Shown here in pieces: positions 1 to 64,000 of a DNA stretch of 64,000 bases. The translations under genes and the position numbers were made by a program. Origin of the DNA: an uncultured Lachnospiraceae bacterium. Lineage in GTDB: Bacteria > Bacillota > Clostridia > Lachnospirales > Lachnospiraceae. The stretch covers positions 1-64,000 of the forward strand of contig CADAIL010000018.1 in the NCBI GenBank assembly GCA_902788035.1, written 5' to 3'. The notes below the pieces were generated by a model. That model was given only the letters and a program-made list of their open reading frames with translations, ran no database searches and was not told the DNA's origin. Position 1 is the stretch's first letter. The number at the start of each line of letters is the position of its first letter.

Positions 1-119
1 GTCAGCGTTTGCCTGATCTCATTGAAGCTATCTTTCCACCGATCATCGTGCGGCACAAGAAAGATGGGAAACAATGCCCATAACTCTTCCAATGTCATTA
101 TAGATAAATCTTTTCCCAT
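1..119 (-). CDS. GrpB family protein, N-terminal part (gene cut by window edge)
   Basis: The first 39 codons of a minus-strand gene run off the left edge. The visible protein begins MGKDLSIMTLEELWALFPI and continues with an LVPHDDRW stretch and FNEIRQTL, which matches the usual start of GrpB/UPF0157 proteins (nucleotidyltransferase-fold domain of unclear role). I chose the ATG at 119 because GGAGG lies 8 bases before it; an in-frame ATG at 134 has no ribosome binding site. No function can be assigned beyond the family. The call rests on 39 residues only. Confidence 0.65.
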   Translation of the reverse strand, partial: MGKDLSIMTLEELWALFPIFLVPHDDRWKDSFNEIRQTL

Positions 120-383
120 GCCAAAGGCCTCCATAAATCCCGAGTTGTCGCGCTGACATCTAAATCACAGCCACAACCCGTTGTTATCCAAATCACTAAC
201 GGGGCCCAACCGCAAAAACATCTAAACCGGCCACTCAACCTGCCGACATCTAAATGGCCTACTCAACCCTCCGGCAAACCGTGTAGATATGTTCTGTCGG
301 AGAGATTATTTCGGTCAAATCCGACCACCGGCACAGATGGTCAAATGCCAGAAAAAAACGCAAATACGGCACTTTTTCGGCGG
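120..383. other. Intergenic spacer with short degenerate repeats
   Basis: No gene is seen between the GrpB start and the end of the methyltransferase gene. A short motif, ACATCTAAA, occurs three times (near 157, 210 and 246) in a region rich in CAACC-type words. The open frame at 289-555 on the plus strand has no ribosome binding site and overlaps the methyltransferase gene, so I do not call it. The methyltransferase terminator would have to lie here but none is obvious. Confidence 0.4.
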
Positions 384-1838
384 TCAGTCTTTAATGCGTG
401 ACATCAATACCACCGTCTCGACATGCATCGTCTGCGGAAACAGATCCACCAGACAATACCGCTTCACCCTCCAGCCGTTTGCCCTCAATGTCACCATATC
501 CCGCTTAAAACTCGAGGCCTTGCAGGATATATACACCATCTCACCGACGCCGTAGTCAATGATCTGCGCGAGGGCCTTCGGATTGATGCCCTCCCTCGGA
601 GGATCGAGCACAATATAGTCCGGCTTCTCCGGCAGCTCCGCAAGTTTTTCAAGCACATCGCCCGCAATGAACTCGCAGTTCGTGATGCCATTCAGAGCGA
701 CATTCTCTCTGGCGGCGTCGACCGCCTCCGGGATAAGCTCGATGCCATACACCTTTCCGGCGACCGGTGAAAGCACCTGCCCAATCGTGCCCGTACCGCT
801 GTAGAGGTCATAGAGAACCGGGGAACCGGATCTGTTTTCATCGACACACACTTTCTCCGCCTTAGAGGAGCGGTCGCCGCCGTCCTCCTGTCCCGGAGTA
901 TTCTGTCCCGGTACGCCGCCCGTCACATATCTTCGCACAGCGTCATACAGGACCTCCGCACCCGGAGTGTTGGTCTGGAAGAAGGAAAATGCAGTCACCT
1001 TGAACTTTAGGCCCAGCAGCTCTTCATAGAAATATTCTTTTCCGTAGAGTGGAGTCGCGTAATCTACCTTGACCGCGTCGGACATTTTGTCGTCAATCGC
1101 GTGGAATATGCCGGCATAAGATCCCTCGATCGGCAGCGCGAGAAGTCTAGCCGCCCAGTCGGAGAAATCATGCTCCTGCTGCGAAGATGTCACTATATAG
1201 ACAAGCAGCTCTCCGGTCGTCTGTGACCGACGGACAAGCAGGAAACGCAGAAAGCCTTTATGGATCTTTTTGTCATACTTTTTGAGCCCCATCTCACGGC
1301 AATAATCGAGGGTCGCACCCAGGACTTTACGCACATCCTCATGGGCAAGTGCACAGGAGTGGGCATTCAGGACAGTGTAGGTCGTATTGCGCCTGTGAAG
1401 ACCCAGGGTCAGCGGGCCGTTCTCAACATCGTCACCGAATGAGAACTCCATCTTGTTGCGGTACTCAAATTCCAGCGGGCTTCTTAAGATTCCGTCATAT
1501 ACGGCATCGTCCACCACCTCATCTAACAGTCGCCTGACCATGTCTTCCTTCATGGCAAGCTGATCTTCATAGGGCATGGTCTGGCAGAGGCAGCCGCCGC
1601 ACAGCGGAAAATTGTCGCAGACCTTCTCCCGGGTCTCGAGCGGAGACTTCTCAACGATCTCAAAGAGCCTGCCCTCCACCCGGTCCTGATGCTTTTTGAA
1701 TATCCGGCAGCGGATCCTCTGTCCGGGCAGCGTATTCTTTACCGTCAGTTTCTGACCTTCCTCGGTCTTATATCTTCCGCAGTTCGGATAATCCACTCTC
1801 TCGATCACGCACTCTGCAACGTCTTTTCTCTTTAACAT
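384..1838 (-). CDS. rlmD: 23S rRNA (uracil-5-)-methyltransferase, RlmD/TrmA family
   Basis: This 484-residue protein is a SAM-dependent RNA m5U methyltransferase of the RumA/RlmD class. An N-terminal TRAM domain (about 1-65) is followed by the iron-sulfur cysteines (CDNFPLCGGCLC, about 75-86), the SAM motif DLYSGTGTIG, and the motif VLDPPREG. The catalytic cysteine is in YISCKASSFKRD, where most family members read SCNP; the cysteine is kept. A low-complexity insert (about residues 307-342, rich in Gly, Glu, Asp) separates the RNA-binding central part from the Rossmann domain, which is unusual. Clostridia carry several paralogues of this family, so the exact target base is uncertain. It lies alone, downstream of an acidic membrane protein gene with its own terminator. 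Confidence 0.85.
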   Translation of the reverse strand: MLKRKDVAECVIERVDYPNCGRYKTEEGQKLTVKNTLPGQRIRCRIFKKHQDRVEGRLFEIVEKSPLETREKVCDNFPLCGGCLCQTMPYEDQLAMKEDMVRRLLDEVVDDAVYDGILRSPLEFEYRNKMEFSFGDDVENGPLTLGLHRRNTTYTVLNAHSCALAHEDVRKVLGATLDYCREMGLKKYDKKIHKGFLRFLLVRRSQTTGELLVYIVTSSQQEHDFSDWAARLLALPIEGSYAGIFHAIDDKMSDAVKVDYATPLYGKEYFYEELLGLKFKVTAFSFFQTNTPGAEVLYDAVRRYVTGGVPGQNTPGQEDGGDRSSKAEKVCVDENRSGSPVLYDLYSGTGTIGQVLSPVAGKVYGIELIPEAVDAARENVALNGITNCEFIAGDVLEKLAELPEKPDYIVLDPPREGINPKALAQIIDYGVGEMVYISCKASSFKRDMVTLRANGWRVKRYCLVDLFPQTMHVETVVLMSRIKD

Positions 1839-1948
1839 GTATATCTATATTTCCTTTCGGATCATTTTTCTCACAAAGTACGACTATCATACACAATAAT
1901 ACCGGCAACTGCAAGCGTGACACGCCTCGCTCTGCCGGTTGGTGCTAC

Positions 1949-1979
1949 AAAAAAGAGGCCGCCCTAAGACAGCCTCTTC
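1949..1979 (-). terminator. Rho-independent terminator after the acidic membrane protein gene
   Basis: On the minus strand a stem AGAGGCTGTC / GGCGGCCTCT with two G-U pairs closes a short loop and is followed by TTTTTT. It sits just past the stop codon at 2001. The CTGTC word in the stem recurs in several other terminators of this window. Confidence 0.85.
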
Positions 1980-2000
1980 CTGCTATTTCCTTTTGATTGA

Positions 2001-2537
2001 TTATTCTTCTGTTGCCTCTGCCGGAGCTTCCTTCTCAGCTTCCTCTTCTGCCGGAGCTTCCTCTGCGGCCTCCTCAGCCGGAGCTTCTTCTGCCGGAGCA
2101 GCTTCCTCTTCCACTACAGACTCAACTTCTTCGTCATCAAAGTCATCGTCAAAGTCATCGTCGAAATCATCGTCCGCAGCTTTCTTCTTGACTGCGCTCA
2201 CGACTTTACCGGCAGCCTCTTTCACCTTATCGGCAGCCTCTTTGACCTTTTCCTTCGCTGACTTCTTCGGAGCAGCCTCTTCCTCATCTTCCTCATCCTC
2301 GAAGAGATCATCTTCCTCGTCCTCGAAGTAATCGTCAAAGTCATCGTCAAAGTCGTCTTCGAAATCTTCAAGATAATCCGGTGTGAAGAAACGATATACC
2401 GCATAAGCGATAGCTGCTACTGCTGCGACACATCCGATGATGGCAAGAATCCAAAGGATAGTCTTTCCCTTTTCTTCCTTACGTGCCTCATCCTGTAATC
2501 TGACGCGGGCAAGAATCTCATCAATCTTATTATTCAT
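2001..2537 (-). CDS. Acidic single-pass membrane protein of unknown function
   Basis: This 178-residue protein has a short charged N-terminus, one membrane segment (ILWILAIIGCVAAVAAIAYAV, split as about residues 28-48), then a long tail made almost only of Asp, Glu, Ala and Lys. The tail has Asp-Phe repeats (DDDFDDDFDDDF), a basic Ala/Lys stretch in the middle (KVKEAADKVKEAAGK) and a Glu-Ala-Pro repeat at the C-terminus. I do not recognise a domain. The topology suggests a cytoplasmic N-terminus and an exposed disordered tail, or the reverse. ATG at 2537 is preferred over GTG at 2546 because AAAGGA is 11 bases from the former and only 2 from the latter. A terminator follows, so it is probably monocistronic. 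Confidence 0.75.
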   Translation of the reverse strand: MNNKIDEILARVRLQDEARKEEKGKTILWILAIIGCVAAVAAIAYAVYRFFTPDYLEDFEDDFDDDFDDYFEDEEDDLFEDEEDEEEAAPKKSAKEKVKEAADKVKEAAGKVVSAVKKKAADDDFDDDFDDDFDDEEVESVVEEEAAPAEEAPAEEAAEEAPAEEEAEKEAPAEATEE

Positions 2538-2684
2538 AAATAGCACCGTCCTTTCTGAATACTGCCATAATTATATCACGCCCACTCTAAGTTTGCACTA
2601 ATTTGAGCATAAAATTGTCTTTTTTTTTGTCGAATTTAGCCTTTGATTTACAATTCAGAATGCGGGGTTTCGCTCCATCTTCAC

Positions 2685-4994
2685 TCAGTCCTCAGCTTTC
2701 TCGAGTTTTGCAAATGCAGAAAACATTTTTTTCACGCCCCAGGCCGGAAAATCGACCGTGACCTCATAGTCACGCCCGCCGTCGCGTATATTGGTGACCG
2801 TACCCAGACCGAATTTTTTATGCCGCACCTTGTCGCCGACACCGTAGGACAGAACACCGCTTGTGGCAGCAGGTGATGACGCCTTCTTCCGGTAGGGATT
2901 GCTGTACGAATAGGCTGCGGAGCCGGAGCTGCCCTGCTCCGTTTGCCCAATCTGCGGCTTGGGGGCATACGCAGATTTGTTTATAGCATTCCTCATATCC
3001 GGACCAAGTCCGCCCTTGGGAGCAAATGCAGCGGGTTTCGGAGCCGCTGCCCGCGGCTGGTCAATGTTGTCTCTGGATATCTCTCTGACAAACCTTGACA
3101 CCGCATGAGGTTCAAATTCACCCCTCACCATCCTGGCGTAGGCGGCTGTCATAATAAGCTCCTCTTTTGCCCGGGTGATTCCGACATAGCAGAGCCTTCT
3201 CTCCTCCTCGATCTCTTCATCGGGGTTCTCCGCTCTGATGGACATGCTGCTCGGAAAGAGTCCTTCCTCCATTCCTGCCATGAAAACGATCGGAAACTCC
3301 AGACCTTTGGCCGAGTGGAGCGTCATGAGAAGAACTCTGTCATCGCCGTCATCGACAGTATCAATGTCCGCGATCAGGGCTACTTCCTCCAGAAAGCCGG
3401 ACAGAGTCGGATGCTCCGATTTCTGGCTGTAGGAGGCAGCTTTAGAGACCAGTTCGTCAATGTTCTCAAGCCTCTCTCTGGACTCTTCTGTGTCCTCCAC
3501 TTCAAGCTCTTTGCGATAGCCTGTGTCCTTCAGGATCTTTTTTATAAGATCCTCGACTGACAGCTCTTTGGCATCCTGTCTAAGATCGTTGATAAAGTCA
3601 GTGAAGCCTCGTACCTTCTTTGCTGTAGCCGAAGACAGGGAGGAAATTCGGTCCGCTGACGAAGCCGCGTCGAAGAAGGAACAGCCTGAATCGAAGGCAT
3701 ATGTGCTGATTTTTGTGATCGTCGTCGCGCCTATCCCCCGTCTCGGCACATTAATGATACGGGTCGAAGCAACGTCATCGACCGCGTTGTCTATTGTCTT
3801 CAGATACGCAAGGACATCCTTGATTTCACGCCTGGAATAGAAATTTACTCCGCCGACCAGCTTGTAGGGCACATTGAGGAACAGGCACTTTTCTTCAAAG
3901 AGGCGAGACTGGGCATTTGTCCTATAGAGGACCGCGAAGTCCTTATAGCTGCGCTCTCCGCTGCGGACACGTCTGCCTATCTCGGCGGCAACAAAATCTG
4001 CCTCCTCATACGCGTTCTCGAACCGGATGAAGCGCACACGGCTTCCGGTCCCGTTCTCGGTCCAGAGTCGCTTGCTTTTGCGGCCGCGGTTGTTGCGGAT
4101 GACTTCATTTGCACAATTAAGAATATGCTGCGTCGAGCGATAGTTCTGCTCGAGCTTTATGACCCGGGATTCCGGAAAAATCTGCTCAAAGTTCAGGATG
4201 TTGCGAATGTTGGCTCCTCTGAACTTATAAATGCTCTGATCATCGTCGCCGACTACGCATAGGTTCTTGTACTTGCCGGCAAGAAGACTTACAAACCGGA
4301 ACTGGGCGGTATTCGTGTCCTGATACTCATCGACCATCATATAGCGGAAACGCTCGCGGTACAGGTCAAGAATCTCGGGATGCTGCTCGAACAAAGTGAC
4401 CGTGTTCATAATGAGATCATCGAAATCCATCGCGTTATTATCCCGAAGTCGCTTCTGGTACTCATCGTAGATGTCGGCGACCTGGCCGGTTCTGTAGTCC
4501 CCCCGGGTCATTCTGGCATACTCGTCCGGTCCGACCAGCTCATTTTTAGCGCTGGAGATCATGCCCAGAGCAGTTCGCTCCTTTAGGAATTTGGTGTCGA
4601 TCCCACGCCGTTTGAAGATGTCCTTCATGACTGACAGCTGATCGTCCGTATCATAGATCGTAAAATATCGTGTGTAGCCTATCTCTTCTGCGTGTCGCCG
4701 CAGGATGCGGACGCAGCACGAATGGAAGGTCATGACCCATATTTCTCTCGATCCAAAGCCGATCATGTCATCGACGCGGCTCCTCATTTCATCCGCGGCC
4801 TTATTCGTGAAGGTTATCGCGAGAATGCTGTAGGGATCCACACCGCAGACATTGATAAGATAGGCGATGCGGTGTACAAGGACGCGGGTCTTGCCCGAAC
4901 CTGCCCCTGCGAGAATCAGAACAGGTCCTTCCGTCTGGAGGACTGCCTCCTGCTGTTCTTTATTTAAACGAGTAAGAATGTCGTTCGTTTCCAT
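2685..4994 (-). CDS. pcrA: ATP-dependent DNA helicase PcrA/UvrD
   Basis: This 769-residue superfamily 1 helicase unwinds DNA 3' to 5' in repair and displaces RecA or stalled complexes. The Walker A motif LAGAGSGKT is near residue 30, with motif II around MMVDEYQDTN, motif III VVGDDDQSIYKFRGA, motif IV LEQNYRST and the late motifs VLLMTLHSAKGLEF and YVGITRAKE. The C-terminal 60 residues (GDKVRHKKFGLGTV onward) form the Tudor-like fold that binds RNA polymerase in PcrA. The linker at about 660-705 is Ala/Pro rich. Length is slightly above the usual 720-740. The gene is divergent from the DUF1836 regulator. Confidence 0.95.
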   Translation of the reverse strand: METNDILTRLNKEQQEAVLQTEGPVLILAGAGSGKTRVLVHRIAYLINVCGVDPYSILAITFTNKAADEMRSRVDDMIGFGSREIWVMTFHSCCVRILRRHAEEIGYTRYFTIYDTDDQLSVMKDIFKRRGIDTKFLKERTALGMISSAKNELVGPDEYARMTRGDYRTGQVADIYDEYQKRLRDNNAMDFDDLIMNTVTLFEQHPEILDLYRERFRYMMVDEYQDTNTAQFRFVSLLAGKYKNLCVVGDDDQSIYKFRGANIRNILNFEQIFPESRVIKLEQNYRSTQHILNCANEVIRNNRGRKSKRLWTENGTGSRVRFIRFENAYEEADFVAAEIGRRVRSGERSYKDFAVLYRTNAQSRLFEEKCLFLNVPYKLVGGVNFYSRREIKDVLAYLKTIDNAVDDVASTRIINVPRRGIGATTITKISTYAFDSGCSFFDAASSADRISSLSSATAKKVRGFTDFINDLRQDAKELSVEDLIKKILKDTGYRKELEVEDTEESRERLENIDELVSKAASYSQKSEHPTLSGFLEEVALIADIDTVDDGDDRVLLMTLHSAKGLEFPIVFMAGMEEGLFPSSMSIRAENPDEEIEEERRLCYVGITRAKEELIMTAAYARMVRGEFEPHAVSRFVREISRDNIDQPRAAAPKPAAFAPKGGLGPDMRNAINKSAYAPKPQIGQTEQGSSGSAAYSYSNPYRKKASSPAATSGVLSYGVGDKVRHKKFGLGTVTNIRDGGRDYEVTVDFPAWGVKKMFSAFAKLEKAED

Positions 4995-5138
4995 TTTTTC
5001 TCCTGTTGATTATTTAGCCCTGTCGAGCAGGAGGCACGCTCTAACACCCGCGCTTCCCCACTCTCCGACCAACTGATTGTCAGACATGCCTCCAGCGTCT
5101 TGCGGAAAGATTCCGACTGCAATAGGCAGTATTGTATT

Positions 5139-5144
5139 AGTATA
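5139..5144 (-). promoter_or_regulatory. Candidate extended -10 promoter for pcrA
   Basis: On the minus strand TGATATACT gives a TG-N-TATACT extended -10 element. No good -35 is present 17 bases upstream. It would give a leader of about 135 bases before pcrA. This is a motif match only. Confidence 0.4.
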
Positions 5145-5171
5145 TCATAAGAAGCTGTTTTCGAAAAACCC

Positions 5172-5200
5172 TTGTAACATGGTTTTGAAAACTGTATGAT
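5172..5200 (+). promoter_or_regulatory. Candidate sigma-A promoter for the DUF1836 gene
   Basis: TTGTAA (5172-5177) and TATGAT (5195-5200) are separated by 17 bases. The predicted start near 5207 leaves a leader of about 35 bases before the ATG at 5243, which has GGAG 9 bases upstream. Confidence 0.55.
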
Positions 5201-5242
5201 AATAATGTAATTATCCACGTCGCTTATTATGGAGTACAACAC

Positions 5243-5860
5243 ATGGAAACATTTGAAAAAAGAGAACTGCTGGATATGATACAGGGTTTCAACACGATCG
5301 ACTTCATCACACCTGAGACCGTTCCCGACATTGATCTCTACATGGATCAGATCACTACTTTTATGGATACCCATCTTGCTTCCTGCAAGCGCTATCCTGA
5401 CGATAAGATCCTGACAAAAACGATGATCAATAATTACACGAAGAACGATCTTATCCCACCCCCCGTAAGAAAAAAATACTCGAAGGAGCATGTGCTGCTC
5501 CTTATCTTCGTCTATTATATGAAGGATTTTCTCTCAATCAGCGATATCAAGACACTGATTGACCCTCTGAAAGACAGTTTTTTTCAGCGGACGGATGAAG
5601 GCATCACGATGCACGAGATATATCAGAGGATCAGCGGTCTGGAAAAAGCGCAGATCAACCCCATTATCGAGGACCTGAATGAGAATCTCAGTACAGCGCT
5701 TGACGCATTTGCCGACGTTGATGAGGATGACAGAGATTATCTGCAGACATTTGCGTTCATCTGCCTGCTTAGTATTGACGTATATGTCAAGAAGCAGCTG
5801 ATTGAGCATCTTGCGGATGAAATCGCAGAAAAGTACGGTCCGAAAAACAAGAAAAAATAA
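5243..5860 (+). CDS. DUF1836 domain-containing protein, MerR-like regulator
   Basis: This 205-residue protein fits the DUF1836 family of Firmicutes: a MerR-like winged helix at about 50-110 (KILTKTMINNYTKNDLIPPP is the recognition region, with KKYSKEHVLLLIFVYYMK after it) followed by a helical C-terminal region. Members are assumed to be DNA-binding regulators, but targets are mostly unknown. It is the only plus-strand gene in the first 39 kb and is divergent from pcrA and convergent with potD. A large inverted repeat follows the stop codon. No ligand can be inferred. Confidence 0.8.
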   Translation: METFEKRELLDMIQGFNTIDFITPETVPDIDLYMDQITTFMDTHLASCKRYPDDKILTKTMINNYTKNDLIPPPVRKKYSKEHVLLLIFVYYMKDFLSISDIKTLIDPLKDSFFQRTDEGITMHEIYQRISGLEKAQINPIIEDLNENLSTALDAFADVDEDDRDYLQTFAFICLLSIDVYVKKQLIEHLADEIAEKYGPKNKKK

Positions 5861-6024
5861 AACTTCCCAGTTACAGTTGAGTTGGCAGTCGAAATCGAGA
5901 GACCGAGCGGGATAAGTGAGATAGGAAATCTTTGATTTCCGTGATCGAACTTATGCCGTGCAGCGTCCCTGAGAAAGTATATTTTACGATGAGACTGCCC
6001 ATATAACTGTAAATAGGAAGTTTT
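5859..6024. repeat. 166-bp nested inverted repeat between convergent genes, probable bidirectional terminator
   Basis: Outer arms of 20 bases (5859-5878 and 6005-6024) match at 18 positions when one is reverse-complemented. Inside are a second helix GGCAGTC/GACTGCC, a third GGGATAAGT/ACTTATGCC and an apical hairpin GGAAATC-TTT-GATTTCC. T-rich stretches follow the outer arms on both strands, which suits termination of both the DUF1836 and potD transcripts. The nested plan resembles the window's large palindromes, but the sequence similarity is too weak to place it in that family. Confidence 0.7.
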
Positions 6025-6030
6025 CTTTAT

Positions 6031-7539
6031 TTACTTATACATTTTTTCTCTCTGCTTAGCCCTGAAGAAGAGCCAGCCGAGAACACACAGCACACATACT
6101 GTGAGAACCCATGCCCAAACAGGGACATCGTAGATATTGAAGCATCTGACGTTGATCCACATCTGATTGATCGCGTCATTTTTTTCGTTGTCGAAGTATA
6201 CCATTATGGAAGACCTGGCCATCGCGTCCGCGCTCGGATACTGAGCGCCGAGCTGACGGTCAAGCTGCTCCGCAGGAGCTGTGATATAATAATCCTCATC
6301 TTCCGCATCGCCGCTGAAGAAATAGCCGAGAGGATACTCGACCACGTCTTCCTCATCCTCCTCGGCACCGTAGCACCAGTCGGCATACTCAAAGATGCGT
6401 TCGTCATCGCCGCCCGCAATGACCGATGTGTAACCTATGTAGTACATGTTACGGATCGCATTATCCGGACGCGAGCAGAAATTAATGAACGCTTCCGCAG
6501 CGTGCTGCTTGTCGGGATCACCTTCGACGCCGCATTTCAGCATGACCCAGCCGTCAAAATAAATATTCGTTGACTCCTCCGGGACCGCGAAATTGAGTAT
6601 GAAATCATCCTCCTCCGCCTGATCCAGAGAGTAGACCGCATCACCTGACCACTGATAGTTGGCCACAACTTTTCCTGTGACCATATCGGATTTGCCCGAG
6701 TCTGTCTCAAAGGAATAGACATTGTCCTTCACGTCCTGAAGATAATCCTGGACTTTCTGAATCGTTTCCTCGCTGACGTCATTCATTTCGCTCTCAAGGC
6801 GGACTGAATAATCGGGAGCTGACTTAAAATCATCGCTGATGAGCAGGTCTCTCTTAAGCGCGCCGACTGCGGCGAAATATGAATCGCGTACATTGTCCTT
6901 GATCGTCACCTGACGCTTGAATTTCGGATTGTCAAGAATCCTCCATGTCGCTGCTTCCTCTTTGGAGACCACTTCAGGATTATAGACAATGCCGGTGATG
7001 CCCCACATATAGCCTGCAGCGTATTTGCTCCAGGGTTCTCCCCCTATCTGATGGTTATCGAAGACATTCCTGATGTAAGGGGAGACACCGTTTACATAAT
7101 AATTGTTTTCATCCGCCTCGTCAAAGAAGTCATCCGACAGGGGAACAAGCTTATCTTCCGCCATCAGCTTCATGAACATATACTCGGACGGGCATACGAT
7201 GTCGTACACATCTCCCAACGTAATCATATTGTAGAGATCTTCGTTCGTGCCGAAGGTGGAATACTCCACGACGACCTCCTTACCGTAGGTCTCGTAATAC
7301 CATTCTTCAAAGTCCTCGACCAGGGAGTTTTCACCGATGATGTCGCCGCTTTCGAGATCGATCGTCTCTTCCTCGTCCCAGTCGCCAAGGTCTATGTATT
7401 CTTCCCAGTTACATACTCGAAGAACTATTTTTTCTTTGTCGTCCGCGGCAGCCCACACATCCTGTGCGGGAATGAGTGATGTAATCATAAGACAGATGAG
7501 TACTGCGGCACACAGTTTTACAAATATGTTTTTTCTCAT
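6031..7539 (-). CDS. potD: Polyamine ABC transporter, substrate-binding protein PotD-like with C-terminal membrane anchor
   Basis: This 502-residue protein is the extracellular solute-binding component of the spermidine/putrescine transporter encoded with potABC. It has a signal peptide (about 1-31, ending near VWAAA), then a PotD-type fold with VLRVCNWEEYID near residue 40, EYSTFGTNEDLYN, VPLSDDFFDEAD and AAGYMWGITGIVYN. Usual Gram-positive PotD proteins are lipoproteins, but there is no lipobox cysteine here. Instead the C-terminus has a membrane helix (AWVLTVCVLCVLGWLFF) followed by basic residues, so it is probably tethered from that end. Its start overlaps the potC stop by four bases (ATGA), indicating translational coupling. 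It is the last gene of the operon. Confidence 0.88.
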   Translation of the reverse strand: MRKNIFVKLCAAVLICLMITSLIPAQDVWAAADDKEKIVLRVCNWEEYIDLGDWDEEETIDLESGDIIGENSLVEDFEEWYYETYGKEVVVEYSTFGTNEDLYNMITLGDVYDIVCPSEYMFMKLMAEDKLVPLSDDFFDEADENNYYVNGVSPYIRNVFDNHQIGGEPWSKYAAGYMWGITGIVYNPEVVSKEEAATWRILDNPKFKRQVTIKDNVRDSYFAAVGALKRDLLISDDFKSAPDYSVRLESEMNDVSEETIQKVQDYLQDVKDNVYSFETDSGKSDMVTGKVVANYQWSGDAVYSLDQAEEDDFILNFAVPEESTNIYFDGWVMLKCGVEGDPDKQHAAEAFINFCSRPDNAIRNMYYIGYTSVIAGGDDERIFEYADWCYGAEEDEEDVVEYPLGYFFSGDAEDEDYYITAPAEQLDRQLGAQYPSADAMARSSIMVYFDNEKNDAINQMWINVRCFNIYDVPVWAWVLTVCVLCVLGWLFFRAKQREKMYK

Positions 7540-8333
7540 GCGCTCGCCCCCTCTTCTTCTCTGTCCGCACGCAGATTGGCTATGGCGACGACCAGGATGA
7601 CAACAACGAAGATGACTGTGGACAGAGCCCAGAGCGCTGTCTTGATCGTCGTCTGAGCCCCCTTTGTCGCGTTAACTACATAGGTGCTGATCGTATCAAA
7701 TGTTGCCGGCTTCGTATATGTCGCCACAAAGTAATCATCTAAAGAGAGCGTGACGGCAAGCGCGAATCCCGAGACGATACCTGAAGCGATCTGCGGTATA
7801 ACAATTTTGCGGAGTGCTACGGACGGTGTCGCTCCGAGATCCAGCGCAGCCTCATAGATGCTCGGATCCATCTGCTTCAGCTTGGGAACGACAGACAGAT
7901 ATACGAACGGCGCGCACAGGGTCACATGTCCTACGACGAGCGGAATGAACGTATCCTTGCTGACACCGAAGACGACGACAAGAAGGATGCAGATAGAAAA
8001 TCCCGTCACGACGTCGGCATTGACGACCGGAATCTGATTCATCGTGCTGATGAAGGAGTCAACCTTTCTGCTCGAATAGAAAGCTCCTATTGCCCCCATG
8101 GTTCCGAGGATGGTGGCCAGCGTTGCTGACACCAGCGCAAGCAGAACCGTCCCGAAGATCATATTTCGAAGATCCGGAGTTGTAAAGAGGGTCACATAAT
8201 TGTGCAGCGAAAATCCTCTGATCGCGCCGATGGTCGTCGCGCTTGTGAAACTGTAAGCCATGAGGATCAGGATCGGCGCATACATGAATATAAGGACCAG
8301 AACAATAAACAATGCACTAAATCTTTTTATCAT
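7536..8333 (-). CDS. potC: Spermidine/putrescine ABC transporter permease PotC
   Basis: This 265-residue membrane permease has six predicted helices and the EAA loop (EAALDLGATPSVALRKIVIPQIASG, given here as EAALDLGA...IVIP) near residues 160-185 that docks to the ATPase. It forms the channel with PotB. Length and motif are normal for PotC. Start and stop overlap the neighbouring genes by four bases on both sides, so the three are translationally coupled. Confidence 0.93.
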   Translation of the reverse strand: MIKRFSALFIVLVLIFMYAPILILMAYSFTSATTIGAIRGFSLHNYVTLFTTPDLRNMIFGTVLLALVSATLATILGTMGAIGAFYSSRKVDSFISTMNQIPVVNADVVTGFSICILLVVVFGVSKDTFIPLVVGHVTLCAPFVYLSVVPKLKQMDPSIYEAALDLGATPSVALRKIVIPQIASGIVSGFALAVTLSLDDYFVATYTKPATFDTISTYVVNATKGAQTTIKTALWALSTVIFVVVILVVAIANLRADREEEGASA

Positions 8334-9127
8334 AACAGAGCACCTCCAATCGTCTGGTCATCATCTTCCATCCCTCTTCTCAGAAGAGTGAATGCACAGA
8401 TGATAGCGAGAAGAATCAGGGCAATCATTGAGCCGCCGTGCCAGTTGTATGCCGCGAAATAGCTGCCGATGAGAGAGCCCATGATGTAAGTGCTGTTGTA
8501 GAGCATATCAAGAACAACATAGTTTGTCATCGCCGGCAAAAAGACCATGGAAACACCGCTGACAATGCCGGGCACAGAGAGCGGGAGGGTGATTTTGAAG
8601 AAGGCCGCGCGATCATTTGCACCCAGATCCTTGGCAGCCTCGATCAGCGAATCATCCAGCTTAGAGATCGTGTTGTACAGCGGCAGAATCATGAACGGAA
8701 GAAAGTCATAGGTCATACCGCACACTGCGTTCAGGAACGGATAATAGGCCAGATTGCCTTCGATCAGGGTGAGGATTTCCTTGAGTGCTGTGATGCGCAG
8801 AGAGAAATTGATCCACATCGGCATGATGAAAAGCATGACAAGGACCGATTTTTTCTTTAAATGGCTCTTCGCAAGTATATATGCTACAGGATAGGCGATC
8901 AGCAGGCAGACAAGTGTCGTGACCAGCGCAATTGCAAAACTGTAGCAGAGCGTACCCATAGTGTTGGGGTCGGTAAAGAAGCCGGTAAAGTTGGCAATCG
9001 TGAACTGTCCCTCGCCGTTCGTGAAAGCGTAGTAAAAGAGCACAATGAGCGGCGATACGACAAACAGCAGAAGGAACAGAGCATACGGAATGCCCAGAGT
9101 CTTCCTGGAAAATCTAAATATATGCAT
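8330..9127 (-). CDS. potB: Spermidine/putrescine ABC transporter permease PotB
   Basis: This 265-residue permease carries the EAA loop EAAKDLGANDRAAFFKITLP near residues 170-190 and about six membrane helices. It pairs with PotC and is energised by PotA. PotB normally precedes PotC in this operon type, as here. It starts 12 bases after the potA stop, with AGGAG in the spacer. Confidence 0.93.
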   Translation of the reverse strand: MHIFRFSRKTLGIPYALFLLLFVVSPLIVLFYYAFTNGEGQFTIANFTGFFTDPNTMGTLCYSFAIALVTTLVCLLIAYPVAYILAKSHLKKKSVLVMLFIMPMWINFSLRITALKEILTLIEGNLAYYPFLNAVCGMTYDFLPFMILPLYNTISKLDDSLIEAAKDLGANDRAAFFKITLPLSVPGIVSGVSMVFLPAMTNYVVLDMLYNSTYIMGSLIGSYFAAYNWHGGSMIALILLAIICAFTLLRRGMEDDDQTIGGALL

Positions 9128-9139
9128 GGCCAGTCTCCT

Positions 9140-10582
9140 TTATTTTTTCAGAGAGAACGACATCTTTTCAATCGGCATAACGAGACCAACGTGGTCTCCC
9201 ATATTCCAGAGATATTCGTCGTCCACAATGAACTCCTGCTCGATATCAGTGTGAATAACGTAACTGTAGTGATCGCCTTTATAGATCAGATTGCTGATAT
9301 ATCCGTCGACAAGTCCTTCGTCGACATGGTCAGTCATCTGAATATCCTGAGGCTGGATTGCAATCATGATCTTAGTCTTGGCAGTATCAATCACGTCGCC
9401 GCTCGCGTCAATAATATTTCCGCTTGCATCGCGTTTGCTGCCCGGAATTATCTTAGTCACGCTCGTGTCAAGCACCTTATTGTTGTATTCGAGCCGATGC
9501 TCAGCGTTAATGTCGGCCGCGAAATAATTCGTGTGGTCTTCCGCGATCATGATATGAATGTTGTCCGGATCGACCTTCATGCCAACGTAATCGCCGACCT
9601 TCTGGGATTTGACGGACTGGACCAGCATCTCGCTCTTGCCGGATTCTATCGTGATTTCGTAATGTATGCCCTTGAAAATGACCGACGTGACATGACCCCT
9701 AATCGTCCCCTCCTCTGGAGCCGTGATAATGACGTCCTCCGGGCGGACGACCGCCGTGATGTGCGTACCCTCCTCGACATCGTCAACGCATGTGAATTCT
9801 CCTCCGCAGAAGCGGGCGCGCAGCTTCCCTGTCATTATGCCGTTGAAAATGTTACTCTCTCCGATAAAGTCAGCTACGAACGCATTTTTAGGCTCATTGT
9901 AAATATCTTCCGGCGTACCGATCTGTTGGATGCGGCCTTCAGACATGACAACAATCGTGTCGGACATGGTCAGAGCTTCTTCCTGATCATGAGTGACATA
10001 AATGAAAGTGATACCCAGGTTTCTGTGCATCTCCTTGAGTTCAAGCTGCATTTCCTTTCTCATCTTAAGGTCAAGAGCTCCCAGCGGTTCATCGAGGAGA
10101 AGAATCTCCGGCTCATTGACCAGCGCCCTTGCGATCGCGATACGCTGCTGCTGGCCGCCGGACAGGGTGGAGACGGATCTCTTCTCAAATCCTTCGAGAT
10201 CGACAAGGTCAAGGACCTTTTTCACTTTTTTCGATATGACATCCTCCGGCATCTTCTTCTGACGAAGGCCGAAAGCTATATTTTCATAAATATTCATATG
10301 AGGGAAGAGCGCATACCTCTGAAAGACCGTGTTGATCGGACGTTCATACGGCGGCAGGGCGGCAATATTCTTACCGTTAAGGAGAATAGTGCCTGAAGAA
10401 GGAAGTTCAAAACCGGCGATCATGCGCAGAGTTGTCGTCTTGCCGCAGCCGGAAGGACCCAGAAACGTGACAAATTCACCGCGCTTAACGTACAGATTAA
10501 AGTCTGATACTGCGGTGAATCCATTATCATACGTCTTTGTAATGTTCTTAAGTTCAATGATTTTTTCTTTACCCACTGCCAT
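9140..10582 (-). CDS. potA: Spermidine/putrescine ABC transporter ATP-binding protein PotA
   Basis: This ATPase (480 residues from the chosen start) drives polyamine uptake. Walker A is [12 protein letters not shown] (about 41-52), the signature is [14 protein letters not shown] and Walker B is [12 protein letters not shown]. The C-terminal TOBE region is longer than usual because of an inserted stretch (about 335-410) before the last segment, so it exceeds the typical 360-380 residues. I chose ATG at 10582 ([18 protein letters not shown]) on family grounds; the open frame extends 31 codons further upstream without a ribosome binding site. First gene of potABCD. Confidence 0.92.
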
Positions 10583-10690
10583 AGTGTTATTATCCCCAAT
10601 CTTTGACCATAGTGTTGGTATGAAAACCATGTTGACTGATACTTCAGGCAGAGCCGGCGTTCCCTTCCCTGTCATGCATGACGCTTACTC

Positions 10691-10719
10691 AAAAAAAGAG
10701 CTGCCCGCCGGCAGCTCCT
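10691..10719 (-). terminator. Rho-independent terminator after yerC
   Basis: Minus-strand stem GAGCTGCC-GGCG-GGCAGCTC followed by TTTTTTT. It separates the YerC gene from the pot operon. Confidence 0.9.
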
Positions 10720-10732
10720 CCGTGCACACTGT

Positions 10733-11029
10733 TCATTTTTCCTTATTGCCAAGTCTCGCCCAGACAATGTCATAGCCATCGTTGCCATAGTTCAGTGAGC
10801 GATTGACACGACTAATCGTCGCGGTAGAAGCACCGGTTTTCTCTGAGATATCCAGATACGTCTGTTTGGCTCTCAGCATTCCGGCGACCTCGTATCGCTG
10901 TGATAATGACAATATTTCGTTAATTGTACATACATCACCAAAAAAAGCATAGCATTCCTCACGGTTCTCGAGGCTCAATATAGCATCGAACAGGCTGTCT
11001 ACCGCCTCGGTGTGAAGTTTCTTATTCAT
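10733..11029 (-). CDS. yerC: YerC/YecD family TrpR-related protein
   Basis: This 98-residue protein belongs to the TrpR-like YerC/YecD family of Firmicutes. The family's helix-turn-helix is visible as LSLSQRYEVAGMLRAKQTY followed by KTGASTATISRVNRSL, which is the recognition helix. No amino-acid ligand is established for YerC, so calling it a Trp repressor would be wrong. It has its own promoter and terminator, and may or may not control the adjacent pot operon. Confidence 0.88.
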   Translation of the reverse strand: MNKKLHTEAVDSLFDAILSLENREECYAFFGDVCTINEILSLSQRYEVAGMLRAKQTYLDISEKTGASTATISRVNRSLNYGNDGYDIVWARLGNKEK

Positions 11030-11071
11030 ATGTCCTCTCCTAATATGAATCAGTTTATGGCGTCTTTTAGT

Positions 11072-11100
11072 ATCTTAACACGCTGAACCGCTAAAATCAA
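11072..11100 (-). promoter_or_regulatory. Candidate sigma-A promoter for yerC
   Basis: On the minus strand TTGATT (11095-11100) and TAAGAT (11072-11077) are spaced by 17 bases. The predicted transcript starts near 11065, about 35 bases before the ATG. Confidence 0.55.
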
Positions 11101-11151
11101 GAGAAACACTTTATCGCTGTAAAATTTTAAACTTTTAAACGTATCGACCCC

Positions 11152-11349
11152 GTTCAGCTGAGCTGTGACTGAATTCCATGACCCGGCGCGCGCATCATCT
11201 TCATCGAAAAGCGCAGGTCCTACCCTGCGAGCTTGCGCAGGGGCGGCACGCCGCCCCTGCCCGATCTCTCCGGTCGGACCAGCAATGCTTTTCTCACGAA
11301 GACAGATGCCTCGCGCCGCTAACTTACATCAAGAACAGCTCATCTGAAC
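11152..11349. repeat. Large palindromic element, copy 1
   Basis: Outer arms GTTCAGCTGAGCTGT (11152-11166) and ACAGCTCATCTGAAC (11335-11349) pair with one mismatch; next inward GGCGCG/CGCGCC; then the conserved core from CATCTTC to GAAGACAGATG (about 11195-11307). The core contains GAAAAGC/GCTTTTC, a GGTCC/GGACC helix, the conserved words GAGAGATC and GCTCGCAGGG, and a GC-rich apical hairpin GGGGCGGC-ACG-CCGCCCC. It lies between the yerC promoter and the 3' end of the DUF4364 operon. No coding sequence is seen. Confidence 0.85.
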
Positions 11350-11448
11350 TGCTGCTATATCAGCCGTGATCAGACCTGCCTTGCTTTTCTCACGAAGACA
11401 GATGCCTCGCGCCTGTAACACACATCTAGAACAGCTCATCTGAACTGC
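11287..11448. repeat. Tandem duplication of the right arm of palindrome copy 1
   Basis: A 66-base stretch (11287-11352, from GCTTTTCTCACG to CTGAACTGC) recurs at 11383-11448 with few differences, a period of 96. Only the right arm is duplicated; the second copy has no left partner. The rest of 11030-11497 shows nothing further. Confidence 0.8.
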
Positions 11449-11497
11449 CTCAAGATCTGCGAAGGTAATGCAAACACACCAAAAAAGACACTGTTCT

Positions 11498-12010
11498 TCA
11501 CAGAAGCTTCTCCATGATGTACATATAGATTTCCTGAGACTTCTCCGGCCACTTCGAGCACACCCTCTCGGCCTCCTCCTCCATCGGGACCGTGAAGGTC
11601 AGATCGATAAGGGACTCATTTCCCTCCTTCACCGTGCAGGTGACCGCATAGTCGCCGTTGCCGGTCTGGCGGTAATCCGCTCTGGTACTGGACTCATTCC
11701 TGAGCTCGAACGCGTTCTCCCGCATGTAGGCGTCGATCTCCGCCTTGATGTCGTTGGATATCATGTAGGAAAAGTACTCAAGCGTCTTTTCCCCGTCCAG
11801 TGTCGCCTCATACTGAGTCGTGTTCCTGATCTGATCCAGCACGATGAGCTTGGAGTCGACAAGGTCGTTCAGGGCTTCCTGGATGTGAAAATAGTCTGTA
11901 TATTCCTTCTCAATCATGAACTCCGTGATCTGAGAGTTCGAAAGAGGAAATGTGACCTTGCGGAGCATATACAGGATGATCAGTTTATATTTTGTCTGTG
12001 CATCAGCCAT
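11498..12010 (-). CDS. DUF4364 family protein, winged-helix regulator-like
   Basis: This 170-residue protein fits DUF4364, a Clostridia family with a PadR-like winged helix at the N-terminus (KYKLIILYMLRKVTFPLSNSQ, split as about residues 7-27) and a mixed alpha/beta C-terminal half. The winged helix suggests DNA binding, but no target is known. Its start overlaps the rarA stop by eight bases, so it is co-translated with the recombination factor. It is the last gene of the transcript. Confidence 0.8.
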   Translation of the reverse strand: MADAQTKYKLIILYMLRKVTFPLSNSQITEFMIEKEYTDYFHIQEALNDLVDSKLIVLDQIRNTTQYEATLDGEKTLEYFSYMISNDIKAEIDAYMRENAFELRNESSTRADYRQTGNGDYAVTCTVKEGNESLIDLTFTVPMEEEAERVCSKWPEKSQEIYMYIMEKLL

Positions 12011-13334
12011 TTTGTTTTCCCCTCTGTTTTATTTCCCGAAGTCTTCTCACAGTCTCAGCCTCGTGTCCGATACTGCCCGGCACGTAGAACTGTTCATCTT
12101 TTATCTCATCGGGCAGATACTGCTGGTCCACCCAGTGATCTGGGAAGTCATGCGCGTATTTGTAGCCGACGGCCTGAGGGACATCTCCCTCGCCGTTCGC
12201 ATGGATATTTTTCAAATGTCCCGGCACTGAAGTCTTCACGCGGGCCACATTGTCAAGCGCTCGTCCAATGGCTTCGTAGGCTGCATTGCTTTTCGGCGCG
12301 TTGGCAACGTATATGGCTGCCTCGGCAAGGGGAATCCTCGCCTCCGGCATACCGACTCGCTCCACGACAAGACTGGCTGCGGACGCAACGACCAGGGCAT
12401 TGGGATCGGCCAGGCCTACATCCTCCGCTGCACATATCATGATCCTGCGGGCAATGAATTTAATGTCCTCGCCGGCTGCGAGCATTTTAGCCAGATAATA
12501 GACCGCGGCATCTGGGTCAGAGCCCCGCATGCTCTTGATAAAAGCCGAGATTGTATCATAATGCTGTTCACCATTCTTGTCATAGTGGACAGCCCTTTTC
12601 TGGATACAGTCTGAGGCAGTGTCGAGATCTATAACGATTTCCCCGTTTTCGTCGGGCTCCGTCGTCATGACCGCAAGCTCAATTGCATTCAGCGCGCTTC
12701 TTGCGTCCCCTCCCGCTGTATCTGCCAGAAAATCTCTGGCTTCCGGCAGAAGCCGCGCGCGCATTGCTCCGAGACCTCTCTCCCTGTCCGTCATAGCACG
12801 GTCGATAATAACTGCCACATCTTCTTTAGAGAGCGGGTGCAGTTCAAAAATCGTGCTTCGTGACAGGAGCGCCGAATTGACCTCAAAGTAAGGATTCTCA
12901 GTCGTAGCGCCGATGAGGATCAGAGTTCCGTCCTCGACGAAAGGAAGAAGATAATCCTGCTGGGATTTATTGAATCTGTGGATCTCATCTATAAACAGGA
13001 TAGTCCGTCTGCCGAATCCTCCCGCTGCCTCCTTCGCGTCCGCAACTACCTGCTCCATATCCTTTTTTCCGGATGTGGTTGCGTTGATCTGTCGAAAGTT
13101 GGCGTTGGTCGTGTTGGCTATGACCCTGGCAAGTGTTGTCTTTCCGGTTCCCGGAGGGCCGTAGAAAATAACACTTGTCAGTTTATCAGCCAGTATCGCC
13201 CGGTAGAGGAGCCGTCCCCTGCCGATGATATGCTGCTGACCGACCACTTCATCGAGTGTGCGGGGGCGCAGCCGGCTTGCCAGCGGAGACTCTGTCTCCT
13301 GCTTTTTCTTCTGCATGTAATCAAATAAATCCAT
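12003..13334 (-). CDS. rarA: Replication-associated recombination protein A (MgsA/RarA AAA ATPase)
   Basis: This 443-residue clamp-loader-like ATPase acts at stalled replication forks. Walker A GPPGTGKTTLARV is near residue 59, Walker B ILFIDEIHRFNKSQQD near 113, sensor I ATTENPYFEVNSALLSR, and the C-terminal tetramerisation region holds the family motif ARRIMICAAEDVGLADPNAL and PKSNAAYEAIG. Length is normal. It lies directly downstream of the ribosomal protein operon terminator and upstream of DUF4364. Confidence 0.95.
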   Translation of the reverse strand: MDLFDYMQKKKQETESPLASRLRPRTLDEVVGQQHIIGRGRLLYRAILADKLTSVIFYGPPGTGKTTLARVIANTTNANFRQINATTSGKKDMEQVVADAKEAAGGFGRRTILFIDEIHRFNKSQQDYLLPFVEDGTLILIGATTENPYFEVNSALLSRSTIFELHPLSKEDVAVIIDRAMTDRERGLGAMRARLLPEARDFLADTAGGDARSALNAIELAVMTTEPDENGEIVIDLDTASDCIQKRAVHYDKNGEQHYDTISAFIKSMRGSDPDAAVYYLAKMLAAGEDIKFIARRIMICAAEDVGLADPNALVVASAASLVVERVGMPEARIPLAEAAIYVANAPKSNAAYEAIGRALDNVARVKTSVPGHLKNIHANGEGDVPQAVGYKYAHDFPDHWVDQQYLPDEIKDEQFYVPGSIGHEAETVRRLREIKQRGKQNG

Positions 13335-13354
13335 ATTGGCTCCATATTGGAAAA

Positions 13355-13436
13355 AGGGCTGTCACATAATACAACAAGGCGCCGCGACCGGATCGGTGAC
13401 AGGCGGCGCGCATTTCGCTGCATTATGAGACAGCCC
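13355..13436 (-). terminator. Long stem terminator after rplT
   Basis: Outer arms AGGGCTGTC...CATAAT and ATTATG..GACAGCCCT pair over about 17 bases, with an inner GC-rich hairpin (GGCGCCGC / GCGGCGCG). On the minus strand CCCTTTTTCC follows. The stem carries the recurring CTGTC word. It closes the infC operon. Confidence 0.8.
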
Positions 13437-13451
13437 TCATGGTTATTCGGA

Positions 13452-13808
13452 TTAAGCGAGCTTGTTCTTTGCGAGCTCTACGAGTGTTGCAAATCCCTCT
13501 GCGTCGTTGACAGCGAGGTCAGCGAGCATCTTGCGGTTCATATCCACGCCTGCAAGCTTGAGGCCATGCATGAACTGGCTGTAGGAAAGGCCGTTAATAC
13601 GGGATGCAGCGTTGATACGAGCGATCCAGAGTTTACGGAAATCTCTCTTTCTCTGCTTGCGGCCTGCGTATGCGCTTGTAAGAGCACGCATAACGGACTG
13701 CTTAGCGATTCTGTACTGTTTTGATCTTGCGCCATAATAGCCTTTTGCAAGCTTCAGAACGCGGTTATGTCTTTTCTTGGCGTTTAAGCCACCTTTAATT
13801 CTTGCCAT
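13452..13808 (-). CDS. rplT: 50S ribosomal protein L20
   Basis: This 118-residue protein is full length with the conserved start [30 protein letters not shown] (cited in part: [15 protein letters not shown]). It binds 23S rRNA early in 50S assembly. In Bacillus subtilis L20 also represses its own operon by binding the infC leader; the leader seen here fits the same scheme. It is the last gene of infC-rpmI-rplT. Confidence 0.98.
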
Positions 13809-13880
13809 TTTCTAATACTCCTCTCAATAGTCTGGTGTGATCCGACAAAAAAGCCTTGGACTCGCACAATCTCCTGAAAA

Positions 13881-14078
13881 TTAATCGTACGGCAGAAGTC
13901 TCTTCATTACCTGTGCGTTTGTATGGTCCGTAATAGTTGCCTTACGCAGGTTTCTCTTTGTCTTTGCAGACTTCTTGGTAAGGATGTGGCTCTTATAGGC
14001 CTTCATTCTCTTCAGCTTTCCAGTTCCAGTTACATGAAAGCGCTTCTTTGCGGCTCTCTTGGTCTTCATTTTCGGCAT
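13881..14078 (-). CDS. rpmI: 50S ribosomal protein L35
   Basis: This 65-residue basic protein ([20 protein letters not shown] at the start, [12 protein letters not shown] later) is a normal-length L35. It lies between infC and rplT, the standard order. Confidence 0.97.
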
Positions 14079-14151
14079 GGTGTTAATCTCCTCTCTTTGG
14101 TTTAGTAACTTGCCTTATATATAGACACGGCACAGGCAGACTGCGCCAGGG

Positions 14152-14664
14152 TTACTTTTTGCTCTTTTCTGCAAGGAACATTGTCATGAAGCGGCCTTCC
14201 ATCTTGGGGGGCTTTTCGACATTGGCAATATCGGAAAGCTTAGCCGCGAAATCTTCCATCATGGGGCGGCTCTGGTTCGTGTGGGCCATTTCACGTCCGC
14301 GGAAACGGATGCTTACTTTTACTTTGTTACCCTTTTCAATGAACTTGCGGGCAGCTGCGATCTTCGTGTTGAGGTCATTCTCGTCAATATTCGGGGACAT
14401 ACGAACTTCCTTGACTTCGACGATCTTCTGTTTCTTTCTGGCTTCCTTCTCCTTCCGGGTCTGCTCATAGCGATACTTGCCGTAATCGATGATTTTGCAG
14501 ACCGGCGGCTGCGCTTTCGGAGCGATCTTAACCAGATCCAGACCTGCCTCCTCGGCAAGCTGCAGAGCACGTGATGTCGGCATAATGCCAAGCTGGTCAC
14601 CGTTTTCGCTGATCAGACGTACCTCGCGGTCTCTGATCTGTCCGTTAATCATTAATTCGCTAAT
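14152..14664 (-). CDS. infC: Translation initiation factor IF-3, probable AUU start
   Basis: IF-3 keeps the 30S subunit free and checks start-codon choice. The protein (about 170 residues) begins ISELMINGQIRDREVRLI and has the N-domain, the linker helix (RYEQTRKEKEARKKQK) and the C-domain. I place the start at ATT (14664-14662): GGAGG lies 8 bases before it, whereas an ATG at 14679 overlaps that same ribosome binding site. AUU starts for infC are known in E. coli and Bacillus and let IF-3 repress its own synthesis. An attenuator lies in the leader. Confidence 0.92.
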   Translation of the reverse strand: MSELMINGQIRDREVRLISENGDQLGIMPTSRALQLAEEAGLDLVKIAPKAQPPVCKIIDYGKYRYEQTRKEKEARKKQKIVEVKEVRMSPNIDENDLNTKIAAARKFIEKGNKVKVSIRFRGREMAHTNQSRPMMEDFAAKLSDIANVEKPPKMEGRFMTMFLAEKSKK

Positions 14665-14760
14665 CTTTCCACCCTCCATAAAACAAACTGAAGTAAAACC
14701 ACTGTCTATGCCCGGTCCGTTTCTCGATTCACATGAGCTGTAATATCTGCTCTCAGCAAG

Positions 14761-14791
14761 AAAAAAACCAGGCAGCGCAAAGCCACCTGGT
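14761..14791 (-). promoter_or_regulatory. Transcription attenuator in the infC leader (L20 leader-like)
   Basis: On the minus strand CCAGGTGGC-TTTGC-GCTGCCTGG forms a stem with two G-U pairs followed by TTTTTTT, about 97 bases before the infC start and downstream of the promoter. A terminator inside a ribosomal protein leader fits L20-controlled attenuation as described for Bacillus subtilis. I cannot confirm the antiterminator fold by eye. Confidence 0.8.
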
Positions 14792-14884
14792 CATAGAATA
14801 CCTAATAAGTACATATCTATGAACGCCCGGTCGCCCAATTGCGCCGGGGTGAGAGCGTGGCTCTGCTTGTTTTTCAACCACATA

Positions 14885-14913
14885 AATATAGCATGCCCCA
14901 TCAGGTCCGTCAA
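14885..14913 (-). promoter_or_regulatory. Sigma-A promoter of the infC-rpmI-rplT operon
   Basis: On the minus strand TTGACG (14908-14913) and TATATT (14885-14890) are 17 bases apart. Transcription should start near 14878, giving a leader of about 214 bases that contains the attenuator. Confidence 0.8.
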
Positions 14914-14958
14914 GCACATTTTTTATATTTATTTCTATGAATATGATCTTTGCGCCTG

Positions 14959-15180
14959 GCACATGACAGTTCAGACGGGCTGCTCTTCCAAGTCGGCTGC
15001 GGCTGCAAAGTATATTTGTGTCTGGCATGTGACAGTTCAGACGGGCTGCTCTTCCAAGTCGGCTGCGGCTGCAAAGTATATTTGTGTCTGGCATGTGACA
15101 GTTCAGACGGGCTGCTCTCCAAGTCGGCTGCGGCTGCAAAGTATATTTGTGTCTGGCATGTGACAGTTCAGACGGGCTGC
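14959..15180. repeat. Tandem array of about 66-bp units derived from a palindrome arm
   Basis: The word GTTCAGAC occurs at 14969, 15035, 15101 and near 15166 (period 66, 66, 65). Each unit carries TGACAGTTCAGACGGGCTGC plus AAGTCGGCTGCGGCTGC. The unit is the left arm of palindrome copy 2, which follows directly. A right-arm fragment (ATGATCTTTGCGCC) precedes the array at about 14943. Because 66 is a multiple of 3 the array is open in several frames, but the translations look artificial. Confidence 0.9.
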
Positions 15181-15369
15181 TCCTGCTGTTCGTTGTCGGC
15201 GCAAAGTATCCATCTTCGTGAGAAAAACATTGCGGGTCCGACTGAGAGATCGAGCAAGGGCGGCGTGCCGCCCCTGCTCATAGCTCGCAGGGAAGGACCT
15301 GCGTTTTTCGATGAAGATGATCTTTGCGCCGCGATTTAAAACTTCCGGGCAGCCAGTCTGAACTATCAC
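15160..15369. repeat. Large palindromic element, copy 2
   Basis: Outermost arms GTGACAGTTCAGAC (15160-15173) and GTCTGAACTATCAC (15356-15369) pair with one C-A that would be G-U in the minus-strand RNA. Inward come GGCTGC/GCAGCC, a perfect GGCGCAAAG/CTTTGCGCC, then the core (15211-15319): CATCTTC/GAAGATG, GAAAAAC/GTTTTTC, GCGGGTCC/GGACCTGC, conserved loop words GACTGAGAGATC and GCTCGCAGGGAA, and apex AGCAAGGGCGGC-GT-GCCGCCCCTGCT. It lies between the infC promoter and the end of the following operon. Confidence 0.9.
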
Positions 15370-15379
15370 TCTAGGATCC

Positions 15380-16150
15380 TCACAGGTCTGCCTTCACATT
15401 GAACTCGAAGCTGTCCGGATCCTCAAAACTTGCCTTGTAGAGGAGCGTCACAGAAGAGTCGCTGTCCTCAGGCAGAATAAATCCGAAGGAGCTTGTGAAC
15501 TTCTCGCCTGAACCGATCGGCATAGGCTCCGGATGATTCCCGCTTGTCGGGTCAAATATATATGACGCACAGGCCCTGCCCTTTGAATCGGTGAGCATGA
15601 AGCACGTATCCCCGACGAGGAGATCCGCGTAATTGTGGTTATTGGCATACGTGTATGTGACCTCAACAACACGGTCAGCCCGAATACCCGCCGAACGCTC
15701 ATCCGTCAGGCGGATCGAATCGATCGTCAGGTCGAAGGTTCCCCTCGGAGACTCGACCGTCACTGTATCACCCACTTTAACTTCCAGAGAATTCTGTGAG
15801 GCTGTGACGATTTCTCCCGGAATGACATTAAAGCCTTCACCGAGGGTTGAGTCAGTAGAGACTTCGTCTGCCGGATCCTGCTTTGAGACATCGACCCACT
15901 TATCCGACTTGCTCGCTGCATTCTCGTCCGGCTTTTCATCCGGCTCATGGCGGACCGCTTCCGGATCCTCCGGCCACGATTCCATGATCGGAGCTGCCAC
16001 GGAGCTGCTGTCAGCCGGGGACGCCGCGTAAGAATCGGCGGAAACCGCGGAGTCCGTTCCCTGTACCGCGGCCGTTTTGGTCTGACCGCAGCCTGCGGTA
16101 ATCAGGCTGACGGCGAGAACACAACATATAGCGACTTTTCTTCTCATCAT
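15380..16150 (-). CDS. Lipoprotein with DUF5067/DUF4352-like domain
   Basis: This 256-residue protein has a lipoprotein signal (LAVSLITAGCGQ, lipobox cysteine near residue 21). A Ser/Ala/Asp-rich linker (about 25-110) leads to a C-terminal beta-sandwich resembling DUF5067 or DUF4352, starting at SLEVKVGDTVTV and ending SFEFNVKADL, a region often called telokin-like. Such domains occur on exported Firmicute lipoproteins of unknown role. The start at 16150 has AGGAGGTGACAAT before it; the frame runs further upstream without a site. It is the last gene before the palindrome. Confidence 0.7.
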   Translation of the reverse strand: MMRRKVAICCVLAVSLITAGCGQTKTAAVQGTDSAVSADSYAASPADSSSVAAPIMESWPEDPEAVRHEPDEKPDENAASKSDKWVDVSKQDPADEVSTDSTLGEGFNVIPGEIVTASQNSLEVKVGDTVTVESPRGTFDLTIDSIRLTDERSAGIRADRVVEVTYTYANNHNYADLLVGDTCFMLTDSKGRACASYIFDPTSGNHPEPMPIGSGEKFTSSFGFILPEDSDSSVTLLYKASFEDPDSFEFNVKADL

Positions 16151-16236
16151 ATTGTCACCTCCTGCTCTTTTTCCTGCAAGACCTGGCGTTACTGTCAAAG
16201 ATGTACCATGTGCCCAAAACCGGCTTAAAACATGTA

Positions 16237-18540
16237 TCAGGCTGCGTTCAGCGTCCAGTGCTGTGTTGCGGCGTTGCTGTTCTTGCCGGCGTTTACGTTC
16301 GTTCCCGATCCGGGTTTTGCTGTGCCCGCAGCGATCTGCAGGCAGATCCCGAGCTTTGAAACGAGCGTGTAGGAACCGTCTTTATTCTGTTTGGGAAGCC
16401 AGCGCTGTCCGCTTTGATTCTTCCATGTGTCCTGAATGACATTTGCCCCGTTCGCGGTAGAATTTCCTGCTATCGTCAGGAATTTCTTTGTCTTTGTATT
16501 CATGATCCGGTAATAGCCGTCACCGCTGTAAATGAGCTGGAACTTGAGATTATAGTCCTTCTGGTTCTTACCGAGGCATATATTGGTCATGGCAGCATTG
16601 GAATTATTCGCGACTTTGAGCGCAAATCCGGAAGCGCCCCGGTTCCCGATATAATAGGTCTTTACAAAATTCACCTTGACCTGTTTCGACTCCCTGACCA
16701 TCCAGAACTGCTGGGCAGATGATCCGTTCTTTGTGTTCTGGACCAGAACAGTGCCGGCAGTCACCTTACCGCTCTTTGTCTGGATCGCCTTGCCGCTTGC
16801 TTTATTGACAAAGGTCACAGACCCATTCTTGTTTTTCACGATTTTCCACTTTTGCCGGTCGGTGCCATTCCACGTATTCAGTACGATTGCTGCGCCTTCG
16901 GCAGTGCTTCCGCCCTTAACCTCAAGGGCAAGCATGCTTCTGGTATTCAGGATCTGGTAGTAGCCGTCTCCCTGCTTCTTAAAGCGGAAATCGTTCATAT
17001 CCGTATACTTCTGGACCTTGTTCACAGTCATCTTTGACGCAAGAGAACTGCTTTGTATACTGAACATGATCGAAAGGTCGATACTTGTCTGCAATCTGTA
17101 ATCTGTCGACTCTGCAGGCGTCTGGAACGTGCCCTCATCCGTCGACTTTCTCTGTCGTGCCAGGGCTTTCACCTCGTCCGGCAGGAGATAATCGGTCGAG
17201 ATCAGGCGGACCGTGGAATCCAGTTCTTTCACGTAATCCGCAGTATTGGCGTGGGCAGTCACATAGACCCCGTTGCGATAGCAGGCCACGGCGATGCGGT
17301 TCGTGAGCAGAGCTTTTCCGATTGCCATCTCGACAAAATTCGTATCTGTCTTCAGGGCGCTGACCTTCGGTATGACGGAAGGAACCCACTTGTAGACGAT
17401 CATATCCAGACCGGATACGGGATCCAGGGTCTTAACATACCGCAGATAATCGATATCATCCGCGGCAAAGACAACGCGCCCCTGCATGCCGTTCCTTTTC
17501 ACTATATCCACAAGCTCCGCAAGTCTGTCATACGTCATATAAATAGATGACTTCATATGCAGATTCGGTTCAAGATCGAGTTTGGCGCACAGCTTGATGA
17601 ACTCCTCAAACGTCGGGATCTTCTCTCCTCTCCAGAACTCGCCGCAATAGAGGCCTACATCATAAGTCTTTGCTTTAGAGTACGGTATTTTTTCGATATC
17701 GACATACTCGCTGAGTACTGATCCATCCGCGTTCCTGGCTGTTCTGTTCAAAGTGACATCGTGAAGGACCACCGGAACACCGTCAGATGTAAAGTGGAGG
17801 TCGGCACCGACATAGTGAAAGCCTTTTACCGCTGCAACTCTGTATGCGGAGAGCGTATTTTCCGGTACATTCACTGTCCCTCTGTGGGCCAGCACCTGCA
17901 CGTCATCCGGTTCGTCTGCAAATGGAGGCTGAATCGTCGTCACCTTAACATCATACGTGTCTGTTGTGACTATCTTGTGTCCTATCACGATTCCGGCATC
18001 ATTTTTGATCGCTACCTTCTCAGTCTTACTCTTTTTCCTGTTCCAGGTCGGCACGCAGGTGTATTCTGACTCGTGAACGTCAAACTTATTCAGCTCTTCA
18101 GCAACTAAGGCACTGATGTTGTTCGCAACATCCTCCCTGTCGCTTCCGTAATACCGGAGTACAATCTTGTTTGACGCGCCGTCCGGCCAGTAAACGCTCA
18201 CATTGTAGACGCCGAGAAATTCCTGCGCAGATTCTTCCGTGCCGGATAGTTCCTCCGGCGTCGTCTCCTCCAGAGCAACTTCATCTGCTCTTTCCTCCAA
18301 AGCTGAGTTGTCAGACAAGAGAACATCATTTTCATCATCCGGAGAAACATATAGATCCGTTTCCTCCTCCGGGGCTTCCGATGCATCGTCTATGACATCC
18401 GCGTCCTCTATGATGATATCATCCTGCGCGGTCTCATACAATGATTCCATCTCTGCAGCTCCGGCGCACAAAGGTGTATACGAAACAAGCAGTACCACAG
18501 TAAGCAGACATGCAGTCATTCTGTTCAGTATTTTCGTCAT
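16237..18540 (-). CDS. Secreted glycerophosphodiester phosphodiesterase-like protein with C-terminal RICIN repeats
   Basis: This 767-residue protein has a signal peptide (about 1-28), an acidic disordered stretch (30-110), a GDPD TIM barrel (about 215-460) and two RICIN-type beta-trefoil regions (about 490-765) with QxW-type repeats (RQKWKIV, AQQFWMV, GQRWLPK, TQHWTLN). In the barrel the histidines AHRG (H219) and VVLHD (H260) are kept, but two metal carboxylates appear replaced: the Glu of the E-x-D motif is G245 (VGADLHF) and the Glu of the NIEIK motif is H328 (NLHMK). Activity is therefore doubtful. RICIN domains usually bind carbohydrate, so a wall or host-glycan role is likely. It lies next to a second RICIN protein. 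Confidence 0.8.
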   Translation of the reverse strand: MTKILNRMTACLLTVVLLVSYTPLCAGAAEMESLYETAQDDIIIEDADVIDDASEAPEEETDLYVSPDDENDVLLSDNSALEERADEVALEETTPEELSGTEESAQEFLGVYNVSVYWPDGASNKIVLRYYGSDREDVANNISALVAEELNKFDVHESEYTCVPTWNRKKSKTEKVAIKNDAGIVIGHKIVTTDTYDVKVTTIQPPFADEPDDVQVLAHRGTVNVPENTLSAYRVAAVKGFHYVGADLHFTSDGVPVVLHDVTLNRTARNADGSVLSEYVDIEKIPYSKAKTYDVGLYCGEFWRGEKIPTFEEFIKLCAKLDLEPNLHMKSSIYMTYDRLAELVDIVKRNGMQGRVVFAADDIDYLRYVKTLDPVSGLDMIVYKWVPSVIPKVSALKTDTNFVEMAIGKALLTNRIAVACYRNGVYVTAHANTADYVKELDSTVRLISTDYLLPDEVKALARQRKSTDEGTFQTPAESTDYRLQTSIDLSIMFSIQSSSLASKMTVNKVQKYTDMNDFRFKKQGDGYYQILNTRSMLALEVKGGSTAEGAAIVLNTWNGTDRQKWKIVKNKNGSVTFVNKASGKAIQTKSGKVTAGTVLVQNTKNGSSAQQFWMVRESKQVKVNFVKTYYIGNRGASGFALKVANNSNAAMTNICLGKNQKDYNLKFQLIYSGDGYYRIMNTKTKKFLTIAGNSTANGANVIQDTWKNQSGQRWLPKQNKDGSYTLVSKLGICLQIAAGTAKPGSGTNVNAGKNSNAATQHWTLNAA

Positions 18541-18568
18541 ATGTCTCTCCTAATGATATAACAAACAT

Positions 18569-18588
18569 GCTGCCACAAATGTGGCAGC
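18569..18588 (-). terminator. Hairpin after the SEC-C gene
   Basis: GCTGCCAC-AAAT-GTGGCAGC is a perfect 8-bp stem just past the SEC-C stop codon. The T run on the minus strand is weak (ATGTTTGTT), so it may be a poor terminator or an RNA end. Confidence 0.55.
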
Positions 18589-18605
18589 TCGTTTATAATT
18601 TCTAT

Positions 18606-19163
18606 TTATTTGTTTCGTCCGCAGCAGTGTTTGTACTTCTTGCCCGATCCGCACGGACAGGGATCGTTCCTGCCGATTTTTTTCGGCTTCACGATTGTTC
18701 CGGACTTCTTCTGCTCCATATAGAGCTCATGCTGTTTTTCCTTGTCGAAAATAGCGTCCCACTCCGGAAGCTCATAGAGCCAGTCGGCTTTGGCGTCGAC
18801 CATGTTCTTGTAGAGACGTTCCTTATCGAAGCCGAGGTTCACTTCAGTGTCCTCATCCATCGTCTCGATCGGGTTGCGCTCCGTAAGAGAATCATTGATA
18901 CCGTCAAGGAATCCGACCATGACATCAAGTGCGACACCGAATTTGTCAGCCAGTTCCTTCACTGTGCCCTTGACAACAGTATCCGGCTCTGCGAGCAGAA
19001 GGGCATAGATTCTCTTCTCAATCTCGAAATAATCATTCCAGAACCTTCTTAATGTACCTTTGTCCGCGTTCTGATCATATGCTTTTTTTCTCCACTGGCC
19101 GAGAAGAGTCTTCGGATCGACTTTCAGTTCCTCGTTCAGTGCCTGATTGGCATTTTCTGACAT
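18606..19163 (-). CDS. SEC-C metal-binding domain protein
   Basis: This 185-residue protein ends with [18 protein letters not shown], the zinc-binding SEC-C motif otherwise found at the SecA C-terminus, where it contacts SecB or ribosomes. The N-terminal 160 residues are helical and charged with no domain I know. ATG at 19163 has CAGGAG 8 bases upstream; the frame extends 21 codons further without a site. It sits between the two secreted RICIN proteins, which may be chance. Function unknown. Confidence 0.8.
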
Positions 19164-19246
19164 TTGTTCATCTCCTGCAATAGTATTTAACGGCATCCCG
19201 TGCCGTACATTCAAGCATGATAGCACAGGATTACCGTTTTGACAAG

Positions 19247-22200
19247 TTACTTAAATTTAGAAGGATTCCAGCCCGGAATCTTTGACGTCCAGCTCGTACC
19301 GAGGTATTTCTTCATATAAGAAGATACATGAGAACTGTAGCTCTTGGTGTCCATATACTTGAAGACATCAGCGGACTTCTTGGGTTTAGTGTATGTGTCC
19401 TTGCCGTCGGCATGGTAGAGACCCATATACCAGCCGCCGGACGTCTCGCCTGACTTATCCATCTCACGATGGTATCCGTACATATCAATATTGCTGTTAA
19501 ATTCGGCAAGATAGTATGAATACGCGACCGCGCATGCCTGCTGATCCTCCTGATTCGTCGAACCGTATTTGGACGACAGACCTGACTCCGGCAGTATGAC
19601 ATGCATGCCGCTTCCGTAAGTCTTCTTCAGGTACGATGCAAAATAGCTCATGTTGAGCGGCGTGATCTGCTTTGAGGTACCGCTGTTCGTTACAGCACTG
19701 CTCCTGACCCAGACCTTGCAGTCCTGCTCCGGTGACGGATACGGATGCATGGCCATATCCCAGTGAATGCCGCCCTGATTCTTCAGATCCTTGTCAAAGT
19801 CCTGGGTTAGGTAGAGACCCGGATATGTCTTATAGGTCTTTGTCCACTCGGATGTATTAGGGAAGCCCCAGTTGTGGTCCAGGGAGATATACGTACGTGC
19901 ATTTCTCCACCTGCTCTTGACCGAAGCGTTGAACATTCTGAACGCGTCGGCAAAGGCTTCATGATACTGGTCATAGGAAATATTTCCGCTGTAATTGTAA
20001 GTTATGTACTGATCGGTCTCATTTCCGAAAACCCAGTTCGCTACCATACAGCCGTCTTTCGTCCACTCGTCCGCAAGGCACGCAAAGAGCGCTTCCAGTT
20101 TCTTTCTGTTGCTGTTCTCGGTATTGAGTGCAAATATGACTCCGCTGCCTGATCGCGCGCCGCTCACAGCGGACGGCAGGATATAGTCCGTCATTGACCG
20201 GTTGCTCAGATAGAATACGCCTGTCACAACGATTCCGGCGCTGCTGTATTGTTTAATAAGATTCTTGTAGCCTGTGACGGATGTACTGAAATTGTATGTC
20301 TTGCCCTCGTAATTGTAGGAGTATGAGCTTCCTGAGAGGAAGACCTCCAGCGGGAAATCGAGGACGACATGACTGCAGTTCAGAGCCTTGGCCTGATTGA
20401 TATCGACAGTTCTCAAAGTCGTCTTCAGACCTTTTTTCGTCTTGCGTGCCGGCGTTGGAAATGCCGTCAGCTTGGTCGAAGCCATTTGCGGATTCGTTAT
20501 ATAGTATCCGTTGCTGGTAATACGATATTTTCCCTTACACTTTACAGCCACATAGAACTTCTTCTGCAGCAGGCTGGCGGAAGTATTCTTATTGAGCTTG
20601 GTCTTGAATGTCATGCTCGTCTGCAGGCTCACTGATGTGAGCGGTGACGCGCCGCTCAGTGTATCCTGATACGGAGCCACGGCAAAGAGATAGGCCTTTC
20701 CGTCATCGGATAACGGCTTTATGCCGCTCGACGTGACCGTGACTGTATTATTGTCAGAAGAACTGATGCTGCAGGATTTTATCAGCTGCCCCGCAAGATA
20801 CCACTTCTGGTGAGACTGGCTCTTGTTAGACGCCAGTATAATATTGGCTTTATTCTTATCCGTCGCCGATGAGATGGCCAGGCAGTACCCGCTTCCGAGC
20901 GCGGACCCGATCGTAGTCGTTCCGTCGCTGTTCCATGTGAGGAACCAGATCTGACCGGCAGCCCCTGTCCAGGGCATCTGTCTTATGTTAGCGCCGGAAG
21001 CTGCCTTGCCGCCATTCACATCGAGTACCTTTCCGTTATTGGTCTCGATCCTGTAATAGTAATTCGATTTGCTCTTATAGGTCACAGGGACGAACTTGAA
21101 TGAAGTCGCCGCATGTCCGGTATAGTCATACAGCTGAATATTCGTGTTATTTGCAGTGCTGTTGTCAAGAAGATGCACTGCCCGGTCTGTATTGTAGGCT
21201 GAGCGTATCCTGCATGTAAAAGATGACGTCTTCTGCGTTGTCTGAGCCGGGACAGATGTCTGGAACTTCTGAGTCGCCGAGCCTGAATATTTAGCTATGC
21301 GAAGTCTTGTCCCGGAACCGGTCCCCACGGCGTCGAGGACCATCTCGCTGTGAAGCCTTGAATAGAACGTGAATGTTCCGTCACTGTTCCTTACCGGCTT
21401 CCACAGCTGATACTGCCAGCCTTTTTTAGCGTACTGGTTGACATATGTACCGGCGGTCTTGGCCTGTCCGGCAGTCCCGAGCACCATCCCGCTGTTCTTA
21501 TTAATGAGAAGATAGTAGCCTCCCCAGACCCGCTGGTATGTAAAGACCTGCGGCGCGCTCCCGTTCGAAGTGCCGAGCTGCACCTTTGCCCCGCTCGTCT
21601 TCGAGCCTGATTCGACAGCCTCAGCCATGGAAGTCTTAGATGAAGGCCTGAGAGTAAGCGAACCGGAAAATTGTGCAAATGACGCCTCCGCCAGCGTAAA
21701 TCTCTGAGCCTTTGAATTTGACTTTGTCGTCACCTGAACATTTACGTTCTCCTTCGGGGTCCCGCTGCTAAGAGCGAGCGCAAGTTTTTTGTTGGCTGCA
21801 TTCAGGAACGAGTAGGTGCCGTCAGAGTTCGCGACCGCGACCCACTGCTGGTTGGTCGTGCCGACATATTCATACTGATGAACATTATGTCCGGATACCG
21901 GTGTATGGCTGGCCGCGCCGATGGCCTTTGAACTCTTGAAATTGTAGAATACGTAATTGCCGTTGCTAAGCTTCAGCAGGGTGAACCGCTGGTTGGCTCC
22001 CCAGGCGTTCTTGCGGATTTCCACATTTGCGTGATTCGCAGTGGAAGCGCCTTTGATGCAGACTACATAATTGGAATTTATGGCACTCCTTACGTAGACA
22101 GTTTTTCCGTTGGCGAGAAGGGATGCGGCTCCGATAAGCTCATCGTCGGTGACATCGGCCGCGGCGAGCCCTGACTCATCAGAGGGAAGCGCGGCGTCAT

Positions 22201-22591
22201 CGAGGGCGAGGCCTGATTCATCAAGAGCAAGACCGGACTCATCTGAGGGCACCTCCGCCGCGGATTCAGCCATCTCGTCATAGAGATCATAAGGCTGATC
22301 TATCATAAGTTCGTCATCCGGGACAGGTGAACCGTCCGATTCTGTCCCGGAATCCATATCCTCGCCGGGAAGGGCCGCTTCCGTCTCGGATGTTTCTTCT
22401 TCATCGGACTCGCTGATTGTGTCAGCAATATCCGCCGGTAGATCATACATATCAGAATCATCCGTGCTCTCCGTATCAGAATGAGACACCAGATTTTCGC
22501 CCATTGCATCCATGTCCTCGGCATACGCGGGGACCAGACAGGAAAGCATCATTGTCAGTGTTAAAATAATCGCTGTCAGCTTCTTTTTCAT
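19247..22591 (-). CDS. Large secreted protein: RICIN repeats followed by DUF5722 (glycosidase-like)
   Basis: This 1,114-residue protein has a signal peptide (about 1-24, ending AYAED), an acidic low-complexity region (25-150) with a repeated DESGLA word, then at least three RICIN beta-trefoil regions (about 160-600) with motifs NQRFTLL, NQQWVAV, YQLWKPV, GQIWFLT and HQKWYLA. The C-terminal part (about 690-1100) resembles DUF5722, a TIM-barrel family: [20 protein letters not shown] (candidate acid/base Glu) and [14 protein letters not shown] (candidate nucleophile Glu). I infer a glycoside hydrolase with carbohydrate-binding modules, acting outside the cell. The exact substrate cannot be told. 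Confidence 0.8.
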
Positions 22592-22608
22592 GTTGCACCT
22601 CTTTCTGT

Positions 22609-23424
22609 CTATACTCTGACGCCGATTTCAGTCAGCCTGGTGACAGTTTTTTCATAGGATTCATGGAGGATGCCGCCGATACCGCATTTGCCCGCAGCGG
22701 CGATATTTTCGGGATTATCATCTATAAACACCGCTCTTTTAGGATCAATTCCGAACTTTTCAAGCAGCGTTCTGTAAATGACTGCATCGGGTTTCCGCTG
22801 ATGGACTCTGAAGGACCATAGACAGCCGTCTGTCAAATGAATAAAATCAAGGACCCCGTTCTCCGTACATTTTTCGTAGGCATGCTCTGACCAGTTCGAA
22901 AGAATATATACCCGGTATCCTCTGCTCTTCAGTCCCCGGATCCAGCTCTCAGTGAACGGATTCACAGTGATGCAGGTGTACATTGTCTCGATAAGTTCCC
23001 GTATCTCCTTTTCATACCGAGGCCCCAGCGCAATGAATTTCTGAACGAGAGTCTCAAAGCTCTCGTTTCCGAGATCGCACTCCGCCCAAATGCTGCAATC
23101 AATGATGTGCTCGCTGATATACGCTCTGGCCTCGTCGGAAATATCGATCATGTAGGGATACCTGCTCCACGGAAAATCGACGAGCACACCTCCGACATCA
23201 AAAATGATCGTGTCGACGACCGGAGACTTGTCAGGCCTTATGACTTTGGCTGCCAGAAGCAGTACATAAAGAAAGGCCGGCACCAGAACAGTACAGGCAA
23301 GCGATCCCAGGAACAGGGAGCGGGCTGTCTCGCTCCTGCCCATTGCCGCTATAAACGTAACTGCGTACATGCCGAAAAGGAGAACGATCCCGACCACGGC
23401 AGCTATCTGTCTGATTTTTTTCAT
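22609..23424 (-). CDS. Membrane-anchored HAD-superfamily hydrolase
   Basis: This 271-residue protein has two N-terminal membrane helices (about 5-25 and 35-55) and then a HAD subfamily IA domain: motif I TIIFDVGGVLVDF (one catalytic Asp, Gly at the second position as in many phosphatase-like members), motif II VYILSNWS, and motif IV VFIDDNPENIAAA. The membrane anchor is unusual for this normally soluble family. I start at 23424 (MKKIRQIAAV) because GAGGAAAGAG precedes it; the longer frame to 23526 would read through the neighbouring terminator hairpin. Substrate unknown. Confidence 0.78.
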   Translation of the reverse strand: MKKIRQIAAVVGIVLLFGMYAVTFIAAMGRSETARSLFLGSLACTVLVPAFLYVLLLAAKVIRPDKSPVVDTIIFDVGGVLVDFPWSRYPYMIDISDEARAYISEHIIDCSIWAECDLGNESFETLVQKFIALGPRYEKEIRELIETMYTCITVNPFTESWIRGLKSRGYRVYILSNWSEHAYEKCTENGVLDFIHLTDGCLWSFRVHQRKPDAVIYRTLLEKFGIDPKRAVFIDDNPENIAAAGKCGIGGILHESYEKTVTRLTEIGVRV

Positions 23425-23509
23425 AAATGACTCTTTCCTCATCAAATGCCGCGGATCCGAAGACCGCAGCTGTCCGGGCCTGCTAAAGGGATATTCCCGG
23501 CTCCTGTTC

Positions 23510-23536
23510 AAAAAAGGCTGTCGCACGGACAGCCTC
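23510..23536 (-). terminator. Rho-independent terminator after the lipoprotein gene
   Basis: Minus-strand stem GGCTGTCC-GTGC-GACAGCC followed by TTTTTT. It has the recurring CTGTC word. It separates the lipoprotein gene from the HAD gene. Confidence 0.88.
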
Positions 23537-23568
23537 TCGTTTCATTTTCAGCCCACCTACGCTTTGCT

Positions 23569-24405
23569 TTACTGTTCACGGAACCCGCTTACGATCTCAT
23601 CAAAAACGGTCTCCACAGTGTCCTTCTGGCTTTCCGCTGTCCAGCAATTGAACTGGAAGTAACGGTAATTGCCCTGGACTGCGTAGATATAATACACAAT
23701 CGGATTTCCTTCATACGAGGCAGCAATCGTACTCTTTCTTATCACGAAATCGTGGACATCGGATTCGATATCGACAGTCTCAATAAGCTCCGCGTCTGAG
23801 AAATCTTCGCTGCCGCTCATGGAATTATATACCGCCGCGACTATTGCGCTGCTGTATTCATCGAGCGACATAAACGGCGAATACCGCCGACTCTCACTGT
23901 TGGCCATGAAAAACACAGCCTGGTCTGGATTGCCGACCTGGACCTTAAAGCTCTGGTTCACCTCGTCGTCATTGGTAATCTGTCCGTTCAGATTCTGCCA
24001 GTCAAGAGGTACTGCCAGCTGCATACTGTCATCTTCACTGTAGAACTCCTGCTTTGTCTCATCGTCCGAGAGCCATGCTCCGGTGATAAGGACACCCGTC
24101 TCATCACTTTCTTCGGACTCATCTTCCTCTTCTGTCTCGTATTCGTAGGGAGCAGCGACTCCGCTGTCATTCCTCCTCGAAGTCTCTGTCGTCGTCGGAA
24201 TAGAAACACTCTCCAGCGCATCAAGAAGATCAAGTCTTGCCTGTTCTTCCGGGTCTATAACAACCTCCGCGACAGATGATTCTACCGGGACGGATTCAGT
24301 CTGAACCTCCTGCTTCGGCATAAGCTGACCTATGCCGCTGCAGCCTCCGAGCAGGACCGCGCATGCAGTGCCGATGGCTATTATACTCAAACCGCGTTTT
24401 CTCAT
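23569..24405 (-). CDS. Hypothetical lipoprotein
   Basis: This 278-residue protein has a lipoprotein signal (ACAVLLGGCSG, lipobox cysteine near residue 22) and an acidic linker (Glu/Ser rich, about 85-105). The C-terminal domain (about 110-278) reads MQLAVPLDWQNL, QAVFFMANSESR, and YRYFQFNCWT; it resembles the PsbP-like or DUF-type beta folds seen in clostridial lipoproteins, but I cannot name it. It lies downstream of purA with a 35-base gap and may be in that transcript. A strong terminator follows. Confidence 0.65.
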   Translation of the reverse strand: MRKRGLSIIAIGTACAVLLGGCSGIGQLMPKQEVQTESVPVESSVAEVVIDPEEQARLDLLDALESVSIPTTTETSRRNDSGVAAPYEYETEEEDESEESDETGVLITGAWLSDDETKQEFYSEDDSMQLAVPLDWQNLNGQITNDDEVNQSFKVQVGNPDQAVFFMANSESRRYSPFMSLDEYSSAIVAAVYNSMSGSEDFSDAELIETVDIESDVHDFVIRKSTIAASYEGNPIVYYIYAVQGNYRYFQFNCWTAESQKDTVETVFDEIVSGFREQ

Positions 24406-24440
24406 GTCTTCCCCTCTTATATCCGGATTGTCCTTGCCCT

Positions 24441-25715
24441 TTATCTGTAAATGATATCCTGTCTGCCCGGACCGTTGGAGACCATTGTGATCGGATAGCC
24501 GATTTTCTCTTCAATGAACTCAACATATCTTCTGCAGTTCTCAGGAAGATCCTCATACTTGCGAATGCCGGTAATCTCGCACTTCCAGCCCGGAAGCACC
24601 TCATATACAGGCTTTGCTTTCTTAAGGAGCGTCGTTGCCGGGAATTCGGTTGTGACCTCTCCATCGATTTCATAACCTACGCACACCGGGATTTCATCCA
24701 GATAACCAAGCGCGTCAAGGACAGTAAGGGCAACATCCGTTGCGCCCTGCAGACGGCAGCCGTATTTCGACGCAACGCAGTCATACCATCCCATTCGTCT
24801 CGGACGGCCGGTCGTTGCGCCGTACTCGCCGCCGGATCCGCCGACGCGGCGGAGGGCTTCGGCTTCATCGCCGAAAATCTCAGATACAAATTCGCCTGCT
24901 CCGACTGCGGATGAATAGGCTTTTGTGACCGCCACGACTCTTTTAATCTCGTAGGGCGGAACACCTGCGCCGACCGCGCCGTAGCCGGCAAGTGTCGGGG
25001 ATGAAGTGACCATCGGATAAATACCGTGATCCGGGTCCTTCATAGTGCCCAGCTGTCCCTCGAGGAGAACACTCTTGCCTTCTTTCAGCGCGTTATAGAG
25101 ATAGAGTGATGTGTCGCATACATACGGGGCAAGCATTTCCTTATACTCCGCAAGTTCAGCCATGATGTCATCTACTGAGAGTTCCGGCTTATTGTAGAGA
25201 TATTTCAGCATAATGTTCTTCTTCAGAACAATGTTCTCCACCTTGATGCGGAGTTCATCCATATCAGAAAGTTCGCTGACCTGGATACCGATCTTGGCGT
25301 ACTTGTCCGAATAAAACGGAGCAATACCCGATTTCGTGGAGCCAAAGGATCTTCCGGCAAGTCTCTCCTCCTCATATGTATCGAAGAGAACGTGATAGCT
25401 CATAACGATCTGAGCCCTGTCAGAGACAAGAATCTTCGGCATGGGGACATTTTCCTCCACGATGGAGTTGATTTCCTTCATCAGTTTCTTCACATCGAGA
25501 GCGACTCCGTTACCGATAATGCTGGTTGTGTGGTCATAGAAAACACCGGACGGAAGTGTGTGCAGGGCAAATTTGCCGTAGTCATTGATGATAGTGTGAC
25601 CGGCATTGGCACCGCCCTGAAAACGCACGATAATGTCTGCCTTCTCGGCAAGCATATCCGTTATTTTTCCCTTGCCTTCATCTCCCCAGTTCGCTCCTAC
25701 TACTGCTGTAACCAT
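24441..25715 (-). CDS. purA: Adenylosuccinate synthetase
   Basis: This 424-residue enzyme makes adenylosuccinate from IMP, aspartate and GTP, the first committed step to AMP. The P-loop-like start VVGANWGDEGKGKITD, the IMP loop QGGANAGHTI and GATTGRPRRMGW are clear. ATG at 25715 has GAGGAG upstream; the open frame extends nine codons further. It is downstream of purB, giving both IMP-to-AMP enzymes side by side. Confidence 0.97.
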   Translation of the reverse strand: MVTAVVGANWGDEGKGKITDMLAEKADIIVRFQGGANAGHTIINDYGKFALHTLPSGVFYDHTTSIIGNGVALDVKKLMKEINSIVEENVPMPKILVSDRAQIVMSYHVLFDTYEEERLAGRSFGSTKSGIAPFYSDKYAKIGIQVSELSDMDELRIKVENIVLKKNIMLKYLYNKPELSVDDIMAELAEYKEMLAPYVCDTSLYLYNALKEGKSVLLEGQLGTMKDPDHGIYPMVTSSPTLAGYGAVGAGVPPYEIKRVVAVTKAYSSAVGAGEFVSEIFGDEAEALRRVGGSGGEYGATTGRPRRMGWYDCVASKYGCRLQGATDVALTVLDALGYLDEIPVCVGYEIDGEVTTEFPATTLLKKAKPVYEVLPGWKCEITGIRKYEDLPENCRRYVEFIEEKIGYPITMVSNGPGRQDIIYR

Positions 25716-25844
25716 ATTTTCTCCTCTTGAATTGCTTGTCATTATATTAGGTCCCGCAAAAATCCGAAAAGATTCCTGGTACAGATCTCTTTCCTGTGCT
25801 TTTGTTTCGCGGGCGGGAATCAGATTCTATGAAATATCCGCGGC

Positions 25845-27296
25845 TTAAACGTTGATCTCCGAAGTATAGCCAAGGACTTCCTTATTGGACTCGAGCATCG
25901 GATTTACGACATTGGCCAGATAAGAAGTGACCTGCTGAGGCGCGCGGCCGACATATTTCTTCGGATCAAGCGACGCGGTCAGTTCTTCCTTGGTCAGCGG
26001 GAATGCCGGGTCGGCATCGATGAGGTCGAAGAGGTTGTTGTCCAGACCTTCCACCTTCACGTTCCTGCCCGCCTCCATCGACAGCTGGCGAATCTTCTCA
26101 TGCATCTCCTGACGGTCGCCGCCCGCTTTGACTGCATCCATCATGATATTCTCCGTCGCCATGAACGGAAGCTCCGCCATCAGATGTTTCGTGATAACCT
26201 TCGGGTAGACGACAAGGCCGTCCACGACATTTACGACCAGGTCGAGGATGCCGTCGCAGGCCAGGAAGCCTTCCGGAACGGAGAGACGTTTATTTGCAGA
26301 ATCATCAAGAGTGCGCTCAAACCACTGCACCGATGATGTGATTGCCGGATTAAGGGCATCCGCGATGACGTAGCGGGAGAGGCTGGCGATGCGTTCGGAA
26401 CGCATCGGGTTCCTCTTATAAGCCATGGCCGATGAACCGATCTGGCTCTTTTCAAACGGCTCCTCAACCTCCTTGAGGTGCTGAAGAAGTCTTATGTCAT
26501 TCGAGAACTTCGTGGCGCTTGCGGCAATGCCTGCCAGAACATTGATCACGCGCGTGTCGACCTTCCTGGAGTAGGTCTGGCCGGATACCGGATAGCATCC
26601 TGCAAATCCCATCTTCTCCGCGATCATCTGATCCGCCTTCTCGCAGGCGGCGTGATTGCCGTTGAAGAGTTCGAGGAAAGAAGCCTGTGTGCCGGTCGTT
26701 CCCTTTGAACCCAGCATCTTGAGGGATCCCGATACATAATCCAGATCCTCAAGGTCCATCATGAACTCGTTGATCCAGAGGGTTGCTCTCTTTCCCACGG
26801 TGGTCGGCTGGGCCGGCTGGAAATGTGTGAACGCGAGTGTCGGAAGATCCTTATACTCGTCCGCGAAGCGGGCAAGCTCAGAGATCGCGTTGATAAGTTT
26901 TCTCCTGATGATCGCGAGCGCATCCCTCATAAGAATAATGTCCGTATTATCGCCGACGTAGCAGGATGTGGCTCCAAGGTGAATAATTCCTCTGGCTTTG
27001 GGGCACTGCAGACCGTAGGCGTATACATGGGACATGACATCGTGGCGGACCTCTTTTTCGCGCGCTTTGGCATCCGCGTAATTGATGTCCTCCGCATGAG
27101 CCTTGAGCTCCGCGATCTGCTCGTCGGTGATATCAAGTCCGAGTTCCTTTTCCGTCTCGGCGAGAGCGATCCACAGCTTTCTCCAGGTGCGGAACTTGCG
27201 GTCCGGTGAGAATACAGCCTGCATTTCGCGGCTGGCGTAGCGCTCCGAGAGGGGGCTCACATACTTGTCATAGGATACATTCATTTCTTCAGACAT
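25845..27296 (-). CDS. purB: Adenylosuccinate lyase
   Basis: This 483-residue lyase removes fumarate from SAICAR and adenylosuccinate. The signature SSAMAYKRNPMRSE is at about residue 285, with the catalytic loop serine in GSSAM, and THFQPAQPTTVGKR near 157. It is the longer, eukaryote-like PurB form found in many Firmicutes. Start at 27296 has AAGGAG six bases upstream. Confidence 0.96.
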   Translation of the reverse strand: MSEEMNVSYDKYVSPLSERYASREMQAVFSPDRKFRTWRKLWIALAETEKELGLDITDEQIAELKAHAEDINYADAKAREKEVRHDVMSHVYAYGLQCPKARGIIHLGATSCYVGDNTDIILMRDALAIIRRKLINAISELARFADEYKDLPTLAFTHFQPAQPTTVGKRATLWINEFMMDLEDLDYVSGSLKMLGSKGTTGTQASFLELFNGNHAACEKADQMIAEKMGFAGCYPVSGQTYSRKVDTRVINVLAGIAASATKFSNDIRLLQHLKEVEEPFEKSQIGSSAMAYKRNPMRSERIASLSRYVIADALNPAITSSVQWFERTLDDSANKRLSVPEGFLACDGILDLVVNVVDGLVVYPKVITKHLMAELPFMATENIMMDAVKAGGDRQEMHEKIRQLSMEAGRNVKVEGLDNNLFDLIDADPAFPLTKEELTASLDPKKYVGRAPQQVTSYLANVVNPMLESNKEVLGYTSEINV

Positions 27297-27449
27297 TCGT
27301 TCTCCTTTTTATCGGCATGGTTCTGCCGCATACTTCAGTGTGATGAATTTCCACCCTGAAATATACACTATAATTGAAGTCAATACAAGAATGATTCTCG
27401 GCGGCAGCGCCAATTTATCTCAGCGTATGCCAATTCCCTGGGTCTGACA

Positions 27450-27631
27450 GGCTGCTGCCGGCTTCCAGGATCCGACAGCAAACATCATCTTCATCGAAAA
27501 ACGCAGGTCCTTCCCTGCGAGCTATGAGCAGGGGCGGCGTGCCGCCCTTGCTCGATCTCTCGGTCGGACCCGCAATGTTTTTCTCACGAAGATGGATGCT
27601 TTGCTGTCGGAAACGATGTGCAAGAGCAGCC
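27450..27631. repeat. Large palindromic element, copy 3
   Basis: Outer helix GGCTGC/GCAGCC, then a perfect 11-bp CCGACAGCAAA/TTTGCTGTCGG, then the core 27486-27594 in the opposite orientation to copy 2. The core has GTTTTTC/GAAAAAC, GCAGGTCC/GGACCCGC (one wobble), loop words CCCTGCGAGC and GATCTCTCGGTC, and apex AGCAGGGGCGGC-GT-GCCGCCCTTGCT. It lies upstream of purB. Confidence 0.9.
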
Positions 27632-27632
27632 A

Positions 27633-27718
27633 CCCGAAATCGAGTATTCAGTCTCCAACACAGGATTCTCGTGACAATTGCGGTAGTTCTCCATAAGATA
27701 CCTGGCCGCATGGTCATG
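27633..27718 (-). pseudogene. Degenerate copy of the 3' end of the adjacent TPR gene
   Basis: Minus-strand translation gives ARYLMENYRNC, which matches VRHLMEDYHNS at the C-terminus of the TPR protein (28000-28791). At base level about 20 of 23 positions agree (near 27675-27700 and 28012-28037). It has no start and is bracketed by palindromic elements, so it looks like a fragment left by repeat-mediated duplication. Confidence 0.6.
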
Positions 27719-27808
27719 GAGCTCGTTGCAGCCCGGACGGGGTGCTCGTATTTTTCGATGAAGATGGTGCTTGGCTGACGGCTCGTTGACCCAGGCTGAA
27801 GCCCGGGC

Positions 27809-27984
27809 GGGCTGCCCCTGTACTTCGATGCCGGCAGAAAAGCACTCATCTTCGTGAGAAAAACATTGTACATCCGACTGAGAAATCAGAAAATGCAAAG
27901 CATTTTCTTAGTTCGCAGGGAAGGATGTACGTTTTTCGATGAAGATGGTGCTTGGCTGCCGCGTCATAGACTCGGCGGCAGCCC
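27809..27984. repeat. Large palindromic element, copy 4, with an extra right arm upstream
   Basis: Nested helices are GGGCTGCC/GGCAGCCC, GGCAG/CTGCC, AAGCAC/GTGCTT, CATCTTC/GAAGATG, GAAAAAC/GTTTTTC and GTACATCC/GGATGTAC; the last replaces GCAGGTCC/GGACCTGC of other copies on both sides. Loop words are GACTGAGAAATCAG and AGTTCGCAGGGAA; the apex is AGAAAATGC-AAA-GCATTTTCT. A partial right arm (TTTTTCGATGAAGATGGTGC, about 27751-27770) lies just before it. Confidence 0.92.
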
Positions 27985-27999
27985 GGACAGGCTGTATAA

Positions 28000-28791
28000 T
28001 CATCCCCCGACCGAATTGTGGTAGTCCTCCATGAGATGGCGGACATAAGAATCGATGTCGTCCGGGATCACGGGGTTTGCGGCGCTGCGGGCAAAATTAA
28101 TCGTCGTCTCAGCCTCAGAGTAAACGGAGCGGGCTTCCTCCTCAGAGAGGCCTTTCAGCCGCAGCTCCATCAGAGCTTTCTCTTCGGGCTTCGTGATAGC
28201 GATCGCTCTCACATAGGCAAGCACATGCTTCTGGCTCTGCCGCAGCTTCCATGCTTCCTCAAAAGCGCGAAGCCCCTCCTCAAAAAGCAGCATGCGCATC
28301 AGAACGACCCCGAGATTGTGGTAGACCGCCGAGAGGAACTCCGGTCTGAATGCCGCTGTCTTTCCGTCCTCAATGACCTGACGGTAGGCGGCCTCCGCTG
28401 CCGAATACTTTCCGGTGCGGGTCAGCGCATCTCCCTTGTCTTTTAAGCGCAGCGGACCGGGAAGCTGAAGATAATCGGACAGACGTGCCGTGTAGGCGTC
28501 AAGCTGCGACGTGCTGAGATAGCCGCACTCACGGAACACCGGCGTGACAAATCCCGATATAGACTTCCTGCGCTCCAGCGCGATATTCATATTTTCAGCC
28601 AGTTTGGGCAGCATAAGCTCTGAAGCGATCCACTTTGTCAATTCTGTGCCTATGATCGTAGAATCGAGCAGCGGTATATTATTATAGAAATAATAACAGA
28701 GTTCCTCGATCGAATAGATGCTCGTGCTGATATTTTCAATGTAGTATGGTGTCTGCGCGTACTTTGTGCCGCACAGTCTGTAGCCTGCCAT
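28000..28791 (-). CDS. TPR-containing protein downstream of an actin/Hsp70-fold ATPase
   Basis: This 263-residue protein has an N-terminal helical region of no family I know (about 1-115) and tetratricopeptide-like repeats at about 117-205 (GDALTRTGKYSAAEAAYRQV and LGVVLMRMLLFEEGLRAFEEA are consecutive A/B helices). It ends HLMEDYHNSVGG. It lies 16 bases after the ATPase gene and closes the ispG-polC run. TPR scaffolds often partner with ATPases, which suggests a complex, but that is inference. A degenerate copy of its 3' end lies beyond a palindrome element. Confidence 0.7.
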   Translation of the reverse strand: MAGYRLCGTKYAQTPYYIENISTSIYSIEELCYYFYNNIPLLDSTIIGTELTKWIASELMLPKLAENMNIALERRKSISGFVTPVFRECGYLSTSQLDAYTARLSDYLQLPGPLRLKDKGDALTRTGKYSAAEAAYRQVIEDGKTAAFRPEFLSAVYHNLGVVLMRMLLFEEGLRAFEEAWKLRQSQKHVLAYVRAIAITKPEEKALMELRLKGLSEEEARSVYSEAETTINFARSAANPVIPDDIDSYVRHLMEDYHNSVGG

Positions 28792-28807
28792 ATCGCGTCA
28801 TCCCCCT

Positions 28808-30064
28808 TTATTCATCATCGAAAGCTTCCAGAGGTATCGTGTCCTCCCAGACCTTGTGCGTCGCCGGGAAGAATCCGCCAAAGCCAAGATCTTCTGCAGT
28901 GACATGACACACATCCGCTGAGGAACAGAAAAGTTTAAGACGGATCCTGGTCGCCCGGTTCGGCCTGTCAGGAAGATCGGGCAGATCCATCATGCACTTG
29001 CGCCTTTTCTTCTCATCAAGTGAGCTGAGAACAAAAACAAGTTCCCGCTTGTCGTCGAGAATGAACTCTATTTCATTGGCAGCGTCAAACCAGTTGCTGC
29101 CTGCGTTTATGAGCGGTATATACATGGCCTTTCCTTTTACCAGCATATCCATGCCTATACTCATTCTGACCAGATCTTCACTCATATAGATCTTGCCCTT
29201 CAGGGCATGGGTCTCCATATGCTCATAGGCTGCATAGCAGGCTCCCTTTACGAAGAGATTGTCCCCATAAAACACCTTGGCTGCCCGGCACATATACCGA
29301 ATCGATTTTTCCGGCCAGGACATATCAAATCCGGTACCGGTGATGAGTACGCCCGAGAACGAGCCGTTCGACATATTTTTATTCGCGTACTCGAGGAGCT
29401 GCAGATCGCGGATCTTCAAATCCTCCGACAATGTAGCCGGCGGCGCCGTTATGACTTTCACTGTCTGCGGTTTTCCGGTCGTATCCTCCTTAAGGGCCCT
29501 GAAGCTCACCCGATCCTCCTCAAATATGAAGAGAGCTACATCCCTCGCCCAGAATCCGGGTTTCTGACTGTAGGCATAGTAATAAAAGCTCTCCATCGAG
29601 TTCTGGAGCGAATACTGTTCATGGGAAAAACCGAGAGAGTCAAAAGCGCCTCTTATATTGGTTACCAGGTGAATCGGCAGACTATCCATCGTGACCATGA
29701 CGCAGGAAATACTGCCTGTCAGATCCCGAAGGCCGAGAAGCCTCAGCGACTCCCCGATAAATGCCGCAAGGAGTTCCGTCGGCGTATAGCTCTTATCCGG
29801 CAGATCCACCGGCTCCGTACCCAGTATCTCTTCTCCCCATACAAGATCAAAATCATCTCGAGTCCCGAAATACTCAGCCTCGAGCCCGAAATGCCACTCT
29901 TCTCTTCCCCGCTTTTTGGCAAGTACCGTCGGGAAACGGAAAAGGTTCGTGCCGACCTTAGTCGGCACAGAGACCGGCTCCTGCGCGTTCCTGTTGTAAT
30001 AGCTCAGCTGGGATTCCTCTTTTCCGAGTTCGAATCCCACGAGTACATTCCGAACTTCGTTCAA
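28808..30064 (-). CDS. Actin/Hsp70-fold (ASKHA) ATPase-like protein, DUF5716-like
   Basis: This 418-residue protein has features of the actin/Hsp70/sugar-kinase fold: a phosphate-1-like start VLVGFELGKEESQLSYY near residue 8, an ordered central part, and a phosphate-2/adenosine region SGVLITGTGFDMSW followed by FVKGACYAAYEH at about 235-280, like the KGAA motif of DnaK. The C-terminal 100 residues are mostly beta and lack the Hsp70 peptide-binding domain. I believe this corresponds to the DUF5716 family found next to DUF5717 in Lachnospiraceae, from memory. Its start overlaps the DUF5717-like gene by four bases. Function unknown. Confidence 0.65.
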   Translation of the reverse strand: MNEVRNVLVGFELGKEESQLSYYNRNAQEPVSVPTKVGTNLFRFPTVLAKKRGREEWHFGLEAEYFGTRDDFDLVWGEEILGTEPVDLPDKSYTPTELLAAFIGESLRLLGLRDLTGSISCVMVTMDSLPIHLVTNIRGAFDSLGFSHEQYSLQNSMESFYYYAYSQKPGFWARDVALFIFEEDRVSFRALKEDTTGKPQTVKVITAPPATLSEDLKIRDLQLLEYANKNMSNGSFSGVLITGTGFDMSWPEKSIRYMCRAAKVFYGDNLFVKGACYAAYEHMETHALKGKIYMSEDLVRMSIGMDMLVKGKAMYIPLINAGSNWFDAANEIEFILDDKRELVFVLSSLDEKKRRKCMMDLPDLPDRPNRATRIRLKLFCSSADVCHVTAEDLGFGGFFPATHKVWEDTIPLEAFDDE

Positions 30065-33000
30065 AACTCACCCTCCAATGTGAACAGCTGCCTGACGACC
30101 TGTTCTGCCTTCTCATATTCTGTAATGCTTTCCTCGAGCTTCTCCGTGTCTCCCTCGCTCTTCGCGATCAGGATACGATTGATCATCTGGTAGCGGCTTC
30201 GGCCGCTTGATTCTCTTACATCCGCAGTCACCGTATGCTCCTCGCTCGTCCACACAAGATCATCCCGTCGCACCGTCACATAATAGGTCAGCGACTCGCC
30301 GTAGAAGAGAATAAACTCTCTCGAGAAGATGCCCATATACATGTGCCCTAAGGGCATTGTTCTGTACTCTGTATCTTTGTCACTCGACAGGTGGTAGTGG
30401 AGCAGGACCTCATCCGACTCGCCCGCCGCCTGCTCAATGAAGACGCGGTCTTCCAGCTGGTATGGCTGGGTCAGTATCTCCGGCAGATCCTTGAAAAATG
30501 CGAATCTGAGCTTTGAAGCGTTACATTCTTCGAGTACAGTCTCTGCAAATGTCTCCTGCTGCAGCGTAAGGCTCTCCCTCTTTGAATATGTCAGAAGAAG
30601 AGCGATTCTCCACAGCTGCGCTGAAATATCGTTAATCTGGAACTGTTCCTCAATATAGGAAGCCGCAAAGTCGTCGAGCGGCGTGTTCGTCCGAAGACAC
30701 CTGATTGATATGAAAGAGATATAATCGCTCGCGGCTTTTCCTCCGCCCCCTGCCATCGCATAGCTTCGAAGGACCTCGTCAGCTTCCGGCACAGGTCGCC
30801 TTACGAACACGATCCGTTTAAGAATGATCTCGTCAAGCGCAGTCGTGTTAACATAAAATGTTCTGGCGTCCCGTCTGATCATCAGCATTGTGTCAAGGCT
30901 TCCCTGATAGTTATCCGCGAGATAAGTGAGCATGTTCTCGTCGAATTTGCCTCTCTCATATGTATGCAGGGTGAGAAGCAGCAAGTCCTCGTCCTCCTCA
31001 TCTCCATGATCCGCGATGAGATTCGTGACCAGTTTGACCAGCGATGAGAGTTCAAGCCCTTCGCAGCCGTATTTTTTCACGACCTTGAAGGCTTTCTCGT
31101 AAAATCCTCTGCCGATCAGGGCCTTCAGCAGCATGAGCCGGTCTACTCTGGCGAAATCATCGATATCGACGACTGTCAGATACTCATTGACAGACTCATC
31201 CTCCTCGTGCGTGCTCATGAATGTGAGAAGTTCCCTCTTGGCCTGGTCCCTGAATTCCTGTGTAAATGCAGGTGAATCCGCTATGCACTCCCACGCGGAG
31301 ATATTCTTCTCATCCGCATGCTCATACACGCCGTGCCCCGCGACGATATGGAGGAGAAGTCCCGGGAACTCGACACCGAGTTCCATAAGGCGTCCCGCCA
31401 TAGCCCCCGGCTCCATCATGACCGACTCTGAACTTGCCACACGCGACGCATGCCGCTTACCCATACCGTCTGTGAAGAAGATATGGGCGCTGTCCGTGTA
31501 GCGCTCAATATAGGCAGATCCGTTTCGGATCTGGTATGATTTTTCATTTGCCAGCTCCCCGTGGCATACAACAACTTCCCGCACATTCGGGTCGTCCGTG
31601 AAAATACGCCGGGTAAATATAGCTCTGGCAATTGCCTCCCCGCTCTTCTTGCTCCTGATATCCTTGATGAATTCCTGATAGATGGCCGCGTAATCCCCGT
31701 CCATCCTTCCGTTCTCAAGTGATTCAATAGCGAACTCGCGCATTTTCGGCGCATACATCTCATAGGTCTGCGGATCGAGGTCCTTATTCCTTATGACATT
31801 GGCATAGACAAAAGCGGTCTTCTGATCCGAGAGCTCACGGTTAAGCGCAAAATACACAAGAATCGGCTTCGGCAGGATCTTCTGGTAGGAATCCGGCAGA
31901 TTCTCGACATAGAACACGAAAAGCTTAGTGATGCGAAGTTCGCGGTTCACAGCCATCTCGAACCAGCTGAAATACTCATTTCTTGTCTGGGCTGTCCTCG
32001 GTGCCCCTTTCATAAGGAGCTTGCATATCGCGACAAGAATCTCGTCACTCGGATAAGCCTCGTAAGCGCCTGCGAGAATGTGATAGACTTCCTGAGAAAA
32101 TCCCTTTTCGTTGTCAGCAAGAAGAGCTGCGCGCTTAGCGAGCTCCTCAGTCATGATCCCGTTCCTTGTAGCGAACATGAGGACATGGCGCATAAAGGGC
32201 GTGAGTCTTCGAAGCTCCCTGCCGTCCCGTCTCAGGATCTTGACTGCTTCCAGATAGAGGATCGGACTGCGGGATCCCTGATTGTAGAGATCTCTCAGAT
32301 AATCCATCTTTCGCGTCGGGGTGCGGATGATATCCGGTTCGACACGGAAATAGATGAGTGTGAGTATCACGCTCTCCCGATAGCGCCCCTGCCACTCCCT
32401 GACCCGGGATAAAACATCGACATTGGGATCAAGAACACCTGTCAGGCGTCCCATATACATGAAGGCAGCCTTTACCTCCGCGCTCTCACGCCGGAAGTCA
32501 ACACCGGAAAGACTCCGGATGATATTGCCGGCCGCCTCCTTGTCGCCGGAGAGTTCCTCGATATAGGATTCATAGAGGGCGTAAATGACCGGATACTCAT
32601 CGAGCTCACGTATGGCGTTAAGAAGGCTCCTAGTCCGCTTAATGTATTCCTTCCGGTCGATTTTATCCATCTCGTAGTCCATATAGTGGCGGGTCAGCTT
32701 CGTACGGTTGCGCCGGTGGACCATATCCATGCTTACCGGAACATGAATATTTGCAGATGCATTCACTTGTATCTCCACTGTATTCTCGAATGAGCGCAGT
32801 GTGATCTTCCCGTAGCGCTTGCCGCGGCCAAGCTTTTCATACCGGATAATGTAGGCGAAATTATATATGGAACCGACAAAGTCCTCCCCGTAAATTTTCT
32901 TTTTCGGGAGTTCGATAAAGTCGGCGTCTGTCTCCACATCGATTTTCAGACTGCCCCAGGTGCTGCGGCGCAGCTTTATTATGTCCTGCTTTGTCTCGCG

Positions 33001-33612
33001 GAGGCGGGTAAACTCGCGCTCGGTCTTTTCCGCGGTAAAACTTACAGGCTGCTTGAGCCCGCAGCCGACCAGGAACTCCTCCAGCCTGTGATACGTGACC
33101 GGATTCCGGATCAGCCCCCGGTAGAGGGCCAGATGTTTTGCGTCCTCTCCCTCAAGGAGTCCTGCAAATGAAGGTCCGGTGAACAGCCTGAACGCTTCCT
33201 CGTAGTTCTCCCTGGCAAGGTCGGCAAATGCGGCAAGGTCGCGGATCTCGCCCGCCGAAGATTTTACGCGCTCGTCACGTATTTCCACATGGACAGGGAT
33301 CGTATACTCCCCGAGATTGGTCGAAAGAAGGATACTGCCGTCAACCGAGTCACCGTCCCTGAGTCCGGTGACATCGATGCCGTAGACCAGGTTCAGCGTC
33401 ATACCCGAGAATTTCTCCAGCTCCGGTACGATCCTTGCCTCCGAGACTGAAATCGAGCCCCGGACCTTTCTGCCGTTCGTCGTTTCAATTTTAATTTTTC
33501 CCCTGATATTCCCACCGACCGAGGTCTGCGCCTCGATTCTCTCCTCTGAAATGATGAGCGACGGTGAGGATTCTTCGAACCATTCGCCGGGATCTTGCAG
33601 TGTCCACTTCAT
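30061..33612 (-). CDS. Very large DUF5717-like protein: beta-sandwich N-terminus and helical solenoid
   Basis: This 1,183-residue protein has no signal peptide or membrane helix. The N-terminus (about 1-115) and a second segment (about 210-280) look like Ig-type beta sandwiches with GKIKIETTNGRKVRG and GKITLRSFENTVEIQVNASA. The middle (about 300-1040) is a helical solenoid with TPR-like spacing (YIKRTRSLLNAIRELDEYPV, EVYHILAGAYEAYPSDEI). The C-terminal 100 residues are beta rich. I match it to DUF5717 from memory of its genomic pairing with DUF5716. It is coupled to the ATPase (four-base overlap) and starts 11 bases after polC. A scaffold for the ATPase is a reasonable inference. Confidence 0.68.
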   Translation of the reverse strand: MKWTLQDPGEWFEESSPSLIISEERIEAQTSVGGNIRGKIKIETTNGRKVRGSISVSEARIVPELEKFSGMTLNLVYGIDVTGLRDGDSVDGSILLSTNLGEYTIPVHVEIRDERVKSSAGEIRDLAAFADLARENYEEAFRLFTGPSFAGLLEGEDAKHLALYRGLIRNPVTYHRLEEFLVGCGLKQPVSFTAEKTEREFTRLRETKQDIIKLRRSTWGSLKIDVETDADFIELPKKKIYGEDFVGSIYNFAYIIRYEKLGRGKRYGKITLRSFENTVEIQVNASANIHVPVSMDMVHRRNRTKLTRHYMDYEMDKIDRKEYIKRTRSLLNAIRELDEYPVIYALYESYIEELSGDKEAAGNIIRSLSGVDFRRESAEVKAAFMYMGRLTGVLDPNVDVLSRVREWQGRYRESVILTLIYFRVEPDIIRTPTRKMDYLRDLYNQGSRSPILYLEAVKILRRDGRELRRLTPFMRHVLMFATRNGIMTEELAKRAALLADNEKGFSQEVYHILAGAYEAYPSDEILVAICKLLMKGAPRTAQTRNEYFSWFEMAVNRELRITKLFVFYVENLPDSYQKILPKPILVYFALNRELSDQKTAFVYANVIRNKDLDPQTYEMYAPKMREFAIESLENGRMDGDYAAIYQEFIKDIRSKKSGEAIARAIFTRRIFTDDPNVREVVVCHGELANEKSYQIRNGSAYIERYTDSAHIFFTDGMGKRHASRVASSESVMMEPGAMAGRLMELGVEFPGLLLHIVAGHGVYEHADEKNISAWECIADSPAFTQEFRDQAKRELLTFMSTHEEDESVNEYLTVVDIDDFARVDRLMLLKALIGRGFYEKAFKVVKKYGCEGLELSSLVKLVTNLIADHGDEEDEDLLLLTLHTYERGKFDENMLTYLADNYQGSLDTMLMIRRDARTFYVNTTALDEIILKRIVFVRRPVPEADEVLRSYAMAGGGGKAASDYISFISIRCLRTNTPLDDFAASYIEEQFQINDISAQLWRIALLLTYSKRESLTLQQETFAETVLEECNASKLRFAFFKDLPEILTQPYQLEDRVFIEQAAGESDEVLLHYHLSSDKDTEYRTMPLGHMYMGIFSREFILFYGESLTYYVTVRRDDLVWTSEEHTVTADVRESSGRSRYQMINRILIAKSEGDTEKLEESITEYEKAEQVVRQLFTLEGEF

Positions 33613-33623
33613 GGTGTGCTCCT

Positions 33624-36600
33624 TTAAACAAGGTCAAACAGTGAAATCTGGTTCGTCTCCGGGATATCCCCGAGGACACCCAGTGTGTCAAACAGGTTGA
33701 TAAGTGTCTGTGATGCTTTTGTGCGCTGACGGAAATCGTCCTTGGAGAGGAACGGTCCGTTCTTTGCGGCCTCCTCGATCTGGACCGCGACGGCGTCGCC
33801 GAGGCCGGCTATCGAATTGATGGACGGCATCAGCTTTCCGTCTATGATAGAAAATTCTTTGGCTTTTGCCCTGAAAAGATCCAGCTTGTGGAATTCAATG
33901 CCTCTCGCGTACATTTCCCTCACGATGAGGGCATCCTTGAGAAGTTCTTCATCCTTAGGCGTCTTCTCCGGCTTGCTCTCGATTTCTTTCATGTTGGCCT
34001 CGAAAATTTCTCTGCCCCGCCCCATGAGGACATAGTCAAATGTGGTGACACGGATAGAGAACATGGCCGCGTAGTAAGCCAGCGGATAATTGATTTTATA
34101 GTATGCTATGCGGAAGGCATTCATGACGTACGCCGCCGCATGCGCTTTCGGGAACATATACTTGATGCGCTTGCAGGATTCAATGTACCATTCCGGCACG
34201 CCGTGCTCACGCATCTCAGACTCCTGGTCAGGCCGAAGCCCCCTGCCCTTTCGGACAGACTCCATGATCTTGAAGGAATGCTCCGGCTCCACGCCCCACG
34301 CAATGAGATTCAGCATGATATCATCGCGGGTGCAGATAGCCGTGCCCAGCGTACAGTCGCCGTTTTTGATGAAATACTGAGCGTTATCCAGCCATACATT
34401 TGTACCATGGGACAGACCGGAAATACGGATGAGCTCAGACAGAGTCTTCGGCTTCGTATCCCTGAGCATGCCCATGACAAAGCTGGTACCGAATTCCGGA
34501 ACACCCAGCGTTCCGAGGTCGATATCACCGAGGTCTCCCTTCTTAAGTCCCAGAGCTTCTATGCCTGAGAAGAGGCTGAGCACGCCCTTGTCGTCGAGCG
34601 GGACCCTCAGCGGATCTGTCCCCGTGAGGTCCTGCAGCATACGGATGATCGTCGGATCATCGTGACCGAGAATGTCGAGCTTCAGAAGATTCGAGTCGAT
34701 CGAGTGATAATCAAAGTGGGTGGTGATGATGTCGCTCGTCATATCATTGGCAGGATGCTGGACCGGAGTGAACCAGTTGATGTTCATGCCTTTGGGCAGA
34801 ACAATGACGCCGCCCGGATGCTGGCCGGTCGTTCTGCGGACGCCGGTGCATCCCTGAGAGAGACGCTCGAGTTCGCACGGTCTCTTGGAGATTCCCTTAT
34901 CCTCGAAATAGTGCATAGCCAGACCGTAGGCAGTCTTGTCAGCGACCGTGCCGATCGTACCTGCCTTGAAGGTCTGACCGGTGCCGAAAATAACTTCCGT
35001 GTAGGCCTGGGCAACGCCCTGCTCGTCTCCGGAGAAGTTGAGGTCGATATCCGGCTCCTTATCTCCCTTGAATCCGAGGAAGGTCTCGAACGGGATGTCG
35101 AAGCCGAGCTTGCTCAGTTTATGTCCGCAGACCGGGCATACCTTATCCGGCATGTCCGCTCCGCACCTGCCGCCGTATGACTTGACTTCATCGGAGTCAA
35201 AATCCACATAGTGGCACTCCGGGCAGAGATAGTGCGGAGGCAGCGGATTTACTTCCGTAATATTGGCCATTGTCGCGACAAGCGAAGATCCGACAGATCC
35301 TCGAGATCCGACCAGATAGCCGTCGTCGTTGGACTTTTTGACCAGCCTCTGCGCGATAATGTACATAACGGCATAGCCGTTCTTTATGATCGATGTAAGC
35401 TCCTTTTTTAGGCGGGAGCTGACCTGTTCGGGGATGTTCTCCCCATATATGCTTCTTGCGGTCGCGTAGCACATCTCCTCGAGCTCCTTGTCGGAGTTCT
35501 CGATGACGGGAGGACACTTGTCCGGATGGATCGGAGAAATCTGCTCGATCCAGCCTGCGATTTTATTGGTATTCTCGACAACGACCTCATAGGCTTTCTT
35601 TTCGCCGAGATAGGCGAACTCGCTCAGCATCTCCTCCGTCGTGTGGAGATAAAGCGGAGGCTGCCCTTCGTCCTTATAGCCATGGCCGGACTGGATGATC
35701 GTTCGATAGATTGCGTCCTCCGGGTTAAGGAAGTGCACATCGCAGGTGGCAGCGACCGGTTTGCCGAAATCCTCGCCGAGCTTGACGATCTTCTTATTAA
35801 TCTCGCGGAGCTCGTCGAAGTTCGTGACTCCCCGGATCTGGTCCCGAACGATGTATTCGTTGTTGCCGACCGGCTGGACCTCCAGATAGTCGTAGAACTG
35901 AACGATCTTCGCAATCTGGGAAGCAGGCTTCTCCTCAAAGATGGCCTTGTACAGCTCTCCCGCCGAGCAGGCCGAACCGAGGATCAGGCCTTCACGATAC
36001 TTTATGAGCAGCGAGCGCGGTATACGTGGCCGCTTCTTAAAATAGCGCAGATGGGACTCGGAGATCAGGGTATAGAGGTTTCGTCTTCCCTGCTCATTCT
36101 TTGCCAGAATGATAATGTGGTAGTAAGGCAGGTTGCGGATCCGCTCATCGGAGACCATTCCCCTGCTGTTCAGTTCGGCGTAGGTCGAAACGCCCTGTTT
36201 CTTCATGGCGTCCATGAGCTGCAGGTAAATTTTCGCGAGTGCTTCGGCCCTGTCCCCCGCCCGGTGCGGATTTGCACAGGTGACCTTAAAGGCTTTGGTC
36301 AGTTTTTCAAATGTTCCCCTGCTCACGTGCGGCATCAAAAAGCGGATGCAGGAAGGTATGTCGACAATCGTCCGCTCCCTGCCGTCCGTCTGCCAGCTAA
36401 CGCCGCTCATCTCACACGCGTGCTCGATGAAAGCGGCTCCCATTTCCGCGTCGTAGGATACGAGCGGAGCGCCATCTGCAAATGCAAGAAAGTCCGAGAC
36501 CGCCTCCCCCAGCGCTTTTCCCCTGGCTACATGGCTGTCGCCGATGCCGGTCTCCCGCGTGAACTTGAAAGGAAGAGGCTTGCCGGGATTGATGATTGCG

Positions 36601-38027
36601 GAGAAGCTCTCCGTGATATTTCCCTTGCAGATCTTGTGAGCTGCAATTTCTATGAGGTCATGAGAGAGGATCGACGGACCTGTCGTCACGACCGAGAACA
36701 CGCATACCGGATCCTGCGTGCTTATATCATCCGGTCCGGTGACAAGAGTCGTCATGTCATCGACAAGGTAGCCCTCGCAGCCATAGATGACCTTGAAATC
36801 CGGATCTTTTTCATTTGACGCGTGATGGGCTTCCGGGAAAGCCTGAACAACGCCGTGGTCTGTGATGGCAAGCGCTTTCATTCCCCACTTTTTAGCCTGA
36901 CCGATGATATCCTTCGCGGATGAGACCGCGTCCATATCGGACATTTTGGTATGGCAGTGGAGCTCGACGCGCTTGACCGGGGCCGTATCCATGCGCTCTT
37001 CCTTGAAAGAACCGATCTTCTTGATGGAATAGACGGTCTTGATCATGACCTCCTTCTCGAACTGGTCGAAATCCATCATTCCCTTGACAAGGAAGCAGTT
37101 GCCCTTCTTGAACGCGGATGCGTACTGCTCCATCTCCTCCGGGAGGAGCCAGAGCTTCATGCGGATGCTGTCCGTATAATCCGTCATCGCGATATTCAGA
37201 ATAATCTTTCCGTTTCTGGTCTCCCGGCTCTCACTGCCGAAGACGCAGCCGCGGATGACCACTTCATGCGGGTCTTCCCCGAGGTCGGCGATCGGCGTCG
37301 GTTCCTCGCTGATTCCCTTTCCGAGAATGACATCCGGGTCGCTCGAGATAAATGTCTTCTGCTGACGGTATTTCTTTTCCGAGGCATTCGGAAGTTTCTG
37401 CTGTTTTTCCTGATTCTCCTCGTGCTTTTCTCTCCGGCTCGCGTTCTTTCTAAGGACATCGTTGACCTTATTCCTGATGCGCTCGTCATCCGCCTCAAAG
37501 AGACTTTTTGTGTTGGCCGGGGTGAGGTCGCCCTCAACGTGGATGTCTGCAAATCCGGCCCGCTCCGCAAATATCTTATCCAGATACTCTACGAGCTGGT
37601 TCTTGCGCTCCCTGGATATAATTGTCTCCGGAATACCGGCGTATATCGTGTTCCCGTCAAATTCAAGATTTGTGTGCAGGAACATCTGATGGAGGAGAGG
37701 ACTGACTTCCTTGAGTTCAAGGAGCATGCTGGATCTGTAGTATTTGTAAAAATTCTTCGGTGTGTACTGCGAGGACAGCACAAAGCGCTCGACGATTTTG
37801 ACCTCCATCGTGACATTTTCGAATATCTGTCCGGCGATCGCGTCCTCGACTTCATATATATACTGCTTCTTTATCCAGTTCTCTGATGTTATATAGACAT
37901 GTAGGCGATTCCTTGCCTGGTTGATGGCCAGTCTCGTTACAGTGACCCCCTCCATGAGATCACGTATCTCCCTCGGGAGATTGAGGCCGGGAAAAGCCTT
38001 AAGGAATGTCATCCTCTTATCGGGCAT
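33624..38027 (-). CDS. polC: DNA polymerase III PolC-type, with degenerate proofreading exonuclease domain
   Basis: This 1,467-residue replicative polymerase has the PolC order: N-terminal domain, OB fold (about 250-340), PHP domain (VELHCHTKMSDMDA and ALAITDHGVVQAFPEA, about 350-430), exonuclease domain (about 437-610) inside PHP, then the four-cysteine zinc module (LCPEC, KVCPVC) and the polymerase core with PDIDLNFSG. The exonuclease aligns well with other PolC proteins, but four of the five DEDDh residues are gone: S445 and V447 for the Asp and Glu of exo I (VFSVVTTG), G530 for the exo II Asp, R593 for the exo III Asp; H588 remains. Polymerase activity looks intact, proofreading lost. It starts 3 bases after ispG. 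Confidence 0.95.
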   Translation of the reverse strand: MPDKRMTFLKAFPGLNLPREIRDLMEGVTVTRLAINQARNRLHVYITSENWIKKQYIYEVEDAIAGQIFENVTMEVKIVERFVLSSQYTPKNFYKYYRSSMLLELKEVSPLLHQMFLHTNLEFDGNTIYAGIPETIISRERKNQLVEYLDKIFAERAGFADIHVEGDLTPANTKSLFEADDERIRNKVNDVLRKNASRREKHEENQEKQQKLPNASEKKYRQQKTFISSDPDVILGKGISEEPTPIADLGEDPHEVVIRGCVFGSESRETRNGKIILNIAMTDYTDSIRMKLWLLPEEMEQYASAFKKGNCFLVKGMMDFDQFEKEVMIKTVYSIKKIGSFKEERMDTAPVKRVELHCHTKMSDMDAVSSAKDIIGQAKKWGMKALAITDHGVVQAFPEAHHASNEKDPDFKVIYGCEGYLVDDMTTLVTGPDDISTQDPVCVFSVVTTGPSILSHDLIEIAAHKICKGNITESFSAIINPGKPLPFKFTRETGIGDSHVARGKALGEAVSDFLAFADGAPLVSYDAEMGAAFIEHACEMSGVSWQTDGRERTIVDIPSCIRFLMPHVSRGTFEKLTKAFKVTCANPHRAGDRAEALAKIYLQLMDAMKKQGVSTYAELNSRGMVSDERIRNLPYYHIIILAKNEQGRRNLYTLISESHLRYFKKRPRIPRSLLIKYREGLILGSACSAGELYKAIFEEKPASQIAKIVQFYDYLEVQPVGNNEYIVRDQIRGVTNFDELREINKKIVKLGEDFGKPVAATCDVHFLNPEDAIYRTIIQSGHGYKDEGQPPLYLHTTEEMLSEFAYLGEKKAYEVVVENTNKIAGWIEQISPIHPDKCPPVIENSDKELEEMCYATARSIYGENIPEQVSSRLKKELTSIIKNGYAVMYIIAQRLVKKSNDDGYLVGSRGSVGSSLVATMANITEVNPLPPHYLCPECHYVDFDSDEVKSYGGRCGADMPDKVCPVCGHKLSKLGFDIPFETFLGFKGDKEPDIDLNFSGDEQGVAQAYTEVIFGTGQTFKAGTIGTVADKTAYGLAMHYFEDKGISKRPCELERLSQGCTGVRRTTGQHPGGVIVLPKGMNINWFTPVQHPANDMTSDIITTHFDYHSIDSNLLKLDILGHDDPTIIRMLQDLTGTDPLRVPLDDKGVLSLFSGIEALGLKKGDLGDIDLGTLGVPEFGTSFVMGMLRDTKPKTLSELIRISGLSHGTNVWLDNAQYFIKNGDCTLGTAICTRDDIMLNLIAWGVEPEHSFKIMESVRKGRGLRPDQESEMREHGVPEWYIESCKRIKYMFPKAHAAAYVMNAFRIAYYKINYPLAYYAAMFSIRVTTFDYVLMGRGREIFEANMKEIESKPEKTPKDEELLKDALIVREMYARGIEFHKLDLFRAKAKEFSIIDGKLMPSINSIAGLGDAVAVQIEEAAKNGPFLSKDDFRQRTKASQTLINLFDTLGVLGDIPETNQISLFDLV

Positions 38028-38030
38028 GTA

Positions 38031-39083
38031 TTATCTCCAGTTCAATAATTCATCTTCAAGGGCTCCGAGAAGTTCACTCTCAGGCACTTTTCTGATTATT
38101 TTTCCGTGTTTTATGATCAGACCTTCGCCTTTTCCGCCGCAGACACCGATATCAGCTTCGGCCGCCTCACCGGGGCCGTTGACGACGCATCCCATGACGG
38201 CAACCTTGATCTCAAGAGGGATGTTCTCGACGAGGCGTTCGACATTATTTGCAAGACTAATTAAATCGATCTGCGTTCTTCCGCAGGTCGGACAGGATAC
38301 GACTTCGATGTGCCCTCTCCGAAGACCGAGCGTCTGAAGGATCCTCTTCCCTACTCGGACCTCCTCCACGGGATCTCCTGTGAGAGAGACCCGGATCGTG
38401 TCGCCGATGCCCTGGCCAAGAATCATGCCAAGACCGACAGAGGACTTGATCGTTCCGGAAAAGACAGTGCCCGCCTCGGTGATGCCAACGTGGAGCGGGT
38501 AGGTGGTCTGCTCGGCGATGAGCTCGTGAGCCCGGACACACATGAGAACATCAGAAGACTTGATGCTGATGACCATGTTATCATAGCCGAGGTCCTCAAT
38601 GATCTTCACTTTGTCGAGCGCGCTCTCAACAAGACCTTCCGCGGTCACACGTCCGTACTTTTTGACGATCTCCTTCTCCAGGGAGCCTGAATTGACGCCG
38701 ACTCTTATCGGAATGCCCCGTTCTTTGGCGACATCGACGACCGCCTTGATGCGTTCGATGCTGCCTATATTGCCCGGGTTGATCCGGATCGCGTCCGCGC
38801 CGTACTCCATGGCCGCGATTGCGAGGCGGTAATCAAAATGGATGTCCGCCACGATCGGGATGTTGATCTGTTTCTTTATCTTGGCGAATGCCTCCGCCGC
38901 TTCCATGGTCGGGACGGTGCTGCGGATGATCTCGCAGCCGGCATCTTCGAGCTTTCTGATCTGGGCGATAGTCGCCTCAAAATCCTCTGTCTTCGTGTTG
39001 GTCATAGACTGGACAGTGATCGGGTTTCCTCCTCCGATGATTCTGTCTCCGATTCGAACTTCTTTTGTATGATCTCTGTACAT
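38031..39083 (-). CDS. ispG: 4-hydroxy-3-methylbut-2-enyl diphosphate synthase (flavodoxin)
   Basis: This 350-residue iron-sulfur enzyme makes HMBPP in the MEP isoprenoid pathway. The start VRIGDRIIGGGNPITVQSMTNT region, the cluster cysteines in VVSCPTCGRTQ and VMGCVVNGPGEA, and the Glu of the latter are all present. ATG at 39083 has AAAGG eight bases upstream; the frame runs three codons further to a GTG. It is the first gene of a run into polC, unlike the more common dxr-rseP-ispG order. Confidence 0.96.
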   Translation of the reverse strand: MYRDHTKEVRIGDRIIGGGNPITVQSMTNTKTEDFEATIAQIRKLEDAGCEIIRSTVPTMEAAEAFAKIKKQINIPIVADIHFDYRLAIAAMEYGADAIRINPGNIGSIERIKAVVDVAKERGIPIRVGVNSGSLEKEIVKKYGRVTAEGLVESALDKVKIIEDLGYDNMVISIKSSDVLMCVRAHELIAEQTTYPLHVGITEAGTVFSGTIKSSVGLGMILGQGIGDTIRVSLTGDPVEEVRVGKRILQTLGLRRGHIEVVSCPTCGRTQIDLISLANNVERLVENIPLEIKVAVMGCVVNGPGEAAEADIGVCGGKGEGLIIKHGKIIRKVPESELLGALEDELLNWR

Positions 39084-39196
39084 GGTACGCACCTTTCATA
39101 TTGAGGACATTTCTTGGATCATATGGATATTCGCTCAGCGAGAAATATGTACCTGCCACTGATGCCGGCTGACCATAAGACCCTATAGGTTTTTAA

Positions 39197-39202
39197 ATTA
39201 TA
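39197..39202 (-). promoter_or_regulatory. Candidate extended -10 promoter for the ispG-polC operon
   Basis: Minus-strand TGATATAAT gives TG-N-TATAAT; the -35 region 17 bases upstream (TGGAGA) is poor. The leader to ispG would be about 105 bases. Confidence 0.6.
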
Positions 39203-39300
39203 TCACATTCAAGCTCATATCTCCATTTTTATGATATAATTCTTTGGCAGGCTTGAACATTAGGCGGAACAGCCCGGCAGGCTGCATCGGGATAAGACCC

Positions 39301-39477
39301 GGCAGGCTGCCCAAAACTATATCCGGCGCTGGCATCATCTTCATCGAAAAACGTCGTTCCTTCCTTGCGAACTAAGTAAATGCATTCGCATTTACTGATT
39401 TCTCAGTCGGACCGACAATGTTTTTCTCACGAAGATGAATGCCTGCTGCCGGTAACGAAGTACGAAAGCAGCCTGCC
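39301..39477. repeat. Large palindromic element, copy 5
   Basis: Nested helices are a perfect GGCAGGCTGC/GCAGCCTGCC, CCGGC/GCCGG, GGCAT/ATGCC, CATCTTC/GAAGATG, then the core 39336-39437 with GTTTTTC/GAAAAAC and GTCGTTCC/GGACCGAC (one mismatch). Loop words are CCTTGCGAAC and GATTTCTCAGTC, and the apex is AGTAAATGC-GAAT-GCATTTACT. A second CCGGCAGGCTGC copy at about 39279-39290 shows left-arm duplication. It lies between the divergent ispG and folA genes. Confidence 0.92.
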
Positions 39478-39597
39478 TGGACTTGCTGGCTGCATCGGTT
39501 CAACAACAAAGGCAACTAAATTCCTGCTTCAAAGGCCATATAGTTGCCTTAATCCAGAAGATATTTAAAAGTGTCATAAAACACAGGAGGAAATACC

Positions 39598-40086
39598 ATG
39601 AATTGTATCGTCGCTGTAGACGCAAACTGGGGGATAGGGAAGAATAATGATCTGCTTATCTCGATCCCTGAGGATATGAAATATTTCAGGAAAGTCACAG
39701 CTGGGAAGACTCTTATCTATGGGCGGAAAACGCTTGAATCGTTCCCCGGGCAGAAACCTCTGCCAAAGAGGCGCAACATTGTCATCACAAGAAATGCCGC
39801 CTACGGCGGGAACGGGGCGGAGGTCGTGAACTCCGTTGATGAGGCATATCTCGCAGTGAAGAACGAGGACCCGGACAACGTGTTCGTCATCGGCGGCGGT
39901 GCCATCTACCTCCAGATGCTGCCCTTCTGCACACGGGCTTATGTGACCCGAATTGACAGGGTTTTCGATGCTGACACCTTCTTCCCGGACCTGGACAGTG
40001 ATCCTGAGTGGATGATTGAGAGTGAGTCGGAGACAATGAATTATGAGGGGATCGCCTACCGCTTCGTCATTTATAAGAAAAAATGA
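39598..40086 (+). CDS. folA: Dihydrofolate reductase
   Basis: This 162-residue enzyme reduces dihydrofolate with NADPH. The start MNCIVAVDANWGIGKNNDLL, the NADPH motif GRKTLESFPGQKPLPKRRN and the late FVIGGGAIYLQMLP are typical. AGGAGG lies ten bases before the ATG. It is convergent with thyA, which regenerates dihydrofolate. Confidence 0.97.
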   Translation: MNCIVAVDANWGIGKNNDLLISIPEDMKYFRKVTAGKTLIYGRKTLESFPGQKPLPKRRNIVITRNAAYGGNGAEVVNSVDEAYLAVKNEDPDNVFVIGGGAIYLQMLPFCTRAYVTRIDRVFDADTFFPDLDSDPEWMIESESETMNYEGIAYRFVIYKKK

Positions 40087-40095
40087 ACAGACTTG

Positions 40096-40143
40096 AAATG
40101 ACAGTACAGAAAGAATCCTTTGGATTTATACTGTCATTACAAG
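40096..40143 (+). terminator. Hairpin after folA
   Basis: TGACAGTA and TACTGTCA arms enclose AATCC-TTT-GGATT. No U run follows, so termination is uncertain; it may be an RNA end or processing site. Confidence 0.45.
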
Positions 40144-40170
40144 TTGTTTCGAAAAAAACAATGACTAAAT

Positions 40171-40262
40171 TTCTTGCCTTCAGTTGATAAAGCGTGATTT
40201 CATTGAAATCTACTGCCCTCTATGGCACCCATTCAGTCAACGAACGCCGCATTGACCAATGT
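40171..40262. repeat. Single dispersed copy of the 108-bp repeat family
   Basis: This stretch (TTCTTGCCTTCAGT, then CTACTGCCCTCTAT, then CAGTCAAC...GTTGACTG) aligns with the tandem 108-bp units at 53.7-54.0 kb. There the closing hairpin is CAGTCAT/ATGACTG; here both arms differ but still pair. Confidence 0.75.
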
Positions 40263-40324
40263 TGACTGCCTTCCTTCTTTCCTGCAACGGTCGGAAAAGC
40301 AAATATAAAACATCAATTAATGAA

Positions 40325-40359
40325 AGGTGCCGCCGCTCTAATGCGACAGCACCTCTTTT
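40325..40359 (-). terminator. Terminator-like hairpin between convergent folA and thyA
   Basis: Minus-strand AGGTGCTGTCGC / GCGGCGGCACCT pairs with two G-U wobbles, so the hairpin favours the thyA direction; T runs are modest on both sides. It has the recurring CTGTCGCATTAGA loop side. Confidence 0.65.
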
Positions 40360-40398
40360 CGTATCTCATAATGAAATTTCTCAACTGTAACCGGCTTC

Positions 40399-41247
40399 TC
40401 AGACCGCAATCGGAATATTCTTTATCTGCGGCCCGTGCTGATAATTCTCGACGATCAGGTCATCCGTAGTGAAAGCGTAGAAGTCCTTCACCTCCGGATT
40501 CAGCGTGACCTTCGGGGCATCAAATGTCGGACGCGAAATCAGCTCCTCAATCAGCGGCACATGGCGGTCATAGATATGAGCGTCCGCGATCATGTGGACG
40601 AGCTCGCCCGGATACATGTCACAGCTCTGTGCGAACATCATGAGAAGTATCGCGTACTGGCACACATTCCAGTTGTTGGCCGCGAGCACATCCTGCGATC
40701 TCTGGCTGAGCACCGCGTTCAGCGTGAGCTTGTCCTCGCCCGGCTGCTGCGTGACATTGAAGGTCACCGACCATGCGCACGGGTAAAGATTCATCTCATG
40801 CAGATCCGCGTGATTATAGATATTCGTCATGATGCGGCGGCTGTACGGATTGTTCTTCAGGTCAAAGAGAACACGGTCGACCTGATCGAACATCCCCTCT
40901 TTGTATTCATGCTTAACGCTCATCTGATAACCGTAAGCCTTGCCGATGGAACCGTCAGCATCCGCCCACTCGTCCCAGATATGCGAATGAAGATCATGGA
41001 TATTGTTGGACTTTCTCTGCCAGATCCACAGAATCTCGTCCATCGCGCTCTTTAAAGCCGTCCGGCGCAGCGTGATTGCCGGGAACTCCTTTCGAAGGTC
41101 ATACCGGTTGCACACACCGAATTTCTTGATCGTATAAGCCGGAGTGCCGTCCTCCCAGCGGGGGCGGACTTTCTGGCCGCGGGTGTCGGTGCCATTTGCA
41201 AGAATATCCTTGCACATATCAATAAAAATCTGATCTGCCAGACTCAT
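40399..41247 (-). CDS. thyA: Thymidylate synthase (divergent ThyA form)
   Basis: This 282-residue enzyme methylates dUMP using methylene-THF. The catalytic cysteine is in YPCAWSVTFNV, followed by SQRSQDVLAANNWNVCQYA, where common ThyA proteins read QRSxDxxLGxPFN, and by HMIADAHIYDRHV. The Arg-Ser pair, Asp, Asn and His-Tyr positions are kept. This variant is longer than the usual 264 residues and seems typical of Clostridia. Its start overlaps the malQ stop by four bases. Confidence 0.9.
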   Translation of the reverse strand: MSLADQIFIDMCKDILANGTDTRGQKVRPRWEDGTPAYTIKKFGVCNRYDLRKEFPAITLRRTALKSAMDEILWIWQRKSNNIHDLHSHIWDEWADADGSIGKAYGYQMSVKHEYKEGMFDQVDRVLFDLKNNPYSRRIMTNIYNHADLHEMNLYPCAWSVTFNVTQQPGEDKLTLNAVLSQRSQDVLAANNWNVCQYAILLMMFAQSCDMYPGELVHMIADAHIYDRHVPLIEELISRPTFDAPKVTLNPEVKDFYAFTTDDLIVENYQHGPQIKNIPIAV

Positions 41248-42770
41248 TTCTTTTCCTCTTTGTCGTCTTTTTCCTCTTTGGGCTTCTTCGGAATACGTCC
41301 GTACAGCTTTGTCATCCTGCGGATGCTCTCAGCAAGCTCTCTCGACAGGAAATTCGGACGAATTCTCCATGTCCAGTTCGTTCCAAGAGTGGACGGATGG
41401 TTGATTCTCGCCTCGTTGCCGAGAACAAGGTAATCCTGAATCGGGACGATGCACAGATCCGCGACACTTGCCATGGCGCAGCGGATGAAATCCCATGTGA
41501 ATGCGCCGTAGTCTGTATAAATGGAGTTGATATACTGTCTCGCGAAGTTGCGGTCCTGCTCATTAATGTTCTCAATCCAGCCTCGGGTCGTCTCGTTGTC
41601 GTGAGTGCCTGTGTAGACGACACAGTTGTGGTCATAATTATGCGGGAGATAGTCGCTCTCCTCACGTGAGTCGAACGCGAACTGAAGTACTTTCATTCCC
41701 GGGAAGCCTGTATCCTTGACAAGCTTAATGACGCTCGGTGTGATGAATCCGAGGTCCTCAGCGATGACAGCGACGTCGCCGAGCTGCTTCTTGATTTCCT
41801 TGAAAAGAGCAATGCCCGGTCCCGGCATCCACTCGCCGTTCTTTGCCGTCTTCTCGCCGTAAGGAATCTCGTAGTACTCATCGAACGCGCGGAAATGATC
41901 GACGCGGAGCACATCGCAGAACTGCAGATTGTGCTCGATGCGGCTGATCCACCAAGCGTATTTGGTCTTCTTCAGATATTTCCAGTCATAAATCGGGTTG
42001 CCCCAGAGCTGACCGTCCGCGGAGAACGCGTCAGGCGGGCATCCGGCGACCTTCGTCGGGATATTTTCCTCATCAAAGAGGAACATCTTCGGGTTTGCCC
42101 ATGTGTCGGCGCTGTCAAAAGCCGTGTAGAAGGGGATGTCGCCTATGATCTTGATCCCGTTTTCATTGGCATACGCGCGAAGTTTCTTCCACTGCTTGTG
42201 GAACTCATACTGCTGGAATGAATAGAACTCAATCGTATCGGCATACTCTTCTCTGGCCCTCTCGATGGCTTCCGGCTCACGCGTGCGGAGGCTGACGTCC
42301 CAGTCGATCCAGCTCTTGCCTTCATTTGCACTCTTTAATGCCATGTAGAGACCGTAGTCGACAAGCCAGTCCGCTTCCTCTTCCTTGAAGGGGGCGTACT
42401 CCGGATCCGGATTCTGCATGAAGCGATCGAAGGCGATCCGAAGGAGCTTGAAGCGGTTATTGTAGAGTGCGCCGTAGTCGACGACCTCAGAGTTGTTGCC
42501 GAAGTCGAACGCATTGATTTCATGTACAGAGATCAGCCCGTCCACAACGAGCTGCTCGGGGCTTATGAAGTAGGGATTTCCTGCAAATGTTGAAAAGCTC
42601 TGATACGGTGAATCACCGAAACCTGTCGGTCCGAACGGGAGGACCTGCCAGTAGCTCTGGCCGGATTCCTTCAGGAAATCAACAAATTCATAGGCTTCCG
42701 CCGAAAAGCATCCGATACCGTACTTGGACGAGATCGATGAGATCGGGCAAAGAATTCCACTTTCACGCAT
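41244..42770 (-). CDS. malQ: 4-alpha-glucanotransferase (amylomaltase)
   Basis: This 508-residue GH77 enzyme transfers alpha-1,4-glucan segments during maltodextrin and glycogen metabolism. Catalytic regions are LRVDHFRAFDEYYEIP (nucleophile Asp), IAEDLGFITPSV (acid/base Glu) and TGTHDNETTRGW. I prefer ATG at 42770 (MRESGILCPIS) because GAGGA is 11 bases away; the ATG at 42782 is only one base from it. Pairing with thyA in one transcript is odd functionally. Confidence 0.95.
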   Translation of the reverse strand: MRESGILCPISSISSKYGIGCFSAEAYEFVDFLKESGQSYWQVLPFGPTGFGDSPYQSFSTFAGNPYFISPEQLVVDGLISVHEINAFDFGNNSEVVDYGALYNNRFKLLRIAFDRFMQNPDPEYAPFKEEEADWLVDYGLYMALKSANEGKSWIDWDVSLRTREPEAIERAREEYADTIEFYSFQQYEFHKQWKKLRAYANENGIKIIGDIPFYTAFDSADTWANPKMFLFDEENIPTKVAGCPPDAFSADGQLWGNPIYDWKYLKKTKYAWWISRIEHNLQFCDVLRVDHFRAFDEYYEIPYGEKTAKNGEWMPGPGIALFKEIKKQLGDVAVIAEDLGFITPSVIKLVKDTGFPGMKVLQFAFDSREESDYLPHNYDHNCVVYTGTHDNETTRGWIENINEQDRNFARQYINSIYTDYGAFTWDFIRCAMASVADLCIVPIQDYLVLGNEARINHPSTLGTNWTWRIRPNFLSRELAESIRRMTKLYGRIPKKPKEEKDDKEEKK

Positions 42771-42843
42771 AACTGTTACCATCCTCGTTTTTATTTTTCA
42801 TCGGGGCTGTGCGTCGCGCACGTCCCGTTTGGTTCTCTTTTGG

Positions 42844-42898
42844 TGTGTTTCACACTGAGACCGGTTTTGGGCTTCCATATGTGCGAAATTGCACATAT
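42844..42898 (-). promoter_or_regulatory. Two inverted repeats in the malQ leader
   Basis: ATATGTGC-GAAATT-GCACATAT (42877-42898) is a perfect 8-bp inverted repeat, and GTGTG-TTT-CACAC lies at about 42844-42856. Both are between the candidate promoter and the malQ start, so they could be operator sites or leader hairpins. Confidence 0.5.
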
Positions 42899-42928
42899 CA
42901 CTGTAACTGTTTTGAGCCCTATTGAGAT

Positions 42929-42957
42929 ATATTACACTATTTGTAGTATTCAGTAAA
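42929..42957 (-). promoter_or_regulatory. Candidate promoter for malQ-thyA
   Basis: Minus-strand TTTACT (42952-42957) and TAATAT (42929-42934) are spaced by 17 bases. The leader to malQ would be about 150 bases. Confidence 0.45.
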
Positions 42958-43101
42958 GAAAAACCCTGTGAATTATTGCCAAGCATGACTCAGGGAGGGT
43001 TCTTTTACGCGAAAAAATTCACGTAAAAGCAGACGTCCCAATTCACCATCCCGGGCGAGGTGCTCCCGAGCTTCACGAGCACCTATAGACCTTGGTGCGG
43101 G

Positions 43102-43260
43102 CCATAGTTCCGTCGGAGTGAGGCGATCCTTGCAGTTCGATGGCGGGTGCGGGGCCATGGTTCCGTCGGTGCGAGGCGATCATTGCAGTTCAATGGCGGG
43201 TGCGGGGCCATAGTTCCGTCGGAGTGAGGCGATCCTTGCAGTTCGATGGCGGGTGCGGGG
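43102..43260. repeat. Three tandem 53-bp units derived from a palindrome arm
   Basis: CCATAGTTCCGTCGG starts at 43102, CCATGGTTCCGTCGG at 43155 and CCATAGTTCCGTCGG at 43208, a period of 53. Each unit ends in GGCGGGTGCGGGGC, which is the left arm of palindrome copy 6 that follows. There are no variable spacers, so it is not CRISPR. Confidence 0.9.
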
Positions 43261-43381
43261 CATTCATCTTCGTGAGAAAAGCGTTGCAGGTCCGACCGAG
43301 AGATCGAAAGATGCGCAGCATCTTGCAAGCTCGCAGGGAAGGACCTGCGCTTTTCGATGAAGATGATGCTTCGCAGCCGCC
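43248..43381. repeat. Large palindromic element, copy 6
   Basis: Outer arms GGCGGGTGCGGGGCA (43248-43262) and TGCTTCGCAGCCGCC (43367-43381) pair with three mismatches. The core (43265-43365) has CATCTTC/GAAGATG, GAAAAGC/GCTTTTC, a perfect GCAGGTCC/GGACCTGC, loop words GACCGAGAGATCG and GCTCGCAGGGAA, and apex AAGATGC-GCA-GCATCTT. The right flank (CTATAGATCT) resembles 43083-43092, a further sign of arm duplication. It lies between malQ and the end of the DUF2142 operon. Confidence 0.9.
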
Positions 43382-43406
43382 TATAGATCTCGGCGTGGAG
43401 CCATCC

Positions 43407-45149
43407 TCACAGCAGCAGGGCCAGGTCCACGACCAGCATAGATAAAATGCTGAAGCAGGCCGCATACCCTACGAATTTGCCATAGCCGTGCATTTTGACA
43501 TCAAGATCGATACCCGCGATCCCCAGAAGCAGCAGCGGCTGAATCGGAAGGAAGTAACGGCTCTGAACTCCGGTGACCGTCCCTCCCGCCATATCGGACG
43601 AGATAATGTACAGCGACAGAACAATCAGGACCGCCTCGACCGCAAAAAGAATGAAGCAGGACCTGCGGAAATCCCCAGGTATTTTCTCACTTTTTTTCGC
43701 AGGCTTGTCCTCAGTAAAGAAAACCGTGAAGAACGGCAGCACCGTCGTAAACCTTGCAATCGCTGCGACGCCCGCGCTCTCCTGCAGGGACTTGATACTC
43801 CCTGTCAGATAGTAGATATTCTTATCGAGCCAGTTCATGATCATTCTGACAACCAGCACTGGGTATTTTCTTACAAATGCAATCTGGCCGTACACGTCAG
43901 TCCCGCTCGTCAGCCTCTTATCATTGTAAGTGAACTGGCCGAACAGCCGCACCTGCCACACAGCCTCAAATGCCGCAATCGCCAATATGGCCACAGCCGT
44001 CGGTATAAAGCGCTTCATTCCGAACCGCTTTGTAGGTATCAGCAAAATGAGCAGAAGCACCGGCGTATAGACGAAAACTTTCATCGACAGGATAACACCT
44101 GCGCAGGCAACGAGGATTGCGCAGTCCGAAAGCGGCACTCTCGGGTGCTTTCCCGGTGCCACAAAATAGTGCTTAAGAATCACTGCGACATAGAGCAGCG
44201 AGCAGCCGATGAGCAGCGGATCTGTCGAGAAGCTTCCCGCAAGATAAACGGAGCCGCTTGCAAGACCGACGATAAAAAACACATTTCGATAGCACGGAGC
44301 CTTCTTGTAGGCAGCATAGGCAAGACCGATATAAGAAAGAAAATTCGTAAGTCTGCCCATGTAGATCTGAGCAAAGAAAGGCATATGCAGCACACGTGAA
44401 ATGACCAGACCGACCGCTGCCGGGATATAGCCGACAGGCAGATAATACGACGCGTAGCCGTTCTCATAGAACGTATCCATAGCCCCGTTCACTGAGACTG
44501 TCCAGTAATCGATATGTTCAGTCAGAGTCCGAAGGGTCAGCTGATTTTCCGGGTGACGGAGAATCGCGGCAAGGCCGGCGGGGACATAGTCACCGACAAG
44601 TCCGGCTTTATTTGTGACCTGCAGTATGTGACCGCGGCTCATCATATAGCATCGGAAAAAATGGGTGGCCTCATCGATCGGCATCGGGAAAGGCGTGAGA
44701 AAAATCGTCGGAAGTCCGAGCACGACCGCAAGAGCCAGAAAATCCTCTTCCGCGGAGCCGTCGACAAACGCGACCGCCATGACAGACAGAACAATGACCA
44801 TGAGCCAGGCCATGAACACGACAATGCTGAAGCCGTGTTCTTTTTCGGCTTTTACCTCTGTTGCCGCCTTTACAGCAGGAGAAGAATCAGTCTGAGACTC
44901 CCGTGCGGACGACACACTGCTCTCGTCATCAAAAACATCCCACGCATCGCGGACAGACTCCGTCTCCTCCGGTTTGCTCTCATCGATAAGTTCCTCGCGT
45001 ATCTGAGCTTCCCTGAGGCGGTCGGTCCGTTGGAAGTTCGTGACGTCATTTGCAAATAGCACAAAAATCCAAAAGATTGCAAGCAGCACGATCATGATCT
45101 TCTTGAACTCCATCTTTCGGATCTTATGCACTGTACTCTTCTTAGCCAT
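43407..45149 (-). CDS. DUF2142 polytopic membrane protein
   Basis: This 580-residue protein has about 12 membrane segments. DUF2142 features are the motif PMPIDEATHFFRCYMMSRGH (family: DEP-HF-RAY), GSFSTDPLLIG and a late SRYFLPIQPLLLLGIAG. An acidic loop (about 45-85) follows the first helix. The fold is related to GT-C glycosyltransferases, so a role in cell-surface glycan work is plausible but unproven. It follows the MoxR gene by ten bases and ends the operon. Confidence 0.8.
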   Translation of the reverse strand: MAKKSTVHKIRKMEFKKIMIVLLAIFWIFVLFANDVTNFQRTDRLREAQIREELIDESKPEETESVRDAWDVFDDESSVSSARESQTDSSPAVKAATEVKAEKEHGFSIVVFMAWLMVIVLSVMAVAFVDGSAEEDFLALAVVLGLPTIFLTPFPMPIDEATHFFRCYMMSRGHILQVTNKAGLVGDYVPAGLAAILRHPENQLTLRTLTEHIDYWTVSVNGAMDTFYENGYASYYLPVGYIPAAVGLVISRVLHMPFFAQIYMGRLTNFLSYIGLAYAAYKKAPCYRNVFFIVGLASGSVYLAGSFSTDPLLIGCSLLYVAVILKHYFVAPGKHPRVPLSDCAILVACAGVILSMKVFVYTPVLLLILLIPTKRFGMKRFIPTAVAILAIAAFEAVWQVRLFGQFTYNDKRLTSGTDVYGQIAFVRKYPVLVVRMIMNWLDKNIYYLTGSIKSLQESAGVAAIARFTTVLPFFTVFFTEDKPAKKSEKIPGDFRRSCFILFAVEAVLIVLSLYIISSDMAGGTVTGVQSRYFLPIQPLLLLGIAGIDLDVKMHGYGKFVGYAACFSILSMLVVDLALLL

Positions 45150-45159
45150 TCAGTTTCCT

Positions 45160-46674
45160 CTAATCCACCAGCTTCATGATCTCATCCTGCAGCGCTTTCT
45201 TTCTGTCACGCAGTAGCAGCAGCTTGTTGTATTTATAGAAAGAATCACTGCCATACTGTTCAACAAAACGCATGGCAAAATGTCCGCGGGTAAGTTCCGT
45301 CAGGAACATGACGATCTCCTGACTCTCACCGTAGACAGAATTCAGAAATGCAAATGCATTCTCCAGATGCATGCCCGTAAGAGACACATTCTCTTTTCTT
45401 GATGCTTCGCGGTCTGCAAACCAGACCTTTACCAGCCTGTAATCGCCGGCAGCGTCTCCGCCCGCTTCCCTTGCCAGAAGCCCCGAAAGATCATGCAGTA
45501 TTCTCGCAGCCGTGCGGCCGGTCCTCTCCTCCTCGCGGGACAACATCTGGGCATTCTTTTTTCTGTCCAGTTCATCCGACAGCGCATCACAGTGATCACG
45601 GACCAACGAAAGCACCGACCCGCCTTCAGAATCGGCGGCGATCTCCGAACGGATTTGCTTAAGTATGCCGAAGAGTTCCGTCTGGACCTTCTTCTCCTCA
45701 TCGCAGGCGGTAAACTCCTGCGTGAGACTGGCGACCAGAAGACCAATGAGGCTCAGTTTCTCATCAAAGCCTGCGTTTTTCAGCATATCTGTATCTTCAG
45801 GCATCCGTCCCGCAAGGACATCCGGGATGCGGTAAATGTTCCTGTATTTGTTCCAGAGTTCATAATAGACCGCAAAGTTTCTCGCGATCTCGGGATCCTG
45901 CAGGAATGCTCCGATCAGGTTCTCCGTGACAGGTTGTCCGAGCTTCTCATAGACCTTCAGGGAATCCGACAGATCCTCCCAGGATCTCGCGGTGACGAAC
46001 TTCTTTCCGTCGGCATCGCTCTTCACCTCATAAAAATGCTCCTTGCGGATCTCGAGATAAGCGGGAATCGAGCCGTGGATCGCGTTCCTGTAAGCGTACT
46101 CCTTGAAGACCGTGAAGTCATGATCCACATCCAGCTTTTTCACACGGTCCAGCGTGACGATGTCAAAATCTCTGACGGACCGGTTGTACTCCACCGGGTT
46201 TCCCGCCGTAACGAGCACGTAGCCGTCCGGCAGCCGGTGCGTTCCGAATGTCTTGTACTGCAGGAACTGGAGCATAGTCGGCGCAAGGGTCTCTGAGACG
46301 CAGTTAATCTCATCGAGGAAGAGTATACCTTCGCTGACGCCGGACCTTTCTATCTGTTCATATACGGACGCAATGATCTCGCTCATCGTATATTCCGTCA
46401 CAGAGTATTCCGTTCCTCCATAACTGCGCTTTGCGATATACGGAAGACCGATGGCGCTCTGGCGTGTGTGATGGGTGATTGTGTAAGATACGAGACCGAT
46501 TCCCATCTCCTCCGCGATCTGCCGCATGATGGCTGTCTTGCCGACGCCGGGCGGTCCCATGAGAAGAACCGGTCTCTGCCTTTCCCGGGGGATCTCATAC
46601 GTCCCGTTCTCATCCTGCGCAAGATACGCTCCTATCGTGTATATAATTTCCTGTTTTGCTTCTTTAATGTTCAA
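45160..46674 (-). CDS. MoxR-like AAA ATPase
   Basis: This 504-residue protein has an N-terminal AAA domain: Walker A LMGPPGVGKTAIMRQ (about 33-47), Walker B GILFLDEINCVSE and sensor 1 VLVTAGNPVEYNR. The C-terminal half is helical and not recognisable. MoxR-type ATPases act with VWA proteins as chaperone or insertase pairs, and the VWA gene is immediately upstream (29 bases), which supports that here. Confidence 0.82.
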   Translation of the reverse strand: MNIKEAKQEIIYTIGAYLAQDENGTYEIPRERQRPVLLMGPPGVGKTAIMRQIAEEMGIGLVSYTITHHTRQSAIGLPYIAKRSYGGTEYSVTEYTMSEIIASVYEQIERSGVSEGILFLDEINCVSETLAPTMLQFLQYKTFGTHRLPDGYVLVTAGNPVEYNRSVRDFDIVTLDRVKKLDVDHDFTVFKEYAYRNAIHGSIPAYLEIRKEHFYEVKSDADGKKFVTARSWEDLSDSLKVYEKLGQPVTENLIGAFLQDPEIARNFAVYYELWNKYRNIYRIPDVLAGRMPEDTDMLKNAGFDEKLSLIGLLVASLTQEFTACDEEKKVQTELFGILKQIRSEIAADSEGGSVLSLVRDHCDALSDELDRKKNAQMLSREEERTGRTAARILHDLSGLLAREAGGDAAGDYRLVKVWFADREASRKENVSLTGMHLENAFAFLNSVYGESQEIVMFLTELTRGHFAMRFVEQYGSDSFYKYNKLLLLRDRKKALQDEIMKLVD

Positions 46675-46703
46675 GTTATGCTCCTTATTCTCCGAACTGC
46701 GCT

Positions 46704-48038
46704 TCAGTCATTTGCCAGATAGAGACGGACAGCCCACGGGGGCACCGGGCGCTCGCTCATGTCTTCCCGCGGGAAGACGAAAGCCGTCTCGTAGCTTCGG
46801 GCAGTCTCCGGATAGATGCCGTAGCCGTCCGTAAAGTAAATGAGACCTCGCAGATACTTAAGCTCACCTCGCGCCTGCAGATCGTCGACGTATGCAAATG
46901 CCGGCCGGAAATCCGTTCCGTACCCGCCCAGAACTTCAAATGAATCCAGATACTTCCTCATCTCGTCCGGGTCGTGAATGACGAGGACCTTCTGGACCTT
47001 GTCGTCACACTCGATGATGCGCAGATTGATCCTGTGAAAGAAGGTTTCCTGCTCGGCAAGGACCGCGGCAGTCTCCGTGAGGAACCGCTCCACGAGATCT
47101 GCCTGGCAGGATGCGGACGTGTCAATGACGATCACAAGCTCTTCAATCTTCCTGGCCTCGCGGTACTCATTCTCCTCGATCAGCGGCATGTTGCCGTACA
47201 GCTCCATCCCATAATTATAGAATCCATAATCAAATGAATCAAGGTCGACCCGGGCTTCCTCTCGCACTACCGCGAATCGGCGCAGATAGTCTCTGTAGCT
47301 GATCTTCTTCCCTGCCTGCACAGCCAGAATGCGGCGCAGCGTTCCTGTCTCCGAGCTGATCTCCTTCTCGAATGAATCGAGATAGGCAAGCATACGCTCG
47401 GCCTTAGTTTTCCACTCCTCCAACGACTGCTCTCCCGGGTCCGTCATCTCATCCGGCGGAGTCTTCTGATTCTTTTTATCTCCATCATCCTTCTGATCCT
47501 CAAGTTTTTCCCAAAAAGAGTGGTCATCCATGAGGAACTCGTTTCTCAGTCTGTCCTCCGTATCAAAATCCAGTGGATTCTCGGTGAAATAGCGGTATAT
47601 CTTTTCAGCCGTCAATACATGTACGGCCTCCGTCAGTCTCTCGTACCACTCCACCCTGAAATCATGGACCGTTCTCGATATGGGAGGACAATTCTCTATC
47701 GAATCAATGATGTGCTCGGCGGCCATATCGCAGGACAGATTCCACGTGATCCGATCCTCGATGTCCTCCCGGAACGGGTGCAGCAAAAGACAGTGCATGA
47801 TCATATGCAGGTAGAGTCTCGGCAGTGACTTCGGATCATTCAGAAACGTCTGGATCAGATACTGCGGATTATAGCGGATAAAGGCTCCGTCGGTCCCCAC
47901 CGTGAAGGTCGACAGATCCATCTTCCAGCCCAGAAGATCCAGGGCAGCTCCCATATAGTGCATAGACAGATAGAGTTCTGTCCTCGTCTCGTTCAGAATT
48001 TTCTCACCGGCCTCCTCGAGGGCGATTCGTGTTTTCAT
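46704..48038 (-). CDS. VWA-domain protein with metallopeptidase-like N-terminus (DUF2201-like)
   Basis: This 444-residue protein has an N-terminal region like DUF2201 peptidase-like domains with LYLHMIMHCLLLHPF (about 92-106); the family's HExxH appears here as HMIMH, so the catalytic Glu is missing. The C-terminal VWA-like domain has a MIDAS VIVIDTSASC (D-T-S-A-S) at about 290 and a late LIYFTDGYG. In the middle is a charged linker rich in Asp and Lys. It is tightly packed with the MoxR ATPase and the LRR gene, the classic MoxR-VWA pairing. Confidence 0.8.
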   Translation of the reverse strand: MKTRIALEEAGEKILNETRTELYLSMHYMGAALDLLGWKMDLSTFTVGTDGAFIRYNPQYLIQTFLNDPKSLPRLYLHMIMHCLLLHPFREDIEDRITWNLSCDMAAEHIIDSIENCPPISRTVHDFRVEWYERLTEAVHVLTAEKIYRYFTENPLDFDTEDRLRNEFLMDDHSFWEKLEDQKDDGDKKNQKTPPDEMTDPGEQSLEEWKTKAERMLAYLDSFEKEISSETGTLRRILAVQAGKKISYRDYLRRFAVVREEARVDLDSFDYGFYNYGMELYGNMPLIEENEYREARKIEELVIVIDTSASCQADLVERFLTETAAVLAEQETFFHRINLRIIECDDKVQKVLVIHDPDEMRKYLDSFEVLGGYGTDFRPAFAYVDDLQARGELKYLRGLIYFTDGYGIYPETARSYETAFVFPREDMSERPVPPWAVRLYLAND

Positions 48039-48047
48039 CTTATTTCC

Positions 48048-48932
48048 TCAAAGGTCATCAAGGTCAAATGTGTCGAAATCCGCGGGCTTCTCTACCCGCC
48101 CGTATTCCATCAGTGTCGCGACGAGCTCCGGGTCATGCAGCTCCACCGCGATCGGAATAGCCCTGCTCACATCGCCGGGACCTGCCAGCCCTTCCGACAA
48201 CATGAACATACATCGCTCCCGCTCGCCCTTCCCCGCAAGCCAGGGAAGGATCTCCCCCGCGTTCTCTGTCAGGTAATTTCTGTACTGCTCCATCGCTTTG
48301 TCAGACAGGCTCTCCGGATACATGAGCCTCATGAGCGCAATCTCCACTCCGGTCTGTATGCCGTCATAGGTCGCCCTCACAAACAGCTTCTCGTACTCTC
48401 GCGTGTTAATTCCTCCGCGGAGCACGGTCTCCCTGAAGGCCCAGCCCGATCCCTCGGTGAATGTGTGGATAGCTCTTGCAAATGTATCCTCGTCAAACCC
48501 TCTCGTATACCTCGGAAAATAGTATCCTTCCGTGTGATCATCATACTCGAGGATCACGCGAAAAGCGTAGTCCACATCTCCGAGCAGATCCCGAAGGACC
48601 GTCAGCCGATTCCTCCTCATCCGAATCACAAGCTCGCTCATCTCATCGCAGAAGCGGATCGCGCCGAAGCCCCATCCGTCTATCATGTCGCTCATCGTAA
48701 TCTTCCTGAGAGACCGGCAGCCGTAGAAAGCGAACGCGCCGACTGACAGGATCGTCCCCGGCAGAATGATTTCCTCCACATTGGGGAGTCTTTCAAATGC
48801 GTGCGGGGCGATCATTTGCACCGGAACCCCATCTACACAGGCAGGAAGACGAAGGACCCGCTCTGCATGGAGGCAGCCGGTCAGTTCAATATACGGTTCT
48901 TTTTCGTCATGGATCACATACGTAAAATTCAT
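48048..48932 (-). CDS. BspA-type leucine-rich repeat protein with helical C-terminus
   Basis: This 294-residue protein has about three LRR_5 (BspA-like) repeats near the N-terminus (IAPHAFERLPNVEEIILPG and VGAFAFYGCRSLRKITM). The C-terminal half is helical, with an ankyrin-like end (ALRMARAI-type spacing seen in IPIAVELHDPELVATLMEYG). There is no signal peptide, so it is cytoplasmic, unlike most BspA repeats. First gene of the LRR-VWA-MoxR-DUF2142 operon, nine bases before the VWA gene. Confidence 0.72.
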   Translation of the reverse strand: MNFTYVIHDEKEPYIELTGCLHAERVLRLPACVDGVPVQMIAPHAFERLPNVEEIILPGTILSVGAFAFYGCRSLRKITMSDMIDGWGFGAIRFCDEMSELVIRMRRNRLTVLRDLLGDVDYAFRVILEYDDHTEGYYFPRYTRGFDEDTFARAIHTFTEGSGWAFRETVLRGGINTREYEKLFVRATYDGIQTGVEIALMRLMYPESLSDKAMEQYRNYLTENAGEILPWLAGKGERERCMFMLSEGLAGPGDVSRAIPIAVELHDPELVATLMEYGRVEKPADFDTFDLDDL

Positions 48933-49137
48933 TTTGCGTACCGGTCTCCTATCACACAGTTACATTTTCATCAGATTATCGGCCTGGCCGTTATCATGCC
49001 GCCACCATAGATAGCAGGTCCCTGATATCACCGTTCTCATGCGGTCATACATAATGGCAGACCTGCTCTGCGGTTCGACAAAAGCTATTATAACAAAAAC
49101 ATGGCATCTTAGGAACGAAAAAGACAGGTAACAAAAA

Positions 49138-49190
49138 ATACCGCCTCATATGTCAGTGTGTATCAGCAGCACTGTCATATGCGGCGGTAT
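49138..49190 (-). terminator. Strong terminator downstream of the AI-2E transporter
   Basis: Arms ATACCGCC..CATATG..CAGTG and their complement pair over 21 bases with two mismatches; TTTTTT follows on the minus strand (49133-49138). The region 48933-49137 shows nothing else. Confidence 0.88.
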
Positions 49191-49253
49191 CGATTCATAA
49201 TTTTTCTCAGTCTCCACGAGCGGTGTCCATGACCGTTATTTTATATCTCCCTC

Positions 49254-49400
49254 GGCTGTGCCCACGGCCGTTATTCTTTATCTCCGCCGGCTGTGCCCAC
49301 GGCCGTTATTCCTTATCTCCACCGGCTGTGCCTGCGGCCGTTATTCTTTATCTCCGCCGGCTGTGCCCACGGCCGTTATTCCTTATCTCCACCGGCTGTG
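49254..49400. repeat. 35-bp tandem repeat formed from the 3' end of the AI-2E gene
   Basis: GGCTGTG starts at 49254, 49289, 49324, 49359 and 49394, a strict period of 35. On the minus strand each unit carries GGCACAGCCGG and a GGAGATAA stretch ending in a TAA stop. The first unit is the last eight codons of the transporter gene; the others follow the stop. A more degenerate unit lies at about 49220-49253. Confidence 0.92.
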
Positions 49401-50542
49401 CCCGCAGCTGCCCCACTCTCTTTCCGCTTTTTGAGCCAAGGCAGCAGGTAGTCATGATAGAGAAAGCTCAGCACTGCTGCTGTCGGGATCGATAGGAGAA
49501 TGCCAAGGACGCTGAACATGTTCCCGAGTACAATCGTCGAGGACAGGATCAGAAGACCCGAGACACCGAGCGAACCGGAGAACAGCCTCGGTTTCAGAAT
49601 ATAGCCATCCACCGTCTGCAGCAGCAAACAGAAAATCACGAATCCAAGAGCGCTCATAGGCTTTATCAGGATGAGGATAAAAGCACCGATCGCGCCGCCG
49701 ACAATCGGTCCGAAATTCGGGATCAGATTCGTCACCCCGACTACGACCGAGATCAGACCGACATAGGGCATCCCGGTAACGGTCATAAAGACCGCATTGG
49801 CCGAGCCAATGATCAGAGCGTCCAGAAGACTCTGCACGATATAGTTGATGAGAATATTGTCACAGCGAACAACGAAATCCCTGAAAAGCTTATATCCCGT
49901 CTCCGGGAGCACAAGGCTGAACAGCTGCTTGACGCCATTTACGACTCTCTTGCTGTCCATCAGCAGATAGATCGCCAGGATCATCGCTATGACGGTCGAC
50001 GCGATATTTTTTCCCGAGCTGGCGGCAAAGCCCACGATATTGCCGGCATTTTCCTTAATGAAATTCGTGACGGACGTCAGTGAATTCTGGGAAAACGTCA
50101 TAAAGCTCTCCTGATCAATGAGGTTATAAAGCGAGCTGTTTTCAATCAGATTCATGAGGGATGTGGCGTAGCCGTCGATATTTGCCGAAAAAAGAACAAT
50201 GCTGTCAATGAGCTGCGGGAGCAGCGTCCAAATCAAAAGTGTCATTGCGAGCAGCATGACTGCAACGGCAAAAATGACTGAAAGAGCCCATCGGGTCTTG
50301 TCGAACACTTTTCCGCGGAACACCTTTGTGCTGAAGAAAATAGCCAGCGGGCTCAGCAGATAGGCGAACACTGCACCCAGAATGACAGCTCTGAAATATC
50401 CGACAAAAGTGCCGAGCGCTGAGAGTACGGCAGACAAGTTGTTTAAGATACAATACAAAATGACGCCGATGCACGCTATGACTGCTCCGTTAAACCATGG
50501 CTTCTTTGATAGGTTCTTCACAGCTTGCCTCCTGTTCCTCAT
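49376..50542 (-). CDS. AI-2E family transporter
   Basis: This 388-residue membrane protein belongs to the AI-2E/PerM (UPF0118) family, with two N-terminal helices, a large extracellular region (about 95-200) and the conserved GLISVVVGVTNLIPNFGPIVG region near 270. Members export or exchange varied ions and metabolites; the AI-2 label is historical. The last residues (GTAGGDKE) are encoded by the first unit of a tandem repeat. A terminator follows the repeats. Confidence 0.88.
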   Translation of the reverse strand: MRNRRQAVKNLSKKPWFNGAVIACIGVILYCILNNLSAVLSALGTFVGYFRAVILGAVFAYLLSPLAIFFSTKVFRGKVFDKTRWALSVIFAVAVMLLAMTLLIWTLLPQLIDSIVLFSANIDGYATSLMNLIENSSLYNLIDQESFMTFSQNSLTSVTNFIKENAGNIVGFAASSGKNIASTVIAMILAIYLLMDSKRVVNGVKQLFSLVLPETGYKLFRDFVVRCDNILINYIVQSLLDALIIGSANAVFMTVTGMPYVGLISVVVGVTNLIPNFGPIVGGAIGAFILILIKPMSALGFVIFCLLLQTVDGYILKPRLFSGSLGVSGLLILSSTIVLGNMFSVLGILLSIPTAAVLSFLYHDYLLPWLKKRKESGAAAGTAGGDKE

Positions 50543-50645
50543 ATCAAAACGAATTCTTGTGACCCATTATAGCAGATATGTTTGTGATCACCATAATTAA
50601 ATTATCGATTTGGGAAAATGCTGCATGAAAAGAAAAAAAGAGCAG

Positions 50646-51009
50646 GGCGCTGGGCGCCAGTGGCGCCCGTGTAGCGCCAACCCGCGAGCGGCGCTGCGTG
50701 CCAGTGGCACGCGCTTAGCGCCGACCGTAACGGAGTGAAGACTCCGATCCCCGTTCCTAAAAAAGTGAGTAGTATGCGGCAAGCCGCAATACTACCCACC
50801 CGGCGTTACCGCCTCCATCTCGCATTTCATGCTCGATGTCGGGCGGTCGCCAAAGTGCCTTCATCTCGTGCAAGCACGAATCAGGCACCTTGGCTTGTCG
50901 CCTACGCAAAAAAAAAGCGCGAGACGGTGCTGCGTGCCAGTGGCACGCGTTTAGCACCGACCGGAGCGGAGCGGAGACCGCCGCGTGCCAGTGGCACGCG
51001 TTTGGCGCC
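50646..51009. repeat. Family of AGT-loop hairpin repeats, four cores
   Basis: Cores at 50646-50678, 50690-50722, 50926-50958 and 50983-51009 share an inner hairpin with loop AGT. The inner stem is GGGCGCC/GGCGCCC in the first and GCGTGCC/GGCACGC in the rest. The outer stem is GGCGCT/AGCGCC in the first two and GGTGCT/AGCACC in the third, so both arms change together. The fourth lacks a matching outer arm. The units are followed by a CGACCGGAGCGGAGCGG type sequence. No coding is likely in 50543-51031. Confidence 0.85.
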
Positions 51010-51031
51010 GACCGGAGCGGAGCGGAGACCG

Positions 51032-51145
51032 AACCCGCGAGCGGGACCGATCCCCGTTCCTAAAATTGCGCAAAAAAAGAAGCGCGAGACGGGGATCGAA
51101 CCCGCGACCCCCACCTTGGCAAGGTGGTGCTCCACCGCTGAGCCA
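51032..51145. repeat. Left 114-bp direct repeat containing a tRNA-Gly-like sequence
   Basis: This 114-base stretch is repeated, nearly identical and in the same orientation, at 54182-54295, exactly 3,150 bases away. It runs from AACCCGCGAGCGGG to CTGAGCCA and includes all of a tRNA-Gly except its 5' acceptor strand. Confidence 0.92.
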
Positions 51146-51152
51146 CACTATC
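51082..51152 (-). tRNA. tRNA-Gly(GCC)-like sequence, acceptor stem unpaired (probable pseudo-tRNA)
   Basis: On the minus strand the D stem (GCTC/GAGC), anticodon stem CCACC-TTGCCAA-GGTGG with anticodon GCC, and T arm GCGGG-TTCGATC-CCCGT are all present. The 3' acceptor strand is CTCGCGC and would need GCGCGAG, but the 5' strand is GATAGTG, which pairs at three of seven positions. It is therefore probably not functional. Confidence 0.7.
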
Positions 51153-51164
51153 CGTGCGGATATG

Positions 51165-51380
51165 TCAACAAAAATCTTTCATAAAGTTTGCTTTCGGCTC
51201 CTTGGTCCCATACCTTCGTAAGAATGCAGCCCTTCCTACAATATCGGCCGCCTTCATAGCGTGCGGAGCATATCCCGACGTAGTCATTTCCTCGCCAGCA
51301 CTGTGATCCACGGCTCTTCCCGGTGTCATCTCAGGCAAATGCATAAAGCCCCATTCTGCTAACTTGGCGTGCCCGGAATT
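51165..51380 (-). pseudogene. Truncated methyltransferase-like ORF
   Basis: This 71-residue frame starts MNSGHAKLAEWGFMHLP, like the start of many clostridial class I methyltransferases (HxxLxxWGLxHL), but the SAM motif is absent and the rest has no family match I see. Its ATG overlaps the hydrolase stop (ATGA), a sign it was once a coupled gene. It looks like a deletion remnant, joined to DNA next to the tRNA-like repeat. Confidence 0.5.
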
Positions 51381-52165
51381 CATGCCGGACACTCCAGAAA
51401 TCTTTTTACTTCTTTGGCAAACCGCTCCGGAAACATCATCACCAGCTCCGCATGAGCCAGGCCTTTGAACTCTCTGAGAACGGTCTGAGGATAGGTCCGA
51501 CAAACGAATTCGATATCGTGCTCTTTCTCTCTTGCCCGTTTCTCTTCCTCTCCGTACCAGTACTCTATTTTTGTGTTTACCCGAGGAACATCATCCGGCA
51601 TGGAGTAATTATCCGTGGACCAGAAAACATTATAAATCGTTCTCGGTGAGTAATGCTTCTTATAGAATTTCAGCAGAGCGCGATAATGTTTCTCCGGATC
51701 CTCACCTTTTGGCGTCCACCTCTCCGGCGGGCAGGCGAGCTTCATCATCCGAAGGGACCTGGTACCCAGCATGATCATGATCCAGTCCTTGACAGATATC
51801 AGTCTGCAGATCAGCTTCGGGTACGGATACGGCGTGATCCCGGCATCGATGATCGCTTTATCGACAGGGATGTCCTCTGTAGCCAGAAAGCGGATCACGG
51901 CAGCGCCACCCATGGAAACGCCGTACATCGCGTCTACCCGGTCGATTCTTTGCCTCCTCAGATACTTTGTGGCATCGCCGGCGTATTTTTCCAAAGAAAC
52001 AAATTCGGTGCCGAGCCCATCATGACCGTCCGCGATAAAGAGATATACATGATAGTCCTTAGCCATCTCCTCGGCAGAAGCCTTGAACACCCACCAGGGT
52101 TCGACCGCGCATTGAAACATAACGAACAATTTCGTATGTTCTTTTCCAAACTCATACACTTTCAT
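51380..52165 (-). CDS. Alpha/beta hydrolase
   Basis: This 261-residue protein has the alpha/beta hydrolase layout: a nucleophile elbow MYGVSMGGAAV (Ser near residue 97), an acid region around residues 205-215 (IEYWYGEEEKRA) and a late GLAHAELVMMFP with the likely catalytic His. It has no signal peptide. Its start overlaps the methyltransferase gene by 14 bases. A second copy of the hydrolase start appears upstream at 52777-52863. Substrate unknown. Confidence 0.75.
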   Translation of the reverse strand: MKVYEFGKEHTKLFVMFQCAVEPWWVFKASAEEMAKDYHVYLFIADGHDGLGTEFVSLEKYAGDATKYLRRQRIDRVDAMYGVSMGGAAVIRFLATEDIPVDKAIIDAGITPYPYPKLICRLISVKDWIMIMLGTRSLRMMKLACPPERWTPKGEDPEKHYRALLKFYKKHYSPRTIYNVFWSTDNYSMPDDVPRVNTKIEYWYGEEEKRAREKEHDIEFVCRTYPQTVLREFKGLAHAELVMMFPERFAKEVKRFLECPA

Positions 52166-52772
52166 TTTTTAGTGCCTTTCTCATAACTGCCACTGCACAG
52201 GGAATGCGACCGTCAGCCAATACAATCTTCACATCGGGATACCCTGCGTCCAGGAAAAATTGTTTATAACTGTTCACAGTAAACTGCCTCTTAAAATCCG
52301 CGCCGGCTTTTCCGACAGCTCCTGCAAACCCGCTTGTTTTTCCCTTGCCGTCTTTATTCATGTAGGTCGGGATGATCAGCACACCGCCGTCTTTGCAGAC
52401 CCGGTTCATTTCACTCAGCGCTGTCAGCGGGTTGTCCAGCAGATGGATCACGTTTCCGGCTACGACCTTATCGAAACTGCAGTCTGCAAATGGAAGTGCA
52501 GTGATGTCAGTCTGAGTATAAGTTATGTTGCGGAAAACACGGCAATTCTTTTCAGCTTTCTTAAGCATCTTCTCAGAGAAGTCCGTTGCTGTAAGCTGTC
52601 TGCATTTCGGTGCAATAACGGCGCTCAGAAGCCCTGTTCCGCAGGCACATTCGAGCACAATATCGCAAGGATCAATCAGATTCCTTACGATTTTCTTCAG
52701 CTTCTTGTGCGTCCTCCTGTTAATGACATTGACGAAGATATCATATACACCGGCCACTTTATCCCAAAACAT
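52152..52772 (-). CDS. Class I SAM-dependent methyltransferase
   Basis: This 206-residue protein has motif I VLECACGTGLLSAVIA (about 39-54), the acidic ribose-binding TATDFSEKML, and AGNVIHLLDNPLTALSEMNR, a UbiE-like small-molecule methyltransferase. AGGAGG lies just before the ATG. It is coupled to the hydrolase and forms a small cassette with it. The substrate cannot be inferred. Confidence 0.85.
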   Translation of the reverse strand: MFWDKVAGVYDIFVNVINRRTHKKLKKIVRNLIDPCDIVLECACGTGLLSAVIAPKCRQLTATDFSEKMLKKAEKNCRVFRNITYTQTDITALPFADCSFDKVVAGNVIHLLDNPLTALSEMNRVCKDGGVLIIPTYMNKDGKGKTSGFAGAVGKAGADFKRQFTVNSYKQFFLDAGYPDVKIVLADGRIPCAVAVMRKALKNESV

Positions 52773-52776
52773 CCTG

Positions 52777-52863
52777 TTACCTCCTCATGAATTCGGATAC
52801 CATCATCGGCGCAAGAAGCAGGACGATAGGATCATTCTTGTTTCCGTATTCATTGATAAACAT
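52777..52863 (-). pseudogene. 28-residue hydrolase N-terminus remnant with a strong RBS
   Basis: An ATG at 52863 with AAAGGAGG upstream opens a frame MFINEYGNKNDPIVLLLAPM ending after 28 residues at TAA. It resembles the start of an alpha/beta hydrolase (MKVYEFGKEHTKLFVMFQ in the downstream gene has the same pattern). It could be a leader peptide, but a truncated paralogue is likelier. Confidence 0.5.
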
Positions 52864-52878
52864 AAGCCCTCCTTTTAT

Positions 52879-52895
52879 TAGCATGCGCTAACTTT
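52879..52895. promoter_or_regulatory. Candidate operator between the HTH gene and the methyltransferase cassette
   Basis: ATTAGC-ATGC-GCTAAC is an inverted repeat just before the cassette's first ribosome binding site. A related GTTAG-TATTGC-CTAAC lies upstream of the HTH gene near 53182-53197. Shared half-sites suggest a common binder, perhaps the HTH protein. Confidence 0.4.
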
Positions 52896-52906
52896 TAGAC
52901 AAAAAA

Positions 52907-53128
52907 TTACTTCCTCATATTCTCACCGACATTACCGACGGAAGAAGACTGCTTTGCTTTCACCCCCGGAGTGAGCCGCTTCGGTTTTATTGCATTCTCC
53001 GGAACAGCCCAGGCATGTCCAAAGCGTTCGCAGCCCGGTATCCTTCCTTCCAGTATATACTGATTCACCCAACGTACAGAGACGCCCCATTTATCGGCTG
53101 TCTGCTGAACTGATAGATATCCTTTCAA
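52907..53128 (-). CDS. Small helix-turn-helix DNA-binding protein (MerR/excisionase-like)
   Basis: This 73-residue protein begins LSVQQTADKWGVSVRWVNQY, a helix-turn-helix as in excisionase and MerR-like small regulators, then a wing-like GCERFGHAWAVPENA and a basic tail. The family binds DNA, often as helper of integrases or as local regulators. It precedes the methyltransferase cassette. Inverted repeats GTTAG/CTAAC lie on both sides of it and may be its sites. Confidence 0.75.
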   Translation of the reverse strand: MKGYLSVQQTADKWGVSVRWVNQYILEGRIPGCERFGHAWAVPENAIKPKRLTPGVKAKQSSSVGNVGENMRK

Positions 53129-53181
53129 TCTGCACCTCTCTCTGATATAAAGTCTGCGAATAAACCATGACGAAAAAGCAA

Positions 53182-53197
53182 GTTAGTATTGCCTAAC
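53182..53197. promoter_or_regulatory. Candidate operator upstream of the HTH gene
   Basis: GTTAG-TATTGC-CTAAC inverted repeat about 55 bases before the HTH gene start, related to the copy at 52879-52895. Confidence 0.4.
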
Positions 53198-53323
53198 CTG
53201 CTTTTAATTATATTCCGCGATGGGAAGGAAATCAAGAGGGAAACAGCTTACAAAGTACGTGAAGTGAATGGCTGAAGTGAATGAATGCCGAATTGAACAA
53301 TGATGACCGTCGCCAGTGCTCAG

Positions 53324-53370
53324 AAAAAAGTGCAACTGACAGGGGTAATTACTCCCTATCAATTACACTT
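53324..53370 (-). terminator. Long-stem terminator
   Basis: A 17-bp stem near 53330-53369 pairs with three C-A positions on the plus strand that become G-U in the minus-strand RNA; TTTTTT follows on that strand. It would end transcripts coming from the tRNA-like region. The rest of 53129-53690 shows no gene I can support. Confidence 0.75.
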
Positions 53371-53695
53371 TTATGGTACTATGGGGCTGTCGCAACAGAG
53401 GTTGTGGCAACCTTCGCTAATCGATGAAAATCCTGCCTCATGGCCGGATTTTTCTTATTTTTGCTTTGCCTTCGGGAAATTATCTGGTTTAAACCTTGTA
53501 ATCAAAAAGTCAGCAGTCGATCTTGCAAAATAACACACATGTGCAGTGCTGCATAAGGGTCAAATCAAAGCGCATAGGCAGTCTCACTGATTCGTTTTTT
53601 GATAAATCAGCTTAACATGCTATAAAATTTACAGCTAAGAAGCAGTCGCCTTTATTGCGTTTGATGTTCGATGACCGTATGGTTTATTTATATCA

Positions 53696-54010
53696 GATTC
53701 CAGCCTTCAGTCGATAAAAGGTCATTTCACAGCTAGCAACTGCCCTCAAAATCACCCGGGCAGTCATGAAGCGCCGTTTTGACCATAGATGACTGGGAGC
53801 CAGCTTTCTTGCATTCAGTGGATGAGAGTTGATTTCACAAAAAGCTACTGCCCTCTATACCACCCGGACAGTCATGAAGCGCCGTTTTGACCATAGATGA
53901 CTGGGAGCCAGCTTTCTTGCATTCAGTGGATGAGAGTTGATTTCACAAAAAGCTACTGCCTTCTATACCACCCGGGCAGTCATGAAGCGGCGGTTTGAAC
54001 TTTGATGACC
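53696..54010. repeat. Tandem 108-bp repeat, about three units
   Basis: CAGCTTTCTTGCATTCAGTG starts at 53801 and 53909, a period of 108; a more diverged unit precedes (53696-53800). Each holds a CTACTGCC word and a CAGTCAT...ATGACTG hairpin around GAAGCGCCGTTTTGACC. A relative lies at 40171-40262. Confidence 0.85.
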
Positions 54011-54023
54011 GCCACCTCTCAAC

Positions 54024-54057
54024 AAAAAAGCTGCCGCATAGTGCGACAGCCAAAAAA
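54024..54057. terminator. Bidirectional terminator after the tRNA-like segment
   Basis: GGCTGTCGCA/TGCGGCAGC with poly-A on one side and poly-T on the other of both strands. It has the recurring CTGTCGCA word. Confidence 0.8.
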
Positions 54058-54081
54058 CGCAAAAAAAGAAGCGCGAGATGG

Positions 54082-54181
54082 GGCGCCGCGTGCCAGTGGC
54101 ACGCGTTTTACCCGCAGGGCACGTAGGGCGCCGACCGGAGCGGAGCAGGGCGCTGGGCGCCAGTGGCGCCCGTGTAGCGCC
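54082..54181. repeat. AGT-loop hairpin repeats, two further cores
   Basis: Cores at 54082-54132 (GCGTGCC-AGT-GGCACGC inside GGCGCC/GGCGCC with an insertion) and 54149-54181 (GGGCGCC-AGT-GGCGCCC inside GGCGCT/AGCGCC) belong to the same family as 50646-51009. They precede the right 114-bp repeat. Confidence 0.82.
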
Positions 54182-54295
54182 AACCCGCGAGCGGGCCCGA
54201 TCCCCGTTCCTAAAATTGCGCAAAAAAAGAAGCGCGAGACGGGGATCGAACCCGCGACCCCCACCTTGGCAAGGTGGTGCTCCACCGCTGAGCCA
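54182..54295. repeat. Right 114-bp direct repeat containing a tRNA-Gly-like sequence
   Basis: Partner of 51032-51145 in the same orientation with only a few differences. The two bound a 3,150-base unit holding the methyltransferase, hydrolase and HTH genes. Confidence 0.92.
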
Positions 54296-54302
54296 GACAT
54301 GT
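54232..54302 (-). tRNA. Second tRNA-Gly(GCC)-like sequence, acceptor stem unpaired (probable pseudo-tRNA)
   Basis: D, anticodon and T arms are the same as in the first copy. The 5' acceptor strand here is ACATGTC against the 3' strand CTCGCGC, which gives at most three pairs. The 5' flanks of the two copies differ, so the shared block ends inside the tRNA at about position 8. Confidence 0.7.
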
Positions 54303-54389
54303 GTCAAACGTCTTTCTAAAGTTTTTCGATTTGTCCTTATTTTTTGTATTGTATATACAGATTTACAAATTTAACGACTTCTCGCCCGA

Positions 54390-55148
54390 TCACTCCGCCT
54401 TTATCAGGGCTGACAGGACATACTGGCTGCTCCTGAAATTCTTCTGGCTGATATTCTCAAGACGGATCAGGTCGACGTCGAGCCACTGCTCCTCCGCCGT
54501 CACGAGGACATGGGCGAACAGACACCCGAAACTGAACTCATCCCACTTGCCGAACCGGTCAATATCCCGCTTCTTGGAGAAGAAATGAATCCTGCTCTTC
54601 ATGATCACGAACCGCCACGGCTGTGAATTCATTGCAGAAGGAGCAAGGCGTGCGGCCTCCATGACATCCTGTGTCCATTGGCGCGGCTCCTCCTTGAAAA
54701 TACACAGCTCGTGCATAGGTATTCTCTTCGCTTCGGTCGCGCGGCGCGTCAGCGCGCCGGCACTCTTTCCGAATGCCATGACAATGACAGGTTCAAGGTC
54801 ATCGCGTTTCTGTCTGTAGCTTACACCTCCGAGGAAACAGCTACCGAGCCCCAGCGTAAGCATGTAGAGGCTGAGCTGCTCCATAATACAGCCCGCATTC
54901 ATCATAAAGCGGTCTTTCTTCTCGGAATATATAGTCAAATAATACGGCGCACGCACTCCGAAAAATCCTTTTGGCGCATGCTTTCCATCTGTGTTGTCGG
55001 TAATGCCGATTTCTGTCCGAATACCCGGAAACAACGAGGGCGCCTCCTCATAAAATGCGCCGATCGCGGCAAGCTTGGAAGCTTCCACCGGCTCCATCAG
55101 ATATTTCCGTGTCGATTTTCTCTGGAAAATAGCTTCATATAGATTCAT
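54390..55148 (-). CDS. Nitroreductase family protein
   Basis: This 252-residue FMN-dependent oxidoreductase-like protein starts MNLYEAIFQRKSTRKY (the family's RRSxRxF FMN motif) and has a second nitroreductase-like section EAARLAPSAMNSQPWRFVI, a central IYSEKKDRFMMNAGCIMEQL and a GLGSCFLGG loop. Clostridial genomes have many such paralogues of unknown substrate. I start at the ATG at 55148; an upstream TTG frame exists but has no better support. Confidence 0.85.
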   Translation of the reverse strand: MNLYEAIFQRKSTRKYLMEPVEASKLAAIGAFYEEAPSLFPGIRTEIGITDNTDGKHAPKGFFGVRAPYYLTIYSEKKDRFMMNAGCIMEQLSLYMLTLGLGSCFLGGVSYRQKRDDLEPVIVMAFGKSAGALTRRATEAKRIPMHELCIFKEEPRQWTQDVMEAARLAPSAMNSQPWRFVIMKSRIHFFSKKRDIDRFGKWDEFSFGCLFAHVLVTAEEQWLDVDLIRLENISQKNFRSSQYVLSALIKAE

Positions 55149-55255
55149 GCGAATAAGTTTACCGCAAGTTTTGGCGAATTTCAACCTAACATTTGCATTT
55201 TGGTCATTTCTACCATTTCTTCATCGGATTAACGGGGTAAAGTGCAGATTTTTAT

Positions 55256-55283
55256 TTGACATCAGAATTCTGAGGACTATAAT
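55256..55283 (+). promoter_or_regulatory. Consensus sigma-A promoter of ilvE
   Basis: TTGACA (55256-55261) and TATAAT (55278-55283) match consensus exactly with a 16-base spacer. The start near 55290 gives a 93-base leader containing an ATCCGC...GCGGAT hairpin. Confidence 0.9.
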
Positions 55284-55382
55284 GGTAAATGTTTATATTT
55301 ATTGTTTAATTAATCCGCTCTCACAATTCTCTGCGGATATTAAAGCAAAACTATTTTATGAAAAATTGATGGGAGGTAGACA

Positions 55383-56405
55383 ATGGCAAAGCAGAATATT
55401 GACTGGGGCAGTCTCGGCTTCGGTTACATTGCTACAGACAAGCGTTATGTTTCAAACTTCAAGAATGGTGCATGGGATGAAGGCGGTCTCATCGACGATC
55501 CGATGGTACAGATCACCGAGTGCGCAGGCGTTCTCCAGTATTCCCAGTCCGTATTCGAAGGACTGAAGGCATATGAGACAGAGGACGGCCACATCGTATG
55601 CTTCCGCCCGGACCTCAACGCATCCCGCATGGCTGACTCCGCAAGACGCCTTGAGATGCCGCCGTTCCCGGAAGACCGCTTCGTGGAAGCAGTCAAAGAA
55701 GTTGTAGCTGCAAATGAATCCTGGGTCCCGCCCTACGGCTCCGGCGCTACACTGTATCTTCGCCCGTATATGTTCGGTTCTGACGCTGTCATCGGCGTCA
55801 AGCCTTCAAATGAATATCAGTTCCGTATCTTCTGCACACCGGTTGGCCCGTACTTCAAGGGCGGCGCAAAGCCGATCACGATCAAGATCGCTGACTTCGA
55901 CCGTGCAGCACCACGCGGAACAGGCCACATCAAGGCTGGTCTTAACTACGCTATGAGCCTTCATGCAATCGTTCAGGCACACAATCAGGGATTTGCCGAG
56001 AACCTGTATCCGGATTCAAAGACACGCACAAAGGTCGAGGAGACCGGCGGCGCCAACATCATCTTCATCAAGGGCAAAAAGTTCGTCACAGTAGGTTCCC
56101 CGACGATCCTTCCGTCCATCACAAGACGCTCTCTTGAGTATGTTGCAGAGCATTATCTCGGCCTCGAAGTCGAGGAGCGCGATGTTCCGCTCACAGAGCT
56201 CGGCGAGTTCGATGAGTGCGGTCTCTGTGGCACAGCTGCAGTCATCTCCCCGGTCGGCAAGATCGTGGACGGCGACAAAGTCATCGCATTCCCGTCCGGC
56301 ATGGAGAAAATGGGCCCGACGATCCAGAAGCTGTACGATACACTTACAGGCATCCAGATGGGCCGCATCGAGGCACCGGAAGGCTGGATCTGCAGAATCA
56401 AATAA
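55383..56405 (+). CDS. ilvE: Branched-chain amino acid aminotransferase
   Basis: This 340-residue PLP enzyme transaminates valine, leucine and isoleucine. The PLP lysine is in TGHIKAGLNYA, preceded by APRG; the start WGSLGFGYIATDKRYV and the late GTAAVISPVG are typical of the Gram-positive IlvE branch. GGGAGG is upstream of the ATG. The promoter is a perfect consensus and the codons are plainly biased, both signs of high expression. Confidence 0.96.
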   Translation: MAKQNIDWGSLGFGYIATDKRYVSNFKNGAWDEGGLIDDPMVQITECAGVLQYSQSVFEGLKAYETEDGHIVCFRPDLNASRMADSARRLEMPPFPEDRFVEAVKEVVAANESWVPPYGSGATLYLRPYMFGSDAVIGVKPSNEYQFRIFCTPVGPYFKGGAKPITIKIADFDRAAPRGTGHIKAGLNYAMSLHAIVQAHNQGFAENLYPDSKTRTKVEETGGANIIFIKGKKFVTVGSPTILPSITRRSLEYVAEHYLGLEVEERDVPLTELGEFDECGLCGTAAVISPVGKIVDGDKVIAFPSGMEKMGPTIQKLYDTLTGIQMGRIEAPEGWICRIK

Positions 56406-56421
56406 TAAAAATGCATTTTTT

Positions 56422-56453
56422 AAGGGATTGCCGAATCGGCAATCCCTTTTTTT
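56422..56453 (+). terminator. Rho-independent terminator of ilvE
   Basis: AAGGGATTGCCG-AAT-CGGCAATCCCTT followed by a T run. Confidence 0.95.
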
Positions 56454-56463
56454 ACGAAAACTA

Positions 56464-56715
56464 TCACTGCATCGGATTCATAGATGTTATAAGTCCTCTG
56501 ACCTCGGCAAGATCATTGATATCCTCCTGCGTCAGCTTCAGATTATAATGGAACGTCTTGCCGTTCGGGTCCGTCACCTTGATATCAATGATGGTGCCCT
56601 CTCCGATTGCCTGTGCCCGTACCGTTCGAAAGAACGGGACAAGCTTCGGATGAGCCGCGCAGAACCGATCCCAGATGCCCTTAATTTTAAACATATCCAT
56701 TGGATTTACTGCCAT
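56464..56715 (-). CDS. Small conserved protein of unknown function
   Basis: This 83-residue protein (MAVNPMDMFKIKGIWDRF at the start, GEGTIIDIKVTDPNGKTFHY in the middle) has a short helical N-terminus and a beta-hairpin, and a helical end. I do not recognise a named family but similar small proteins occur in Lachnospiraceae. It lies 15 bases after the aldolase-like gene and is probably co-transcribed. No function. Confidence 0.7.
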   Translation of the reverse strand: MAVNPMDMFKIKGIWDRFCAAHPKLVPFFRTVRAQAIGEGTIIDIKVTDPNGKTFHYNLKLTQEDINDLAEVRGLITSMNPMQ

Positions 56716-56730
56716 ACATTTCTCCTTCGT

Positions 56731-57567
56731 TTACTTGCCGTTCCGAAACAGGCGGATCTTCTCCAGCGCCTGCACCTTCATCGAGTACACTTCATACTGA
56801 ATGATCTCCGGCATCTGATTGAAGCCGCTGTTGATTGCAAATATAGCCCCCTGGCCGCCCGCGATATTCAGATCCGTGAAAATGTTGATCTTGCTGATCC
56901 CATTGTCAATCGCTTTCCTGAAATGATTCTCCGAGAGTCCGGATCCTCCGTGCAGGGTGAGCGGCAGCTGTGTCGCCTCGGAAATTGCCCGGATCCTGTC
57001 GAAATCGACTTTCGGTGTGAACGTATACTGACCCTGGGCAGTGCCGACGGCAATCGCAAGCGCGTCAACTCCCGTCATCTCTACATAGCGCTTTGCCTGG
57101 TCCGGCGTCGTGTGGTAATCCTTCTTCTCCTCCTCGGAGAGATTAATTGCCTCGGGCACATGTCCGAGCTCAGCCTCCACACTCGCACCGTAGGCATGCG
57201 CTACCCGCACCAGCTCCGCCACCTTCTCCGCATTCTCCTCCATGGAGAGCTCAGAGCAGTCATAATTCACGGATGTAAACCCCAGCTTCATGGCTTCAAT
57301 GCATTTTTCAAATGTTCTTCCCCTGTCAAAATGGACAGCCACATCTACCCTGGCTTTTTTTGCCATTGCGACTGAAAACGCCGCAAATTCGTCGATTGGG
57401 CATATATCAAGCTGCCTCTCTTCTATTCCAAGGATGACCGGCGCACCGGCCTCCTCCGCAGCCCTTATGACCGCGCGGGCCATCTCCACATTCAGTGTGT
57501 TGAAGTGCCCGACTGCATAGTGCTGCTCTCTGGCAGGTTCAAGTATCTCCTTCAGGTTTACCAGCAT
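56731..57567 (-). CDS. Class II fructose-bisphosphate aldolase-like protein lacking two zinc histidines
   Basis: This 278-residue protein aligns with FbaA/GatY/KbaY class II aldolases (MLVNLKEILEPAREQHYAVG start, DVAVHFDRG, AIAVGTAQGQY, LTLHGGSG). The catalytic Asp (D81) and one zinc His (H206 in LHGGSG) are kept. The zinc His after D81 is R82 (family: DHG), and the zinc His in GTAHG is Q178. A normal zinc site is unlikely. The ATG at 57567 has AAAGGAGG upstream. It may bind sugar phosphates or use another chemistry; that is inference. Confidence 0.8.
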   Translation of the reverse strand: MLVNLKEILEPAREQHYAVGHFNTLNVEMARAVIRAAEEAGAPVILGIEERQLDICPIDEFAAFSVAMAKKARVDVAVHFDRGRTFEKCIEAMKLGFTSVNYDCSELSMEENAEKVAELVRVAHAYGASVEAELGHVPEAINLSEEEKKDYHTTPDQAKRYVEMTGVDALAIAVGTAQGQYTFTPKVDFDRIRAISEATQLPLTLHGGSGLSENHFRKAIDNGISKINIFTDLNIAGGQGAIFAINSGFNQMPEIIQYEVYSMKVQALEKIRLFRNGK

Positions 57568-57618
57568 AAAAGCACCTCCTTTTGTCTTCATTCTGCACCT
57601 GTCAATATTTATAAGGTA

Positions 57619-57624
57619 ATTATA
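57619..57624 (-). promoter_or_regulatory. Candidate extended -10 promoter of the aldolase-like gene
   Basis: Minus-strand TGCTATAAT gives TG-N-TATAAT. No clear -35. The leader is about 45 bases. The spacer to the purine gene (57592-57831) otherwise holds a CCACTT..GGAC/GTCC..AAGTGG hairpin near 57748-57800. Confidence 0.55.
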
Positions 57625-57831
57625 GCATGAATTCAGACAATTATACAGAAGAATTCAAGGCACGTATGCGGTACTTAGCGCGGGATTCGAGGCGGTTCCG
57701 GCTGAAATAAAGCAGCTGCCACATCCGTCGGTGCCGCCACTTCATATAACGGACAATTAAAATCAAGTCCGCAGGATAAGTGGTGCAGCGTCAAATGCAG
57801 CAGCCGCATATATTTTGATAATACGATTTAA

Positions 57832-59016
57832 TTAATGATGGAACAGACGGATACCTGTGAAGGCCATAGCCATGCCGTACTTATCGCAGCACTCGATGAC
57901 AGCGTCGTCTCTGATCGATCCGCCCGGCTCGGCGATGTACTTGACGCCGCTCTTCTTCGCGCGCTCGATGTTATCGGAGAACGGGAAGAAAGCGTCGGAT
58001 CCGAGAGCGATATCATGAGCCTGATCGAGCCATGCGCGCTTCTCTTCCGGTGTGAAGACTTCCGGCTTCACCTTGAAGATCTTCTGCCATGCGCCGTCAG
58101 CCAGAACATCCATATACTCCTCACCGATGTAAACGTCGATCGCGTTGTCGCGGTCAGCACGGCGAATATCGTCGACGAACGGAAGCTCGAGTACCTTCGG
58201 GCACTGGCGGAGCAGCCAGTTGTCAGCCTTGTTGCCTGCGAGACGTACGCAGTGGACGCGGGACTGCTGTCCTGCACCGACACCGATCGCCTGACCGTCA
58301 TATGCGTAGCATACAGAGTTGGACTGTGTATACTTCAGAGTGATCAGGGAGATCACAAGGTCACGCTTTGCGGATTCCGGGAGATCTTTGTTGGCGGTGA
58401 CTACATTTGCAAGAATGTCATTGTTGATGACCAGCTCGTTGCGTCCCTGCTCAAATGTGATACCGAAAACATCCTTGTGCTCAAGCGGTTCCGGTACATA
58501 TTCCGGATCAATCTTGATTACGTTGTAGTTTCCGTTCCTCTTGGAGCGGAGGATCTCAAGAGCTTCCTCTGTATAGCCGGGAGCGATGACGCCGTCGGAG
58601 ACCTCACGCTTGATGATCTTTGCTGTGGAAGCATCACATACGTCGGACAGAGAGATGAAATCGCCGAAGGAACTCATACGGTCAGCGCCGCGTGCTCTTG
58701 CGTACGCGCATGCGAGCGGGGAGAGCTCTTCCATATCATCTACAAAGTAAATCTTCTTCAGGACATCGCTGAGCGGAAGGCCTACAGCTGCGCCTGCCGG
58801 GGAAACGTGCTTGAAGGATGTTGCTGCCGGAAGACCTGTCGCCGCCTTGAGGTCGCGGACCAGCTGCCAGCCGTTGAGGGCATCCATGAAATTGATGTAG
58901 CCCGGGCGGCCGCTCAGAACTTCGATCGGAAGATCGGAGCCATTATTTACAAAAATCTTAGACGGTTTCTGGTTCGGGTTGCATCCATATTTCAGTTCTA
59001 ATTCTTTCATTGCCAA
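57832..59016 (-). CDS. purH: AICAR formyltransferase (stand-alone PurH transformylase domain)
   Basis: This 394-residue protein is the transformylase half of PurH alone: LKYGCNPNQKPSKIF at the start, the catalytic Lys-His in TSFKHVSPAGAAVG, and a late KYIAEPGGSIRDD. It uses 10-formyl-THF to make FAICAR. The cyclohydrolase half of ordinary PurH is absent and is supplied by the gene just upstream. A TTG at 59016 has AAGGAG six bases before it and an ATG lies two codons on, so the start is not settled. Confidence 0.9.
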   Translation of the reverse strand: MAMKELELKYGCNPNQKPSKIFVNNGSDLPIEVLSGRPGYINFMDALNGWQLVRDLKAATGLPAATSFKHVSPAGAAVGLPLSDVLKKIYFVDDMEELSPLACAYARARGADRMSSFGDFISLSDVCDASTAKIIKREVSDGVIAPGYTEEALEILRSKRNGNYNVIKIDPEYVPEPLEHKDVFGITFEQGRNELVINNDILANVVTANKDLPESAKRDLVISLITLKYTQSNSVCYAYDGQAIGVGAGQQSRVHCVRLAGNKADNWLLRQCPKVLELPFVDDIRRADRDNAIDVYIGEEYMDVLADGAWQKIFKVKPEVFTPEEKRAWLDQAHDIALGSDAFFPFSDNIERAKKSGVKYIAEPGGSIRDDAVIECCDKYGMAMAFTGIRLFHH

Positions 59017-59028
59017 TTGTTCTCCTTA

Positions 59029-59742
59029 TTACTGATTCTTGTTGACGATCTTTGTCTCGTACTTGCCGGTTGCGATGTCGATGTAGCGGACGAACAGAGA
59101 GACCTTGTTGTCCTCGTTGAGGTTGGTCCAGATGATGTCTGTCAGCTCATCAATGTCGTTCGGAAGCTCTACCGGGATCGGCTCGCCCTCGAAGCTCGGG
59201 ATCGGGCTGCCGTCATCGATGTAAGTGCTGATGAAATGTCCCTGACCTGCCAGAGCCGGTGAGTAGCTGTATGTGAAACGGTGATCGCTGTCCGGATTTC
59301 CGTCCGCGCTCTTTAAGATTGAAAGAGCATAATTGAAGGAACCGTCCTTTAAGCGGATAACACCAGAGATTCTCGGCGTCCAGTTCGGACCGTCCGGCTC
59401 ATATCTGCGTGTCCGAAGACTCTGTTCAAATGTGAACTGCTTGTCCATGCCCTCATAGATCGTGTCGGTCTGATCGCCGTTAGAAACGATCGTCTTCGAT
59501 CCGAGAACTCTGACCGGTGCGTAGATGATGAGACTCGGGTCTTCCATCTTAGATTCGTCAAATGCCTGCGTGCGGATTCCCTCTCCGTCTGCCACGAAGA
59601 TACGGTTGCGGGAGTTGGCGCTCCTGCCCATGATAAAGTAGGCAGCTACTGCGCTTTTACCGTCAGCGCTCCTGCCGAGCACGATGCCGCGACCGGGATA
59701 TGTCTTTGACGCCAGAAGCTCTCCAAGATTCTGAATTTTCAT
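59029..59742 (-). CDS. purO: IMP cyclohydrolase, PurO-like (PF07826 type)
   Basis: This 237-residue protein has the archaeal-type IMP cyclohydrolase look: SKTYPGRGIVLGRSADGKSA then YFIMGRSANSRNRIFV, and a late HRFTYSYSPALAGQGHFIST. It closes FAICAR to IMP. Found in Archaea and some Clostridia in place of the PurH N-terminal domain. Its stop is 12 bases before the transformylase start. GAGGAGG lies ten bases before the ATG. Confidence 0.85.
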   Translation of the reverse strand: MKIQNLGELLASKTYPGRGIVLGRSADGKSAVAAYFIMGRSANSRNRIFVADGEGIRTQAFDESKMEDPSLIIYAPVRVLGSKTIVSNGDQTDTIYEGMDKQFTFEQSLRTRRYEPDGPNWTPRISGVIRLKDGSFNYALSILKSADGNPDSDHRFTYSYSPALAGQGHFISTYIDDGSPIPSFEGEPIPVELPNDIDELTDIIWTNLNEDNKVSLFVRYIDIATGKYETKIVNKNQ

Positions 59743-59912
59743 GGTTTTAATTCCTCCTCTAAAACCCTGTGTAGATCCTTTAAGGCAGACAATCTGCCCG
59801 ATGGATCAGCATAACACTTCGGAGATTCTTTCAACTCATATGCGGGTACTCCTCACAGAGTTGAGCCTCCGGCGGATCAACTTCCACCGGAGATAAATGT
59901 CCTCTATTGGTC
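59743..59912 (-). promoter_or_regulatory. Structured leader of the purO-purH operon
   Basis: About 170 bases precede purO. Visible helices are CTCCGG/CCGGAG (about 59830-59900), TCAACTC/GAGTTGA, and GATCC/GGATC enclosing GGCAGA-TTG-TCTGCC. The last lies about 40 bases from the start codon. There is no U run after it. No known riboswitch consensus (ZTP, purine, THF, PRPP) is evident. It may be a plain leader or an uncharacterised regulatory RNA. Confidence 0.45.
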
Positions 59913-59918
59913 GAATAC

Positions 59919-59947
59919 AATATAGCGTAAAAATTCCGATTCGGCAA
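59919..59947 (-). promoter_or_regulatory. Sigma-A promoter of purO-purH
   Basis: Minus-strand TTGCCG (59942-59947) and TATATT (59919-59924) are 17 bases apart. Transcription should start near 59912. Confidence 0.7.
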
Positions 59948-60092
59948 GCTTGAGCTTCATAATCCGACAATCTTTGGAAGAATCCAATAAAAATGGATTT
60001 TTAATGCCGCCGACCAATGTTTATTATCCTAAATAATATCGGCGGGAATGGAGCTTCTGTAAAATTAGATAAATCAAATGATTCAGATACTC

Positions 60093-60135
60093 TGTACTTA
60101 TGTACATATACAATTTTTGTTAATTCCGTATAATA
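60093..60135 (+). promoter_or_regulatory. Candidate promoter and inverted repeat of the XRE gene
   Basis: TATACA (60107-60112) and TATAAT (60130-60135) are 17 bases apart. Just upstream lies TGTAC-TTAT-GTACA (60093-60106), a possible operator for autoregulation. Confidence 0.5.
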
Positions 60136-60192
60136 GTATCATTCGTATGATATCGAATTATTGAATTATCAGTATGTCATCGGGGTTTTTCA

Positions 60193-60600
60193 ATGAGCAA
60201 CACGGGCGACGAGATGCTGCTCTATCTCGCCAAGAATATCAATGGATTTCTTAGTGCCAACAATTGCACTGAGGCAGAAGCAGCACGCGGGGCAGGGCTT
60301 AATCTTACGACTATTAATAACTGGGTCTGTAAGAAAGCCTACCCCAGATGGAAAAATCTAATAAAGCTTGCCGACTATTTCGGCTGCCCGATCTACGAAC
60401 TCATCGAGGATCCTGAGAGAAGGGATAAGAGTCAGCGGTTCCTCACACAGGGGCAGCGCTCACTGCTGGCGGCGGATCAGGAATCGCCGGAAATCCACAA
60501 TTTGTTTATGGAAATCTGCAAAATCGGAAACGAGCAGGATGAAGAGACCCTTATAAGGCTGCTCGAATATATCAGAGCTTTGAACCAGAACAAAGAATAA
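60193..60600 (+). CDS. XRE-family transcriptional regulator
   Basis: This 135-residue protein has an XRE helix-turn-helix at about 8-75 (LSANNCTEAEAARGAGLNLTTINNW and YPRWKNLIKLADYFGCPIYELIE, each given in part) and a C-terminal helical region. It is divergent from purO and convergent with birA. Target unknown; a TGTAC inverted repeat lies in its own promoter. Confidence 0.82.
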   Translation: MSNTGDEMLLYLAKNINGFLSANNCTEAEAARGAGLNLTTINNWVCKKAYPRWKNLIKLADYFGCPIYELIEDPERRDKSQRFLTQGQRSLLAADQESPEIHNLFMEICKIGNEQDEETLIRLLEYIRALNQNKE

Positions 60601-60668
60601 AAACTGTGCCGAAAGAGACCTTTTAGAACCTCACGGGGAAGTTTTCCGTGCCGTTTTAAACGGGTCAG

Positions 60669-60700
60669 AAAAAGGGGCTGTCTAATGCGACAGCCCCTTT
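60669..60700. terminator. Bidirectional terminator between the XRE gene and birA
   Basis: AAAGGGGCTGTC-TAATGC-GACAGCCCCTTT. It has the recurring CTGTC word; poly-A and poly-T lie on both strands. Confidence 0.88.
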
Positions 60701-60731
60701 ATACCACAATCACACACAGATACCCGATCTG

Positions 60732-61721
60732 TTATTTCTGCGGCTTTACACTCACCTCGCCGCTGCTCACATTCTCATATGAGCCGTCCTCATAGCGGAT
60801 CCGCAGACTGAAATCATCATTCACGGCTTCACAGAATCCGTGTTTCGCAAATTCCCCGGTATGGCGCGCGTCCGTCACCAGGACGTCCCGCCCTGTGCTT
60901 ATGCACATTTCCCGGTATGCCTTAAGATAATCCTCCCTGCCCGAAGGCCACGCCTTGCGCAGATTGTCCATCTCCTCGATCATGCAGGCTGCAAGTCTGG
61001 CTCTCTGAACAGGATGACCTGCTGCCATCGCGATCGACCCCGCAATCCCGCGAAGTTCCTCCGGGAAGTCCGAGGGTTTCTGGTTGACATTCACTCCTAT
61101 TCCCGCCACGACATACTGAATCGTACCGGTCTCACTCTCAACGGACATCTCTGTCAGAATACCGCAGATCTTGCGACCTCCCATCAGAAGATCATTGACC
61201 CATTTGATATCCGGCCTCATCCCGGTCGCGCGCTCCACTGCCTTCGCTATTGCCACCGCTGTCCACGTAGTAATCTGAACAATCTCGGCAGGCTTGCAGG
61301 TAGGCCGAAGGAGGACAGAGAAATAGATCCCCGTATCCTTAGGGGAATGAAAAGAACGGCCGAGACGTCCGCGCCCGGCAGACTGCTCATTTGCAATAAC
61401 GGTCAGACCATCCGGCGCTCCGTTCATGGCGAGTTCCGCTGCACGCCGGTTCGTAGAGTCCGTCGTCTGAAGGACCTGCACTGTCTGCATGCGCTCCGGA
61501 CCGAGATAGCTCATAATGTCTGCGGACGTCAGTCTGTCCGGGCTGCTGACAAGTAAGTAGCCCTTATTCGTCGTCGAGGCAATCTCATACCCCTCTTTTC
61601 TGAGGGTCTTCACCGCCGTATTGACCGCCGCGCGAGTCACTCCCAGCTGGCTGCTGATTTTTTCGCCGGACACATAGCCCTCCGAATTTTTTAATATTGA
61701 GTAAACTTCGTCTTTCGTCAT
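60732..61721 (-). CDS. birA: Biotin protein ligase / biotin operon repressor BirA
   Basis: This 329-residue bifunctional protein has an N-terminal winged helix (TKDEVYSILKNSEGYVSGEK start, QLGVTRAAVNTAVKTLRKEG) and a ligase domain with the biotin loop SAGRGRLGRSFHSPKDTGIYFS (given in part: AGRGRLGR), KWVNDLL and GIGVNVNQ. It attaches biotin to acetyl-CoA carboxylase-type carriers and may repress biotin genes. ATG at 61721 has GGAG six bases upstream. Confidence 0.95.
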   Translation of the reverse strand: MTKDEVYSILKNSEGYVSGEKISSQLGVTRAAVNTAVKTLRKEGYEIASTTNKGYLLVSSPDRLTSADIMSYLGPERMQTVQVLQTTDSTNRRAAELAMNGAPDGLTVIANEQSAGRGRLGRSFHSPKDTGIYFSVLLRPTCKPAEIVQITTWTAVAIAKAVERATGMRPDIKWVNDLLMGGRKICGILTEMSVESETGTIQYVVAGIGVNVNQKPSDFPEELRGIAGSIAMAAGHPVQRARLAACMIEEMDNLRKAWPSGREDYLKAYREMCISTGRDVLVTDARHTGEFAKHGFCEAVNDDFSLRIRYEDGSYENVSSGEVSVKPQK

Positions 61722-61832
61722 GCTCTGCTCCGTTTTTATCGATCTTATGATCTCCTGCAGTCCATGTCGATACTGCTTTGTGCAAGTCATGCGCAGGAGG
61801 CAGGAAATACAAGTCTCGCCGGTAAGACAGTA

Positions 61833-62870
61833 TCATTCCCTCACTGTAATAATATAGCCGGCAATATTATCACCCGAGACACGGTAATCGCCGCTCGGCT
61901 TCGGGATAGAAGTCTCTGTCGTGTACCATACGGAATAGGTTCCTTCAGATGTGCTGACAGTCAGCGGATTTCCCGCACCGGTCTGTGTTCTCAGGTATTC
62001 CAGATACTCCTCAAGACACAGATTATTCTGCTTCATATAGACTGCGTGCGGCAGACCTACATAACGGAAATGCCACTTTTCGTTGCTTATGCCCGTGATG
62101 CTCACCTTATCCTCGGCATAGCGGCGTATAAATCCGTACTCACTGCTGTGCTCGTCCATCCAGACCGCATTCTGGCTCTCAGAGAAACTTCCCTGTGAAC
62201 CGTCAGAGTAGAATATGCCGATGTCGACCGCAAGTCCGGTGTGATGCTCACTGTAGCCCGGAGTCGCGACATAAGCTCTCGCGTAGTCCTCACCGCTCTG
62301 TTCCGCAGTCGTATCCCAGACATTCTGCTGGTATTCGTAGGAGCGGTAGGCTGATGTTATTCCTGTCTCACTCGTGCCCATAGCCGCGTCGCAGGCAGAT
62401 ATCATCTGATCGAGCGATGGCAGCATGCGCCCGGCAACTTCATAATCCGTCTTTTCGACCTGATAATAAAAGCTCTGAGAATTGCGGATATTTACAAGAT
62501 CGATCGTGCTCTCGTTGGCCTCAAAATCATAGGCATAGCTGCTGTTCACGAGAATGAGGTCGCCTGTGTGGATCATATTCTCCGTCAGAGAGATCATTTC
62601 CGGGGTAGGTGTGGCATCAGGTTCCGCCTCTCCCACCTGCTCTTCAGGGTCTGTCCGGACCTCCGCGCTCTGGGATACTGTGTCAGCACCTTCACTCCCG
62701 GCAGTGCCATTTCCGACAGATCCCAGGAATGTCCTGCCGAGAAGAACAAGACACAGCAATGCCAGGACAAGAATACAGACAGTCAGCAGCTGCTGTGGAA
62801 ATCTGCTTCTTTTCCTTCTTTTCTTTCTTCTTCTGTTGACCGATGTGTTATTTCTTTTTTTCTCACTCAT
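61833..62870 (-). CDS. D-alanyl-D-alanine carboxypeptidase, VanY family (M15B)
   Basis: This 345-residue protein has a basic N-terminus, one membrane anchor (about 22-44), a linker (about 50-90) and an M15B peptidase domain: SAYRSYEYQQ, the zinc motif GYSEHHTGLAVDIG (S-x-H-x-x-G-x-A-x-D) and NEKWHFRYVG. It trims D-Ala from peptidoglycan outside the cell. No vancomycin-resistance genes are nearby, so a housekeeping wall role is likely. Confidence 0.9.
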   Translation of the reverse strand: MSEKKRNNTSVNRRRKKRRKRSRFPQQLLTVCILVLALLCLVLLGRTFLGSVGNGTAGSEGADTVSQSAEVRTDPEEQVGEAEPDATPTPEMISLTENMIHTGDLILVNSSYAYDFEANESTIDLVNIRNSQSFYYQVEKTDYEVAGRMLPSLDQMISACDAAMGTSETGITSAYRSYEYQQNVWDTTAEQSGEDYARAYVATPGYSEHHTGLAVDIGIFYSDGSQGSFSESQNAVWMDEHSSEYGFIRRYAEDKVSITGISNEKWHFRYVGLPHAVYMKQNNLCLEEYLEYLRTQTGAGNPLTVSTSEGTYSVWYTTETSIPKPSGDYRVSGDNIAGYIITVRE

Positions 62871-63033
62871 AATCACATGCGGAGGGTATCAGTCCGCAGT
62901 CTATCCGCGCTGCCGGCAAGGTGCTTTCGCTCCGGGCGCGGAAATCCCTGATATGAAATAGCTGCAGCCGTGACAAGTCACCCACTGCAGCTGGATTGGC
63001 AGCCCATCACCCTGCAAGGCAGAGCCGCTCATA

Positions 63034-63267
63034 TTATTCGGTTACGATAAACGGTTCGAGATCCTGTGCGATCTCATCACTGTCATCCGTATGGACAACA
63101 CATGTAATCTTGTCCTCAAGGTCGAGGCTCAGCACTCCCATGATGGATTTCGCATCGGTGATATACCGGCCTGTGACCAGATCAACATCAAAAGTATACG
63201 CGTTGACCGCTGTGACAAAGTTTTTCACATCTTTGATATCGTTCAGCTTGATAGTAAACTGTTTCAT
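63034..63267 (-). CDS. HPr-family protein lacking the active-site histidine
   Basis: This 77-residue protein has the HPr length and fold: the regulatory Ser region AKSIMGVLSLDL is intact. The IHARPA motif with the phosphorylated His15 is replaced by KDVKNF, with Asp at the His position. It cannot act as the PEP-dependent phosphocarrier but could still be a Crh-like regulator through Ser. It lies between the VanY gene and a membrane protein gene, away from any PTS gene. Confidence 0.85.
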   Translation of the reverse strand: MKQFTIKLNDIKDVKNFVTAVNAYTFDVDLVTGRYITDAKSIMGVLSLDLEDKITCVVHTDDSDEIAQDLEPFIVTE

Positions 63268-63403
63268 ACTCTTCCCCTTTATCGTTAGTAAGGTCTCTCA
63301 TGGACCCGGCGCGGAATCCGGGCCGGTGACAGCTTGAAAATTCCGGACCGTATCCGCTGCGCAGAACATCATATACCATTTTCAACGATTCGTCAAAGAA
63401 TGT

Positions 63404-63898
63404 TTAGTTTTCGCAGAACTTTCTCTGCAGTCTCCGCTTCATGTCGGCCAGGATAGTCGGATCCTCGATCTGCATGTAGATGAGTCGTTTTTCCGAGCCC
63501 TTCACAATGACATACGGTGGTTTTGACGCGTCGAAAGCGGAATAGTCTGTGACGGTATAGCCTGTCTGGTACGCAGCAAGAGCCGGATTGCCGTACAGAG
63601 CGACGCAGTCGACGTCCTGCAGATTAAAGGCTTCTTTCTTTTTTCTCTTCTGCATTGAGTATATAACGTCAACATCGAACTCACCGTTCACATAGGAATA
63701 TTCATACTCGACATTAAAACGCGGAAAAATAAAGTAACAGGCGATTGCCAGAGCAAGCGCTAAATAAACCAGGATTCCATTCACAAACCACCCTCCGAGG
63801 GCGAACACAACGACAAGCGCGGTCAGAGCGTATTTGAGGAACTGTTCACTCGGCTTTTTCTTGCGCTTCACGAGCTGCTCTGCAAATATTTCTCCCAT
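63404..63898 (-). CDS. Two-helix membrane protein of unknown function (DUF6106-like)
   Basis: This 164-residue protein has a basic N-terminus, two membrane helices (about 24-42 and 45-62) and a cytoplasmic C-terminal domain (FNVEYEYSYVNGEFDVD and KKKEAFNLQDVDCVALYG). I recall a DUF6106 family with this plan in Lachnospiraceae but cannot confirm it. ATG at 63898 has AAGGAGG upstream; an earlier ATG in frame has no site. Confidence 0.6.
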   Translation of the reverse strand: MGEIFAEQLVKRKKKPSEQFLKYALTALVVVFALGGWFVNGILVYLALALAIACYFIFPRFNVEYEYSYVNGEFDVDVIYSMQKRKKKEAFNLQDVDCVALYGNPALAAYQTGYTVTDYSAFDASKPPYVIVKGSEKRLIYMQIEDPTILADMKRRLQRKFCEN

Positions 63899-63955
63899 AA
63901 GTATTCCTCCTTGCAACATATTGTGAAACAATTTTACTACAATTTTAAGTAAATT

Positions 63956-63983
63956 AAAAGAGGGCCGTCATACGACAGCCCCC
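63956..63983 (-). terminator. Terminator of a gene beyond the right edge
   Basis: Minus-strand GGGGGCTGTC-GTAT-GACGGCCCTC followed by TTTT. It has the CTGTC word seen in other terminators. The gene it serves lies outside the window. Confidence 0.75.
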
Positions 63984-64000
63984 TATATGCAAATATCTTT

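Follow-up and report, generated by a model that had tools for sequence, protein, structure and literature searches.

A lidless degenerate Hsp70, a scaffold and a TPR protein as a candidate chaperone-like complex of Lachnospiraceae

Ssz1 of the eukaryotic RAC is an Hsp70 with a truncated SBD-beta and no lid; it does not hydrolyse ATP, and its binding to a partner protein is stable (PMC10191838). In bacteria, operons of the GAP1-N2 GTPase systems combine HSP70 and GrpE genes with one for a repeat protein that is fused to DnaJ or TPR (PMC7159879, eLife 2020); some have another protein with an Hsp70 domain, and this second Hsp70 has no peptide-binding domain (PMC7159879). These operons are the nearest published gene neighbourhoods to the cassette analysed here, which occupies positions 28000-33612 of the window, the whole 64,000-nt stretch of DNA under analysis (positions 1 to 64,000 of contig CADAIL010000018.1, assembly GCA_902788035.1, from an uncultured Lachnospiraceae bacterium). 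Lachnospiraceae are among the most abundant mammalian gut bacteria. The cassette encodes DUF5717, DUF5716 and TPR proteins (Table 1). DUF5716 is, like Ssz1, a lidless Hsp70, a likeness of analogy and not of membership, as Ssz1 binds ATP and partners a J-domain protein, whereas DUF5716 lacks subdomain IIB, the HPD motif of J domains is absent from all three window proteins, and the presumed partners of DUF5716 are a solenoid scaffold and the TPR protein. From the GAP1-N2 systems the locus and its relatives differ in that the second-type Hsp70 keeps its SBD-beta, that no GTPase, GAP1 or FNIII component is present, that there are four Hsp70 classes, one of them fused to vWA, along with an ASH-like/solenoid scaffold, and that the occurrence is limited to one order. 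No description of this system was found in the papers searched on DUF5716/DUF5717, signature proteins and Hsp70 operons, and the Pfam entries for both families give no function and no link to Hsp70. The proteins are thus already catalogued as DUFs, while the papers searched appear to contain neither their reading as a degenerate Hsp70 that has a scaffold and an adaptor nor the parent operon described below.

Table 1. Cassette genes and mapped features in the window (all on the minus strand)
Feature	Size or residues	Window position (strand)	Description	Basis
DUF5717 protein	1183 aa	30061..33612 (-)	two N-terminal ASH/PapD-like beta-sandwiches, helical linker, long alpha-solenoid with beta insertions	
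First ASH/PapD-like beta-sandwich	DUF5717 19-111	33280..33558 (-)		model secondary structure and structural match
Second beta-sandwich	DUF5717 192-286	32755..33039 (-)		model secondary structure and structural match
Alpha-solenoid	DUF5717 295-1051	30460..32730 (-)	beta insertion at about 667-731	model; weak Ctr9/TPR-type match
DUF5716 protein	418 aa	28808..30064 (-)	TTG start; lidless degenerate Hsp70 (NBD without IIB plus SBD-beta-type domain)	Pfam, AF2, Foldseek, VIA-align, hhalign, tree, catalytic-residue map
Phosphate-1-like motif	G10-F-E-L-G-K-E-E-S18	30011..30037 (-)	aligned with DnaK GIDLGTTNS	conservation
Lost phosphate-2 loop site	DUF5716 178-186	29507..29533 (-)	position of DnaK DLGGGT	conservation and alignment
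Subdomain IIB deletion site	DUF5716 about 207-215	29420..29446 (-)		motif spacing, alignment, model secondary structure
Connect-2 motif	G267-D-N-L-F-V-K-G-A-C276	29237..29266 (-)		conservation
SBD-beta-type domain	DUF5716 291-411	28832..29194 (-)	motifs LPxRPxxxTR and DLGFG; no helical lid after it	motifs LPxRPxxxTR and DLGFG
TPR protein	263 aa	28000..28791 (-)	third cassette member; N-terminal conserved region, TPR repeats at about 117-186	

The three genes follow ispG (38031-39092) and polC (33624-38027), with 11 nt between polC and the DUF5717 gene, a 4-nt overlap between the DUF5717 stop and the DUF5716 start, and 16 nt between the DUF5716 and TPR genes, as the earlier note on this DNA had described when it placed three overlapping or near-touching genes after polC. 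Pfam assigned the giant protein to DUF5717 (PF18984, E=1e-223, and PF18983, E=2e-76; 745 bits for DUF5717_N and 258 bits for DUF5717 against a curated cut-off of 25 each) and the middle protein to DUF5716_C (PF18980, E=3e-88, 296 bits against a cut-off of 34.7), a model that spans only residues 122-411. As a single sequence the third protein gave weak TPR matches below the Pfam cut-offs. Its family profile matched designed TPR chains at E=7e-41, which makes firm the note's naming of a TPR protein. Hydropathy analysis revealed no TM-like segment in any of the three window proteins.

The single-chain AlphaFold2 model of DUF5717 (pLDDT 87) consists of two beta-sandwiches, then a solenoid of roughly 750 residues into which beta elements are inserted, and a beta domain at the C-terminus, in agreement with the sandwich-plus-solenoid architecture that had been read from the 1,183-residue translation. 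The first sandwich superposed on the HYDIN PapD-like domain 2ys4 with Z 10.9 and an rmsd of 2.3 A over 95 residues, and the sandwiches matched central-apparatus and CEP192 chains with Z 11-13.5 (Foldseek/VIA-align). By fold alone, the N-terminal domains are therefore PapD-like. Their likeness to HYDIN/CEP192-type ASH domains extends to the fold of both domains (Z 10.9-13.5), but DUF5717 is bacterial, no sequence similarity to these proteins was detected and Ig-like folds are widespread. Structural matches of the solenoid were weak and were to TPR superhelices such as Ctr9, and its fold may be one that the list of matches does not include.

DUF5716 is an Hsp70-type ASKHA protein by fold, sequence profiles and descent. 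The single-chain AlphaFold2 model, built from an alignment of 75 family sequences, reached pLDDT 95.8 and pTM 0.91, and the top 50 Foldseek matches to it were essentially all Hsp70s (best E=2.5e-19), including DnaK, BiP, Hsc70, mortalin, Hsp110, Ssb, Ssz1 and the Hsp70 of a ciliary complex. VIA-align superposed 371 of the 418 residues on DnaK 7kru at Z=20.0, residues 6-412 falling on DnaK chain residues 2-503, which comprise the NBD and SBD-beta. Docked-state DnaK entries superposed on the model at about 7-9 A and undocked entries at 18-21 A, so by its domain arrangement the model resembles the docked state. The DUF5716 profile, searched against the PDB, retrieved DnaK chains only (E=1e-4), collinear at the start of the NBD and the end of SBD-beta, and hhalign against 27 DnaKs gave a global alignment over residues 5-418 with E=3.7e-9. 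An ASKHA-fold NBD followed by SBD-beta, with common descent indicated by sequence, places the protein in the Hsp70 superfamily. The predicted ASKHA fold bears out the actin/Hsp70 fold proposed by the earlier note and narrows it to Hsp70. The further statement that this protein has no peptide-binding domain was wrong, since its C-terminal ~120 residues (about 291-411) resemble DnaK SBD-beta in sequence and fold; only the alpha-helical lid (SBD-alpha) is missing, the chain running only a few residues past the SBD-beta-type domain. This domain might be a docking site for proteins instead of a peptide binder.

In comparison with DnaK/HSP70 (PF00012), DUF5716 shares the NBD and SBD-beta fold, a collinear sequence and an ancestry traceable via class B/C proteins of sister families, but it lacks the lid, IIB and the catalytic Lys, Glu, phosphate-2 and Thr elements. 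The phosphate-1-like and KGA-type motifs pointed out earlier are real and conserved in the 75 sequences. Residue 12, which lies in the former, is D in 49/75 and E in 25/75, and in the connect-2 motif G267, N269, L270, G274, A275 and C276 are invariant and K273 nearly so. The adenosine-site Gly (G243) is likewise invariant in the family, and conservation extends to A321/G322/W325 and to the SBD-beta motifs LPxRPxxxTR and DxGFG. Alignment with DnaK gave no conserved counterpart for Lys70, Glu171, Asp194, the GGG loop or Thr199. The interval from phosphate-2 to the adenosine-site Gly is 63-78 residues, as opposed to 146 in DnaK and 139-183 across all other Hsp70 classes, and the model and the alignment locate this gap at subdomain IIB, which in Hsp70s contributes to the adenine pocket and the GrpE site. 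With Lys70, Glu171, DLGGGT with Thr199, IIB and the lid, the canonical features of a DnaK-type ATPase are absent. Because DUF5716 has lost IIB and its catalytic Lys, Glu, phosphate-2 loop and Thr, ATP hydrolysis appears unlikely from its sequence, and the label of ATPase given by the earlier note does not suit it. With G243 and the connect-2 motif invariant, nucleotide may be bound without hydrolysis.

The distribution of the cassette was evaluated at several taxonomic depths. Searches with PF18980 and PF18983 over a class sample of 291 genomes placed DUF5716 and DUF5717 in the same ten genomes, all of the family of the window. A strict restriction to one family was nevertheless dropped, as a deeper DUF5717 profile found divergent, often split homologues elsewhere in the order: this profile matched 4/249 genomes of a phylum sample, all Lachnospiraceae, and 94/196 genomes of an order sample. 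Within the family, each of the two DUFs was present in 388 of 397 species and both in 386, the four species with just one being incomplete assemblies (67-85%); when only good genomes were counted, each DUF occurred in 316/320. Some family genomes that are 92-99% complete carry neither (G318 and G387, also G380 and G660), through real losses or assembly gaps. The TPR profile matched 59/60 family genomes, 58 of them strongly. Relatives of the cassette that carry names come almost throughout from Lachnospiraceae. The cassette is a near-universal, almost family-specific core feature of Lachnospiraceae. Its proteins evolve fast for a core unit, with a median pairwise identity of 27-32% against 73% for DnaK across Clostridia families, samples that differ in breadth.

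Gene order was conserved. The order DUF5717-DUF5716-TPR was kept, wherever the contig allows, in 40/40 loci from the searches and in 80 named loci. Sixty further loci, drawn independently and spread over the family, contained the complete cassette in 57 cases, 34 of them as DUF5717-DUF5716-TPR-CC and 23 as DUF5717-DUF5716-TPR, with three incomplete in the ORF call. CC is a fourth gene of many genera, coding for a coiled coil of ~400 aa with two hydrophobic (TM) segments and no Pfam family; it adjoins the cassette in about 60% of family loci and is absent beside about 40%. Median gaps along the four genes are 15, 9 and 2 nt, and DUF5716 and TPR are fused in at least four loci (two of the 23 three-gene loci, plus L061 and L062). 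The constant order, the near-perfect co-occurrence and these fusions make it likely that DUF5717, DUF5716 and the TPR protein share one complex. Of the new complex proposed in the earlier note the shared complex thus stands as likely and the genes are not often found apart; only the interpretation is new. The note's suggestion of growth coupling through ispG-polC expression is not general, as polC lies near 3/60 and ispG near 1/60 family loci. Commoner neighbours are purB (25/60) and a CobD-like aminotransferase (22/60, upstream and on the opposite strand), and these have no functional logic.

Outside Lachnospiraceae DUF5717 is usually split into a beta-sandwich protein of ~400 aa and a solenoid protein of ~900 aa. 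Forty sister-family loci of DUF5717-like genes were examined, and in many of them these two genes open a larger operon, followed in order by Hsp70-A (~557 aa), a GrpE-domain coiled coil, Hsp70-B (~520 aa), Hsp70-C (~546 aa), Hsp70-D-vWA (~700 aa) and TPR; the membrane coiled coil closes the operon where the contig reaches that far. The complete operon was seen in L217. A C-terminal GrpE domain was found in 8/9 of the operon coiled-coil proteins tested and the vWA fusion of Hsp70-D in 3/3. Among individual loci, the Hsp70 with C-terminal vWA lies at L217:12517-14676 and likewise in L226 and L236, and a long coiled coil with C-terminal GrpE domain lies between two Hsp70 genes at L217:7375-9312 and similarly elsewhere. 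Two unrelated-looking genes (192 and 223 aa) separate Hsp70-A from the GrpE-domain gene at L226:8642-9891. Fused or shortened sandwich-solenoid proteins of 931-1329 aa occur in L221, L223, L232, L236, L237, L250, L251 and L255; these changes recur in different families and have a counterpart in the fused DUF5717 of Lachnospiraceae. In family f186 the sandwich-solenoid pair and the Hsp70 genes are not neighbours but are still found together.

The four Hsp70 classes of this operon relate DUF5716 to conventional Hsp70s. Classes A, C and D, together with DnaK, retain Lys70, Glu171 and DLGGGT, whereas class B and DUF5716 do not; class B still has IIB, which is therefore missing from DUF5716 alone. 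Hsp70-B and Hsp70-C of L217 each passed two Pfam cut-offs, that of HSP70 and that of DUF5716_C, which ties the two families together without recourse to any structure. In a tree of 78 sequences, DUF5716 formed one clade (100/99) adjoining the class B of one family (100/100), with long branches flagged, and all class B sequences and DUF5716 were on one side of a 100/100 branch that had C, A, D and DnaK on the other. As far as these sequences tell, DUF5716 is a descendant of the degenerate class B of the four-Hsp70 operon. Class-B Hsp70 was present in 14/15 chosen order genomes with DUF5717-like genes, the exception being an 80% complete assembly, and in 0/12 chosen order genomes without them, where all 12 gave DnaK-level matches only (Fisher p=7e-7 over the 27 chosen genomes, phylogeny not corrected). 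The structural and evolutionary reading of DUF5716, as a degenerate Hsp70 derived from a larger operon, is highly probable.

We consider it rather probable that the cassette encodes a cytosolic chaperone-like scaffold complex, core to Lachnospiraceae, in which a dead Hsp70 holds a peptide or a partner without ATP. The mechanism that we infer, comprising a physical complex, the absence of ATP hydrolysis, peptide holding and membrane anchoring, stands at about an even chance. The ancestor of the order probably possessed a machine of several Hsp70s and a GrpE-type factor of its own, of which Lachnospiraceae retain only the dead Hsp70, the scaffold fused into one polypeptide, the TPR protein and often the membrane coiled coil. 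DUF5717 would provide the scaffold by its ASH/Ig-like tandem and helical solenoid, and the TPR protein would serve as the obligate adaptor of DUF5716, the catalytically dead lidless Hsp70 whose SBD-beta-type domain would hold a peptide or partner segment independently of ATP. Where a two-TM coiled coil is encoded, as in about 60% of family loci, it probably serves as the membrane anchor of the complex; its gene was searched for in the window's own genome and was not found there, and the anchor is therefore not universal. The exchange-factor protein, the active Hsp70s and IIB were lost in one lineage, as would be expected of a component without an ATP cycle, and these coincident losses together with the Ssz1 analogy favour a constitutive client-holding scaffold that would work like yeast Ssz1. 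Whether the system amounts to an undescribed chaperone machine specific to the order is evenly poised: an ancestral operon of four specialised Hsp70s (one dead, one fused to vWA), which also encoded an ASH-like/solenoid scaffold, a GrpE-domain exchange factor, the membrane coiled coil and TPR, would have been streamlined in Lachnospiraceae to an ATP-independent dead-Hsp70 complex that nearly every species keeps. Once the pseudo-Hsp70 and the Hsp70-GrpE-vWA operon of the relatives are recognised, three DUF families so far anonymous can be tested as a chaperone-like complex. Here is also a bacterial parallel to Ssz1, with an Hsp70 kept past the loss of its ATPase cycle, and with losses, in the same lineage, of the exchange factor, the active paralogues and the exchange-factor-binding subdomain.

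The same domains have been weighed under other functions. An ASH-like scaffold and a coiled coil could organise a structure of the cell body at the membrane or envelope, with the Hsp70 part as its assembly chaperone, as would suit the two TM segments of the fourth gene product and the ASH/PapD-like domains, for which HYDIN/CEP192-type scaffolds are among the best structural matches. This is unlikely, however: about 40% of sampled loci have no adjoining coiled coil and the genome of the window has none at all, the resemblance of Ig-like folds says little on function, and no conserved envelope, division or motility neighbour was found at the family loci. A translation-linked machine resembling RAC, in which the pseudo-Hsp70 and the TPR/solenoid scaffold, located at the ribosome, would place nascent chains within reach of housekeeping DnaK, gains from the domain content of Ssz1, the non-hydrolysing lidless Hsp70 of RAC (PMC10191838), which is the same and which is among the structural matches of DUF5716. 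A separate DnaK is available to it, given that PF00012 matches in the window's own genome comprise, besides DUF5716 (itself below PF00012 detection), only DnaK and one match in the MreB range, and the near-universal single-copy distribution suits a core role. Yet the cassette has no J domain, no conserved ribosomal or translation gene adjoins it at the family loci, the membrane coiled coil of about 60% of loci suggests another role, and a function at the ribosome would not be expected to stay within one order, all of which makes this explanation improbable.

Kinship with the GAP1-N2 GTPase systems and their HSP70, GrpE and TPR/DnaJ components, with a role in conflict or defence, is very unlikely. 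The Hsp70, GrpE, vWA and TPR proteins of the sister-family operon are common to published conflict-system themes (PMC7159879), but no GTPase, GAP1, effector or nuclease domain was found among the nine L217 proteins of the operon, PADLOC gave no match for the three-gene cassette, and presence in the family is near-universal and single-copy rather than patchy. It is scarcely credible that DUF5716 is an active Hsp70-type ATPase or an actin-like filament former. The confirmed ASKHA fold, the mostly D or E phosphate-1 acid and the invariant adenosine-site Gly are what such a protein would have; against this, catalytic Lys, Glu, phosphate-2 loop and Thr are lost with the whole of IIB, the protein sits on the Hsp70 tree beside a class already degenerate in sister families, and its SBD-beta-type domain is found in Hsp70 and not in polymerising actins. 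The filament-like machine considered in the earlier note fares no better, since DUF5716 groups with Hsp70 and not with those actins.

Two other features of the window were observed. Positions 19247-22591 encode a 1114-aa protein; judged by eye from the translation, its N-terminus resembles a signal peptide and ricin-B-like lectin-type stretches recur in it. The ~700-nt gap past the TPR gene consists of direct and inverted repeat units (window 27479-27971) with arms of 49-78 nt that are 79-86% complementary. Their core, TTTTTCGATGAAGATG, has 7 copies in the window at up to 2 mismatches, as opposed to 0.09 expected, and the element recurs at window positions 11196, 15304, 39336 and 43350; the units after the TPR gene probably belong to a dispersed repeat element.
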